Shown: in pieces, positions 1 through 48,867 of the stretch
How positions within the stretch are numbered: the stretch's first letter is position 1
Layout: every line of letters begins with the position of its first letter
Virus record (IMG/VR): IMGVR_UViG_3300027899_000018
Span: 1-48,867 of that record
Length of the DNA: 48,867 nucleotides
From: a virus
Direction: 5' to 3' (one strand)
The notes under the pieces: model-generated
Told to the model about the DNA's origin: nothing
Database searches by the model: none
Seen by the model: the letters and a program-made list of their open reading frames with translations, nothing else
Position numbers and translations under genes: made by a program

Positions 1-1404
<1,404 letters not shown>

Positions 1405-1417
1405 TAATTATTAAATA

Positions 1418-4400
1418 ATGGCAGTTAAATATTGGATTGGAGGAGCAACTACTTCTAATTGGATTGACGACACTAAGTGGTCACTATCGTCAGGAGGACC
1501 TAATGATACAACTGCTGCCGTTTCAGGAGACGATGCTTATTTTGATTCCTTTTCAGGTTCAGGTACAGTTGTAGTTACCCCAAATGCAGTAGCCACAAAT
1601 ATTTACTTTGTGCACCCAACTACAGGTAGTTATACAGGTACACTGCAAATGACTAATACTCTTACAGCAGTAACCAACTTTACGCTATCTGCAGCTATGG
1701 CTATCACCGGCACGGGAGCTTTATCCAAATCAGGTAATGGAGGAACATTTACTTCCAATACAAAAGCTTGGCCGAATGACTTTTTTACGCCGAATGGCGG
1801 AGGATGGGTAACAACATTCGGTGACAATTGGACTATCGGTGGCAGTATGATAGGAACCCTTAATAGTGTTACTATAAATGCTGCCGCTATGCGGACTATA
1901 ACTGTTGGTGGAGGTATAAATACAGGAGCCGGCTATGGATGTTTAAATATAACATTCGTACTAAACGGAACAGGATCTATAGGTGGAGCCATAAGCGGTG
2001 CTACCATTAATATTAATTCGCCTCTTGGGGCAATTACATGGGCAGGAGTATCTCTTTCAAATTGCATACTTACATATACACAAGCTTTAAGCTTTACTGC
2101 TACTGGTGGTATTGTTGTTAGCGGAGTCAGTGTAACTTTAAATAATGTGTCCACACTTACTTTTCCATCAATAAGCTTTGGTGCATCTGGTGGACAGACA
2201 CTTATTTTAAATTCCAATGCCAACACTGGTGCCTTAATTGTTAATGGAGCACAAGCTGGTGCAATAAATGGCGCGTTTACCTTGTTTGTGAGTGGAAACA
2301 TAACTCCAACTAATGGGTTATCAGGAACAGCTACTATTGAAATGCTTGGTTCATCTAATGCAACGATTAGCGCAGGTAGTATTGGAAATAGTTTAACTAT
2401 TAACAAATCTGGTGTCGGAACAACAGTTACACTCACTGGTGCGGTAAGCCAGGGAGGAGCAGGAAGGACATTAAATATAATTACAGGAAATAATCTAGTG
2501 CTTTCTTCTACTCTAACTGTGGCAGGAGGAACAGTACTTGTGCCAACTGGTAGTATCATTTCAGGCCCATCAAATCTTATATTGTCTGGAACATCTACCT
2601 TAGATGTTGCTACTGGTATTACTATATCAAATCTGGCAGTACAAAATACAATAACTGTTACCTTATCAAGAACTACGGTTGTTACGAATTATTCAAATTT
2701 AGGTGGCATTGTTACGTTCACAGCAGCAAGCGCTGCTGAGCTACAAGTAAATAATATAATTGTAGGCGCAGCTAGAACTGGAATGGGAACCAATACTACC
2801 TTTAGATTGATGGGTGGCACCTTTGCTACATTCAATTTTTCTGGAGCATGCGTGCTAAATACTAGTGCAACCATTACTGGAACAGGAGTAGGCGGCTCTG
2901 GCTTTGTTGCAAATGGAACCTCAAGTTTAAACTTGTCAGCAGGCACATTAGTTCTTCCTGTAATATCTGGTTCGTATAGAACAGGAACTGGTATCACTCA
3001 ATCCCAAGGTCCTTTTACATTAAACATGGGCACAAATGAGATAGATTATTTTAGCGCATCTAGTGGCGGGTTAGGTAACGGCAGGTTGATTTTACAATCA
3101 GATTTAAAAATAAACAAGGTGTTTTATGGCGGTTCTTTTGGTACTTCAGTAACGGACAACGGTTTTAATATAATTGTAAAAGAATCCGTTTATTGGAAAA
3201 ATGGTGGATTCGTAAGTACAGGCAAAATAATTTACAAGGGAGTTCCCTCTGGCACTGGTTTTGTAGGAACTGGTTATATTTCTGGAACAACTCTAACTAT
3301 ATTAACTGTTACAAGTGGAACATTAATACCGGGACAATATATTCACTGTCCAACTGACAGTGCGGCGGCTAATCTAATAAACACCATAACTACATTTGGC
3401 AACACATATACGGTAGTTACTTCGCAAACCGTGGGTTCAGCGGGATCGCCGGTTGTATTTTATGGGGATGGCGCGAATGCAGACCTAGGATCTCCGTATA
3501 GCAGCCCATCTTCTCCCCGTGGTGTATTAGAAATAGACGCTGACTCAAATAAAGTCTATTATTTTGGTGGACAATTTAACAGTGCTAACAGCGAATTGCG
3601 ATATCTAAGTAGCAATACTGGAGACTTTGATGGTTCAAAAGCTGTAGTAACTCTTATAACTACAGGTACCATCGGTACAATTGATTTTCAAGGGCAAAGT
3701 AGTCCGACAAAATATATTGGAACAATGTTGATCGCCAACTATTACGGAGGGTTTATACTAAAATCGGATTTGTATGTAAATGACCATCAGGGAAACCTTG
3801 GTCTTGCGACGAGGATGCAGCAGGTTGGAGGTTCTTACAGTCTATATGTGATGCGTAATTTTTCGGTAGGTAATGGTACCTCGGCGCCTGATATTATGCA
3901 GCCAACAATTAGATTAGTTGGGCCACTACCATGCACATTCACATCCAGCTTTTTTATGGGAAACCTTATTATTGCTAAAGACAGCGGTACAGTAGTTACA
4001 GTAACTCAGAGTTTTACATACGGATATGCTACTCCGACTACAATGACATACACTTCAGGGGTTGTAAATTTTGGTGCAACCACAATGACTCTTAATGGTC
4101 CTGTTTCTATAATTAATCCTGTGACGGTTGGCAATTTTTCATTTAATAACATTTCAACGACTGCTGGAACTAGTGTTACAATTACGAATCCGATGACCAT
4201 CACCGGAACGCTAACGCTTGGAGGAACAACTACATTTGCAGGAACTAGAGGATTTACTTGTCAAAACTTATCGTGCACAACAGCGTCATCTGTAATTACA
4301 TTACAGAATGCAACTGCAAGTCCGTTGGCAGAATATACTATAAATGGTTTACTGACACTTAGTGGTGTATTAGGAGGAAGGATAACTTTACAGGCATCTG

Positions 4401-4828
4401 GTTCTGCAACATTTCTTGGCACAATTACACCAGTTGGTCAATTAAATTATATTTCAGGCACCATTCCTACTAGTGGCATGACACTATCACACGCAGCAGC
4501 ACCAATGCCAAATGAGTTATTTCAATTATTACCAGCAAGACCAGTAATAACTGGTGGAGTATCACCAACATTTACGATTGCTCCGCCGGCCACTGGAACG
4601 ATTGGAACACAATTTTCAATGCGAGCTGGATACAAAGCAAAGTTTACACTGGCAAATGGAGCAACTCAAAGTGTGAGTAATGTAACAACACAAGATATAG
4701 ACAGTAGTGCTGGATTATTCATATATCCATTTAATTCAGTTGCTGAAACTGACATATTTAGAACTCTATATTGGGGAGAACTTCTTCCTCCTGAAAATAC
4801 GGCAGTTGGCTGGTTAAGCGTGACTTAA
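1418..4828 (+). CDS. Large beta-rich fibre/adhesin protein, paralogue 1
   Basis: This is a 1136-residue protein very rich in Thr, Gly, Ser, Asn, Val and Ile, with short alternating strands such as TGTLTLGGTTTF, as in stacked beta-helix or adhesin folds. The N-terminus (YWIGGATTSNWIDDTKWS, then PNDTTAAVSGDDAYFD) is a Trp-rich cap also seen in outline in the next gene. The final ~170 residues (from about 965) are nearly the same as in the next gene, including MTLSHAAAPMP, FQLLPARPVI, MRAGYKA and TDIFRTLYWG. No enzymatic motif is visible. The position after a collagen-like fibre gene suggests a virion surface protein or depolymerase-like adhesin. The ATG follows an A/T-rich leader with no Shine-Dalgarno. 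Confidence 0.75.
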   Translation: MAVKYWIGGATTSNWIDDTKWSLSSGGPNDTTAAVSGDDAYFDSFSGSGTVVVTPNAVATNIYFVHPTTGSYTGTLQMTNTLTAVTNFTLSAAMAITGTGALSKSGNGGTFTSNTKAWPNDFFTPNGGGWVTTFGDNWTIGGSMIGTLNSVTINAAAMRTITVGGGINTGAGYGCLNITFVLNGTGSIGGAISGATININSPLGAITWAGVSLSNCILTYTQALSFTATGGIVVSGVSVTLNNVSTLTFPSISFGASGGQTLILNSNANTGALIVNGAQAGAINGAFTLFVSGNITPTNGLSGTATIEMLGSSNATISAGSIGNSLTINKSGVGTTVTLTGAVSQGGAGRTLNIITGNNLVLSSTLTVAGGTVLVPTGSIISGPSNLILSGTSTLDVATGITISNLAVQNTITVTLSRTTVVTNYSNLGGIVTFTAASAAELQVNNIIVGAARTGMGTNTTFRLMGGTFATFNFSGACVLNTSATITGTGVGGSGFVANGTSSLNLSAGTLVLPVISGSYRTGTGITQSQGPFTLNMGTNEIDYFSASSGGLGNGRLILQSDLKINKVFYGGSFGTSVTDNGFNIIVKESVYWKNGGFVSTGKIIYKGVPSGTGFVGTGYISGTTLTILTVTSGTLIPGQYIHCPTDSAAANLINTITTFGNTYTVVTSQTVGSAGSPVVFYGDGANADLGSPYSSPSSPRGVLEIDADSNKVYYFGGQFNSANSELRYLSSNTGDFDGSKAVVTLITTGTIGTIDFQGQSSPTKYIGTMLIANYYGGFILKSDLYVNDHQGNLGLATRMQQVGGSYSLYVMRNFSVGNGTSAPDIMQPTIRLVGPLPCTFTSSFFMGNLIIAKDSGTVVTVTQSFTYGYATPTTMTYTSGVVNFGATTMTLNGPVSIINPVTVGNFSFNNISTTAGTSVTITNPMTITGTLTLGGTTTFAGTRGFTCQNLSCTTASSVITLQNATASPLAEYTINGLLTLSGVLGGRITLQASGSATFLGTITPVGQLNYISGTIPTSGMTLSHAAAPMPNELFQLLPARPVITGGVSPTFTIAPPATGTIGTQFSMRAGYKAKFTLANGATQSVSNVTTQDIDSSAGLFIYPFNSVAETDIFRTLYWGELLPPENTAVGWLSVT
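4421..4828 (+). repeat. Fibre C-terminal module, copy 1
   Basis: This is the 3' end of the first adhesin gene. It is highly similar at DNA level to 7619-8029, with long stretches such as ACACGCAGCAGCACCAATGC identical, while the central parts of the two genes differ. Confidence 0.8.
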
Positions 4829-4882
4829 TCTACTTTATAAAAAGATTGAATATATTAATATTTAAGAAAAAACTATTGAATA

Positions 4883-7800
4883 ATGGCTACATATACCGCA
4901 GCAGCAGGAGGAGGTAATTGGGATAACCCAACAACATGGGGCGGTGCAGGAGTTCCTACTACAGGAGATATTGTTTTATTTAATGCAACCTCAGGTAACG
5001 TTACTGTTACTTCAGGAGCGGTTTGTTCAGAAATAAATTTTAATTCAGGAACAGCTTATGCTGGCACAATAACATTTACAAACACATTGACCATCGCGGC
5101 GACTAGTGCTTTTTCAACTTCAGGAAATATAACGTTATCACCTGCCGTAGGTTTTACTATAGCTGGCTCGAATGGTATTCTTTGGACTAGTACCGGCGGA
5201 TTATCTAGAATATTTACAAGTAATGGAAAGGCATTTAATCGCCCTTTTGTAACTGGTGGAAATGGAAGTAATGTAATAACATTAACAGGTGATTTTACAG
5301 TTTCTGACATTAACTCTGCATTCACTGGATTAAATGGTTCTAATTTAATAATTACTGGAAATGTGTCTTCTGCATCAAGCATAGCGGCTGGTACTTCGTC
5401 ATGTATTCTTGCAGGTGTATTAACAACATGGAACTCTGGAGCAAGCCTAAATAGAGTTATTTTTAATTCAACTGGAACAATAACTATATTAGGTACAGTT
5501 GCGTGTTATACTTCTATTACATGGACTCAAGGAACACTAGTTACCACTGGTTCAACCATGGCAGTTCAAGTTATGACGTCTATATCGCTAGCCGGCAAAA
5601 CTTTAAATAACATGTCGTTTTCATCTAATGCAACGACAACTACTGTTACTGGCGATTTTAATTTAACAGGCAATCTAACTCTTGGCGGTGGCGGTGGCGT
5701 GTTTAACGGAACAGGAAAAGTTTTTGTATCAGGGAATGTAATAGGCGGAGGAAACGGTGGGTCATTTACAATAGAAATGAATGGTACATCAAGTACAATT
5801 TCAGGGACTGTAAATCAACCCGTAATCGTAGCTACCTCAGGAACTATCACGGTTGGAACAAGTTGTGATATTGGAAATAATTCAAATTTAACATTAACCT
5901 CAGGAACTTTAAATTTAGCGAATAACCTTACTAGAAGAGGAGGAATTACTACAATATCCCTAGGATTCATATTAACTGGCTCTGGAAACTTAATATTTAC
6001 TAATGTTCCAAATGGTGCAACTAATCATACATTTTTTAGTAATGGCATATCTTGGCCAAATTCAGTACAAATACTCCCTAGTAGTAATGTCTCAAATACT
6101 CTTACATTAAATGATAACTTAACAGTTTTAGGTAGTTTCACAACATCTGTTGGCACTAGCGGCGGCCAAGTTCAAGCGATCAATGGAAATAGCTTATTTG
6201 TACGAGGAAACTTAACTATAGACAATCCAACCTCTGGAACCACGAATATTTTTATTTTTAGTTCAGGAACGACTATATGGTCTGGTACTTCAAGACTTGG
6301 TAATAATTTAACTATTAATAAGACAGCTGGCAGTGTTACTATAAATGGGACAGTCTATTTCGGTAATAGTAAAACTCTAACCTACACTACAGTAAGTGGA
6401 ACATTTACAACTACAGGATCGACCCTAAGAATACCTACATTAAGCGGTACAGTAAACTTAGACTTAAACGCAGCAGGAACAGGATTTAATGATTTCCAAA
6501 TTGATCATACTAATAATAATAACACAAACGTAAATCTAATATCTAATGCTTCCTTTAGGAATGTTAATGCAAGTAATCCGGTCGGTGGCTCTAGATGGAG
6601 CAGTATTGACACTGCGACCGCCTCAACATTGAGTGTAAGAGGAGACTATACTCAATTCTCGGATACTAGAGGAAATTCAAAAATAATAATGGTTGGAACT
6701 GGTAATATTACAGCAGTTGGGCCGACTTCTATTGATTTTGAAATTAACTCGCCTTCAGGTATTATTACATTTACATCTATGACACTTGGAATTGGAGGAG
6801 CATCAAATAGGACATTAAAATACACAGCAGCTGGTGGTGGTTTTATTACAACAGGATCTACACTAACTGTGCAATTTGTTTATAATTTAGATTTGGCTGG
6901 AACCACATGGGGATCTCTTGTTACATTTTCTCAAAATAATAATCCAGCTACAATTACATTACTAAGTAACGCAACATTTTCAAGTATCGCGGTTACTGGT
7001 AGTGTAAGAGAAGCTGTGATAAACGGAGCAGCATATACTATTTCATGCACAGGCAATGTGTCTAATACACTAGGATTTGACCTTGGAGGAACGGCTACGC
7101 TGGCATTTACAGGTTCTTCAAATGCAACGTGGACGAGTACCGGTGGTTCATATAGTATGAATACAGTTGTAAATAAATCTGGAGTAGGTACACTAGTCAC
7201 CGCAGGTTCTGCTTTAACCTGGGGAACAGCTAACCGATCATTAACACTAAATACTCTAGTTAATTTTTCTAATAACGCGAATACTTTCACTTTAAATAGT
7301 ACTCCTTTAACAATTAATAATCCTAGTGCTAGTCAGTTTAATAATATGACTATTCCAAATAATACAACATTAAATATCAATGGGGCAACTACACCTATCG
7401 TAGGAACATTATCATTATTAGGTTCGGCTACCTTTGCTGGAGCATTCGGTTGGACTTGCGGAACATTTACGTGCACAACCTCTGGCTCAACTATCACACT
7501 ACAGAATATAAATGCGAATCCATCCGCACAGTATACAATAACTAGTCAATTATCATTAATTGGAACATTAGCACAACGAATAATCTTACAAGCAGCAGGG
7601 TCAGCCTCGTTTACTGGTACAATTACACCAGTAGGTCAATTAAATGTTACCGCAGGAATACCGCCTTCGCCTGGAATGACACTATCACACGCAGCAGCAC
7701 CAATGCCAGACGAGTTATTCCAATTATTACCAGCAAGACCAGTAATAACGAGTATAATCACTCCAGGAACTACTTTTGGAATTACGCCATCTGCCGCTGG

Positions 7801-8029
7801 AACGATTGGATCGCGATTCATGCGAGCTGGATACAAGGCAATATTTACACTGAGCTCCGGAGCAACACAAAACGTTACGTATGTAACAACGCAAGATATA
7901 GACAGTAGTAATGGGCTATTTATATTCCCAACACAGTCGGCTGCTGAGACAGATATATTTAGAACTCTCTACTGGGGACAACTTCTTCCTCCTGAAAATA
8001 CTGCAATTGGTTGGTTAAGCGTGACTTAA
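4883..8029 (+). CDS. Large beta-rich fibre/adhesin protein, paralogue 2
   Basis: This 1048-residue protein is built like the preceding one: an N-terminal cap with GGNWDNPTTWGGAGVPTTGD, a long Thr/Ser/Asn/Gly-rich repetitive beta body (many SGTITV- and LTLGGG-like strands), and a C-terminal module (about 876-1048) almost shared with paralogue 1. The body has diverged far more than the C-terminus. The shared end may fix both proteins to the same partner or serve as a trimerisation/chaperone domain, while the body sets specificity. A 54-nt A/T-rich gap precedes it. Its TAA overlaps the stop codon of the convergent gene on the other strand. Confidence 0.75.
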   Translation: MATYTAAAGGGNWDNPTTWGGAGVPTTGDIVLFNATSGNVTVTSGAVCSEINFNSGTAYAGTITFTNTLTIAATSAFSTSGNITLSPAVGFTIAGSNGILWTSTGGLSRIFTSNGKAFNRPFVTGGNGSNVITLTGDFTVSDINSAFTGLNGSNLIITGNVSSASSIAAGTSSCILAGVLTTWNSGASLNRVIFNSTGTITILGTVACYTSITWTQGTLVTTGSTMAVQVMTSISLAGKTLNNMSFSSNATTTTVTGDFNLTGNLTLGGGGGVFNGTGKVFVSGNVIGGGNGGSFTIEMNGTSSTISGTVNQPVIVATSGTITVGTSCDIGNNSNLTLTSGTLNLANNLTRRGGITTISLGFILTGSGNLIFTNVPNGATNHTFFSNGISWPNSVQILPSSNVSNTLTLNDNLTVLGSFTTSVGTSGGQVQAINGNSLFVRGNLTIDNPTSGTTNIFIFSSGTTIWSGTSRLGNNLTINKTAGSVTINGTVYFGNSKTLTYTTVSGTFTTTGSTLRIPTLSGTVNLDLNAAGTGFNDFQIDHTNNNNTNVNLISNASFRNVNASNPVGGSRWSSIDTATASTLSVRGDYTQFSDTRGNSKIIMVGTGNITAVGPTSIDFEINSPSGIITFTSMTLGIGGASNRTLKYTAAGGGFITTGSTLTVQFVYNLDLAGTTWGSLVTFSQNNNPATITLLSNATFSSIAVTGSVREAVINGAAYTISCTGNVSNTLGFDLGGTATLAFTGSSNATWTSTGGSYSMNTVVNKSGVGTLVTAGSALTWGTANRSLTLNTLVNFSNNANTFTLNSTPLTINNPSASQFNNMTIPNNTTLNINGATTPIVGTLSLLGSATFAGAFGWTCGTFTCTTSGSTITLQNINANPSAQYTITSQLSLIGTLAQRIILQAAGSASFTGTITPVGQLNVTAGIPPSPGMTLSHAAAPMPDELFQLLPARPVITSIITPGTTFGITPSAAGTIGSRFMRAGYKAIFTLSSGATQNVTYVTTQDIDSSNGLFIFPTQSAAETDIFRTLYWGQLLPPENTAIGWLSVT
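7619..8029 (+). repeat. Fibre C-terminal module, copy 2
   Basis: This is the second copy of the module at 4421-4828. The two end in the same way (GGTTAAGCGTGACTTAATC around the stop). Confidence 0.8.
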
Positions 8030-8574
8030 TCAAAATCCAATTCAATATCAAAATCTAGATATGAGTACTTTGCCTGAAAGACCTTCATATCAGGCGTGCC
8101 TGAACTGTACGATAACTTAAAGCCATCCTGTGACTTAAGAATAGGTCGCTTAAAGATTATCGATGCAACTAAGTACCCCTGATTATCTAATAGAGATAAT
8201 CTAATTGGCGAAAAAGTTTGCTCTTTATTATCGAGGCTTAGGAAGTCTAGACTATTTTCTAGAAAGATAAAATAGTTTAGGTACGCATCTGTCATCTTAA
8301 AAGTTATTGTAAACTCTCTAGTAAAATTATCGATTACAGGTATAGAGTTCTTGAACTCTTGCTTCTTTCCAAGTAGTCGAGTCTGCTGAACTTGATTCAT
8401 CTGCCAGCCTGGAAAATCTATCGTCTGGATAGTCGCTGACATAAAATCGCCAATCGTATCGTACGGCAAGATTAGACTCTGATAGTATTTCTTATACTTT
8501 TCCTGTACTCGAGCATTAAAGTAATCTGGTGGAAACGATAGGATAAATCCATTCTGCCGTACGTTTAATAACAT
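8026..8574 (-). CDS. Tail-tube-fold virion protein (gp19/gp54-like), tentative
   Basis: This 182-residue protein has the alternating beta pattern of tail tube and tube-initiator proteins: an N-terminal strand region, DFPGWQMNQV, then REFTITFKMTDAYLNYFIFL, then a C-terminal sheet (GYLVASIIFKRPILKSQDG, MKVFQAKYSYLDFDIELDF). The length is close to T4 gp19 (163 aa). The assignment rests on fold-like pattern and on the neighbouring tail genes, not on a diagnostic motif; another baseplate beta-protein is possible. It is the last gene of the minus-strand unit running down from 13531, and its stop overlaps that of the convergent fibre gene. Confidence 0.6.
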   Translation of the reverse strand: MLLNVRQNGFILSFPPDYFNARVQEKYKKYYQSLILPYDTIGDFMSATIQTIDFPGWQMNQVQQTRLLGKKQEFKNSIPVIDNFTREFTITFKMTDAYLNYFIFLENSLDFLSLDNKEQTFSPIRLSLLDNQGYLVASIIFKRPILKSQDGFKLSYSSGTPDMKVFQAKYSYLDFDIELDFD

Positions 8575-8575
8575 G

Positions 8576-8659
8576 TTATTTACCTACTTTTTTTACATTT
8601 GCCCAAGACTCTGTTCCTTCTTCCAATATGACGTATTGTTTAAAACTTAAAATGCTCAT
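8576..8659 (-). CDS. 27-residue small protein with capsid-targeting-like N-terminus
   Basis: This short ORF reads MSILSFKQYVILEEGTES and ends KKVGK. It fills the gap between the tube-like gene and the cupin-like gene; its TAA ends 1 nt before the ATG of the next gene. Its first residues match the SF-x-x-aromatic ... E pattern seen at the N-termini of three nearby genes, similar to the T4 capsid-targeting peptide (MKTYQEFIAE). LEE/G would be an acceptable prohead-protease site. It could be a real tiny packaged peptide or the remnant of a longer gene. Position and motif support coding; nothing else does. Confidence 0.5.
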   Translation of the reverse strand: MSILSFKQYVILEEGTESWANVKKVGK

Positions 8660-8666
8660 TTTTATT

Positions 8667-8936
8667 CTAGTTTTTTATTATTTTTAGGGTAAGATCACCG
8701 GTCCCTTTGATAAGTCTATGCCAGACTCCAGAAGGTATACTCACTTCTGAGTTTAATCCAATTGGCAAGCAATCTTCAGTTTGTAATTTCCAATCAGTAA
8801 CCTCAGTAGAAATGATGTGTCTATCTTCTACATCACGGTGCCACTTTAATTCAACCGGATCAGTCGTTTCACTAAATCTTCTAATTACCTGATCTCCAGA
8901 AGTAGAGTCGCTGTATATTTTGCTAGTTTGTTCCAT
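8667..8936 (-). CDS. Small cupin-like phage protein
   Basis: This 89-residue protein starts at ATG 8936 (MEQTSKIYSDS). An upstream in-frame TTG at 8969 would overlap the preceding gene by 47 nt and is less likely. The body, VELKWHRDVEDRHIISTEVT, then DWKLQTEDCLPIGL and IPSGVWHRLIKGTGDLTLKI, matches a conserved small phage family with a single-domain cupin/jelly-roll pattern: WHRD.EDR, an LP turn, then I.G..HRLIKG. The two His positions (WHRD, WHRL) could bind metal. Function is unknown. The start overlaps the end of the upstream gene by 14 nt, so the genes are probably translationally coupled. Confidence 0.7.
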   Translation of the reverse strand: MEQTSKIYSDSTSGDQVIRRFSETTDPVELKWHRDVEDRHIISTEVTDWKLQTEDCLPIGLNSEVSIPSGVWHRLIKGTGDLTLKIIKN

Positions 8937-9480
8937 ATCTTTGCATATTAATCCAGTTCTTAAAGGCAATCGGAGTTAGGCCCTTTTGGTCGACTCCTTT
9001 ATCTCTAGCCATGTGCTGAACAAAGTCAATAACATCAACTGTTGTTGCATAGTCCATAACAGGATCGCCTTTAAGAGCATCAAGAAGATCAGTAACAACT
9101 GATGTTTCGTAAAAAGTAACATTATAATCTTCATCGTCATCTAGACCACCCATTGAGCCAACACTAATCTCATCGTCATCTAAGAAGAAATAGAGTCGAT
9201 CTTCATATTCATCTCGATCTTCATGAACTACAATTTCTCTATCTCTATTCGTTTTAAATTTTTGCAGATATGCGATTACTTCATTATCTGTTAGCCACTC
9301 ATCATTTATTTGTAGAGTGTCTAGGATACTGTCAAATTCTTCTACCCAATCTTCTGTGCCAATATACCATGTGAAAAATTCATCAACTGTCATCTGCTTG
9401 CCTTCTGAGTTAGAGGTAGCACTCTTCTTCAAGAAATTAAAGTTTTCCCAAACCGCAAAGCTGTGTATGTACTTTTTCAT
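8923..9480 (-). CDS. Acidic protein of unknown function with capsid-targeting-like N-terminus
   Basis: This 185-residue protein begins MKKYIHSFAVWENFNF. SFAVWE/N fits the [ST][FY]xx[FYW]..E pattern of its neighbours. The centre is strongly acidic (HEDRDEYEDRLYFFLDDDE, GGLDDDEDY). The C-terminal part (LTPIAFKNWINMQRYG) is more basic and helical. No known domain is recognised. Its ATG overlaps the TGA of the upstream gene as ATGA, so the two are coupled. With the N-terminal motif, an internal-head or ejected protein is a reasonable guess. Confidence 0.7.
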   Translation of the reverse strand: MKKYIHSFAVWENFNFLKKSATSNSEGKQMTVDEFFTWYIGTEDWVEEFDSILDTLQINDEWLTDNEVIAYLQKFKTNRDREIVVHEDRDEYEDRLYFFLDDDEISVGSMGGLDDDEDYNVTFYETSVVTDLLDALKGDPVMDYATTVDVIDFVQHMARDKGVDQKGLTPIAFKNWINMQRYGTN

Positions 9481-10007
9481 TTTTTCTTTATTTTGTTAAC
9501 TGCCTCATCTATTTTAGGATCAATGTTCTCGATTAAATCTTTTACTATTCTTACTGCTTCCTTAGCTGCGGCTATCCCCATTTTTTTATCTTCATAGTTA
9601 AAGATAACATTATACTCGCCCTTCTTCTTAGTTTGGCGAGTTCGGCCAAATCCAGTGTCGTGTCCAGCAAGAGTCTGTAATTCAAGAGCAATATGCTCAG
9701 CAATATGACCTAGCCAGGTACCGCGCTTAACTCTAAAGAAGAAGCCATTCTTTCTACCTTCAGAACATCTATGTTCTTTCATAGATGGAAGATACTTTTT
9801 TATATTTTGGTAGAAATTAGGAATCTTGCTAGATGGAAACTTTTCCCACTCACCTAGATCAAGGATCATGTGTACTAGTTTATCTTTACTATCACTCCAT
9901 TTATTCTTACCTTCAATCGTACTAATCTTCACTATCTTTAAGTCAGATACTTCGGGTAGCTTAATTGATTTGCTTTCAAATATTCGATATGTTAGTATAT
10001 GTTTCAT
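9477..10007 (-). CDS. Stand-alone cyanophycin-synthetase N-terminal-domain protein
   Basis: This 176-residue protein starts at ATG 10007, which overlaps the upstream stop as TAATG; a TTG two codons earlier is unlikely. Residues about 66-160 match the N-terminal domain of cyanophycin synthetase CphA: LPSMKEHRCS (73-82), GFFFRVKRGTWLGHIAEHIA (88-107), LELQTLAGHDTGFGRTRQT (108-126) and GEYNVIFNYED (130-140). CphA is normally about 870-900 residues, with ATP-grasp and Mur-ligase catalytic domains; both are absent here. The catalytic reaction is therefore impossible for this protein alone, and it may bind polymer or a host ligase. The first residues (MKHILTYRIFESKS) carry the capsid-targeting-like pattern. 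The homology is clear; the role is unknown. Confidence 0.8.
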   Translation of the reverse strand: MKHILTYRIFESKSIKLPEVSDLKIVKISTIEGKNKWSDSKDKLVHMILDLGEWEKFPSSKIPNFYQNIKKYLPSMKEHRCSEGRKNGFFFRVKRGTWLGHIAEHIALELQTLAGHDTGFGRTRQTKKKGEYNVIFNYEDKKMGIAAAKEAVRIVKDLIENIDPKIDEAVNKIKKK

Positions 10008-10588
10008 TACCAAAAACCGGGATAAGTTTTACCGCCCCAAAGATGGGCATATCTATTGATTCTACATGCCCAATAACCAGCAGTTAATCTATCTTTTTTC
10101 TCTGCACATCTGTGTCGAGCTGCAAATGATTTTCTAGCTTTTGGATTTGAAACCTTTGCAGTAAGTCCACCATGTACATCACCAAAAGAGATTAATTTTA
10201 CTCGCCCAGTCTTGGGATTCATTACATACACATGGTACTTTTTAGCACCGCCTCGCATGGGTTTTCCAAGAGTAACCTCCCTTCCGCGGTAATCTGCCTC
10301 GTCCAATACTTCAAGAGGAAGATCTAGAGGAACGGCAGTTCCGCCATACTCTCCAACCTTACCTAGATCAGTATTCAAGAATAGCGCATGGTCTATCTCA
10401 CCAAGCTTGATCTTATTTGATTCAAATAGTGTTCTTGCCTCAGTTAAGATACGCATGTGCGCAAAACTTCCAGGTCGATATACTGACTCTGCAATCGAAA
10501 GATTTCTTTCAACATGATACTTTAGTTCATCTGAAATCTGAATATTCTCTCCAATAAATTGGGTAAAACTTTTTATTCTTGTCTCCAT
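10007..10588 (-). CDS. Conserved phage protein with RHxC / AGYWACR C-terminal domain and capsid-targeting-like N-terminus
   Basis: This 193-residue protein begins METRIKSFTQFIGENIQ. SFTQFIGE aligns position for position with TYQEFIAE of the T4 capsid-targeting peptide, and IGE/N is a plausible prohead-protease site. The C-terminal third contains KYHVYVMNPKTGRVKLISFG, then SFAARHRCAEKKDRLTAGYW and ACRINRYAHLWGG. This is a domain widespread in T4-like marine phages and often annotated only as structural. The H-x-C plus Cys pattern hints at metal binding. It lies between the gp15-like gene and the CphA-domain gene in one unit. Presence in the virion is probable; function is unknown. Confidence 0.75.
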   Translation of the reverse strand: METRIKSFTQFIGENIQISDELKYHVERNLSIAESVYRPGSFAHMRILTEARTLFESNKIKLGEIDHALFLNTDLGKVGEYGGTAVPLDLPLEVLDEADYRGREVTLGKPMRGGAKKYHVYVMNPKTGRVKLISFGDVHGGLTAKVSNPKARKSFAARHRCAEKKDRLTAGYWACRINRYAHLWGGKTYPGFW

Positions 10589-10595
10589 ACTTTAT

Positions 10596-11381
10596 TTATT
10601 CGCTTGGTGGAAAATCAGGATCAATCCAAACATCATTGAGTGGTGCACCAGAGTCCGCTTGTGATTGGCGTAGGTTAATTTGATGAATAGTATTTCCTTT
10701 GTAGAAGGTAGAGTGATCATCGAAACTAGGAAAATATGTCTCAATATCTAGGCTGAGACTAATAGTAACTTTATTGTCATCAGTATAGCTAAATGAGTAT
10801 AGCTTTTGAAATTCTGCAGTGTCTGGAAAGGTGACCTGTGCTGGTATTCTGGTTCCTCTAAATTGAAAATATCTCACCTGATTCTTATAGTAAAAATCAA
10901 ATATCTTTTCAAGTATCTTAAATGTCTTATTGATATTGTCACTCTCGATCTTTACTGAGTATTTTAGTGCCATTGGTAGGACAAATAGTCGCGATGAAAA
11001 TGCCTTTAACTGTCTTTGATCATTCTCATCCCTAACCTCTTGATTAAAGGTACCTCGGATAAACTTATTCGTAATATCAGTAGACTTTATCTGGAAACCA
11101 GTGAGAGTAACTACTCCACGAGGCATCTGATCATAATTTCCTTCAGCATGATTTGGATACTTACAATCAGTAGGTAATTCCATGAAAAAGTCTTTCATAA
11201 ATCCTTCGTCCCCTCCAAAATTATAGAAGAATGGAATTTCATGTTTAGTAACCACATCTCCACGCTTAAGATCTATAATTACTTCACGATTAAGTAGATC
11301 AAGTAGAGAAAGAGTTGCATTTCTTAGAAAGATATCTTGAGTATTTTCATTTCTGATATTTTCATTATTTGTGCTCTTCAT
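10596..11381 (-). CDS. T4 gp15-like tail terminator / sheath-stabiliser protein
   Basis: This 261-residue protein has the outline of T4 gp15 (272 aa). An N-terminal helix and strand (FLRNATLSLLDLLNREVIID) lead to KHEIPFFYNFGGDEGFMKDF. Next comes the segment LFVLPMALKYSVKIESDNIN, a helix FKILEKIFDFYY, and a closing strand region SLDIETYFPSF that matches the gp15 pattern of partner exchange near the sheath end. gp15 caps the tail tube and sheath and joins the tail to the head. The assignment is by sequence pattern and context (tube-like gene downstream, baseplate genes upstream). Five bases separate it from the next upstream gene. Confidence 0.6.
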   Translation of the reverse strand: MKSTNNENIRNENTQDIFLRNATLSLLDLLNREVIIDLKRGDVVTKHEIPFFYNFGGDEGFMKDFFMELPTDCKYPNHAEGNYDQMPRGVVTLTGFQIKSTDITNKFIRGTFNQEVRDENDQRQLKAFSSRLFVLPMALKYSVKIESDNINKTFKILEKIFDFYYKNQVRYFQFRGTRIPAQVTFPDTAEFQKLYSFSYTDDNKVTISLSLDIETYFPSFDDHSTFYKGNTIHQINLRQSQADSGAPLNDVWIDPDFPPSE

Positions 11382-11386
11382 GGGTA

Positions 11387-13531
11387 TTATCTGTTTTTTG
11401 CAATATATGGAAGGTTTACTTGTGGTCTGCAGTTATCGATTAGGAGTAACATCGATTCGTCCTTTATAAATTGTTGACTTAGGATAAAATCGTGTTGCTC
11501 CTCCTTTATCATCGTATTGAATAGTCTTAGGTTGGTTATCAATAGGTTAGAGGTTGGTAGAGTGTAGTATTGATCGATCTCAAAATCAACTGGTGTTATT
11601 GAGCCAATACTTGATAGTACTGATCTAAACATATTGTGATTTATCATGTCACTAGGATCCTCCTGTATTGAGTACACATATGCTCCACACTGACTGAATT
11701 CATTAGATATTGAAATCACTAGAGCATGCCATACTGCACTTGTAAAATTAACGATAGTATAGGTCTTTACTTGTGAATTTAGCTTAACTGTGATGGTTAG
11801 GTCTCCCTCCGGCTGAGCATTAAAATATCTTACGAACTGTGCTGAGATATCGAGTCCAGCTTGGGATTCATTATCGTATCCATTTATAAAATTTACAATG
11901 GTGCTTGTCGAAGGAACATTAAATAGGCACGTAAAAGTAAGATTTTTAGTGTCTACTCGATTGAATCGAGGTTGAGCTGAATAGACTACTGCTGACTCTC
12001 TAACTTTAAATTTAGCAAAAGTATCTAGGCCAACGGTATCAGTTAAGATATTTCTCTGTGTCTTAAAGGTAAGGTCTCGATATGCCTCAACCCTAAGGTA
12101 TCTCCCAGAGGAGGATTGGCCAATATTATTGGGAATAGTATCGAATGGTCCACGAACTCTACAGAATAGTGTGCTTGTTCCTTGATAGTTTTTATCATTT
12201 GTGATAAGAGCATTGCTTTTCCATGCGGTGTAGATCTCACTTCCTTGATAGGCAAGTAGAACATCATTCTCCTGGATAATCTTAGAGTCAAGGTTAGGTA
12301 GAGTCACAACATTCATGCTTGTTGAAAGTGGCGGTGTATCAGTAGTAGTCTTAAATGATAGATCAGAGAGAGGAATCGTACCTAAGTCATAATAATTCTC
12401 AATTAAGCTTGCAAAATTGTAAGTATACTTAAGAGGTCTAGTTGTAACTTCCGGATGAATTGCTCTTCGGGAAGAGTCAAATGTTGTTGAAATTGTGGCG
12501 TACTGTTTTGGCATAGTCGAGTCTGCAATATCTGCCTCAACTTCATCTTTAAATAGTTGCTCTGCACTTAGGATAACATTATCTAGAAAGTGTCGAGTTT
12601 CGTCCTGTAGAAGCATATCGATATTCGGATTGTACTTCTTAAGTTGAATCTTCCAAAAGGTTGGAGCCATCATCAATCCTCTGTGTAGATAAGATCCCTG
12701 GATCTCAAACATCCTGTTAATTAGCGGAAAGTAGAGAAAATCTCTCTTTCTAGGTTCAGAGTTAACTCCAAAAATAGATTGAAAATACTTATGGTCAAGA
12801 TGAATCTCAAAGGGTAATACAAAATCCATTCCAAAATCAGTGTACTTTGGAGCATTGCTTGGAAATGCATTTTTAGGTACCATCACCTTGATACACTGTC
12901 GATCCACATTCTTGTAGAGTGTCCACTCTTTGAAAACGTAATCTCCACTGTCTGCCTCAGGTAAGGTTCTAAAGTAGACTACCTGGTGGCCATATAACTG
13001 GTTTGTGAAATAGGACATCTCCTGGTACATGCCAACTGCACTGCCAACTTCATATGGTCTAAAACTAGGATCACGATTAGAGATGATTGAGGTACACTTT
13101 TCGTCTGAGCAGATAACTACTGGAGAATAAGTATTTTGAGTAGTACCTGCCTGTAAAAATCTTAGCTTGATCTCGTTGATCTGAATGATCGTCCCTAGTT
13201 CACTATTAGTTCCATTATCATATTCATATTTAACTTCAAAGTAGAAGGGGTCTGCCTTATCCAGAAAGATCGTGGCAGCATCTCCAAGATTAGTTGGAGA
13301 AACTTCGTACCACAGCGACCAGTCTAGTCGATTTCTAGAGTATCTAAAATATCTCTTAAGATTGGAGAGATCTAGTGCATCTGGTGAGGTAAGCATAATA
13401 TCCTCCACAAAATCTGTGAATTCGATAATTCCTGAAACGGGTTCAGCTGTCGAAAATATTCGAAAGTTCTTACTAAAGGTTAATGAATTCTTTTGCGGAT
13501 CGATTAAGAGCTTTACAGTAGTTTTTGCCAT
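11387..13531 (-). CDS. Large virion structural protein with LamG-like C-terminal region
   Basis: This 714-residue protein is first in the minus-strand unit 13531-8026. The N-terminal half is a mixed alpha/beta structural protein with no motif I can name (DWSLWYEVSP, HLDHKYFQSIFGVNSEPRKR). From about 525 to 705 the pattern resembles a concanavalin/LamG jelly-roll: LTFTCLFNV, DLTITVKLN, a WHALVISISN strand, LLITNLRLFN, then ILSQQFIKDESMLLLIDNCR. Such domains bind glycans or decorate baseplates and fibres. Neighbours indicate a tail or baseplate protein. The start is an ATG 24 nt downstream of the AATAAATAA element at 13556-13564. Confidence 0.65.
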   Translation of the reverse strand: MAKTTVKLLIDPQKNSLTFSKNFRIFSTAEPVSGIIEFTDFVEDIMLTSPDALDLSNLKRYFRYSRNRLDWSLWYEVSPTNLGDAATIFLDKADPFYFEVKYEYDNGTNSELGTIIQINEIKLRFLQAGTTQNTYSPVVICSDEKCTSIISNRDPSFRPYEVGSAVGMYQEMSYFTNQLYGHQVVYFRTLPEADSGDYVFKEWTLYKNVDRQCIKVMVPKNAFPSNAPKYTDFGMDFVLPFEIHLDHKYFQSIFGVNSEPRKRDFLYFPLINRMFEIQGSYLHRGLMMAPTFWKIQLKKYNPNIDMLLQDETRHFLDNVILSAEQLFKDEVEADIADSTMPKQYATISTTFDSSRRAIHPEVTTRPLKYTYNFASLIENYYDLGTIPLSDLSFKTTTDTPPLSTSMNVVTLPNLDSKIIQENDVLLAYQGSEIYTAWKSNALITNDKNYQGTSTLFCRVRGPFDTIPNNIGQSSSGRYLRVEAYRDLTFKTQRNILTDTVGLDTFAKFKVRESAVVYSAQPRFNRVDTKNLTFTCLFNVPSTSTIVNFINGYDNESQAGLDISAQFVRYFNAQPEGDLTITVKLNSQVKTYTIVNFTSAVWHALVISISNEFSQCGAYVYSIQEDPSDMINHNMFRSVLSSIGSITPVDFEIDQYYTLPTSNLLITNLRLFNTMIKEEQHDFILSQQFIKDESMLLLIDNCRPQVNLPYIAKNR

Positions 13532-13555
13532 TATACTAGAAAGTATTCGTTTATT

Positions 13556-13564
13556 TTATTTATT
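13556..13564 (-). promoter_or_regulatory. Candidate late promoter element AATAAATAA (minus strand)
   Basis: The 9-mer lies 24 nt upstream of the ATG at 13531, the first gene of the 13531-8026 unit. The same 9-mer is found before other first genes and resembles the T4 late promoter TATAAATA. Confidence 0.5.
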
Positions 13565-13604
13565 TAGAAACAGAAGGCTAAACTGATAACAACTATTTTA
13601 GTAA

Positions 13605-13613
13605 AATAAATAA
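13605..13613 (+). promoter_or_regulatory. Candidate late promoter element AATAAATAA (plus strand)
   Basis: The same 9-mer sits on the plus strand 17 nt upstream of the TTG start at 13631, back-to-back with the minus-strand copy in the 99-nt divergent gap. Confidence 0.45.
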
Positions 13614-13630
13614 TAAAAAAGAAAGATATT

Positions 13631-14440
13631 TTGAAGAGTAAATTTATATTAGATCCGCTGTGGATCACCAAGGCAAACTATTTAGACGCTGAGTATTTCA
13701 ATTATATCCTCTTAGATGCAAGCTTGAAGTACAAGAAGGAGATTGAGCAGGACAATATTGATAGATTCTATGAGGTGCTGTTTCATCTACTCAACCTAAA
13801 TAACCTGGCAGTTAAAGGAAACATGTTTACTGCTAAATTTAAAGAGATCTGGAAAGATACACATATTACCCAGATTAGAGAAGACCTAAAGAATCTATAT
13901 AGTATCTCAGAAAACACTGCGGGTATCTTTAAGAATGCGAATTTTGTCTTCTTAAGTATCTTACTAGAATACATGGAAATTCATCTAGATATCCTGGATA
14001 AGGTAAAATTATTCTATATTAATCCAGTAATCCACAAGGAGAAGGAGATCTTTATACTAACGAATAATATCGGCTCCACTGAATACACAATTTGGAAATT
14101 GGCTGAGGATCCGAAGAAAGATTTTGGTTACTCGTTTGCTAAGATTCAGAAGGTGACTCTTCCGGAGATAAAGGAGAACATGTTCAAGGCAGAGCTCGAT
14201 AAACTAGATGACCCTAAATTGAAGGCAATTTCAGGTAAAGTAAATCTCTGCTTTGCAGTTATCCAAGAGAAGGAGGACGAACGTAAAGTCGCCAAGGCTG
14301 TGAAGGACGTGATTCTCCTAAACAAGGGGATCGCTAAGAATATTAAGTTTGAACCAGTAATCATAGGTGAACTCTACAATCACCTATGGATGGAAAAACT
14401 TATGCCTTTTACGCTAGACCAGTGGGTATCAGCTGACTAA
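13631..14440 (+). CDS. Lone plus-strand protein of unknown function in the virion block
   Basis: This 269-residue protein is not recognised. It is rich in Lys, Leu, Ile and Glu, with long helices (ILLDASLKYKKEIEQDNID, LYSISENTAGIFKNANFVFL, KAVKDVILLNKGIAKNIKF). No signal peptide, membrane segment or catalytic motif is seen. The apparent start is TTG (LKSKFILDPLWI); the frame is open only about eight codons further up and has no ATG until residue ~64, so TTG is preferred. It is the only rightward gene between 8029 and 34286, and it converges on the short-tail-fibre gene. An assembly factor or regulator is possible but unsupported. Confidence 0.7.
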   Translation: MKSKFILDPLWITKANYLDAEYFNYILLDASLKYKKEIEQDNIDRFYEVLFHLLNLNNLAVKGNMFTAKFKEIWKDTHITQIREDLKNLYSISENTAGIFKNANFVFLSILLEYMEIHLDILDKVKLFYINPVIHKEKEIFILTNNIGSTEYTIWKLAEDPKKDFGYSFAKIQKVTLPEIKENMFKAELDKLDDPKLKAISGKVNLCFAVIQEKEDERKVAKAVKDVILLNKGIAKNIKFEPVIIGELYNHLWMEKLMPFTLDQWVSAD

Positions 14441-14509
14441 CTTATCTATACGATTGGATAATTTGTTCAATTATTAGTATTATCATCTAATATTATAGAT
14501 ATTGTAGTA

Positions 14510-17500
14510 TTATCCACCAACTCCAGTATAGATGATATAGTTCATTGCTATATACGGCTGCATAACACTGAATGGAGTCGGTGTAGCTAGCATTCCTTGA
14601 GTAGCACCGTTACCGACTGTTCCAGTAAATCCACTATTTGGGTGAACGTGAGCACCAGTATAATTTGCTCCAGCAGTAGTTGTGAGAGTGGTATTTCCAA
14701 AATCAGTAGACGCGTTTCCGGTATTATGTCCACTCCCTCCAATGTAAGCAGCAGTTACTTGATGGAAGTGGGGTCCGCTGGAAGCAATGTTGATTGTTGC
14801 ACCATCTCCAATTGCATTATGCGTGTGCCGAGGTAGGTTACCAATAGCAAGTGAAGTTCCAGTTGCACCTCCAGTAAATCCGACTGGACTAACTCGAGGA
14901 TCTCCTGACTTGAATCCGACCGGTACTCTAACTCGTAGATCCGGTACTCTAAACTGACCACCAGATTCGCCGTATAGTGTACCATTATCAAGAGCAGCGT
15001 ATAAATCAGAATAAAGAGTTTTACTTTTTAAAGTACCATCACAAATAAACCATCCAGCTGGAGCAGCTGTTCCAGCAAAGGGTACAACTACTCCGACTGG
15101 AACTAGTCCAGGAACATCAATTCCTCCACCGAATGAGATAGAACCGTCTACTTTTAAGTTACCTCCAATATTAGTATCACTACGAACATTTAGAGAACCT
15201 CCAATATTTGCGTCTCGGGTTACATCAAGTTGATCTGCTCGAAGAGATTCAATATGCGCTCCTCCAGAGTAGATTCCATCAAAATCTACTGCAACTAGAG
15301 TAGTCGCATTTGTTGTTGTACTTGTATCTTCAACTGTTGCAACATACATGTGTTTACCGATAATTGTAAATCTACCTGCAATACTAGTTAATACAAGATC
15401 TTTACGATAAACTTGAGTGACAGAGGTAGGTGAAGAGGTTGCAGTATTATCGAATCCTCCAGAAATATCTAGTTTAAATACGTATGAATTAAACCTAGAG
15501 TTACCAGTAGTTGCGAGTACATATAAACTATTTCCAAACTGCTTAATATCTAGAATCTCAGGGTTATTCTCTCCACCTGGAAAAACTAGAGTAATCGTTT
15601 GTAATACAGCGTATGTATGCATACACTGACCGAATCTATCTAGTCCAATGCTTGGCCTAGCTAGATTAAGTATTTGTACAGTATCACCATATCCTGCATA
15701 AATATATTTTTCATTTGCAGTAATTGCGCCACGTTTAGATAGTGCAGCGTATGTTCCAGGCGCTGTAACATTTCCATTATCTAGTGAACTCGCGCCTTGA
15801 CCTAACCATTCAAGTGATGTCGGCTGATCTACCCTAAAAGTACTGACTCTAACTTCCCAATCACAATTATTATCTAGTGTTTGTCTCCAACTTAAACATA
15901 CAGCAATATCATTAATAATCTCCATATCGAGCATAGCACTCTTATCATATGGTGTGGTCAAATACTCATTTGCTGTACTCTCAATGTAAGGTGCAGTTGG
16001 GTCGCTAATATCAATTGATGCAATTCCTCCATCATAAATTCCAGGAAAACCTAAGTACGTTCTAAGCGCATTAATATATAGAGCATTCCGTGCAACAATT
16101 GCATAGTTCCCTTTTATTTTAATACGATATGAACTATCTAATTCTCCAGGTTCAGTTGTTCCAAGAGTGGATCCGGCCATTTCACCTTCACCAAGCCTAG
16201 AAACTTTTTCTAGACCAGTATAATTAAAAGAATTTAATTTAAGTACTTGAAAATAGGTTTTCTCATGACTTGCGTCAGAGTTTATGATATCGCCATTTAA
16301 TCCATTTACTACATACGCATATTCACCAGCAATGGCAATATCTGATGCACCGGGACCAAATGGTTGTGTTGCGCCATTATATGTATTTTGACAAGGAGCA
16401 GATGTTCCACCAGCAGTGCGACCATCAAATCTAGAATAGGCTAATTGAAATTCAGAAATAGGATTATTTGGATTTTCAATAGTAAATTTATTAAAGTATC
16501 CATACACTGCTCCGAAAATATTGACGGGATAAGGTACACCTGAAACCGTATATATTGTATTGCCGTGCGATGCAATTCCAATATGTCCTCGGTGTGCAAG
16601 AGGTGCTCCATAATCAGAAATCTCTTCATTAACTTTTCTAGGTTGAGTTGTTGCTAACTGGATAATATTTCCACCATCTTGATAAACTGGCCTATCTGCT
16701 AAGATTGCAGCAACTCCTGCACCAGCATCTAATAATAAGTAGGATTCTGTACCAGCATTAGTAACATACCCTGTCTCTAATGGAAAATCTCCAAGGTTTA
16801 TTTCAAAATCATTAGCTAGTCCAATATTTGCATTTAAGAAGGATTCACGAATATTTCTAAATAGTAGACCATCTGATTTTACAGTATTAACTGTTCCAAC
16901 AAGTTCGTCTAGTGCGTACTGTGATCCAATAAACACTTCGACTCCTTCTTTTAGAAGGCTGCCATCGTACTTTGAAGAGATAAACTGGAACGCTGAGTTT
17001 ACCGAACGCACGCTAGATGCTTCGCCAGATGGAACATCTAGCGAAAACTGAGCTATATTATAGTGATTAGCCGCTACCTGCAAACTTGGAGTAATTCTAG
17101 AGAATTTCATCTTAAAATTCTCATTAATTTGGGTTAACTTAGGGTCTGTTCCATCTGAGTATAGTGAACCTAGTTCAATTGCATATCTACCAAATGTGTC
17201 TAGTGCACCACTTATACCAGTATGATTCATGTAAATGGATAACAATGAAGTATATAGGTCTTTCGTACCAATATTTGTACCAAGAGAGTTTGGATATATT
17301 GGACCATAATCAAATCCATTTACAGCAGCAGCTAATGTATCTTCATCAAAGTTGCATAAGAATAGTATATCATTTGTTGAATCACTTTTACGAGTAACAT
17401 CAAATAACGCATCATCTCTACGATTAAATACGATGAATCTGTCATCATTTGGAGATCCAATTCCAAGTCCTCTATTAAATGGGGAAGGTGAAGCAGATAA

Positions 17501-17851
17501 GTAATTATCAATAATTGAGGTTAAGTTAAATAAGAAGTCCCAGCCAGTTCCATTATACTGCCATACTGCAAACGACTGAGAATCAAGATAAAAATCGCCA
17601 GGTAGAAGATCAGGAAATGTGCTTGGAGCTCCAGGGTCTCCGATATCTACAAACCATGCATTTCCACGGATTCCTTCTGGACCAATAATTCCAACTGGGC
17701 CGGCCGCACCTTCGATTCCAGAAAATCCACGTTTTCCTTGGTCTCCAATACCTAGGTCAAGTAACTTATTAAAGTTAAAATTTATCTTATCGACAGTTAT
17801 TGCCTGGTCGTCAGCAGAAAACAGTTCCTTCAGGTTTATTCTAATTGGCAT
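14510..17851 (-). CDS. Short-tail-fibre-type receptor protein: collagen stub, propeller-like repeats, collar domain, HxH tip
   Basis: This is a 1113-residue protein. Residues ~36-66 hold a short collagen-like stretch (GDQGKRGFSGIEGAAGPVG). Residues ~430-880 contain six or seven repeats of the type IKGNYAIVARN ... IASIDISDP, as in LVIVD-type beta-propellers. The C-terminus is a phage tail collar domain (VGVVVPFAGTAAPAGWFICD, then GGQFRVPDLRVRVPVGF) followed by a glycine/histidine-rich tip with HTH (1009-1011), HFH (1028-1030) and HVH (1068-1070). T4 gp12 coordinates metal through HxH in its trimeric tip, so the tip here is probably a metal-stabilised receptor-binding head. It is the last gene of the unit running from 29780. 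The domain calls are strong; the role as the short tail fibre is inferred. Confidence 0.85.
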   Translation of the reverse strand: MPIRINLKELFSADDQAITVDKINFNFNKLLDLGIGDQGKRGFSGIEGAAGPVGIIGPEGIRGNAWFVDIGDPGAPSTFPDLLPGDFYLDSQSFAVWQYNGTGWDFLFNLTSIIDNYLSASPSPFNRGLGIGSPNDDRFIVFNRRDDALFDVTRKSDSTNDILFLCNFDEDTLAAAVNGFDYGPIYPNSLGTNIGTKDLYTSLLSIYMNHTGISGALDTFGRYAIELGSLYSDGTDPKLTQINENFKMKFSRITPSLQVAANHYNIAQFSLDVPSGEASSVRSVNSAFQFISSKYDGSLLKEGVEVFIGSQYALDELVGTVNTVKSDGLLFRNIRESFLNANIGLANDFEINLGDFPLETGYVTNAGTESYLLLDAGAGVAAILADRPVYQDGGNIIQLATTQPRKVNEEISDYGAPLAHRGHIGIASHGNTIYTVSGVPYPVNIFGAVYGYFNKFTIENPNNPISEFQLAYSRFDGRTAGGTSAPCQNTYNGATQPFGPGASDIAIAGEYAYVVNGLNGDIINSDASHEKTYFQVLKLNSFNYTGLEKVSRLGEGEMAGSTLGTTEPGELDSSYRIKIKGNYAIVARNALYINALRTYLGFPGIYDGGIASIDISDPTAPYIESTANEYLTTPYDKSAMLDMEIINDIAVCLSWRQTLDNNCDWEVRVSTFRVDQPTSLEWLGQGASSLDNGNVTAPGTYAALSKRGAITANEKYIYAGYGDTVQILNLARPSIGLDRFGQCMHTYAVLQTITLVFPGGENNPEILDIKQFGNSLYVLATTGNSRFNSYVFKLDISGGFDNTATSSPTSVTQVYRKDLVLTSIAGRFTIIGKHMYVATVEDTSTTTNATTLVAVDFDGIYSGGAHIESLRADQLDVTRDANIGGSLNVRSDTNIGGNLKVDGSISFGGGIDVPGLVPVGVVVPFAGTAAPAGWFICDGTLKSKTLYSDLYAALDNGTLYGESGGQFRVPDLRVRVPVGFKSGDPRVSPVGFTGGATGTSLAIGNLPRHTHNAIGDGATINIASSGPHFHQVTAAYIGGSGHNTGNASTDFGNTTLTTTAGANYTGAHVHPNSGFTGTVGNGATQGMLATPTPFSVMQPYIAMNYIIYTGVGG

Positions 17852-17853
17852 AG

Positions 17854-20800
17854 TTAGATAAATTTAATTTTTATCTTTGGGCTGATGTTTGTACCAGCAT
17901 CAAGAGATTTTTGAATGCTGAAATTTAAGATCAGTCTATCAGACTTATTTATTTGAACACTTTTTAAAATTGAGTATCCTAGTGTAAAGCGATCTTTATC
18001 ATTTAGGAATACAAATTCAATCTTATTACTATTTTTTACTTTTGTACTCGAAGAAAGAGTAGCGTTTCGCTTACTGTAAAATTCAGTAGACTCAACTTCG
18101 TATAACTTAAGTATATTTAGTATTATATACTCTCGAACGTAATTTTCGATACTTTCAAAATTTCCAATAAATTCACTAGAATTTACAAGATATTCTTCAA
18201 ACTTTTGTTTAATTCCATCGGATATTAAGTATGAGGTTATCACATTACTTAGATTAATATATCCATCTAGTGTATTTGCACCCTCTTTTGCAACCATCTC
18301 AATTTGAGTAAGGTCAACCTCACTTAATTGTTGGTTTTCTGAAAGAAGAACAAGATTAAACTGATCAAGTTCAATTTCTGCAGGTAAGATTACTATTTTT
18401 CCTAGGAAACTCTCATCCTCTTCAACTCTAATTGATCCAGCAACAGGAAGAGATACTGACTTTGAAGAATATTTTCGATGGAACCCCCAATCCCAATTGC
18501 TTGAGAGTAGAAAGTAGTCCAGCTGGCCAATTGCTACTTCATCAATCTTTGGATAGACTGGTAGATATGCAGCATCTGACTCTAATTCTAAAATCTTAGT
18601 ATCGGCTACTTTGATATGATTAAAGTTATTGAGTGTAAGTAGATTTGCAATATACGTATTTAGTTTAATATTTCCCAACTTAAGATCACCGATCTTATTT
18701 TTATTGAATACAAAATTTGATCTACAATAGAGAAGATCTCTGGTAATCGGTTCGTACTCTCCTTTGTATCTATTTAGAGCTATGTCATTTGCTAGATTAG
18801 CTTTTTCATAAGTATACGAAATAATTTGATCAAAAGAGTATTGAGTAGGTCGATCATCATCAATATTTGTAATTAATTGATTTTTCTTATCTACTTGCGA
18901 CTGGTCTGGAATCTCTAAATATAATTTAGGATCAGTATTTAACACGGGTAACCCTAACTGATCTAATGAGTATGATTCATATTCAATTACTGGATTTAGC
19001 TCGTTTACGTATTTTTTAAATTTAGCAAATGATATTTTTTCTATTAGTTTTTCAAAGTATTGTTCACCTCCAGTGATCACAGAAAAATTTCTTCCAGTAT
19101 TACCTAATGGAAATGGAATAGTATTATATACAGAAGTGTATGGATATGTTGCAATCGGTTGAACTGCATAGAGAGATACACCTGGAGTATACGATAAGAA
19201 ATCATCAGTTGATCCAATAATCGGATTAGAATTATTTGTCTGACCGGCTCCATCTATTGTATCAATTATAAAGATTTGATTAATTACATTAACAATACCA
19301 GTAATGAACTTTCCTTCATTTGGTAGAATTACTTCATCAGATAGGAGAGATGGATAATTTGATATATTTGGATTTATTGATTTTCCAATTGTTGAATTTA
19401 TTGTATTTACACCAGTTACACTAAATATATCTAGATTTGAAGATAGCTTAACATTTGAAAAATTATTAAGAATATTATTAAACTTCTTATGCTTTAACGA
19501 ATAGAGAGTAGTGTGCGTGATATTTGAAACATCAGTAACCTGATCAAATTTGATACGATAGTCACCATTCACTGTTTGGAATGGAAGAGATGCTCCAAAA
19601 TATCCTGGATCAGCGAAATATATTTCATTTCCACTTGTTCCTAAAGGGTCATTTCCGATAGAGGTAAACATCGCACTAAATGGATAAGTATTCCAATAAG
19701 TATCGATTTGATCAAGAGAGCCTAGCGCAATTTCAATAACAATAGTTATGAATTTGTAGTCAGTGTGCTCAATTACTCGATACTTTATAGGAGGTTGAGT
19801 TATATCTGTAAATACTTCTTTTACTGGTTTTAGAATACAACTAAATTTATAATTTTCAAATCTTGAAGTATCTTTCTTAGCTACAGGCTTGCCGTCTTCT
19901 CCTAGAACACCAGAATTAGTTACGTCCTTGAGTAGAAGTTTAAATCCTTTAAAGAAGGTCTCATACTGTCCAGCAATATTTTTAAATACTGACGAATATC
20001 TAAACTGGGTTGGCGCAACATCAATTTGTTCACCATGCACATTTATTCCAAATGCTGGAGTGTATGTAAAGTACTCTATAAAATATTCTGGCTCACTAAG
20101 TAGTCTAGTAATATCTAGAGGAATATCAAAATAGTAATTATTTAACTTCGATGTATCAATATCATTTAGATAGTTGAACTTGCTCTCAATATAGTACCAC
20201 TCATGTGTAAAATTGTTAGGATTTTGAGAACGGTCAGTATGGTCTGGTGAAAAGTTATTTCTTCCAAATACGAGTTCAGTATTTAATCTGTAAGGATTAT
20301 CTCTTGAATCAAAACCATTCTTAATTCTCCACTTTGTGATATACGGAATAATCTTTGAGCGTAGCGCAAAATCTGAACTTTCGTTTTCTTTATAGAAATC
20401 ATATTCAGTATTTGTTAGACCATTTAGATATTTTTCTCTTAAATTAAATGAATCAGTATCCTCTTGTGGAATAACTTTTGCAGGATCCTTAAGTATTGAA
20501 AAACCTGTAAAGTCTTTAAGCTCCTTATTCTCATCATTGATTGGATATGTTAGTTTAGATCCACTCGATCCATCTGAATAGTAAGAAACTAGCGGATTTC
20601 CAGAAACAATAGAATATTTAGTAAGTTGGCTTACAGTAAACTGGGTGCCATCTACTAGAGGAACTAAATCTCCATCAATTAAGATAGACCCGCCAGTAAC
20701 TCTATAATCTACACCAGACTCAAGAAGATCAACTTCACTTGGAATATAATAATTCTGGTAAAGATCAATTACTGGAAAATTTAAGTAATCACTCGAGTAA

Positions 20801-23103
20801 AAATCAAAATCAATATCTTTTATTGGAAAGAGTGAAAGTATTCCAAATTCTGGTCTAAATTTTCTTCGAATTAGAAACTGTGTATACGAAATAGAAGGAG
20901 TCTCTTCCTCTTCTAAAACAAGAACAATCTTTTCAGTAAATTGCTGAATTGCTTTATCTTGAGTAGACTTTAGAATTTGATTTTCTTCTGTAACTAGATC
21001 AATATATTTTGAAACTTTCTTAATTTTTGACCAACCTGTAGTTGTCTTAATTAATAGATTATCGAATTGTTGTGTAATCTTATCTAGGTGATCCTTGTCA
21101 AGTACTAGACGATTGCCTGTAGGTTTAGAGCCACCTGCAAATGTGAATATATTTCCAATAAGATCAGTTCCACTGGAGTCATCTAGTGAAACCGCAGAGT
21201 ACACATTTAGAGGAGAGTTAAATGATATCTTGTGTAAGTTATCAAAATCTCCAGCGGAATTACACTTAATAAACACATGGTCCTGATATGCATACGCTGT
21301 AAATGTTCTATTTCTGAAATTATTAATACAGTTTGCGATCGCACCGCTAATTTCAGATTTTAAACCTGTCCCATTTGCATAAAATACGTCATATCCTACG
21401 ATATTATCAAGGTCATTAAATACGTAGTAGTCACCAGGTTTTGGAATTAATGAATAGTTGACAGTTGTTGTAATAAGATCATATTTTCCATTTGCATCTG
21501 ATCGAGTACCGTCTGGATAGTATATTTTAAATGAGTCAGCTTGCGCAAGTTCAGAGTTTATCTTTATTGCAAAATGAGTAAATCCACTAGAGTTACTTAC
21601 AAACCCAGTATCCTGTAAGAAGATATCATTGCTTGGACCAAATAGAGTTGCAAGGTCGATTCTAGTATCGCTTAGTGTCAGTTTACCAACACCAATATCT
21701 TTCGCAGAGAACCCAGAAGCTAGTGACAAGGTTGGTGTAGTCAAGAGAGTATACGAAAAACTCGTATCTGAAATCTTAGTGATTATAAAGCTACCTGAGT
21801 ATTCAACGTCACTTGAGTTAACAATTATTAGATCGTCTGTTTTAAAATTATGAGACTGTCCAGTAGTACTCGTGGCAGTAACAGTTGTTCCAGAAGAAAC
21901 CATATCTATGCTTACCTCTGGTGAAAGATTGATTGAGTATGGATTATCTAGTTTAGGTAAGTGTAATTTACCATCTCTATCAGTTAAGTAGTTAAAATAT
22001 AGAGATTCAGAATCTGTAAAGATATCTGAAAATTCTGTCATATTAAATGCAAGATTCTTGTAAGGGATAACTACACCTGTTAAGTTTTCCTGGTTCAGGG
22101 TAGTCTCGTCGGATTCATAATATTCACGACGTAATCTTGGAGTATTTGGCCAATTTCCTCTCTCAGAATATGCACGGTTAAGATCAATATCTAGTTCAGA
22201 AAGTTCTATTGCATTTACATAAATTCCTAGGTACCTGTTTATCTCATAGTTTTCAGAAGAGTCATCGTTAAAGATAAACTCAAGATTCAAAATATTTGGA
22301 AAAATTACTCCATTTCTCTCGTACCCCTTAGTGATAGTCTCTTCAAATGCCTTTAGTGGAGTAGATTCAGAATATTGTGAGTATAATAATTCTCCTCTGT
22401 TTCCAAGGGTACCTGCATTAATTACAATTCCATTCCAGGTAGTGTATTCAGACTCTTCAAATGACACGGTTAGAGGGCTTACTGGAAAATTTGAGGCGTT
22501 TATATAATTACGAATAAATTTTCCAGGAACAGAATCTTCACCTAGATCAAATGTTTTTATGATTGAAGCATTCTTAAATAGATCAAGTAAATATTGTACT
22601 CTAGATTCACTAGCTTCATAATTTTGTTTAGATATATCTGATGTATAATTCAGAGGATCCTTTATCTTAAGAACAACAAAATATCTTGGCAATTGCTTCT
22701 TTAAATATATTGGAGCAAAATATGAAAGTCGTTCTTCATACTTATTTGAAGGAAAATATTTGATTCCACTAAAATAGTTTGAAAAATCAAACTGATCCTT
22801 AAGGTCCTTAGAAGTTTTACTAGTATCCACCTTTTCTGAAAGTCCAAATATAATTTCATTTGGAGTCTCTCCATTTTTGAAGAAACGATAGATATTTGCA
22901 GCTAATGAATGATCTGGGTCAATTGGAAATCTTGAATAGTCATCCTTTGCTAATTCAAGATTTGCATTAATTGAGTCAAGCCACATTTTACCATCTTCAT
23001 TAATTGTCAGTTTAACGTTTCCAGTTAATTTAGGGTTAGTTCGAACTAGTTGAAAACTTGAATCATCACTAAGTACTCTAGTATATATTAGATCTTTTAT
23101 CAT
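17854..23103 (-). CDS. Giant virion structural protein (tail/baseplate)
   Basis: At 1749 residues this is the longest gene in the window. No enzymatic motif is visible. Around residues 408-454 it contains a small beta module often repeated in phage tail proteins (TATSTTGQSHNFKTDDLIIV, then YSGSFIITKI ... FSYTL). The rest mixes extended beta regions and Asp/Asn/Tyr-rich loops. The N-terminus (MIKDLIYTRVLSDDSSFQLV) has no signal peptide. It lies 2 nt before the short-tail-fibre gene and 3 nt after the next upstream gene, so the baseplate genes form one tight operon. A baseplate-periphery or fibre-attachment role is likely by context only. Confidence 0.65.
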   Translation of the reverse strand: MIKDLIYTRVLSDDSSFQLVRTNPKLTGNVKLTINEDGKMWLDSINANLELAKDDYSRFPIDPDHSLAANIYRFFKNGETPNEIIFGLSEKVDTSKTSKDLKDQFDFSNYFSGIKYFPSNKYEERLSYFAPIYLKKQLPRYFVVLKIKDPLNYTSDISKQNYEASESRVQYLLDLFKNASIIKTFDLGEDSVPGKFIRNYINASNFPVSPLTVSFEESEYTTWNGIVINAGTLGNRGELLYSQYSESTPLKAFEETITKGYERNGVIFPNILNLEFIFNDDSSENYEINRYLGIYVNAIELSELDIDLNRAYSERGNWPNTPRLRREYYESDETTLNQENLTGVVIPYKNLAFNMTEFSDIFTDSESLYFNYLTDRDGKLHLPKLDNPYSINLSPEVSIDMVSSGTTVTATSTTGQSHNFKTDDLIIVNSSDVEYSGSFIITKISDTSFSYTLLTTPTLSLASGFSAKDIGVGKLTLSDTRIDLATLFGPSNDIFLQDTGFVSNSSGFTHFAIKINSELAQADSFKIYYPDGTRSDANGKYDLITTTVNYSLIPKPGDYYVFNDLDNIVGYDVFYANGTGLKSEISGAIANCINNFRNRTFTAYAYQDHVFIKCNSAGDFDNLHKISFNSPLNVYSAVSLDDSSGTDLIGNIFTFAGGSKPTGNRLVLDKDHLDKITQQFDNLLIKTTTGWSKIKKVSKYIDLVTEENQILKSTQDKAIQQFTEKIVLVLEEEETPSISYTQFLIRRKFRPEFGILSLFPIKDIDFDFYSSDYLNFPVIDLYQNYYIPSEVDLLESGVDYRVTGGSILIDGDLVPLVDGTQFTVSQLTKYSIVSGNPLVSYYSDGSSGSKLTYPINDENKELKDFTGFSILKDPAKVIPQEDTDSFNLREKYLNGLTNTEYDFYKENESSDFALRSKIIPYITKWRIKNGFDSRDNPYRLNTELVFGRNNFSPDHTDRSQNPNNFTHEWYYIESKFNYLNDIDTSKLNNYYFDIPLDITRLLSEPEYFIEYFTYTPAFGINVHGEQIDVAPTQFRYSSVFKNIAGQYETFFKGFKLLLKDVTNSGVLGEDGKPVAKKDTSRFENYKFSCILKPVKEVFTDITQPPIKYRVIEHTDYKFITIVIEIALGSLDQIDTYWNTYPFSAMFTSIGNDPLGTSGNEIYFADPGYFGASLPFQTVNGDYRIKFDQVTDVSNITHTTLYSLKHKKFNNILNNFSNVKLSSNLDIFSVTGVNTINSTIGKSINPNISNYPSLLSDEVILPNEGKFITGIVNVINQIFIIDTIDGAGQTNNSNPIIGSTDDFLSYTPGVSLYAVQPIATYPYTSVYNTIPFPLGNTGRNFSVITGGEQYFEKLIEKISFAKFKKYVNELNPVIEYESYSLDQLGLPVLNTDPKLYLEIPDQSQVDKKNQLITNIDDDRPTQYSFDQIISYTYEKANLANDIALNRYKGEYEPITRDLLYCRSNFVFNKNKIGDLKLGNIKLNTYIANLLTLNNFNHIKVADTKILELESDAAYLPVYPKIDEVAIGQLDYFLLSSNWDWGFHRKYSSKSVSLPVAGSIRVEEDESFLGKIVILPAEIELDQFNLVLLSENQQLSEVDLTQIEMVAKEGANTLDGYINLSNVITSYLISDGIKQKFEEYLVNSSEFIGNFESIENYVREYIILNILKLYEVESTEFYSKRNATLSSSTKVKNSNKIEFVFLNDKDRFTLGYSILKSVQINKSDRLILNFSIQKSLDAGTNISPKIKIKFI

Positions 23104-23106
23104 CTA

Positions 23107-26100
23107 TTAGAATTTGGTGGGTTTGCCTTTTGCTTGAACCAATGGGGCATCTAGTGATGTTTCTTTAGTGTATTGTGCACTAACCTCAATATCGAAAGAA
23201 AAAGGAGAATCATCTTTTATGATAATATCTAGTCCCATCTTCTTTTGATACTTTATGTTATTTAGGGTAGAACCAAATCGGTATCCTCCAATATATCCCT
23301 GACGATCTGAACATCTAAATTGAAATATTATAGGAATATTTATTGCATTGTCACTACCTGTACTTATTTTTTTACTTGATCTTGATGGAAAGTTTCCTTC
23401 TACTGAAATTGCCTCATAATTTAGAGGAAACATGTATAAGTAAGATCCACATGTATACTTACCAATTAAGTATGCATCATTTGGAATAAATCCAAGTTTA
23501 ATTGGATATTCACTATCATCTCGAGTTGAATCGTCAACTGGTATGACTGGTGTTACTCTGGCAGCTTGCTTGTAATATTTTACTCCAAATGCATTAGTAT
23601 CTTCAGCAACAGACGTCTCAAAATGTAGAGAATGTGCAAACGGAAGGGTTGCCTGCAGAGTTGTTGATGTGGGTATTGCATCTATAAAAGTTGGTCTAAA
23701 TGCATCAATTAGCGAAAATGCAGTATCAAAAGTAGCCCCATAGTCTTTTATTTTTGGATGATCTTTACTAATACAAAACTCAGTTAAGTATCCACCGCCA
23801 ATTGGGGCACCTGCGGTAACCACACCACTCCAAACTTTAAGATTGGTTACTGCGCCTGGATATGGAAGCTGTGGATCAAATGGTAGGTAGTGACCCCAAT
23901 TATAAGGTATATTTGGAATAGTATTATTTGCTCGATATATGTATGCTGAGTCAACTGAATAGGGTGTAGAATCACTAGTCTGTACGTAAACTTCTTCAGA
24001 GAGTCCGTAATTTTTAATTCTATTATAGATGTATTGACTCTTTACTTGACCAGATTGATTACTTGGAATCTGTTTAAAATCTCCAATAGTAGGCACTTGA
24101 TTTTTATTTACACCAATTGGAACAGTATCGTATCTTCTATTTACATGGTAATCGTTGTCTGGATTAGCAACAGGATTAGAGATATCTGCAGCTTCACTAA
24201 TTCCTCCAAATAGTAGAGAAATTAATTCAAGTTGAGTGGCTGAGGTATTTTGAATAGAAACAACGTACTGTTTAGTTATAATTCTACCCTCATTGTATAC
24301 AGTCGTTCCTCCAGTAGTATCTTTGATAAGATCTCTATAGTATCCAGCAAATAGACTAATAGTATCACCATTTACAACATCTGTAACATTACCGTCTGGG
24401 TCAATTATGCTTACTTTGATAACCCCTTTGTCTATAGAGATTGCCTGTTGAATACTCTCTACTGTAGATTTTAAACTCTTAAGCTGTTCAAATAGATCAA
24501 TTACATTTCCTTCACTAGTAAAGAAACCACTTGAAATATCTTGGGATTTATGCGCAAAGAATCGTTCACCAGTAGTAAACTGATTTGCAAGGTGAGTATC
24601 TAATCCTCTAGAGATAAGACTCTTTTCAAAGTCTAATCGAGTTTTATCAGCAAATGTTTTTTGGGAAATTACCATTGCCTCTTCCTCAGAAGATATATTT
24701 TCTGGAAAGGCAACCTGTACAGGATTTGACCACTCTGACTCTACTGGATTATCTGGCCAGCCAGCTTCAGATATTGATTTTACTTGAATTTCAATAATTT
24801 CTCCTTTACGAATAACTATTGCTAATTGATTTGTATTTACTTGATCTGAATCAGATACATTTTCATCTACCCAATTGTATAAACCAGTGGTTGTGTCTAG
24901 TTCTTTTACTCTAGGCTTAGTTAACTCTTCTGTCCATGGAGAGAAAGTAGCAGATTTCTTAGTACCATCGGTATCTAGGAAAGTCTGTTGTTGAGCACTT
25001 GGCTGAGTTCCAGTTCTACTAAGATATCTGTAACGATATTTAAACTGGACAACCTGCTGTTTTCCATAAGTTGTAACGATTGGCGCAGGTATTTGCCAAA
25101 ATCCTCTAACTCGATACTTCTTCTTATTTACAAACTGTGGAGTTGTTGAGATTTGAAGAGTAAGGTTAGTTACTAGAGTAGAAAGAGTAACAGTCTTTTC
25201 ATCACGATTTTTCTGAACCTCAGCCAACTGCTTCTGTAAACGTTTTGACTCCTGTGGAGTCTTAGAGACAGTTGTAATATTTGCCTTAAGTTCATCAATC
25301 TTTTTACTTAATTCCTGAAGTTCAGTTTCAGTACTTGCCTTCTCCTTAATTGTATCAGTTAGTGTCGTGATATTCTTATCATCTTGAATATGTCGATCTA
25401 CTTGAACAACAGTAAAGTTGCTAGTATCAAGCGCTGGAGGAGCAGGAATTGCTGCAACAATCGCAGGTAGTTTCTTCTCCTTTGCAAGGTTTAAGAGGAT
25501 AAGTCCAAAATCCGATACGAAATTTGTATAGTAATTTTCAAGAGTAGTTGTTGTACTATCTGGAAGACCTATAGTTAACTCATTAGTAAAAACAGTTAGT
25601 CCATTTGAAAAGTCATCAACTGTTAAGTTTTTAGCTTTACTAATTGGACGAATAAAGATTATTTGTCTCTCATTAAATCCAACATTTATCTTTAGTTCAG
25701 GAGATCTAAATGGACGCGGCTTAATTCTAAGACCCGCAGCACCAATCGTAAGTGGATCAATTCCAAATATTCTTTCAAGAACAACTTCAGTGTCTGTTTT
25801 ATTCACTGATTTTACTAAATATTCAGAGTCGTTATTTGTGATCAAAATATCTCCCTCTGCCAATATTCTAGTATTTTTTACACCAGAGATAACATCAGTA
25901 TACGATAATGTGCTTAATTTATAGCGGCGACGTATTACTGAAACAGTTTGTCCTAGGTTTAGTGTCTGTGCTCCTTCCTCTTCAAGAATACGAAGTATAT
26001 CAAAAGTTCCTTTATAACGATTTATGGCAACATCAACATCTACAATATTATCGTCTTCGAAGTAGTCAATTGAATTTGCATCTAGATCTGCTTTTATCGC

Positions 26101-26658
26101 AGTGAGTGAAATATCATTTCGCCCTTTGTAATTTACATCATAGTATGCAGCAGCATCGTCATTATTAACAGCATTAATAATTAATCGCTTTACAACAAAG
26201 CTATCAATATCGTCAGTTAAGATATTTGCAATATCTAGATTTACGAATAGTAGAGGATTAAGAAAAGATTCAAAGAACCAGTTATTCTTTACTCCAAATT
26301 CCGTTGGTAATGAGAATGAAGTGTTTTGAATATTCTCTAACTCTTCAAGTAATTGTGAAGTTTTCTTCAATTCGAATTTTCTAACTTCACCATTGGATGA
26401 CTTAATACCAATAACATCGTCATTCGTAGAGAGTAGAGTATCGAATCGAGTATTGATATCTTCAATCTTTCCTTTCAAATATCCAAATGATGGAACGTTT
26501 ATGCTATATGGCGTACCGTCGCTTTTAGTTTGAGTAACATTTACATTTTCTGACTTTGATTCAAGAACGTTTTCTAAACTAAATAGAAATGAGTTCATAT
26601 TATCAATGTCAAGAACAAGTCTCTTTAGAACATCTGAAAGTGTGTGTTTGGTTTCCAT
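23107..26658 (-). CDS. Baseplate/tail structural protein with coiled coil and FN3-like domain
   Basis: This is a 1183-residue protein. The N-terminus is helical (LSDVLKRLVLDIDNMNSFLF). A clear coiled coil spans about 426-489 (TETELQELSKKIDELKANIT, then QKQLAEVQKNRDEKTV). A fibronectin-III-like region follows at about 505-655: KYRVRGFWQIPAPI, QFKYRYRYLS, IEIQVKSISEAGWPDN, ESEWSNPVQVAFP. The C-terminal ~400 residues are beta-rich with Cys near the end (YTCGSYLYMFPL, FQFRCSDRQGYIGGYRF). No catalytic motif is seen. It is in the same tight operon as the flanking structural genes (8-nt and 3-nt gaps). Confidence 0.65.
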   Translation of the reverse strand: METKHTLSDVLKRLVLDIDNMNSFLFSLENVLESKSENVNVTQTKSDGTPYSINVPSFGYLKGKIEDINTRFDTLLSTNDDVIGIKSSNGEVRKFELKKTSQLLEELENIQNTSFSLPTEFGVKNNWFFESFLNPLLFVNLDIANILTDDIDSFVVKRLIINAVNNDDAAAYYDVNYKGRNDISLTAIKADLDANSIDYFEDDNIVDVDVAINRYKGTFDILRILEEEGAQTLNLGQTVSVIRRRYKLSTLSYTDVISGVKNTRILAEGDILITNNDSEYLVKSVNKTDTEVVLERIFGIDPLTIGAAGLRIKPRPFRSPELKINVGFNERQIIFIRPISKAKNLTVDDFSNGLTVFTNELTIGLPDSTTTTLENYYTNFVSDFGLILLNLAKEKKLPAIVAAIPAPPALDTSNFTVVQVDRHIQDDKNITTLTDTIKEKASTETELQELSKKIDELKANITTVSKTPQESKRLQKQLAEVQKNRDEKTVTLSTLVTNLTLQISTTPQFVNKKKYRVRGFWQIPAPIVTTYGKQQVVQFKYRYRYLSRTGTQPSAQQQTFLDTDGTKKSATFSPWTEELTKPRVKELDTTTGLYNWVDENVSDSDQVNTNQLAIVIRKGEIIEIQVKSISEAGWPDNPVESEWSNPVQVAFPENISSEEEAMVISQKTFADKTRLDFEKSLISRGLDTHLANQFTTGERFFAHKSQDISSGFFTSEGNVIDLFEQLKSLKSTVESIQQAISIDKGVIKVSIIDPDGNVTDVVNGDTISLFAGYYRDLIKDTTGGTTVYNEGRIITKQYVVSIQNTSATQLELISLLFGGISEAADISNPVANPDNDYHVNRRYDTVPIGVNKNQVPTIGDFKQIPSNQSGQVKSQYIYNRIKNYGLSEEVYVQTSDSTPYSVDSAYIYRANNTIPNIPYNWGHYLPFDPQLPYPGAVTNLKVWSGVVTAGAPIGGGYLTEFCISKDHPKIKDYGATFDTAFSLIDAFRPTFIDAIPTSTTLQATLPFAHSLHFETSVAEDTNAFGVKYYKQAARVTPVIPVDDSTRDDSEYPIKLGFIPNDAYLIGKYTCGSYLYMFPLNYEAISVEGNFPSRSSKKISTGSDNAINIPIIFQFRCSDRQGYIGGYRFGSTLNNIKYQKKMGLDIIIKDDSPFSFDIEVSAQYTKETSLDAPLVQAKGKPTKF

Positions 26659-26666
26659 CTATTGGA

Positions 26667-28787
26667 TTATCTTATTTTATCGATTCGAAAGGTTAGTAGA
26701 TCACTATTTAGACAAATAACGTCAAAGATCGGTTTATTTCCAGAAGAAGTAAAATCGATATCGCTCAATAAACCTACAAGAACCCCATATGCGCCAAGAT
26801 TCTTCTTATTTAGAGAGTCAGTATATACCTTTAAATTGTAGATATCTGGAACAAGCTCATCATCGAATACTAATCGAAGCACTTGTCCTTTTTTCCAAGG
26901 TATTACTGAATCGTTAATGAATACTTCAAGATCTCGGGTTAAGACTGTCTCTGCTCCTGAATTTTGATGAACGATATAGTTAGTGAAAGTAGTTAACTCA
27001 ATAACATTATTTAGAAAAATATTAGTGATAGAAGTATCTGAGATATTGTATACTTGATTTGTATTAATAACTCTAATTCTATTTGGTGTGCGTCGATCAA
27101 TTCCAATACCCTCACCAGGACGAACTGCATCAATATCATATGAAATAGTAACATTTGAGTCGCCATTAATTACTGAGTCAACACGTTCATTTACTCGAGT
27201 AATCAGTCTAACTACGTCGGTAGTATTATCAAAAAGTGCTTGATTTGCAAGTAGTGATGTTTCTAGATTAGTAACTCTAATATTTAATTCATTCTGGTCT
27301 TGTGTATTTATGAGCAAGTCTTTCAGTCCTTCAACATCTTGTCTAAGTTGCTCTAATTCTAAAAGCTTATTTGTGTAACGACTCTGTAGTTGTCTAAACT
27401 CAGTAAGAACATCTGTAAATAATTCTAGTGAAAAGGTTGAATAGTCATTTATTGATTTCTCAACTAGAACATTTTCAACAGATGTATCTAATTTAAGATT
27501 TGCTTTAAAAGAAAATGCATTTCCATTAATCTTATTTAGAGGATCTGGCTTAAATTTTGTGATTACTGGAATTTGAAATTCAAGACCACTTTGTTGTATC
27601 TTATCTAGGAAGAGCACACCATATAAATTCGTCTTAGAATCAATAGGTACTCCATTTGAATCTAGATTATTTGGATCATATGTATCATAATAGATAAGTA
27701 CTGCATTAAATTCAAAGTCACGGTTAGCTACATAATCATTGAATTGAGCAAATACCTTTATTTCAGGATTTTCGGTAGCTAGTTTATAATTACCTAGGTC
27801 AAAATCTATGGAGATTCCATCAAGTGTGCTTCGTAAGTATTCAACACTGTATAATCCAGACTGCTTTGATATTACTTGATCTGCAGCAACATTATAATTT
27901 CCAGTACTGTTATAATTATCCGTGTAGTAAGAGTTCTTAATTGTCTGGTTAAACCAATTACCTGGAGTATATGTTCCAGAAATACTATTCTTAATTTCAG
28001 CAGTAACACTCTGATCATCAAGATCATAATAACCTTTCATAGAAAGACCAAATGGATGAGTCTCATTGTATTTTCTACCAGCAAGGTATTCAATATTTAG
28101 GGGATCTACTGCATTATTTGCAACAGTCATGTTTGGATAGTAATTAGCATCACGAACTGACTTGAATAGAACATGCGGAGTTGTTCCTACATTGGTTGGA
28201 ACGTGTATGTAAACTTCAGTGTATGAGTTGTCCTTAGACTTTAGTGAATTTACAACATCAATATCTCCGATATATTTAACAACTTTCTTGTAAGTAGAAA
28301 GAGTTTCTGACTTTTCAACAAATCTGTATTCACTATGAAGTGCAGTGTCTACAGGCAGTGCATTTACATTTTTTTCAAGTGCGTTTGCATCCTTGAATCG
28401 AATTGCACCAAGTTCCTTTAACCACTTCCAAAAAACTCGTTCAGATATTGTCAGTTTTTCATCTCTTTTGTATTGTGGACGATTTAATAGTAGTGACTCA
28501 AAGTTGAGCGCATAGTTTTGAAAACTCTGTGCAAGATTAACGTTGTTGTCGGGATTAAGTCCATCAATTAGAGGAGTTTCACCTTGAGCTAAGAATTGAA
28601 TTTTATTATCAGTTGCAAGAGTGTTCGGCTCGCCGATCTCAGGAATTCTAAGAAGAGCAAACTTGGAAAAACGAACAGAGTTCTCGTTATTACTCAAGGT
28701 AAGATTAATATCTTCTAGAGCACTTTGAAAGTTATAGAGAATTCCCTTTTTATCTTGTACCGGTTTTATTAACGGAGTAACTGCCAT
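26667..28787 (-). CDS. Baseplate/tail structural protein with central coiled coil
   Basis: This 706-residue protein has a predicted coiled coil at about 455-519 (FRQLQSRYTNKLLELEQLRQ, then VTNLETSLLANQALF). The N-terminal part includes KWLKELGAIRFKDANALEKN. The C-terminal part is beta-rich and includes GEGIGIDRRTPNRIRVINT, a pattern often seen near the ends of trimeric phage fibres and baseplate spikes. The function cannot be named more exactly. The gene is inside the operon that starts at 29780. Confidence 0.6.
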   Translation of the reverse strand: MAVTPLIKPVQDKKGILYNFQSALEDINLTLSNNENSVRFSKFALLRIPEIGEPNTLATDNKIQFLAQGETPLIDGLNPDNNVNLAQSFQNYALNFESLLLNRPQYKRDEKLTISERVFWKWLKELGAIRFKDANALEKNVNALPVDTALHSEYRFVEKSETLSTYKKVVKYIGDIDVVNSLKSKDNSYTEVYIHVPTNVGTTPHVLFKSVRDANYYPNMTVANNAVDPLNIEYLAGRKYNETHPFGLSMKGYYDLDDQSVTAEIKNSISGTYTPGNWFNQTIKNSYYTDNYNSTGNYNVAADQVISKQSGLYSVEYLRSTLDGISIDFDLGNYKLATENPEIKVFAQFNDYVANRDFEFNAVLIYYDTYDPNNLDSNGVPIDSKTNLYGVLFLDKIQQSGLEFQIPVITKFKPDPLNKINGNAFSFKANLKLDTSVENVLVEKSINDYSTFSLELFTDVLTEFRQLQSRYTNKLLELEQLRQDVEGLKDLLINTQDQNELNIRVTNLETSLLANQALFDNTTDVVRLITRVNERVDSVINGDSNVTISYDIDAVRPGEGIGIDRRTPNRIRVINTNQVYNISDTSITNIFLNNVIELTTFTNYIVHQNSGAETVLTRDLEVFINDSVIPWKKGQVLRLVFDDELVPDIYNLKVYTDSLNKKNLGAYGVLVGLLSDIDFTSSGNKPIFDVICLNSDLLTFRIDKIR

Positions 28788-28802
28788 TTAGCATTTAATT
28801 TT

Positions 28803-29780
28803 TTATGGAGTAAAGAATTCTAGTCCAGTCATTCCAGTAACAACTAAACGATCATTAGTATTTTCATCAAGAATATACATTAAAGAAAGACTGTGACCAT
28901 AACTAGTTACTTCATAATTTCCAAGACGAGAACTTCCTGGATTAATACCTAATTCATATGAAGATAAGTCGTTATGTAAATATACTGGAACTACTGGCGC
29001 AGCACTTAGATTATCTCCGCCTCTAATCATAATCGGAATTGCAGCAGCATCAATAAATGAACGAATAGTTGCACCAGCTTCTGAAATAACATCTACTAGG
29101 TAGATATTAAACACTGTGTTTTGAGCTGGAGGGTTAGTTGCATCAAAATCAATATAGAGGTAGAAGTAAACAAATGGTCCAAATGCACTAATTCCATCAT
29201 AAACAGCGTCTAGTGTGGGTGCAGTTGATGCTTTTAGTTTTACAAAAATATTCTTTCTAGAAGTATTAGTTAATGTAATACGAGCAGAGGCATCAGTAGT
29301 TGTGTCTTTAACGAGATCAACGACAATTGTCTCTTTAGATTCAATGCTTGCCGCTTTTAATTCAACTGATGAATTGAATACTGCTGGCGCAGTTGAGGTA
29401 GTTGTGAAAGATGCATCAACCGTTACATCATTTACAGTTAACTCATTAACTCCAGCAATACTATCAACATTAATATTATTAACAGTTAGAACAGATTCAC
29501 CAGCAAGGTTCTTTTCAAGTCTTGCAATAATTTGAGTTGGATTTCCAGTTTGGAATGTTAATCCAGTGTCCTGGATGATAAATGACTGTGCACGTACATA
29601 ATTAATAGGATTATCTGTACCAATCGACAGTGCATTAATATCAATCTCAAGAATATTTAGTAGGTCTTCAAGCTTATCTTGAAGTAAAAGATCATTTGCG
29701 TTACTGATAGTTGCGATATCGGTAACGAAATTCGTTAGTAATATCTCCTGGATCGGTAATGAAACTGGTAAAAATGCCAT
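28803..29780 (-). CDS. Fibrous virion protein, probable baseplate/fibre component
   Basis: This 325-residue protein has a helical N-terminus (LPIQEILLTNFVTDIATIS), followed by a repetitive strand region of alternating Val/Asn/Asp/Thr (VLTVNNINVDSIAGVNELTV, NDVTVDASFTTTS) like trimeric beta-prism or short-fibre shafts, and a C-terminal beta domain (VYFYLYIDFDATNPPAQNTV, VPVYLHNDLSSYELG). No catalytic motif is present. It is the first gene of the unit 29780-14510, and an AATAAATAA element lies 20 nt upstream of its ATG. Annotation by composition and context. Confidence 0.6.
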   Translation of the reverse strand: MAFLPVSLPIQEILLTNFVTDIATISNANDLLLQDKLEDLLNILEIDINALSIGTDNPINYVRAQSFIIQDTGLTFQTGNPTQIIARLEKNLAGESVLTVNNINVDSIAGVNELTVNDVTVDASFTTTSTAPAVFNSSVELKAASIESKETIVVDLVKDTTTDASARITLTNTSRKNIFVKLKASTAPTLDAVYDGISAFGPFVYFYLYIDFDATNPPAQNTVFNIYLVDVISEAGATIRSFIDAAAIPIMIRGGDNLSAAPVVPVYLHNDLSSYELGINPGSSRLGNYEVTSYGHSLSLMYILDENTNDRLVVTGMTGLEFFTP

Positions 29781-29800
29781 GTTCTGTAATTATTTTAGTT

Positions 29801-29809
29801 TTATTTATT
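29801..29809 (-). promoter_or_regulatory. Candidate late promoter element AATAAATAA (minus strand)
   Basis: It lies 20 nt upstream of the ATG at 29780, in the 33-nt gap before the unit 29780-14510. It has the same 9-mer and nearly the same spacing as the copies at 13556 and 32922. Confidence 0.5.
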
Positions 29810-29813
29810 ATGT

Positions 29814-32800
29814 TTATGCTCGACTCTTTAATAATTGTAGTTTTCTATTATTGAGTCGGCGCTCTGTCTCTTTAATATACTTTGTTTTATCAATAACTCG
29901 TATAAAGTTTTCAACAGTTGATACATATCGGGTTTTTCGATTATCGAATACTTCAACACTGAGTGAATAGTTTCCTTGATCTTTAAATTTCCATACAAAG
30001 AAGGGTACTGACCTCACTCGCATAATCTCTTCACCAGTTACTTGATTAGTTAATCTCCAGATAAATTCGTTCTTTCCATCTAGATTATTGATAACAAAGA
30101 ACATTATTACATTTTCCGGTATAGTGAATGTCTCCTCAAATAACTTAATATCGTTTATGTTAAACGCATTTTGATCGATAGTTGTAGGTAAGTATCCGAT
30201 TTGAGTATCATTTACAAATTTCCAATACTTATTATCTTGCCAAAATTCAGGGTCCTGAACTGCTCCAGAGATAACATCACTCGTTTTTGCAAGTAGAAAC
30301 ATTGTCTCTGAATCAAATACTGGTGAAATCGACGTAAGATATTCAATAAGCTCTACTGAAAATACTCGTTTTGGTAAAAAGAAAGTATACTCATCACCAA
30401 CATAGTTTTTTCCTGGACTAGGCGAACCTTTTGGTGAAACTGCAGTTGGAGAGCTAGGACTTGAACTTGCTCCAGGTAGATAGAGCATGTGATACATCTC
30501 CTTACTTAAATATTCTGCTTGCGCATGGATCTTACCTTTAATCAACTCATAATTAAATAATTCAATAGCTGGGTGATCACTAGCGTTGAGTATATCAAGT
30601 AATTCTAGGACAGTAGTATACACTGGGACAATATATTCTGAAAAAAGAGAAATTCTAATCACTGTTCCTGGTGCAGGAATATTCATGTAGAATCCTGCTT
30701 CAAAATCATCTAGATAGATTAGATCAGTTAATCTTAACCAGAATAGCTCTCCAAGCTTAATATTTCTAAAATCATTTATTTTGATTGGAGTGTCGTCTTC
30801 ACCAAGGCCCCAATATAATTTCTTAGGGTGTTGCTGTGCTGGATCTGTATACTTTACATAAGTATTTGAAATTGTATCAAAAAGTTCAGCATCATACAGA
30901 TTTTGTCCCATTCCATAACGATTCTTGAAGAAAGAAATCCATTCTATTAGATTCTTATAGATATCGATCTTTACAGTTGCCTCTTCGTTGTCTAACACAT
31001 TTACTTTTGGATAGTATAGTGGAGATGCACCAAAGTCCATAAGTTGAATATTGCTTAGATTTGAGATAGTATAGTCAAATTTATCTTCAATTCGAGTAAA
31101 TGAAACTATTTCTGGTTTCATATCGTCTTGAACAGTTATAAATCGACTAAATACGCTAATATTTCCATAGAAGTCAAATAGTTCAACAGTAACTCTGTAC
31201 TTGCCTGTATACGGCAGTACATGTGGTAACTCAAATAGATCAATTACCTTACCTCGGTGTTCAAAGAAGTAAGGATTTGGAGAATCTTTAGTTATTTTCC
31301 AATTAACTTCATAGAAATTTCGATAATCAATATTTCCAAGTGTCCAATAGGGATCAAGACCTGCTGCAATTGCATCTAAATCATCAAGTCGAACTCCATT
31401 TAGATCGCCAACTGTAAATTTACCAGTATCTAGTGTAAAGATAACTGGAGCTCCAATAATTCGTTGTGGATCATCACCAGTTTCCCAGTTTAGTTTTTTA
31501 CCTACATCTGGAAATCTCTGATTTTTAATTTGATCGTAGAACTCCTTGATATTTCCAGAAAGTGTGATTATTTCAGATCTAGTGTACTTTTGGTTTACTT
31601 CGAACGGGTTTTTACCGTCTTGGTTAATCCTGTTGATTCCAAAATCGATTCCGTTTGTACTTGCCTGTCGATATAGTGGATCAAGGGCACGTAGAACAAG
31701 ATTAACGCCTTTTTCGGGATATGAAAGAACATCTGCTCTCTCATTAAAGTCATAATCAAAGATTCTAGTGTCGTCTCCCCAATAACTAATAGTCATCTTT
31801 TGGAAATACACAAACTCACCAATAATGTCTCTAATCTTTACGTTTATTGGTAAAAACTCAGCCTTGACCTTATCATTAAGCATATTAAGCTTATAAAAGA
31901 TCTCATTTACGGTAAATTCAGTGGTTTCCTCAACCAGCGGAATACCGTCATCATCAAAATTATCAGTCGCTCGGGTAAATGGGTAGACTAGTGCTAGGAA
32001 TTCTGTCTTTTTGAACTGTCTTCCCTCCTTTAAGTTACGATTATTATCAACTAGGTCAAGAGTATCAATTTTTCCATCATCTAGATAGTCAGAAAGATCG
32101 ACCATTAGTAATTTATTGAAATATGCAGACTTTGAGTTAACGTTTGTCCAATATTCTTTAATCTGAAGTATGTCTTTGTATCCTAGGATATTAATAAAGT
32201 TAACTAGACCCTTGTACGTTCCGATATATGGATAGATGTGCTCCTTATTAACTAATAATTCCTTTCTTATCTGATTTAATGCTTTAACATTTGGATAAGC
32301 TTCTTTAATATCATAATCCTTTAGGATATTTGCGTCCTCCTTTAGGAATTTAATACCAAAGTTAGTTGCCCAAGTCCTAAATCTTTCCTCCTCTTCGATT
32401 CCCTCACCATAAAAGTAGATCTCAGCGATCTTTGTTTTAACAGTTGGGCTAAATGACTCAACTAGGTAGATACAAAGTGTTCTTTCAAACTTTTTTTCGT
32501 CTGATGGGTTGAAAGCAATATTTACTTGAAGAGGAAGTTTAAGATCTAACTGTGCAGTATTACCAGAGGTATTGATATCTGAATATTGAACTGTTTTCTT
32601 GTCTACCTTCTTGATAAAATTTTCACGTAGCGTTATGTCACGTTCAACATCATATAGAAAGAATTCATCCTCAAATTGATTGGTTTTCCATGAAAATTCT
32701 ATTCCTTGACCAGGGTCTAGGGTTGGAAACTTATACTGCGTACCTACTTCCTCAAGAATAAAGAGATTTTCATTATCGAATAGAAAAATAGAAATCCCTT

Positions 32801-32900
32801 CAAAGAAAATTTTCCCTTCCCAGATATTAGTAGTTGTATTAAAATCAAGATTTAGATTTCTACCAACTCGATCAAAAAAATGTAGATTATCAATAATCAT
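29814..32900 (-). CDS. Baseplate protein with tail-protein-I-like segment and PKD/Ig-like domains
   Basis: This is a 1028-residue protein. At about 226-252 it contains GTYKGLVNFINILGYKDIL followed by IKEYW, which resembles the conserved core of P2 gpI/baseplate wedge proteins (IGT..gl..ai..lGY....v.EWw). Two PKD/Ig-like regions are visible: about 533-593 (VNWKITKDSPNPYFFEHRGK, YRVTVELFDFYGNISVFSRF) and about 930-1003 (FIWRLTNQVTGEEIM, GNYSLSVEVFDNRKTRYVST). A Ser/Pro linker (GASSSPSSPTAVSPKGSPSP) lies near 808-827. A wedge or baseplate component is probable. The gene forms its own unit, with an AATAAATAA element 21 nt upstream of the ATG. Confidence 0.65.
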   Translation of the reverse strand: MIIDNLHFFDRVGRNLNLDFNTTTNIWEGKIFFEGISIFLFDNENLFILEEVGTQYKFPTLDPGQGIEFSWKTNQFEDEFFLYDVERDITLRENFIKKVDKKTVQYSDINTSGNTAQLDLKLPLQVNIAFNPSDEKKFERTLCIYLVESFSPTVKTKIAEIYFYGEGIEEEERFRTWATNFGIKFLKEDANILKDYDIKEAYPNVKALNQIRKELLVNKEHIYPYIGTYKGLVNFINILGYKDILQIKEYWTNVNSKSAYFNKLLMVDLSDYLDDGKIDTLDLVDNNRNLKEGRQFKKTEFLALVYPFTRATDNFDDDGIPLVEETTEFTVNEIFYKLNMLNDKVKAEFLPINVKIRDIIGEFVYFQKMTISYWGDDTRIFDYDFNERADVLSYPEKGVNLVLRALDPLYRQASTNGIDFGINRINQDGKNPFEVNQKYTRSEIITLSGNIKEFYDQIKNQRFPDVGKKLNWETGDDPQRIIGAPVIFTLDTGKFTVGDLNGVRLDDLDAIAAGLDPYWTLGNIDYRNFYEVNWKITKDSPNPYFFEHRGKVIDLFELPHVLPYTGKYRVTVELFDFYGNISVFSRFITVQDDMKPEIVSFTRIEDKFDYTISNLSNIQLMDFGASPLYYPKVNVLDNEEATVKIDIYKNLIEWISFFKNRYGMGQNLYDAELFDTISNTYVKYTDPAQQHPKKLYWGLGEDDTPIKINDFRNIKLGELFWLRLTDLIYLDDFEAGFYMNIPAPGTVIRISLFSEYIVPVYTTVLELLDILNASDHPAIELFNYELIKGKIHAQAEYLSKEMYHMLYLPGASSSPSSPTAVSPKGSPSPGKNYVGDEYTFFLPKRVFSVELIEYLTSISPVFDSETMFLLAKTSDVISGAVQDPEFWQDNKYWKFVNDTQIGYLPTTIDQNAFNINDIKLFEETFTIPENVIMFFVINNLDGKNEFIWRLTNQVTGEEIMRVRSVPFFVWKFKDQGNYSLSVEVFDNRKTRYVSTVENFIRVIDKTKYIKETERRLNNRKLQLLKSRA

Positions 32901-32921
32901 TTAAGGTATCTCGTATTTATG

Positions 32922-32930
32922 TTATTTATT
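32922..32930 (-). promoter_or_regulatory. Candidate late promoter element AATAAATAA (minus strand)
   Basis: It lies 21 nt upstream of the ATG at 32900 in a 41-nt gap. It is followed by a second partial copy, CATAAATAC. Confidence 0.5.
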
Positions 32931-32941
32931 AGGAGAGTCGT

Positions 32942-33340
32942 TTAAATGCTATAAATAGAACTTTCTCCGCTCATGTTAAGTGAGATAAACTCAAGTTTGT
33001 CATTTTTATCTAAACCGGTCTTCTTATGGATCTTTTTCCACTCCTTAGCGTACCCGTTTTTACATAATTGTGTGAAATATGCAAATGCGTTTGGATTTTC
33101 AAATCGAGTTTCATCAAAACTCTTCCAGTATTTTAAGCAATCAAGTATTGCAGATTGAATACAGTCTTCTCTGTCACGATAATCTTCAAAATATAGACGA
33201 GCAACTGCTCGGTTTGCTAGTGATACAAAACAATCAATCGCAAATTTACTTAATTCTCCCTGGCCTTTACATTTAACAATTTCTTCAGTAAAGTCTTTAT
33301 TATTAATGTAGTGCTGATCTCCGCGTTTTTTCCTTGCCAT
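32942..33340 (-). CDS. T4 gp55-like late sigma factor
   Basis: This 132-residue protein resembles T4 gp55, the minimal sigma factor that directs host RNA polymerase to late promoters. Matching features are HYINNKDFTEEI (10-21; gp55 has YVNNKEL), a helical sigma region-2-like core RLYFEDYRDREDCIQSAILD (48-67), then YWKSFDETRFENPNAFAYFT (71-90), corresponding to the gp55 segment HNFDETKYKNPHAYITQ. It is shorter than T4 gp55 (185 aa), and I see no C-terminal clamp-binding motif like that of T4. It is encoded upstream of the late virion block, 10 nt after the RuvC-like gene. It would be expected to recognise a TATAAATA-like element. Confidence 0.75.
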   Translation of the reverse strand: MARKKRGDQHYINNKDFTEEIVKCKGQGELSKFAIDCFVSLANRAVARLYFEDYRDREDCIQSAILDCLKYWKSFDETRFENPNAFAYFTQLCKNGYAKEWKKIHKKTGLDKNDKLEFISLNMSGESSIYSI

Positions 33341-33350
33341 TCATAGTGGA

Positions 33351-34013
33351 TTATTTTAGTAATTCATATAATTTAACTACGCCTAGATAAGCGTCAGTCA
33401 TATCGATTATTGGTGAAAGTATCTTCTCCTTTTCGATTATCCAATTCTCAGCATGTAATAGTTTACTTAAGTCTGACTCCTTCACAGAATCAATAATTGG
33501 ATCGCTCTTAAATTTAGCTAAGATATCGTGCTTATTTGCATTACCCTTACACCCAATTGCATTTTTCAGTTCGCTAGGGCTAAAGATAAAGAATCGATCT
33601 ACTTGATTATTGATTAATTGAGTACAAATCTCATTCTTAAGTATTCCAGTAGCTTGGGAAATATCAACTAATGAATTTCCACTTGAGCCAAATGAAATAC
33701 CTTCTAAGCAGACTATAATATTGCTGTCGTGTTTAACCTCTTCTTTAATTGCAGAAACAAGAAGATTAATTAGCTCTAAATAGTTTGTAAGTTTAATTCT
33801 TTCAGTAATGTGATACTGTGCATCTTTACTTCTCTTAGTTTGAGTTCGTAAAATTTTTAGATTTGGGTAATTTGAATTAATATAATCAAATCTCTCTTCA
33901 TCTAATTTTCTAACCTTAGTATTTACAACAGCAATCCACTTAAATTCTTTAAAATCTCTACAGATGCACACTCCTGGATAAAGTATAGAGAAGTCAATAC
34001 TTATTATTGTCAA
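33351..34013 (-). CDS. ruvC: RuvC-like Holliday-junction resolvase
   Basis: This is a 220-residue RNase-H-fold resolvase. The motifs are IISIDFSI with the first catalytic Asp at 7, CLEGISFGSSGNSLVDISQA with Glu 104, FSPSELKNAIGCKGNANKHD (144-163), and PIIDMTDAYLG with Asp 204 and Asp 207 as the C-terminal acidic residues. It would cut branched replication or recombination intermediates before packaging, as endonuclease VII does in T4. The start is TTG (TTGACAATAATAAG); no ATG is available upstream in frame. The leader is A-rich, and the gene is first in a short unit with the sigma factor, transcribed out of the 34014-34285 control region. Confidence 0.8.
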   Translation of the reverse strand: MTIISIDFSILYPGVCICRDFKEFKWIAVVNTKVRKLDEERFDYINSNYPNLKILRTQTKRSKDAQYHITERIKLTNYLELINLLVSAIKEEVKHDSNIIVCLEGISFGSSGNSLVDISQATGILKNEICTQLINNQVDRFFIFSPSELKNAIGCKGNANKHDILAKFKSDPIIDSVKESDLSKLLHAENWIIEKEKILSPIIDMTDAYLGVVKLYELLK

Positions 34014-34124
34014 GTATATTTGATTATTTTTATCCTAATACTCTTTATACTACCTATTCCTACTAAGTTCTAGATAACTATATTTATTTCTTTAAAAACC
34101 TACTATTTGTTGTTTAGTACAAAA

Positions 34125-34138
34125 GGGAGGTGGGTGGG
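34125..34138 (+). other. G-rich run with quadruplex potential
   Basis: The sequence GGGAGGTGGGTGGG sits in otherwise AT-rich DNA. Four G-tracts (3-2-3-3) with single-base loops could form a two-layer G-quadruplex. It directly abuts the palindrome at 34139. Confidence 0.5.
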
Positions 34139-34154
34139 AGTACTAGCTAGTACT
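34139..34154. promoter_or_regulatory. 16-bp perfect palindrome, operator-like
   Basis: AGTACTAGCTAGTACT reads the same on both strands and runs straight into TATAAT (34154-34159). This is the geometry expected of an operator overlapping a promoter. Confidence 0.45.
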
Positions 34155-34256
34155 ATAATAGCTTTTCTACTTACTTTTATAATTACTATAGAGATACTTT
34201 AGTAGTACTCGCGCACACGGAAATGGATGAAAAAGTGAAATCCATAGCTAATTTAT

Positions 34257-34269
34257 AGTCTAGTAGACT
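34257..34269. promoter_or_regulatory. 13-bp dyad just upstream of uvsE
   Basis: AGTCTA-G-TAGACT ends 16 nt before the ATG at 34286. It could be an operator or a small leader hairpin. Confidence 0.3.
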
Positions 34270-34285
34270 TACTTAATCTAAATGT

Positions 34286-35221
34286 ATGCGACTAGGATAC
34301 TGCTGTATTAATCTTTCTCTTAAGGAGTCTGGAATTACTACAAATCGAGGAATGGTTAAAAAGACTTGGCAAGAGAAAGGAATCAAGTATGCCGGTGAAC
34401 TTGCTGAGCTCAATGTTCAGGATCTTCTCAAGATACTTGAGTGGAATGTTACACACAGTATTCAAGTATACCGTATGTCAAGCGATATTTTCCCTTGGAT
34501 GAGCGAGTACTCCTTTGAAGACTTACCAAACTATCATCAGCTCTCTACTCTAATGAAATCAGTTGGTGCCTTTGTTCTAGCGAATAACCTACGTATTAGT
34601 TTTCACCCTGGGCAGTTTGATGTACTTGCATCACCAACTCCTGAAATTGTTGATAAGACAATATATGATCTAGATCAGCATGCTAGAGTCATGGATCTTA
34701 TGGATTTACCTAGAGACTATCGTTCACCTATCAATATTCATGTTGGTGGATCGTATGGTGATAAGGATTCTGCTCTTGCTAGATTCTGTGAAAACTTTAA
34801 GCGTCTTTCCCCATCTACTCAGTCTCGTCTTGTTGTTGAAAATGATGATAAGGCAAGTCAGTATGGAGTTCAGGATTTATATCAAGGTATCTATATGAAA
34901 GTAGGATGCCCAATCACATTTGATCATTTTCATCACAGGTTTTGCACAAATGATCTTACTTCAGATGTGGCTGCAAGGCTTGCCGCTACTACTTGGCATG
35001 GATTTACACCCCTACAGCACTACTCAAGTTCAAAAGCCCTATACGAAGACTCTACTGTGATTAACCGATCACATGCAGATTATGTATATGAAGAAATTCC
35101 TTCGTATGGAATTGAGGCAGATGTTGAAATAGAGGCAAAAGCAAAAGACATTGCACTACTAAAATATCGCGATAATTCAACCCAATTTACCCCTAAGTTA
35201 TTTCAATTTGAGTTACAATAA
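34286..35221 (+). CDS. uvsE: UV damage endonuclease (UVDE/UvsE family)
   Basis: This 311-residue enzyme nicks DNA 5' of UV photoproducts and starts alternative excision repair. It has a TIM-barrel fold with metal-binding motifs visible in order: RLGYCCINLSL (2-12), WNVTHSIQVYRMSSDIFPW (53-71), SFHPGQFDVLASP (~105-117), NIHVGGSYGDKDSA (~149-162), VVENDDK (~183), FDHFHHRFC (~212) and EIEAKAKDIALLK (~281). The length is typical of the family. It is the first gene of the plus-strand block, directly after the divergent control region, and the lipoprotein gene follows after 2 nt. All expected motifs are present, so it is probably active. Confidence 0.93.
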   Translation: MRLGYCCINLSLKESGITTNRGMVKKTWQEKGIKYAGELAELNVQDLLKILEWNVTHSIQVYRMSSDIFPWMSEYSFEDLPNYHQLSTLMKSVGAFVLANNLRISFHPGQFDVLASPTPEIVDKTIYDLDQHARVMDLMDLPRDYRSPINIHVGGSYGDKDSALARFCENFKRLSPSTQSRLVVENDDKASQYGVQDLYQGIYMKVGCPITFDHFHHRFCTNDLTSDVAARLAATTWHGFTPLQHYSSSKALYEDSTVINRSHADYVYEEIPSYGIEADVEIEAKAKDIALLKYRDNSTQFTPKLFQFELQ

Positions 35222-35223
35222 TT

Positions 35224-35421
35224 ATGAAAAAAGCAACAGTTTTAATTTTTTTAGTATTACTGATTAGTTCATGTACTAAAAATTATAAATGTAATCGTTT
35301 TAAAGGAACCTTTGATGTATACTACAATCCTAAGGAGCAAAGTTGTTACTATAAATTTAAAGGTTCAAATGTTCAATTAAAAAAAGAGCAGTGCGCTAGT
35401 CTCTGCTACGAAGACAACTAA
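35224..35421 (+). CDS. Small secreted lipoprotein
   Basis: This 65-residue protein has a classic lipoprotein signal: MKK, a hydrophobic core (ATVLIFLVLLI), and the lipobox ISSC with Cys 17 as lipidation site. The mature ~49 residues are basic and Tyr-rich, with four further Cys (23, 41, 57, 61) that could form two disulfides outside the cytoplasm. No family is recognised. Phage lipoproteins of this size, such as T5 Llp, often block the receptor against superinfection; that role here is inference. It is in an apparent operon with uvsE. Confidence 0.75.
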   Translation: MKKATVLIFLVLLISSCTKNYKCNRFKGTFDVYYNPKEQSCYYKFKGSNVQLKKEQCASLCYEDN

Positions 35422-35433
35422 AATACTAACCAA

Positions 35434-35919
35434 ATGGGAACAAATTACTACCGAATACCTCTAGAAGAGGAGATGATTGATCGAAAATTAAAGCTTATTG
35501 AGCGTATTTGTGCATTAGATATTTCACCTTACTCTACTGAGCGTGGATTTGCAACTATTCCTAGTGGAGAATGGGATGCTATTTCTCCATGGGATGAATT
35601 TAGAAAAGATACTTCAATTCACCTAGGTAAACGTAGCAGTGGATGGAAATTCTGTTGGAACTTCAATAAAAACAAATACTATTCAACTCGAGTAGAATTA
35701 CTTGAATTTATTAGGTCAGGTAGAATAGTTGATGAGTATGGAGCAGACCAAGAGATTGAGGAATTTATTAATATGGCTCTTACTTGGGGTGAACCTAACG
35801 GTTGGACTAGTCAGACTTACTATGCACAGAATCCACAAAGTCTTCCTACCTATATCAAAGATTACCATGATCTACAAATTGATGGACTTAGAGTTTCATC
35901 TAGTGACTCTTTTTGTTAA
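35434..35919 (+). CDS. MGTNYY-family phage protein, unknown function
   Basis: This 161-residue protein begins MGTNYYRIPLEEEM and contains SIHLGKRSSGWKFCWNF and RIVDEYGADQEIEEFINMAL. The combination of MGTNYY, HLGK-SS-GW-F and DEYG marks a small family found in many phages and some bacteria. Its function is unknown to me. No membrane segment or signal peptide is seen. It lies between the lipoprotein gene and another conserved phage orphan. Confidence 0.75.
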   Translation: MGTNYYRIPLEEEMIDRKLKLIERICALDISPYSTERGFATIPSGEWDAISPWDEFRKDTSIHLGKRSSGWKFCWNFNKNKYYSTRVELLEFIRSGRIVDEYGADQEIEEFINMALTWGEPNGWTSQTYYAQNPQSLPTYIKDYHDLQIDGLRVSSSDSFC

Positions 35920-35949
35920 ACTATTCAAAAAATATAGTACTGTATACAT

Positions 35950-36435
35950 ATGAAAGCAACTCCAAATATTATCTTAAATCAGATCAGAACACCAGATGGA
36001 ACTCTACTTCGTTCGATGCACGTTCATGACTATGTAAGCTACACTGATAGGAATGGTAGAGAATACATGGTAGATGGAGGCAGCGATTATCTTCGAAGAA
36101 ATGTACATAAGTCTACAGGTTTATGGTTCAAGCTAGTTTCTTTTCTCTTAGCGCTAGTTAAAATTAAACGCAAAGATCCTTTAGCCTACGAAGAGCTCTC
36201 GATTTATTCAAATGATCGATTTGAAGTAATTCGAGAGAATTTTCATCGTGGAGGTAGAGGGAAGGATGGATTACAGCCCCTAACTTGGGTACCTCTCAAT
36301 AAGATGAGTGACTCTTGGCTAGATGCGTGTCTCATATATAATGAAGAGCGCGGAATGGGAAATAGTTTTTCAAGTAAAATGTACTTAAAAGAAATTAAAT
36401 ATCGCAAGCGCCATGGAATCTCTATTACTGACTAA
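35950..36435 (+). CDS. Conserved phage protein (TPDGT/HDYV family), unknown function
   Basis: This 161-residue protein contains RTPDGTLLRSMHVHDYVSYT, MVDGGSDYLRRNVH and, near the C-terminus, FHRGGRGKDGLQPLTWVPLN. These are conserved blocks of a small phage family with no established role. The C-terminal half is basic (MYLKEIKYRKRHG). A hydrophobic stretch LWFKLVSFLLALVKI (~58-72) may be an amphipathic helix. Neighbours give no firm hint. Confidence 0.7.
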   Translation: MKATPNIILNQIRTPDGTLLRSMHVHDYVSYTDRNGREYMVDGGSDYLRRNVHKSTGLWFKLVSFLLALVKIKRKDPLAYEELSIYSNDRFEVIRENFHRGGRGKDGLQPLTWVPLNKMSDSWLDACLIYNEERGMGNSFSSKMYLKEIKYRKRHGISITD

Positions 36436-36496
36436 ACTTTCTAGAAAAGAGAAGTTAAATAACTGAGAGTTAGTCTAAAAATAATCTTCACAACAA

Positions 36497-37405
36497 ATGA
36501 AAAGCCTAAATATTAATTTAGAGGAAAAAAGTGATATTAAGTATAAAATTTCACATTTTCCAGATGGACAACAGGATATTGCAATCCTCCCTAATTTTGC
36601 ACTAGAATCAATACTTGAAAGTAATTCACCTGTATTAATCCAGTCAAGATTTAATTCATTAATGGATTTAGAGCTAATTATCTGTACAACTAAGGCTCTT
36701 AGAAGATTAGGTATTACTGAAATTCATTTACATATTCCGTATATACTTGGAGCGCGCAGTGATCGTCAGTTTATTGAAGGTGGGACATCTTACCTAGTTG
36801 ATGTAATTGCACCTATCCTAAATCTACAAAATTTTACATCAGTTACCTGTCTAGATGTCCACTCAGATGTTGCTGCTGCATGTATTGATCGACTAAAGGT
36901 TGTTAGTAATTGCGAGTTCGTTCAGAGTGCACTAACTAAGATCACAACAACTCGAGACTCTTGGGTACTCGTTTCACCAGACGGTGGCTCACTCAAGAAA
37001 ATTTATAAAGTCGCAGACGCTATTGGTTTTACTGGAGAAATTGTAGTATGCAGTAAGCATCGTGACTCTTCTGGTCTACTAACTAAAACTATTGTGCCTC
37101 TTACTTCACTAGAAGATCGTACCTACATTATTATCGATGATATTTGCGATGGCGGTAGGACTTTTATAAATATTGCTGAAGAGATCAAGAGATTACACGA
37201 TGGACTTCCATGGAATAGTAAAATCTACTTAATCATAACTCATGGAGTGTTTAGCGCAGGTGTACTACACTTAACTCAGTATTTTGAAAAAATATTTGTT
37301 ACCAATAGTATTAAAGACATGTCTGATGATAATACTATTAATTATTCAGCTGCCTCTGCACAACTTCATCAAATTAACATTTTTAACACTGCATATAAAA
37401 AATGA
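36497..37405 (+). CDS. prs: Ribose-phosphate pyrophosphokinase-like enzyme (Prs or ADP-ribose variant)
   Basis: This 302-residue enzyme has a PRPP-synthetase fold. An ATP/ribose-phosphate region is seen in HIPYILGARSDRQFIEGGTS (~78-97) and SVTCLDVHSDVAAA (~114-127, catalytic-region His). The PRPP-binding loop is YIIIDDICDGGRTF (~211-224). Canonical Prs makes PRPP from ribose-5-phosphate and ATP. Phage homologues paired with NAMPT-like enzymes can instead act on ADP-ribose in the NARP1 NAD-rebuilding pathway. The NAMPT-like gene lies 0.65 kb downstream on the same strand, so a joint NAD function is likely. Which substrate it uses cannot be read from sequence alone. Its stop overlaps the next start as ATGA. 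Confidence 0.88.
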   Translation: MKSLNINLEEKSDIKYKISHFPDGQQDIAILPNFALESILESNSPVLIQSRFNSLMDLELIICTTKALRRLGITEIHLHIPYILGARSDRQFIEGGTSYLVDVIAPILNLQNFTSVTCLDVHSDVAAACIDRLKVVSNCEFVQSALTKITTTRDSWVLVSPDGGSLKKIYKVADAIGFTGEIVVCSKHRDSSGLLTKTIVPLTSLEDRTYIIIDDICDGGRTFINIAEEIKRLHDGLPWNSKIYLIITHGVFSAGVLHLTQYFEKIFVTNSIKDMSDDNTINYSAASAQLHQINIFNTAYKK

Positions 37406-37584
37406 TTGAACTACTAAAATTTGTACTTAGCGATATTGGAATATTTTTTGGATTCCTAATTATACTTGCAGCTCTTTCTAATTTCATTGCTAAAATGTAC
37501 GCACTAACCCTTCGGTATTTTACAATACGTCGAAATGGATATCCTCCAGAACACTGTGATGCAGATGGTGACTTTACCTCATAA
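37402..37584 (+). CDS. Small single-span membrane protein
   Basis: This 60-residue protein has one hydrophobic helix (FVLSDIGIFFGFLIILAALS, about 7-26) followed by a basic, aromatic segment (LTLRYFTIRRNGYPPEHCDA) and the tail DGDFTS. The YPP..xDADGDF ending recurs in small phage membrane proteins, as I recall. The start overlaps the prs stop by 4 nt. The function is unknown. Confidence 0.65.
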   Translation: MIELLKFVLSDIGIFFGFLIILAALSNFIAKMYALTLRYFTIRRNGYPPEHCDADGDFTS

Positions 37585-37594
37585 TAATAAAAAC

Positions 37595-38035
37595 ATGAAA
37601 GAATACTTTGAAAAAAACCCACAAGCGATTCCATACCTAGATCGTCTTGAGACTGAATGGGAACAGTATGGAAAAATAATTATTGCCTGCGACTATGATG
37701 ATACTCTTTCTCCATGGAAGTTAGAAGGATTCGATCCATCTCGAGTAATCGAGGTATTGAAAGCGGCAAAACAAACTGGCGCATATATTGTAATCTTTAC
37801 AGCATGTCACGAAAATCGCTATCCTGAGATAATTGAGTACTGTAAATCACATGGTCTCGACATTGATGGAATCAATAAGAATCCACTAGATCTTCCATAT
37901 GGAAATGAGAGAAAAATATATGCAAATGTATTTTTAGATGACCGTGCTGGACTAAATGAAGCTCTAACTATCTTAGAAATGGCAATGTACAGAATTCGAG
38001 GTAAGTGCGTAAGTCGTACTCTTCTTAATGTTTAA
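37595..38035 (+). CDS. HAD-superfamily phosphatase, probably nucleotide-directed
   Basis: This 146-residue protein starts at ATG 37595, 10 nt after the preceding stop; a longer reading from 37535 would overlap the membrane-protein gene. HAD motifs are seen in order: motif I CDYDDT with nucleophile Asp 33 and acid/base Asp 35, motif II IVIFTACHE with Thr 69, a Lys near 107, and motif IV VFLDDRAG with Asp 115/116. It is a short, cap-less HAD. Its place between the prs- and NAMPT-like genes suggests a nucleotide, sugar-phosphate or pyridine-nucleotide substrate, which is inference. Confidence 0.8.
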   Translation: MKEYFEKNPQAIPYLDRLETEWEQYGKIIIACDYDDTLSPWKLEGFDPSRVIEVLKAAKQTGAYIVIFTACHENRYPEIIEYCKSHGLDIDGINKNPLDLPYGNERKIYANVFLDDRAGLNEALTILEMAMYRIRGKCVSRTLLNV

Positions 38036-38051
38036 CTAATATCATAAATAC

Positions 38052-39575
38052 ATGAATCCACTTTTTTTAACTGATGGTTACAAAACTGGTCACCATCAAC
38101 AATACCCTGAAGGAACTATTCTAGTTTATTCAAATTTTACTCCTCGTAGTAATAAGTATGCACCTTCTGGATGCAGTGAAGTAGTTGTGTTTGGTCCTCA
38201 AATGGTGATGATGCAATTAGACGAAGCTTTTACCAGAGAATTTTTCTCAAAACCCAAAGAGTTAGTTTGTGGTGAGATGAAGCGTGAACTATCGATGTAC
38301 CTAAATACAGATTATGATGTAAGTCATTTTGAAGCCTTACATGATCTTGGATATCTACCTATTCATGTTAAATCAATTAAAGAGGGTACGATCATACCGA
38401 TTAAAGTTCCTGTGTTTACAATTTACAATACTCATCCTAATTTCTTTTGGGTTACCAATTATCTTGAAACAATTCTTTCAAATCTACTCTGGAAACCCAT
38501 GACCTCTGCTACAATTGCTCATCAATATCGTAAGGTATTGACCAGTTGGATGGAGAAAACAGATAGTGAACGTGCTTGGTTTATTGACTGGCAAGGTCAC
38601 GACTTTTCAATGCGAGGTATGGATAGTATTGATGCAGTAATTTCATCAGGCTTAGGTCATCTAACCTCTTTTTCAGGATCAGATTCTCTACCTACAATTC
38701 ATGGAGCTCGTAAATACTATGGAGAAGAAGGGTTTATTGCTGGCTCAGTAAACGCAACCGAACACTCAGTAATGTGCGCTGGAAGTAAAGATGACGAAAT
38801 TGGAACATTCCGTCGTTTGATTAAAACATATCCAACTGGAATCCTATCAATCGTCTCAGATACCTGGGACCTTTGGAAAGTATGTACTGAACATGTAGTT
38901 ACTCTTAAAGAGGAGATCATGGCTCGTGATGGTAAACTTGTTATTCGCCCTGATTCAGGCGATCCAGTAGATATCCTTTGTGGATTTGAAAAACCTGATA
39001 CTTTGTACCGAAATCCAATTGACGCCAGAAAATATCGTGCTTCTGATGCAGAAGCAAAAGGAGTTGTTGAACTTCTCTGGGATGTATTTGGTGGAACAAT
39101 TAATGAGCAAGGTTACAAAGTTCTTGACTCCCATATTGGAGCAATCTATGGCGATTCAATTACAATTGACCGAGCAAACCAAATTTGTGAAAGATTAGAA
39201 GCCAAAGGCTTTGCATCAACTAATGTTGTACTTGGAGTTGGTTCATTTACATATCAGTATAATACTCGAGATACCTTTGGTTTTGCAATGAAGGCAACAT
39301 ATGTTGAATTGCTACAACCTGTCGAAGGTATTGAAGTAGACAAATGGCCGTTTGAAGGTCGTGAAATCTTTAAAGACCCAATCACAGACGACGGCACAAA
39401 AAAGTCAGCTACTGGATTATTATGCGTTGAAACTCTACCAGATGGTCGCATTGGACTATATGATAAAGTTAGTTGGGAAACTGAAGGAACTGGACTATTA
39501 CAAACCATTTATAAAGATGGTGAGTTTAAGAACACAACAACCCTTACTGAAATTCGTAATACTCTAAAATCATAA
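38052..39575 (+). CDS. nadV: Nicotinamide phosphoribosyltransferase-like enzyme (NAMPT/NadV)
   Basis: This 507-residue protein is full length for NAMPT. Motifs are NPLFLTDGYKTGHHQQYPEG at the N-terminus, HDFSMRGMDS (~184-193), NATEHSVMCAG (~235-245), KLVIRPDSGDPVDI (~295-308, the phosphoribosyl-binding segment) and GAIYGDSITI (~362-371). NAMPT joins nicotinamide to PRPP to make NMN; the NARP1 homologue (Namat) instead joins nicotinamide to ADP-ribose-pyrophosphate to make NAD directly. It lies in one operon-like run with the prs-like gene. It would sustain NAD during infection or counter NAD-depleting defences. Confidence 0.92.
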   Translation: MNPLFLTDGYKTGHHQQYPEGTILVYSNFTPRSNKYAPSGCSEVVVFGPQMVMMQLDEAFTREFFSKPKELVCGEMKRELSMYLNTDYDVSHFEALHDLGYLPIHVKSIKEGTIIPIKVPVFTIYNTHPNFFWVTNYLETILSNLLWKPMTSATIAHQYRKVLTSWMEKTDSERAWFIDWQGHDFSMRGMDSIDAVISSGLGHLTSFSGSDSLPTIHGARKYYGEEGFIAGSVNATEHSVMCAGSKDDEIGTFRRLIKTYPTGILSIVSDTWDLWKVCTEHVVTLKEEIMARDGKLVIRPDSGDPVDILCGFEKPDTLYRNPIDARKYRASDAEAKGVVELLWDVFGGTINEQGYKVLDSHIGAIYGDSITIDRANQICERLEAKGFASTNVVLGVGSFTYQYNTRDTFGFAMKATYVELLQPVEGIEVDKWPFEGREIFKDPITDDGTKKSATGLLCVETLPDGRIGLYDKVSWETEGTGLLQTIYKDGEFKNTTTLTEIRNTLKS

Positions 39576-39576
39576 A

Positions 39577-40320
39577 ATGTATACTCCGAATGAATTACAA
39601 AAAACAGTTTTCTTTGATCTAGAAACTGCGTCTACTTACTCTACTCTTAATGATTTATGTGTTGCAAATCCTAAAATGGGAGAATTGTGGAAAAAGAGAT
39701 GTGAATATCTTAGAGCTAGATTCGAAGAAAATAGAGAAATGTCTGATTCTGAACTATACGAAGCAAAGGCTGCTCTTACTCCAGAATTTAGTAGAATTAT
39801 CTGTGCTTCCTTTGGAAGAGTAACTTTTACTGAAAATAAACTAGGTGAAAGTACCTCTAGTTTAAGTATTAAGAGTTATGCATCCAAGAATGAATCTGAA
39901 GTACTTGAAGGAATTTCTACAGTATTCACAAAATTTATAGGATATAAATTCTCTGGGCATAATATTAAGAGATTCGATGTTCCAATGATGTGTAAACGAC
40001 TCTTAATGTCAGGAATGACTCTTCCTAAGGGCTTATTAATTACAAATCTTAAACCTTGGGAAATGCCATTTATTGATACTTCTGAAATTTGGAGTTTCGG
40101 TGCATGGCAAGAAGGTTTTGCTTCACTTGAATTATTAACTACTTCCCTAGGTATTGATACTCCAAAAGATGATATTCGTGGAGAAGATGTAGGTACGGTT
40201 TTTTGGCAAGATGGAGATATTGATAGAATCACAAAATATTGTGAAAAGGATGTTCTTGCATGTGTTCAAGTAATTTTAAAACTATCTAACTTACAATTAG
40301 TAGAAGAAGAGCAGTTGTAA
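39577..40320 (+). CDS. DEDDy 3'-5' exonuclease (PolB-exonuclease-like)
   Basis: This 247-residue protein has the four DEDD motifs. VFFDLET gives Asp 14 and Glu 16, FSGHNIKRFDVPM (~125-137) gives the second Asp, and ITKYCEKDVLA (~217-227) gives the Tyr-xxx-Asp pair of the DEDDy class. This arrangement is that of free-standing exonucleases related to the proofreading domain of family B polymerases. It probably trims or recycles DNA. It begins 1 nt after the NAMPT stop and lies in the same frame as the following nuclease gene, separated by one TAA and 12 nt. Confidence 0.85.
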   Translation: MYTPNELQKTVFFDLETASTYSTLNDLCVANPKMGELWKKRCEYLRARFEENREMSDSELYEAKAALTPEFSRIICASFGRVTFTENKLGESTSSLSIKSYASKNESEVLEGISTVFTKFIGYKFSGHNIKRFDVPMMCKRLLMSGMTLPKGLLITNLKPWEMPFIDTSEIWSFGAWQEGFASLELLTTSLGIDTPKDDIRGEDVGTVFWQDGDIDRITKYCEKDVLACVQVILKLSNLQLVEEEQL

Positions 40321-40332
40321 ATTACTAACTAC

Positions 40333-42728
<2,396 letters not shown>

Positions 42729-42756
42729 TTTGGCCATTTTTATGCAGCTTTAATGT

Positions 42757-42787
42757 AAAGAGACAGCAATTTTGCTGTCTCTTTTTT
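42757..42787 (+). terminator. Rho-independent terminator after groEL
   Basis: The stem AAAGAGACAGCA / TGCTGTCTCTTT (12 bp) with loop ATTT is followed by a T tract. It ends the plus-strand operon 29 nt after the groEL stop. Confidence 0.92.
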
Positions 42788-42795
42788 GTTTAATA

Positions 42796-42801
42796 TATAA
42801 T
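42796..42801 (+). promoter_or_regulatory. Candidate promoter -10-like TATAAT
   Basis: TATAAT lies just after the groEL terminator and 24 nt before the GTG start at 42826. A weak -35-like TTGCTG (42772-42777) lies 18 nt upstream, inside the terminator stem. Confidence 0.3.
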
Positions 42802-42825
42802 GTATACAAAATACTTATCCCTAAA

Positions 42826-45800
42826 GTGTCATCAATATTAGATATTTTAATAAATGAAGTAGCCGGAGTATTAGGAATAAGTCCAGCTGAAGTAAAATCT
42901 AAGTTTACTAAGGAACAACTTGATGAGCTATTAAGTAACTCATTGTGCCAGCCTGGTGACGAAGTTGGTATTCCAATAACGAGTATTTCATCTATTCCAT
43001 GCGATGACCTAAATCTTCCTAATCTATTACCTCCAGTAAATATTAGCGGTGATCTAGATAAGATTTTAGAAGATGCATCTTCTAACGCTAATCAAAAAGA
43101 TAGTCCAGAAAAATGTATCAAAAAAGTAGATGAAGTAAATTCAATAATTGAAAAACAAATTACTGATTATACAAATTATAAAACTCTTCTAGATAAACTA
43201 CTTGAATATCGTGATAATTATGCACCAGTCTCTACCTATTTTAGTGAAAGAGCTAAGGAAGCTTCTCGAATTCTTAATCTATTCGACCCAATACTTATTG
43301 AAAAGGAGAGACTTGAAACACTTAGAGTACAATTACAAAATACTTTAGATTCACAAAATACACAGCTTTCTGCTGCAACTCTTGCGGCTAACGTTTCTCA
43401 AATTGATTTAATAAATGCACAAATTACATTAACCAATACCGAGATTAGTCTAAATAATACAAATATCACAAACAATCAGTCAGTATTAACTACAACTGAA
43501 TCCACCTTTCCAATATTCAGCAATACTTACTATTCAACACTTTCAGGATTTTTAGACAATCCTGACTCTGCTGGATCCTCCCTTACCAATTACTTAGGAG
43601 ACTTATTTAATAATTATGTTGATTCAGATACAATATCTACAATTGCTAATCAATTTAATAATTATTCAGAAGGATTAACTGTTGGAACCTCAACTCAAAC
43701 ACCAAACAGTATTCAAGAAGCTATTGAAAGAGCATATTTTTCCTTTAGTCTAAGGTTTGTACAGTTAAGCCATATTAAGCTCGAAAAGGAGACTATCAAT
43801 AAACAAACTGGTGCACGAAATACTGAGTCATATATTTTTCTAATTAAAGATAATCCATTACTCGAAAAGAATTCATTTTTTAAAAATACTTCAATCTTTT
43901 CACTTAGCGAATTCTTTCTTGATAATGATCAGTTACCGTCTGGTAGAATATACAATCAATATTACAACTTATTCAAAGATCCAATTAATAATTTCTTTAG
44001 TTTAGATGATCGAGGATTAACTAGTAATATTGATCTAGTTGATCCAAAAGTCAAAGGAACCTCTTCTGAAATAAAAAAGGAAAATAATACAGACTATTAT
44101 ATTAAGGATATCAATGTAATGCAGGACTTCTACCAAGACTTCGATAGCCGATTTGAACTTAGAAAAAATGAAGTTCACACTAGAGTTATTGCTTCTTCTC
44201 AAGAAGAGATACGCATAAATATGGAAAAACTCGCTAGACAAGAAGTCCAATTATTACTAGCGATAGGTAGAGTCAATAAGTATTTACCAGGACAGTCGTC
44301 TAATTTAACAAGTGTTATTGAATCACTAAATCAACAAAACACTGAATTTAGTCAATCCCTTACTGACCTAGATAGTGAAATTACCCGAATAAAAAAAAGA
44401 ATAGAAGAGTTAAAACCTAATCCAGCTAATGTAAAAGCATTATTAAAATCATATAGTCCTGAATGCTTTGAAAAAATAGATCAACCAGTTCAAGATTGTG
44501 CAGAAACTAAACCTTTACTAGGAAGTGATCCATTATTCACTAAAACCCTTGAGTCTGGGTGCGACCCAACTTTACCTAACTATACACAAATGTGTTATTG
44601 GCTAGAGTTTGCAAAAATTGCAACAAAGGTTGGACTTCTGCCTATTCCAAATATTCCAAATGTTACTCAGTTAAGATATTGGCCAGTTGGATTAGTTATT
44701 CCATATCCTGGAGGACTTATCAAGATACCTCTACCTATCATATGGATTCCTTTAATTTCAATATCCTCTTCTGCAGGAACAATCGTAATCTTCTTAACAA
44801 TAAATGGTATTTTTATATCGCCAGTAGTTTTCTTTGTTTCAAACTCAGGATTTAAACAACATATTATTACAATTAAGGGTCCTTCTGAAAAATTTGGATA
44901 TGACTCAAATGATGAGTTACTCAAACCAAGTATCAATATTCCACTTAAACTACTCGCACTTAATTCAAAAGCTGAACGCCTTTCAAATGAAGCTTCTCTA
45001 GGTACTAACTATCTACTCACACAAAAACAAAAAGTTGATCTTGCAAAGCAACAGACCATTTTAAAGGCTGCTGAAGATTCTGCAAATGAGACAAATAATG
45101 AAAACCGTAAACTTAGAGTAAAGAGAGAAAAAGACAACTTTAACCAAGCTTCAACTAACTTATCAAACTTTGAAAAATTAGAAAATATACTAAATAAGAC
45201 AGATTCAGCAAAGGATGTTATTTATGATGCCAAAGTTGCAATAAATAATCGAATAAATGAGCTAGGAAAACCGCCTATTGGTAAATCAAACGAACTTAAA
45301 GCTAAAATACTTGAGCGTAGAGATAACTTATTAAATCAATTAAAATCTGCACTAGTTGCAGGAGATGATTCTAAAATAAAAAAATTACGTGAAGATTTAA
45401 AGAGTGATGGTATTCCGTTAAGCGATAAGATTTCAGCAATAAAATCAGATATGCTTACCTACTTTGATAGAATAGATTTTCCTAAGGTAACTATTCCAAA
45501 GGATAGGACAACTATCGATCCTAAGGAAAATGCTATTACTGAATTTATTAGTAAAATATCTGACTTTGCAAGTACCCATAAAACACAATTCTTTTCAAAA
45601 GATAATGAGAAAGTAAAAAGCATAATGCTTGTGCAACTTGCAAAGAGCAAAAATACTATTCTTAAGGAATTTTCAAGTGATTTACCTTCTGATAATTTAA
45701 TAGATCTTGACCTTAATCCACAAATGGCAAGGGACCTCCTTCTAAAAGCAAATACCACAATTATTAAAAATTTAAAGGGAGAAGGAGCCACTGGAAATAT

Positions 45801-47328
45801 TAAAGAAATACAGAGCGATATCACAGATTTAACTGAACAGAGTAAAAATGAACCTGATAAAATAAAGAAACTAAAACTCAATAAAGATCTAGAAAAAAAG
45901 AAAATACAATTATCTGAAGTTCTTGAAAACTCTAGAGTAAAACTTTCACTTGCGTTAACTCCACAAGTAATGAATGCTCTTGGTGCTACTACAATTAGTT
46001 TTGATGCATTTGCTTCATGCTGTAAGAAGGAGCAGTTTACTCTACCTCTGGGAATTAGTCCAGCTGTGCCTATTCTTGAGTCTGTTCTTGGAATACTTAA
46101 CTCATCTGTAAATTCACTTAGTTCACAAGACTTAAAGTCTCTACTTGGTGGAAAAATAAAAGTATCTGCAAATGAAGTTGCAAGTGCTTATATTGGAATA
46201 ATTAAGAAGAATATACCAGATGACCTAACTATCCCTTTACCTGATCTGAATTTATTAACATTTGCTAAATCGTTTACTGGAACTCTTGCTGCACTATTTG
46301 AAATAAAAGCACCAAACCTTGCTGCACAACCTGCGCTTCCACTATCTATCAAACTTGATCTAAATTTATTAAAACAACCACTTAAGAGTCTCTTACTAAA
46401 GTTTCTTGAAAATTCCTTACCTGATCCACTTAATCTTCCAGATAAGACCGTGCCTCCTTTGCCAAAACCTACCTCAACTACTTCTGCTACCTCGACTAGT
46501 ACAAATGCTCAAAGTATAAACAACTCAGCAACGCTTGATTCATCAATTAAGATTGTTACTTGTGAACCTGATACTTCACAAAAATCCATCCTTTCAAATG
46601 GTGAATACACACCAAAAGATTCAACAGTATCTAAACCTTCTCCTGAGTCCTCTGCATATAGCTCAGGAAACGTTATCGTAAATTCAAATAAAGATATTCT
46701 TCCAGCCTTTCAAGACCTGTCAAGTGACTTTCTGAACCTTAATCCAGGAGATTTATTAGTTGTGCTTAAAAATTTTATAGATCTTAAATTTGATGCTGTT
46801 GAAAACCTAATCGATCCTTTCTATACATTATTAAAAACAGTTAAGGGCTTAAAGGGAATAAACTTAAATCTATTAGAATCTATCCAATACAAACTACCTC
46901 CATATGGACCAGCCGCAGAAGTTGCATTCCTAGCAATCACTACTGCTAAAAAACTTGCGCCTGCCTCTGCTAATTTTAAGATCATAGACATTGATAAAGT
47001 TAAAGAAAAATCTGCGCTTCTTGAAACTGTGCTTTCACCTATTGTAAATTCACCACTACCTGCACTACTTGTTGCAGGAGCAGGCGCACTTGACTCTATC
47101 TTACCTAAAATAAAGATGCCAGAGGTAGACACACAGAGTGGCGCATTTTCAACAAAAGATATAAAAGTTGCAACTTTTGCGCTTAGACAAATTCATCCAC
47201 TATTAAGTCAAGATGATATTCCCTCTTGGGAAAGACTTAGTGGTAAAAATTTATTATTTTTATTGTTCCTAGATGAGTTTATTTCAACTGGAGCAGATCA
47301 AGTTGGATTTTTTAGAGCATTTATATAA
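42826..47328 (+). CDS. 1500-residue probable virion protein with a hydrophobic island
   Basis: The preferred start is GTG 42826; an in-frame TTG at 42772 lies inside the terminator hairpin and is rejected. The protein has several coiled-coil stretches (about 155-230, 470-540 and 720-1050). It has a Cys-containing segment at about 545-600, then a strongly hydrophobic island at about 618-675 (GGLIKIPLPIIWIPLISISS, then GTIVIFLTINGIFISPVVFF). Near 1213 there is a Ser/Thr-rich linker, and the C-terminal half has hydrophobic helices. The layout resembles tape-measure or injected membrane-spanning virion proteins, but no known family is recognised. It is its own unit between two terminators, together with the S1-domain gene. 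Confidence 0.7.
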   Translation: MSSILDILINEVAGVLGISPAEVKSKFTKEQLDELLSNSLCQPGDEVGIPITSISSIPCDDLNLPNLLPPVNISGDLDKILEDASSNANQKDSPEKCIKKVDEVNSIIEKQITDYTNYKTLLDKLLEYRDNYAPVSTYFSERAKEASRILNLFDPILIEKERLETLRVQLQNTLDSQNTQLSAATLAANVSQIDLINAQITLTNTEISLNNTNITNNQSVLTTTESTFPIFSNTYYSTLSGFLDNPDSAGSSLTNYLGDLFNNYVDSDTISTIANQFNNYSEGLTVGTSTQTPNSIQEAIERAYFSFSLRFVQLSHIKLEKETINKQTGARNTESYIFLIKDNPLLEKNSFFKNTSIFSLSEFFLDNDQLPSGRIYNQYYNLFKDPINNFFSLDDRGLTSNIDLVDPKVKGTSSEIKKENNTDYYIKDINVMQDFYQDFDSRFELRKNEVHTRVIASSQEEIRINMEKLARQEVQLLLAIGRVNKYLPGQSSNLTSVIESLNQQNTEFSQSLTDLDSEITRIKKRIEELKPNPANVKALLKSYSPECFEKIDQPVQDCAETKPLLGSDPLFTKTLESGCDPTLPNYTQMCYWLEFAKIATKVGLLPIPNIPNVTQLRYWPVGLVIPYPGGLIKIPLPIIWIPLISISSSAGTIVIFLTINGIFISPVVFFVSNSGFKQHIITIKGPSEKFGYDSNDELLKPSINIPLKLLALNSKAERLSNEASLGTNYLLTQKQKVDLAKQQTILKAAEDSANETNNENRKLRVKREKDNFNQASTNLSNFEKLENILNKTDSAKDVIYDAKVAINNRINELGKPPIGKSNELKAKILERRDNLLNQLKSALVAGDDSKIKKLREDLKSDGIPLSDKISAIKSDMLTYFDRIDFPKVTIPKDRTTIDPKENAITEFISKISDFASTHKTQFFSKDNEKVKSIMLVQLAKSKNTILKEFSSDLPSDNLIDLDLNPQMARDLLLKANTTIIKNLKGEGATGNIKEIQSDITDLTEQSKNEPDKIKKLKLNKDLEKKKIQLSEVLENSRVKLSLALTPQVMNALGATTISFDAFASCCKKEQFTLPLGISPAVPILESVLGILNSSVNSLSSQDLKSLLGGKIKVSANEVASAYIGIIKKNIPDDLTIPLPDLNLLTFAKSFTGTLAALFEIKAPNLAAQPALPLSIKLDLNLLKQPLKSLLLKFLENSLPDPLNLPDKTVPPLPKPTSTTSATSTSTNAQSINNSATLDSSIKIVTCEPDTSQKSILSNGEYTPKDSTVSKPSPESSAYSSGNVIVNSNKDILPAFQDLSSDFLNLNPGDLLVVLKNFIDLKFDAVENLIDPFYTLLKTVKGLKGINLNLLESIQYKLPPYGPAAEVAFLAITTAKKLAPASANFKIIDIDKVKEKSALLETVLSPIVNSPLPALLVAGAGALDSILPKIKMPEVDTQSGAFSTKDIKVATFALRQIHPLLSQDDIPSWERLSGKNLLFLLFLDEFISTGADQVGFFRAFI

Positions 47329-47384
47329 ATGATTAAAACTTCTTAATATTACGTTGTATAATTCTATCAAGTAAACACATATAA

Positions 47385-48551
47385 ATGAATCAATCCACTT
47401 TTAACTGGGATGTTTTTCAGGATACTGGAAAATTTAATACTTCTGTAAAACTAACAGAAAGCGATAAGAAGCATAACTTTAAGATATATTGTATGGAGCC
47501 ATACGCTCAAGAAGTATACAATAAGTTAGTTGCATTTGAAACAAATACTAAATCAACTGCTCACAAGAAAGATTTAACCGCTGGTGAAGTTTGTAAAGTT
47601 AGAGCAAACACTATTTCATATACTGATAAGATGATCTATGCTGAGGATACTACCTCTAAGTGTAGTATTGCAATCCCGTTTAGAGAGTATTCAAAAGATC
47701 TAGATACATTATCTAATTCTAGAGATTTCCTAGTAACTGTCTATAAAGTTACTGAGCATGGCGAATATTTTGGATCTGAGAAAAAAGCACTTTCTATTTC
47801 ATATAGACAAGAGCTATTTGACCACTTTAATAATAACACATGGTTTGATGTTAAGATCATGAAACTAATTAAAGGAGGATATCTTGCAATCTATAATAAG
47901 GAGATAGAATGTTTTATTCCAGGCTCACATGCAGCTGCAAATATCGTTCATAATTTTAGTGATCTTCTTGGTAAGACGCTAACCGTTATGGTAGATAATT
48001 ACGATGCATCAAATGATCTATTCATACTTTCATATAAGAAATACGTTACTCAGTCAATGCCACTCATGATAAGTGAACTTTGCTTTGATAAAGAATATGA
48101 AGGTACCCTAACTGCTACTCCATACGATTTTGGTGTATTCGTTGAATTTGAAGGATACTATACAGGATTAATTCATATGTCAGAATTTGAAGATTATCCA
48201 GCGATTCGAACTAAACTTAGAACAGGTGATAAGATAAACTTCTATATTAAGGATGTTACTTCAAAGAAAGGTCAATATCGAATCGTTCTTACTCTAAATA
48301 AAGATCAAGTAAACACTGAAAAAATTCAGTGGCAAACTCTAAGAAATAGAACAGAAAATCAAAGTTTTAAATACACAGTCGATAAGAGCAATAGTTCTAT
48401 TTCAATCGATGTAGATGGTGAACATTTTGAAGTTTCACTAAAGCGCTCAGATCTCGATAAGAATCTAGCAAAATACCCATTAGTTAAAGTATTTAAGGTT
48501 GACCCAATTAACAAACGTCTTAAGTTTGAATTTGTTGAGGATGAGTCCTAA
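47385..48551 (+). CDS. S1-domain RNA-binding protein (ribosomal protein bS1-like)
   Basis: This 388-residue protein has two clear S1/OB-fold repeats. One is at about 156-218 (DVKIMKLIKGGYLAIYNKEI, CFIPGSHAA, then LTVMVDNYDASNDLFILSYK). The other is at about 236-305 (YEGTLTATPYDFGVFVEFEG, YTGLIHMSEFED, GDKINFYIKDVTSKKGQYRI). A degenerate third S1-like region may span about 63-142. Tandem S1 repeats are typical of bS1, which brings mRNA to the ribosome, and of some RNA-decay proteins. With the phage's A-rich, Shine-Dalgarno-poor leaders, a role in translation is plausible but unproven. A TATAAT lies 22 nt upstream of the ATG, and a strong terminator follows. Confidence 0.82.
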   Translation: MNQSTFNWDVFQDTGKFNTSVKLTESDKKHNFKIYCMEPYAQEVYNKLVAFETNTKSTAHKKDLTAGEVCKVRANTISYTDKMIYAEDTTSKCSIAIPFREYSKDLDTLSNSRDFLVTVYKVTEHGEYFGSEKKALSISYRQELFDHFNNNTWFDVKIMKLIKGGYLAIYNKEIECFIPGSHAAANIVHNFSDLLGKTLTVMVDNYDASNDLFILSYKKYVTQSMPLMISELCFDKEYEGTLTATPYDFGVFVEFEGYYTGLIHMSEFEDYPAIRTKLRTGDKINFYIKDVTSKKGQYRIVLTLNKDQVNTEKIQWQTLRNRTENQSFKYTVDKSNSSISIDVDGEHFEVSLKRSDLDKNLAKYPLVKVFKVDPINKRLKFEFVEDES

Positions 48552-48575
48552 CAAAAGTTAACCCAGCAATCTCCT

Positions 48576-48616
48576 AAAAAAGCAATCTTGGATATATAAT
48601 ACAAGATTGCTTTTTT
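48576..48616 (+). terminator. Rho-independent terminator after the S1-domain gene
   Basis: A 15-bp perfect stem AAAAAAGCAATCTTG / CAAGATTGCTTTTTT has an 11-nt loop (GATATATAATA). A and T tracts on both sides make it potentially bidirectional. Confidence 0.92.
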
Positions 48617-48649
48617 ATACTCTAATATCCTCTTATTAATTGATAACCA

Positions 48650-48671
48650 ATTATCTAAGTGATTAGATAAT
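48650..48671 (+). promoter_or_regulatory. Perfect 9-bp inverted repeat in the nrdB leader
   Basis: ATTATCTAA-GTGA-TTAGATAAT lies 32 nt upstream of the nrdB ATG. It could be a dimeric-repressor operator or an mRNA hairpin with a tetraloop. It has no T tract, so it is not a terminator. Confidence 0.5.
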
Positions 48672-48703
48672 CAGCAATTCTTGTCTAAAAAAACCAGTAA
48701 AAA

Positions 48704-48867
48704 ATGAATAATAGCTCACTTTTCGTAGAACGACTTGAATATAAACCATTTGAATATCCTATGTATTACACAGAGGGTTGGTTAAAACAAGCACAAGCGT
48801 TTTGGTTACATACTGAGATTTCTATGCAAGGAGATATAAAGGATTGGAATGAACATCTTCTTCATTC
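48704..48867 (+). CDS. nrdB: Ribonucleotide reductase small subunit NrdB, 3' partial
   Basis: The first 54 codons are visible; the gene runs off the window. MNNSSLFVERLEYKPFEYPM, then QAFWLHTEISMQGDIKDWNE, match the N-terminus of class I ribonucleotide reductase R2 (R..YKPF.YP, FW...EI.M..D..DW). The first metal ligands would lie further on and are not in view. The enzyme makes deoxynucleotides for phage DNA synthesis, working with an NrdA subunit that should be encoded nearby. It is preceded by an 87-nt leader that follows the strong terminator and carries a perfect inverted repeat. Confidence 0.88.
   Translation, partial: MNNSSLFVERLEYKPFEYPMYYTEGWLKQAQAFWLHTEISMQGDIKDWNEHLLH

Follow-up and report, generated by a model that had tools for sequence, protein, structure and literature searches.

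A T4-type capsid-targeting tag, as judged by sequence, on varied cargo genes of a large T4-like myovirus and its relatives, and its likeness to repeats in a protease-scaffold fusion

In phage T4, the internal proteins IPI, IPII and IPIII and the head-packaged ADP-ribosyltransferase Alt are unrelated proteins that share a capsid-targeting sequence (CTS; Black and co-workers) in their N-terminal 10–15 residues, with aromatic residues at about positions 4 and 7, a hydrophobic residue at 8, a glutamate at 10 and a small residue next. The N-termini of IPII and IPIII read MKTYQEFIAEA (NC_000866), and suppressor analysis of the IPIII peptide assigned targeting mainly to residues 4 and 7 and processing to residues 8 and 10 (PMC9026906). 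The same source gives the propeptide of T4 gp23 as 65 residues (PMC9026906), and gp23 residues 59–65 (FGSFLTE, then A; L165), where the known propeptide stops, match the tag motif described below, which is absent from T4 gp22, gp67, gp68 and gp21.

Two other systems are relevant for comparison. Polyvalent proteins, including those with ART-PolyVal, have been predicted on other grounds to be injected conflict proteins (Iyer et al. 2017, PMC5512222). The giant phages of the SPN3US type belong to a different phage group; in accounts of their ejection proteins, a prohead protease processes many proteins of the head (PMC5694885, PMC10052503), a likeness to what we propose here. In addition, three closely neighbouring genes of a cultured relative, Methylophilales phage Melnitz, begin with tag-like N-termini: gp15 (MQGFKTFLSEA), gp16 (LINFSKYITED) and gp18 (MKKFSEIIEA). 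They lie beside gp19, a homologue of P0004 of this study. Melnitz gp18 joins several disparate domains in one polypeptide, since its cytidyltransferase-like N-terminal part is fused to a DUF5824-like segment and to the P0001 domain, and the phage has a separate gp21-like protease and a prohead core protein without repeats.

The DNA studied here, which we call the window, is a 48,867-base fragment from an IMG/VR virus record. Weak matches identify gp15-like and gp13/14-like genes, and the window also encodes a collar fibre, a gp55-like late sigma factor, NAMPT, PRPP synthetase and GroEL; this content indicates that it derives from a large T4-like myovirus (Table 1). The PRPP synthetase (36497–37405) and nicotinamide phosphoribosyltransferase (38052–39575) genes likely form an NAD salvage pair, and some relatives have a tagged ADP-ribosyltransferase or NUDIX protein. 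A plus-strand ORF of 1048 residues (4883–8029) is repetitive and rich in Thr, Ser and Asn, an adhesin-like composition. When window proteins of at least 120 aa with any relative among 12 compared genomes were counted, homologues were found for 21 in G005 (mean identity 64%), 20 in G007 (63%) and 19 in G004 (67%).

Table 1. Coordinates of features in the window and the evidence for each.
Feature	Position	Strand	Evidence
P0001, 193 aa: tag, N-terminal region of ~85 residues and C-terminal phrog_7595 domain	10007..10588	-	phrog_7595 E 2.6e-12, residues 96-176
Tag of P0001, METRIKSFTQFIGE, predicted protease cut after E14	10547..10588	-	hxE in 20/23 rows having the column; S/G/N next in 16/20
Predicted propeptide region of P0001, residues 15-97	10298..10546	-	conserved hxE at E34, E50, E97
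Predicted mature P0001 product, residues 98-193, phrog_7595 domain	10010..10297	-	phrog_7595 match; orthologue hxE alignment
P0002, 176 aa, tagged, cyanophycin-synthase-like N-terminal domain	9477..10007	-	PF18921 E 7.2e-44, 148.9 bits vs cut-off 27
Tag of P0002, MKHILTYRIFE, FxhFE variant, IFE/S fits L/I-x-E rule	9975..10007	-	FxhFE enrichment
PF18921 domain of P0002, residues 47-160	9528..9869	-	Pfam match
P0003, 185 aa, acidic; probable tag MKKYIHSFAVWE at 9445-9480 (VWE/N)	8923..9480	-	fits FxhFE variant; one sequence
P0004, WHRD-type protein, untagged member of run	8667..8936	-	0/55 distinct relatives tagged
27-codon ORF, deletion scar: gene A tag end (8604-8659) and last gene B codons (8576-8603)	8576..8659	-	comparison with L015
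gp15-like tail sheath stabiliser, upstream border, untagged control	10596..11381	-	PF16724 E 2.5e-4 (below cut-off); tagged relatives 0/24
Weakly tail-tube-like protein, downstream border of variable slot, untagged control	8026..8574	-	phrog_45 E 0.011; tagged relatives 0/29
gp55-like late sigma factor	32942..33340	-	phrog_234, E 2.9e-18
AATAAATA, possible late-promoter-like element just upstream of P0001, overlaps gp15-like gene's stop	10593..10600	-	[AG]ATAAATA enrichment

The initial annotation had pointed to an N-terminal pattern shared by four genes of a five-gene run, and all four N-termini were recovered on the minus strand: METRIKSFTQFIGEN (10588), MKHILTYRIFES (10007), MKKYIHSFAVWEN (9480) and MSILSFKQYVILEE (8659). 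The fifth gene of the run, P0004 (8667–8936), is without the motif. The annotation had further stated that no other gene in the window starts this way. P0001, P0002 and P0003 were the only matches to its pattern when the 34 genes called at a length of 45 aa or more were examined (0.3 expected from the internal rate in the same proteins), a count which the 27-codon ORF, shorter than the gene caller's length limit, falls outside. The window sample alone is modest, being three genes and a 27-codon scar, and the weight of the case for the tag comes from relatives of this phage.

The 27-codon ORF had been suggested to encode a head-packaged protein that would be almost entirely targeting peptide. 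This reading was not borne out: the ORF joins ~56 nt from the start of one tagged gene to the closing 28 nt of the gene that follows. At the same place L015 carries two tagged genes, gene A of 227 aa (MSVLKFNQYLILEKGTESC...) and gene B of 157 aa (MILTFNQYCILE...SKSWANVKKVGK), and the window ORF MSILSFKQYVILEEGTESWANVKKVGK matches the beginning of gene A followed by the end of gene B. The first 54 nt agree with gene A at 44/54 positions and the last 30 nt with gene B at 28/30; a single junction at nt 56 explains 72/84 nt, compared with 53/75 for gene A alone. By this alignment the ORF is the remnant of a deletion of ~1.1 kb, not an ordinary gene.

To count the tag in relatives, genes were called with a start rule blind to the motif, the strict motif was set as [FY]xx[FWY][ILVMF]xE, and counts were pooled over 11 large relatives, of which seven records were used first and G005, G007, G011 and G012 were added after the motif had been fixed. 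In 79 genes the strict motif occurred at residues 3–9, where 5.06 would be expected (p ~3e-64), and when residues 2–20 of each gene were shuffled (200 shuffles) the mean was 3.8 and the maximum 9, compared with 78/2367 observed. In the first seven records the motif was concentrated at residues 4–9 and was rare at other positions. A search for further genes with the same start, which the initial annotation had suggested for the full genome, gave up to 18 strict matches per genome in these relatives (G008, 18 vs 0.9 expected; G001, 11 vs 0.8; G004, 8 vs 0.2), and the enrichment was repeated in the later genomes (G005, 4 vs 0.4; G007, 8 vs 0.35; G011, 7 vs 0.6; G012, 4 vs 0.5), while G006 had a single strict match. 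Two variants were also enriched at the N-terminus, the short FxhFE of P0002 and P0003 (13 genes at residues 3–9 vs 2.2 expected) and the long FxxFxhxE of gene A of neighbour phages (15 vs 3.2). Flavobacterium phage immuto, analysed with the same caller, showed no enrichment (1 vs 0.38 expected). Immuto (NC_055915; L166–L168, L162) has a recurrent N-terminus of its own on four genes, MENFDLKKFLVEN (MENFDLKKFLVENKLTxNS or similar), which is perhaps that phage's own type of tag.

Tagged genes were spread all over the genomes and were also clustered, 38/101 having another tagged gene no more than two positions away (mean 15.8 and maximum 30 after shuffling). Two adjoined the major capsid gene (G008 103709, G013 7989). 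Small tagged proteins with tandem repeats rich in Lys, Ser and Gly lie directly 3' of the major capsid gene (L108:3709-4074, L117:7989-8342) and recall basic internal proteins.

The consensus of the tag is K-[SNRKT]-[FY]-x-[QE]-[FW]-[IVL]-[NKTG]-E-[SAGN], and its four conserved columns correspond to T4 residues 4 and 7 (targeting) and 8 and 10 (processing). In P0001, P0002, P0003 and their relatives the two targeting aromatics lie in an N-terminal peptide of 10–19 residues. The residue after the tag Glu was A, S, G or N in 42/55 tags versus 16/84 internal chance matches, as gp21-type cleavage would predict. The L/I-x-E cut-site rule is fitted by FIGE/N in P0001 and IFE/S in P0002; P0003, with VWE/N, has V there. 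The likeness to the T4 peptide first seen in the window was upheld by relatives, where the same grammar recurs on many unrelated proteins, an ADP-ribosyltransferase among them, and some of which encode an S77 protease. Judged by its sequence, the tag belongs to the T4 type of CTS, and as a kind it is consequently already known. The relatives differ from T4 in having up to 18 strict genes per genome, where T4 has a handful, and in the extra FxhFE and FxxFxhxE variants. The T4 internal proteins are basic, whereas the tagged proteins here were no more basic than untagged ones.

The cargo was diverse. The 69 tagged proteins compared fell into nine small similarity clusters, the rest being singletons, and their domains included an ART-PolyVal ADP-ribosyltransferase (L149:3428-4009, E 1.6e-12), a NUDIX domain (L147:18647-19153), a GDSL hydrolase (L155:8254-9102), a 5'-nucleotidase/HAD (L109:2012-2584) and DUF5824. 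Where P0001 relatives occur, the slot that is bounded by gp15-like and tail-tube-like genes varied in content from phage to phage, and this allowed cargo and flanking families to be compared within one locus. The cargo families were tagged in 37/51 (P0001), 7/8 (PF18921), 15/17 (gene A), 13/19 (gene B), 5/11 (DUF5824-like) and 3/10 (one further slot family) of their members. The flanking families were tagged in 0/139 (P0004, 0/55; tail-tube-like, 0/29; gp15-like, 0/24; gp13/14-like, 0/31). The presence of ART-PolyVal among the tagged cargo, and the fusion of phrog_7595, cytidyltransferase and DUF5824-like domains in Melnitz gp18, resemble polyvalent proteins; unlike these, the domains here are mostly split among small proteins that are tagged individually, and the window proteins have single domains. 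In the open-access literature searched, no report was found that ties a T4-type tag to polyvalent proteins.

With 364 relatives in IMG/VR, P0001 is the most widespread cargo candidate. Its orthologues have hxE in 34/34 at each of E34 (then S/N), E50 (then A/T) and E97 (then A/E), and the orthologue alignment has no conserved hxE within residues 98–193. The P0001 model is of low confidence at residues 91–95, a likely linker, and the phrog_7595 domain starts at about residue 96. Based on these features, we infer that the N-terminal half of P0001 is a propeptide removed piecewise and that the phrog_7595 domain is the mature cargo, although E50 is less certain as a cut site because it sits in a predicted helix. 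Some P0001 orthologues have no tag and start near the conserved body, which indicates that the tag has been gained or lost independently of the body. The phrog_7595 domain occurs alone or fused in other phage proteins. The P0001 model had no confident match in the PDB, and its viral matches were other uncharacterised phage proteins.

P0002 was found at 13 IMG/VR loci and had no match in named phages. We rejected its assignment as a cyanophycin synthetase, as the protein has 176 residues, PF18921 is its only domain over the cut-off and ATP-grasp and Mur-ligase domains are absent. P0002 (9477–10007) is almost entirely a PF18921 domain without catalytic domains, an unusual candidate for tagged cargo. 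P0003 had no relative in viral contigs and no Pfam or PHROG match, so its probable tag is read from a single sequence.

A search for a gp21-like prohead protease, as the initial annotation had suggested, found one in relatives; in the 48.9-kb window, neither a protease nor a 14-residue repeat was found. Peptidase S77 (PF03420) was identified in 10/15 relatives searched at E <= 0.01 (7/15 records over the curated Pfam cut-off), including G005 and G007, which share 20–21 genes with the window and are its closest protease-bearing relatives. In each of three genomes studied more closely, S77 adjoins the major capsid gene as part of one long ORF, and in 10/10 relatives with the protease it is followed by tandem 14-residue repeats, the clearest units of which read IxYSEYIAENLDKN. 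The fusion is a single ORF of 650–736 residues with the protease, 9–13 repeats and a C-terminal scaffold-like region, and it was the sole ORF with 14-residue spacing in each protease-bearing genome scanned whole or nearly so. By contrast, T4 gp21 is 212 aa with gp22 separate, and the T4 scaffold gp22 is without tag-like tandem units. A scan of the collection returned at least 498 relatives of the fusion, the best 80 of which gave 69 distinct further fusions with 9–13 copies each; in these 69 the repeat core is Y-x-x-Y-[LIV]-A-E, with Tyr at both aromatic positions in 749/749 units. The model of the fusion, of low confidence (mean pLDDT 47 in the repeat region), only suggests that the repeats form one long helix. 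The fusion was not found in G001, G002, G004, G014 and G015, and the four of these whose records were examined had no full-length major capsid protein and so look like fragments without the head module. ORFs of 66–90 aa in G001 (73919–74191, 134247–134447) and G014 (80842–81051) are weakly similar to gp23-type capsid pieces, possibly from a split or fragmented capsid gene.

The repeat consensus, IxYSEY[IL]AENLDKN, has the two aromatics, the hydrophobic residue and the Glu of the tag. A BLOSUM-smoothed profile built from the repeats alone matched the N-termini (residues 4–9) of 11 other genes versus 0.97 expected (p 7.6e-9); few tags were recovered with a strict log-odds matrix, which the repeats made Tyr-only and hence too narrow. 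At two positions outside the motif definition, tags exceeded chance matches in S/T at +1 (22/55 vs 12/84) and in acidic or amide residues at +2 (41/55 vs 32/84). Tags and repeats differ at -2, in the choice of Q or E at +2 and at +5; in the repeats both aromatics are Tyr and Ala precedes the Glu, whereas most tags have Phe-Phe/Trp as aromatics, Lys at -2 and Asn in front of the Glu. Because the aromatics, the -2 residue and the residue before the Glu differ, the likeness could partly reflect a shared protease.

Tagged genes may also share an expression element. [AG]ATAAATA was present within 70 nt upstream of 29/104 tagged genes versus 241/2270 untagged genes (p 1.8e-6 for a pattern that was adjusted with the data in view; TAAATA, taken from T4 beforehand and one of four patterns tried, gave p 6e-5). 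Neither the reverse complement of the core (TATTTA) nor the consensus T4 late promoter TATAAATA was enriched upstream of tagged genes. Similar elements lie 5' of the protease-scaffold gene in G005, G006, G007, G008 and G013.

We consider it likely that the tag acts in head assembly as follows. The run in the window would be part of a variable cargo slot, from the gp15-like to the tail-tube-like genes, of a large T4-like myovirus. The two aromatic residues of the tag would carry each protein into the prohead core, which in this clade may be built from the protease-scaffold fusion with its 9–13 copies of a tag-like 14-residue unit. Since that unit resembles the tag, the tag probably enters the core in place of one scaffold unit. 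The S77 prohead protease would then cut the tag off at hxE before DNA packaging, the last cut in P0001 probably falling at E97/A98 and leaving the phrog_7595 domain, and the mature proteins would remain in the head to be ejected with the DNA. Points against this explanation are the position of the slot among tail and neck genes, the absence of a protease or repeat from the window and the lack of the motif in T4 gp22.

The position of the cluster between gp15-like and tail-tube-like genes could instead mean that the motif directs proteins to tail or neck assembly. We regard this as very unlikely, as the tail-tube-like, gp15-like and gp13/14-like families are themselves tagged in 0/84 and tagged genes occur genome-wide, including two that adjoin the major capsid gene. 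Chance or a bias in N-terminal composition might account for the window by itself, with its three genes and scar, but has almost no probability given the shuffled N-termini (at most 9 matches against 78) and the single match in immuto. The tag might also be a protease site (propeptide) only, the proteins being brought to the head by their folded domains. An hxE with a small next residue is the commonest theme, and the hxE sites of P0001 at E34, E50 and E97 are conserved even in tagless orthologues. However, the aromatics lie outside the L/I-x-E rule and in T4 affect targeting, not processing (PMC9026906), likely major-capsid cut sites such as INE/S have no aromatics, and the tag is common to unrelated folds, which together make this explanation improbable.

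A narrower alternative bears on the scaffold part of our explanation, namely that tags and repeats are alike because one protease cuts both, with no structural mimicry. A scaffold must be cut many times, the residues in common include the hxE site, and tags and repeats differ at -2, 2 and 5. Against this, both aromatics are near invariant in the repeats and common to the tags, and the enrichment over chance matches extends to S/T at +1 and to acidic or amide residues at +2. We view this alternative as a real possibility, if the less probable one; binding of tag and repeat to the same core lattice is our best reading, with the common protease as its main rival.

As far as the open-access literature searched shows, and earlier reports are possible, three things are new: the use of the tag on many genes per genome in this clade, a protease-scaffold fusion whose repeats resemble the tag, and the mechanism proposed from them. 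How the prohead core recognises the T4 capsid-targeting peptide is a long-standing question, to which scaffold repeats that resemble the tag offer a concrete, testable answer. We speculate, at close to even chances, that the tag is a detached single scaffold repeat, such that the cargo would pose as a scaffold unit and be freed by the protease that dismantles the scaffold, and the tag would serve a large uncultured T4-like clade as a general address code for a changeable injected arsenal. The tag also provides a detector, from sequence only, of likely injected proteins in uncultured phage genomes, where such proteins are nearly all ‘hypothetical’, and it points to ADP-ribosyltransferase, NUDIX, GDSL and other proteins as candidates for early host takeover or counter-defence.
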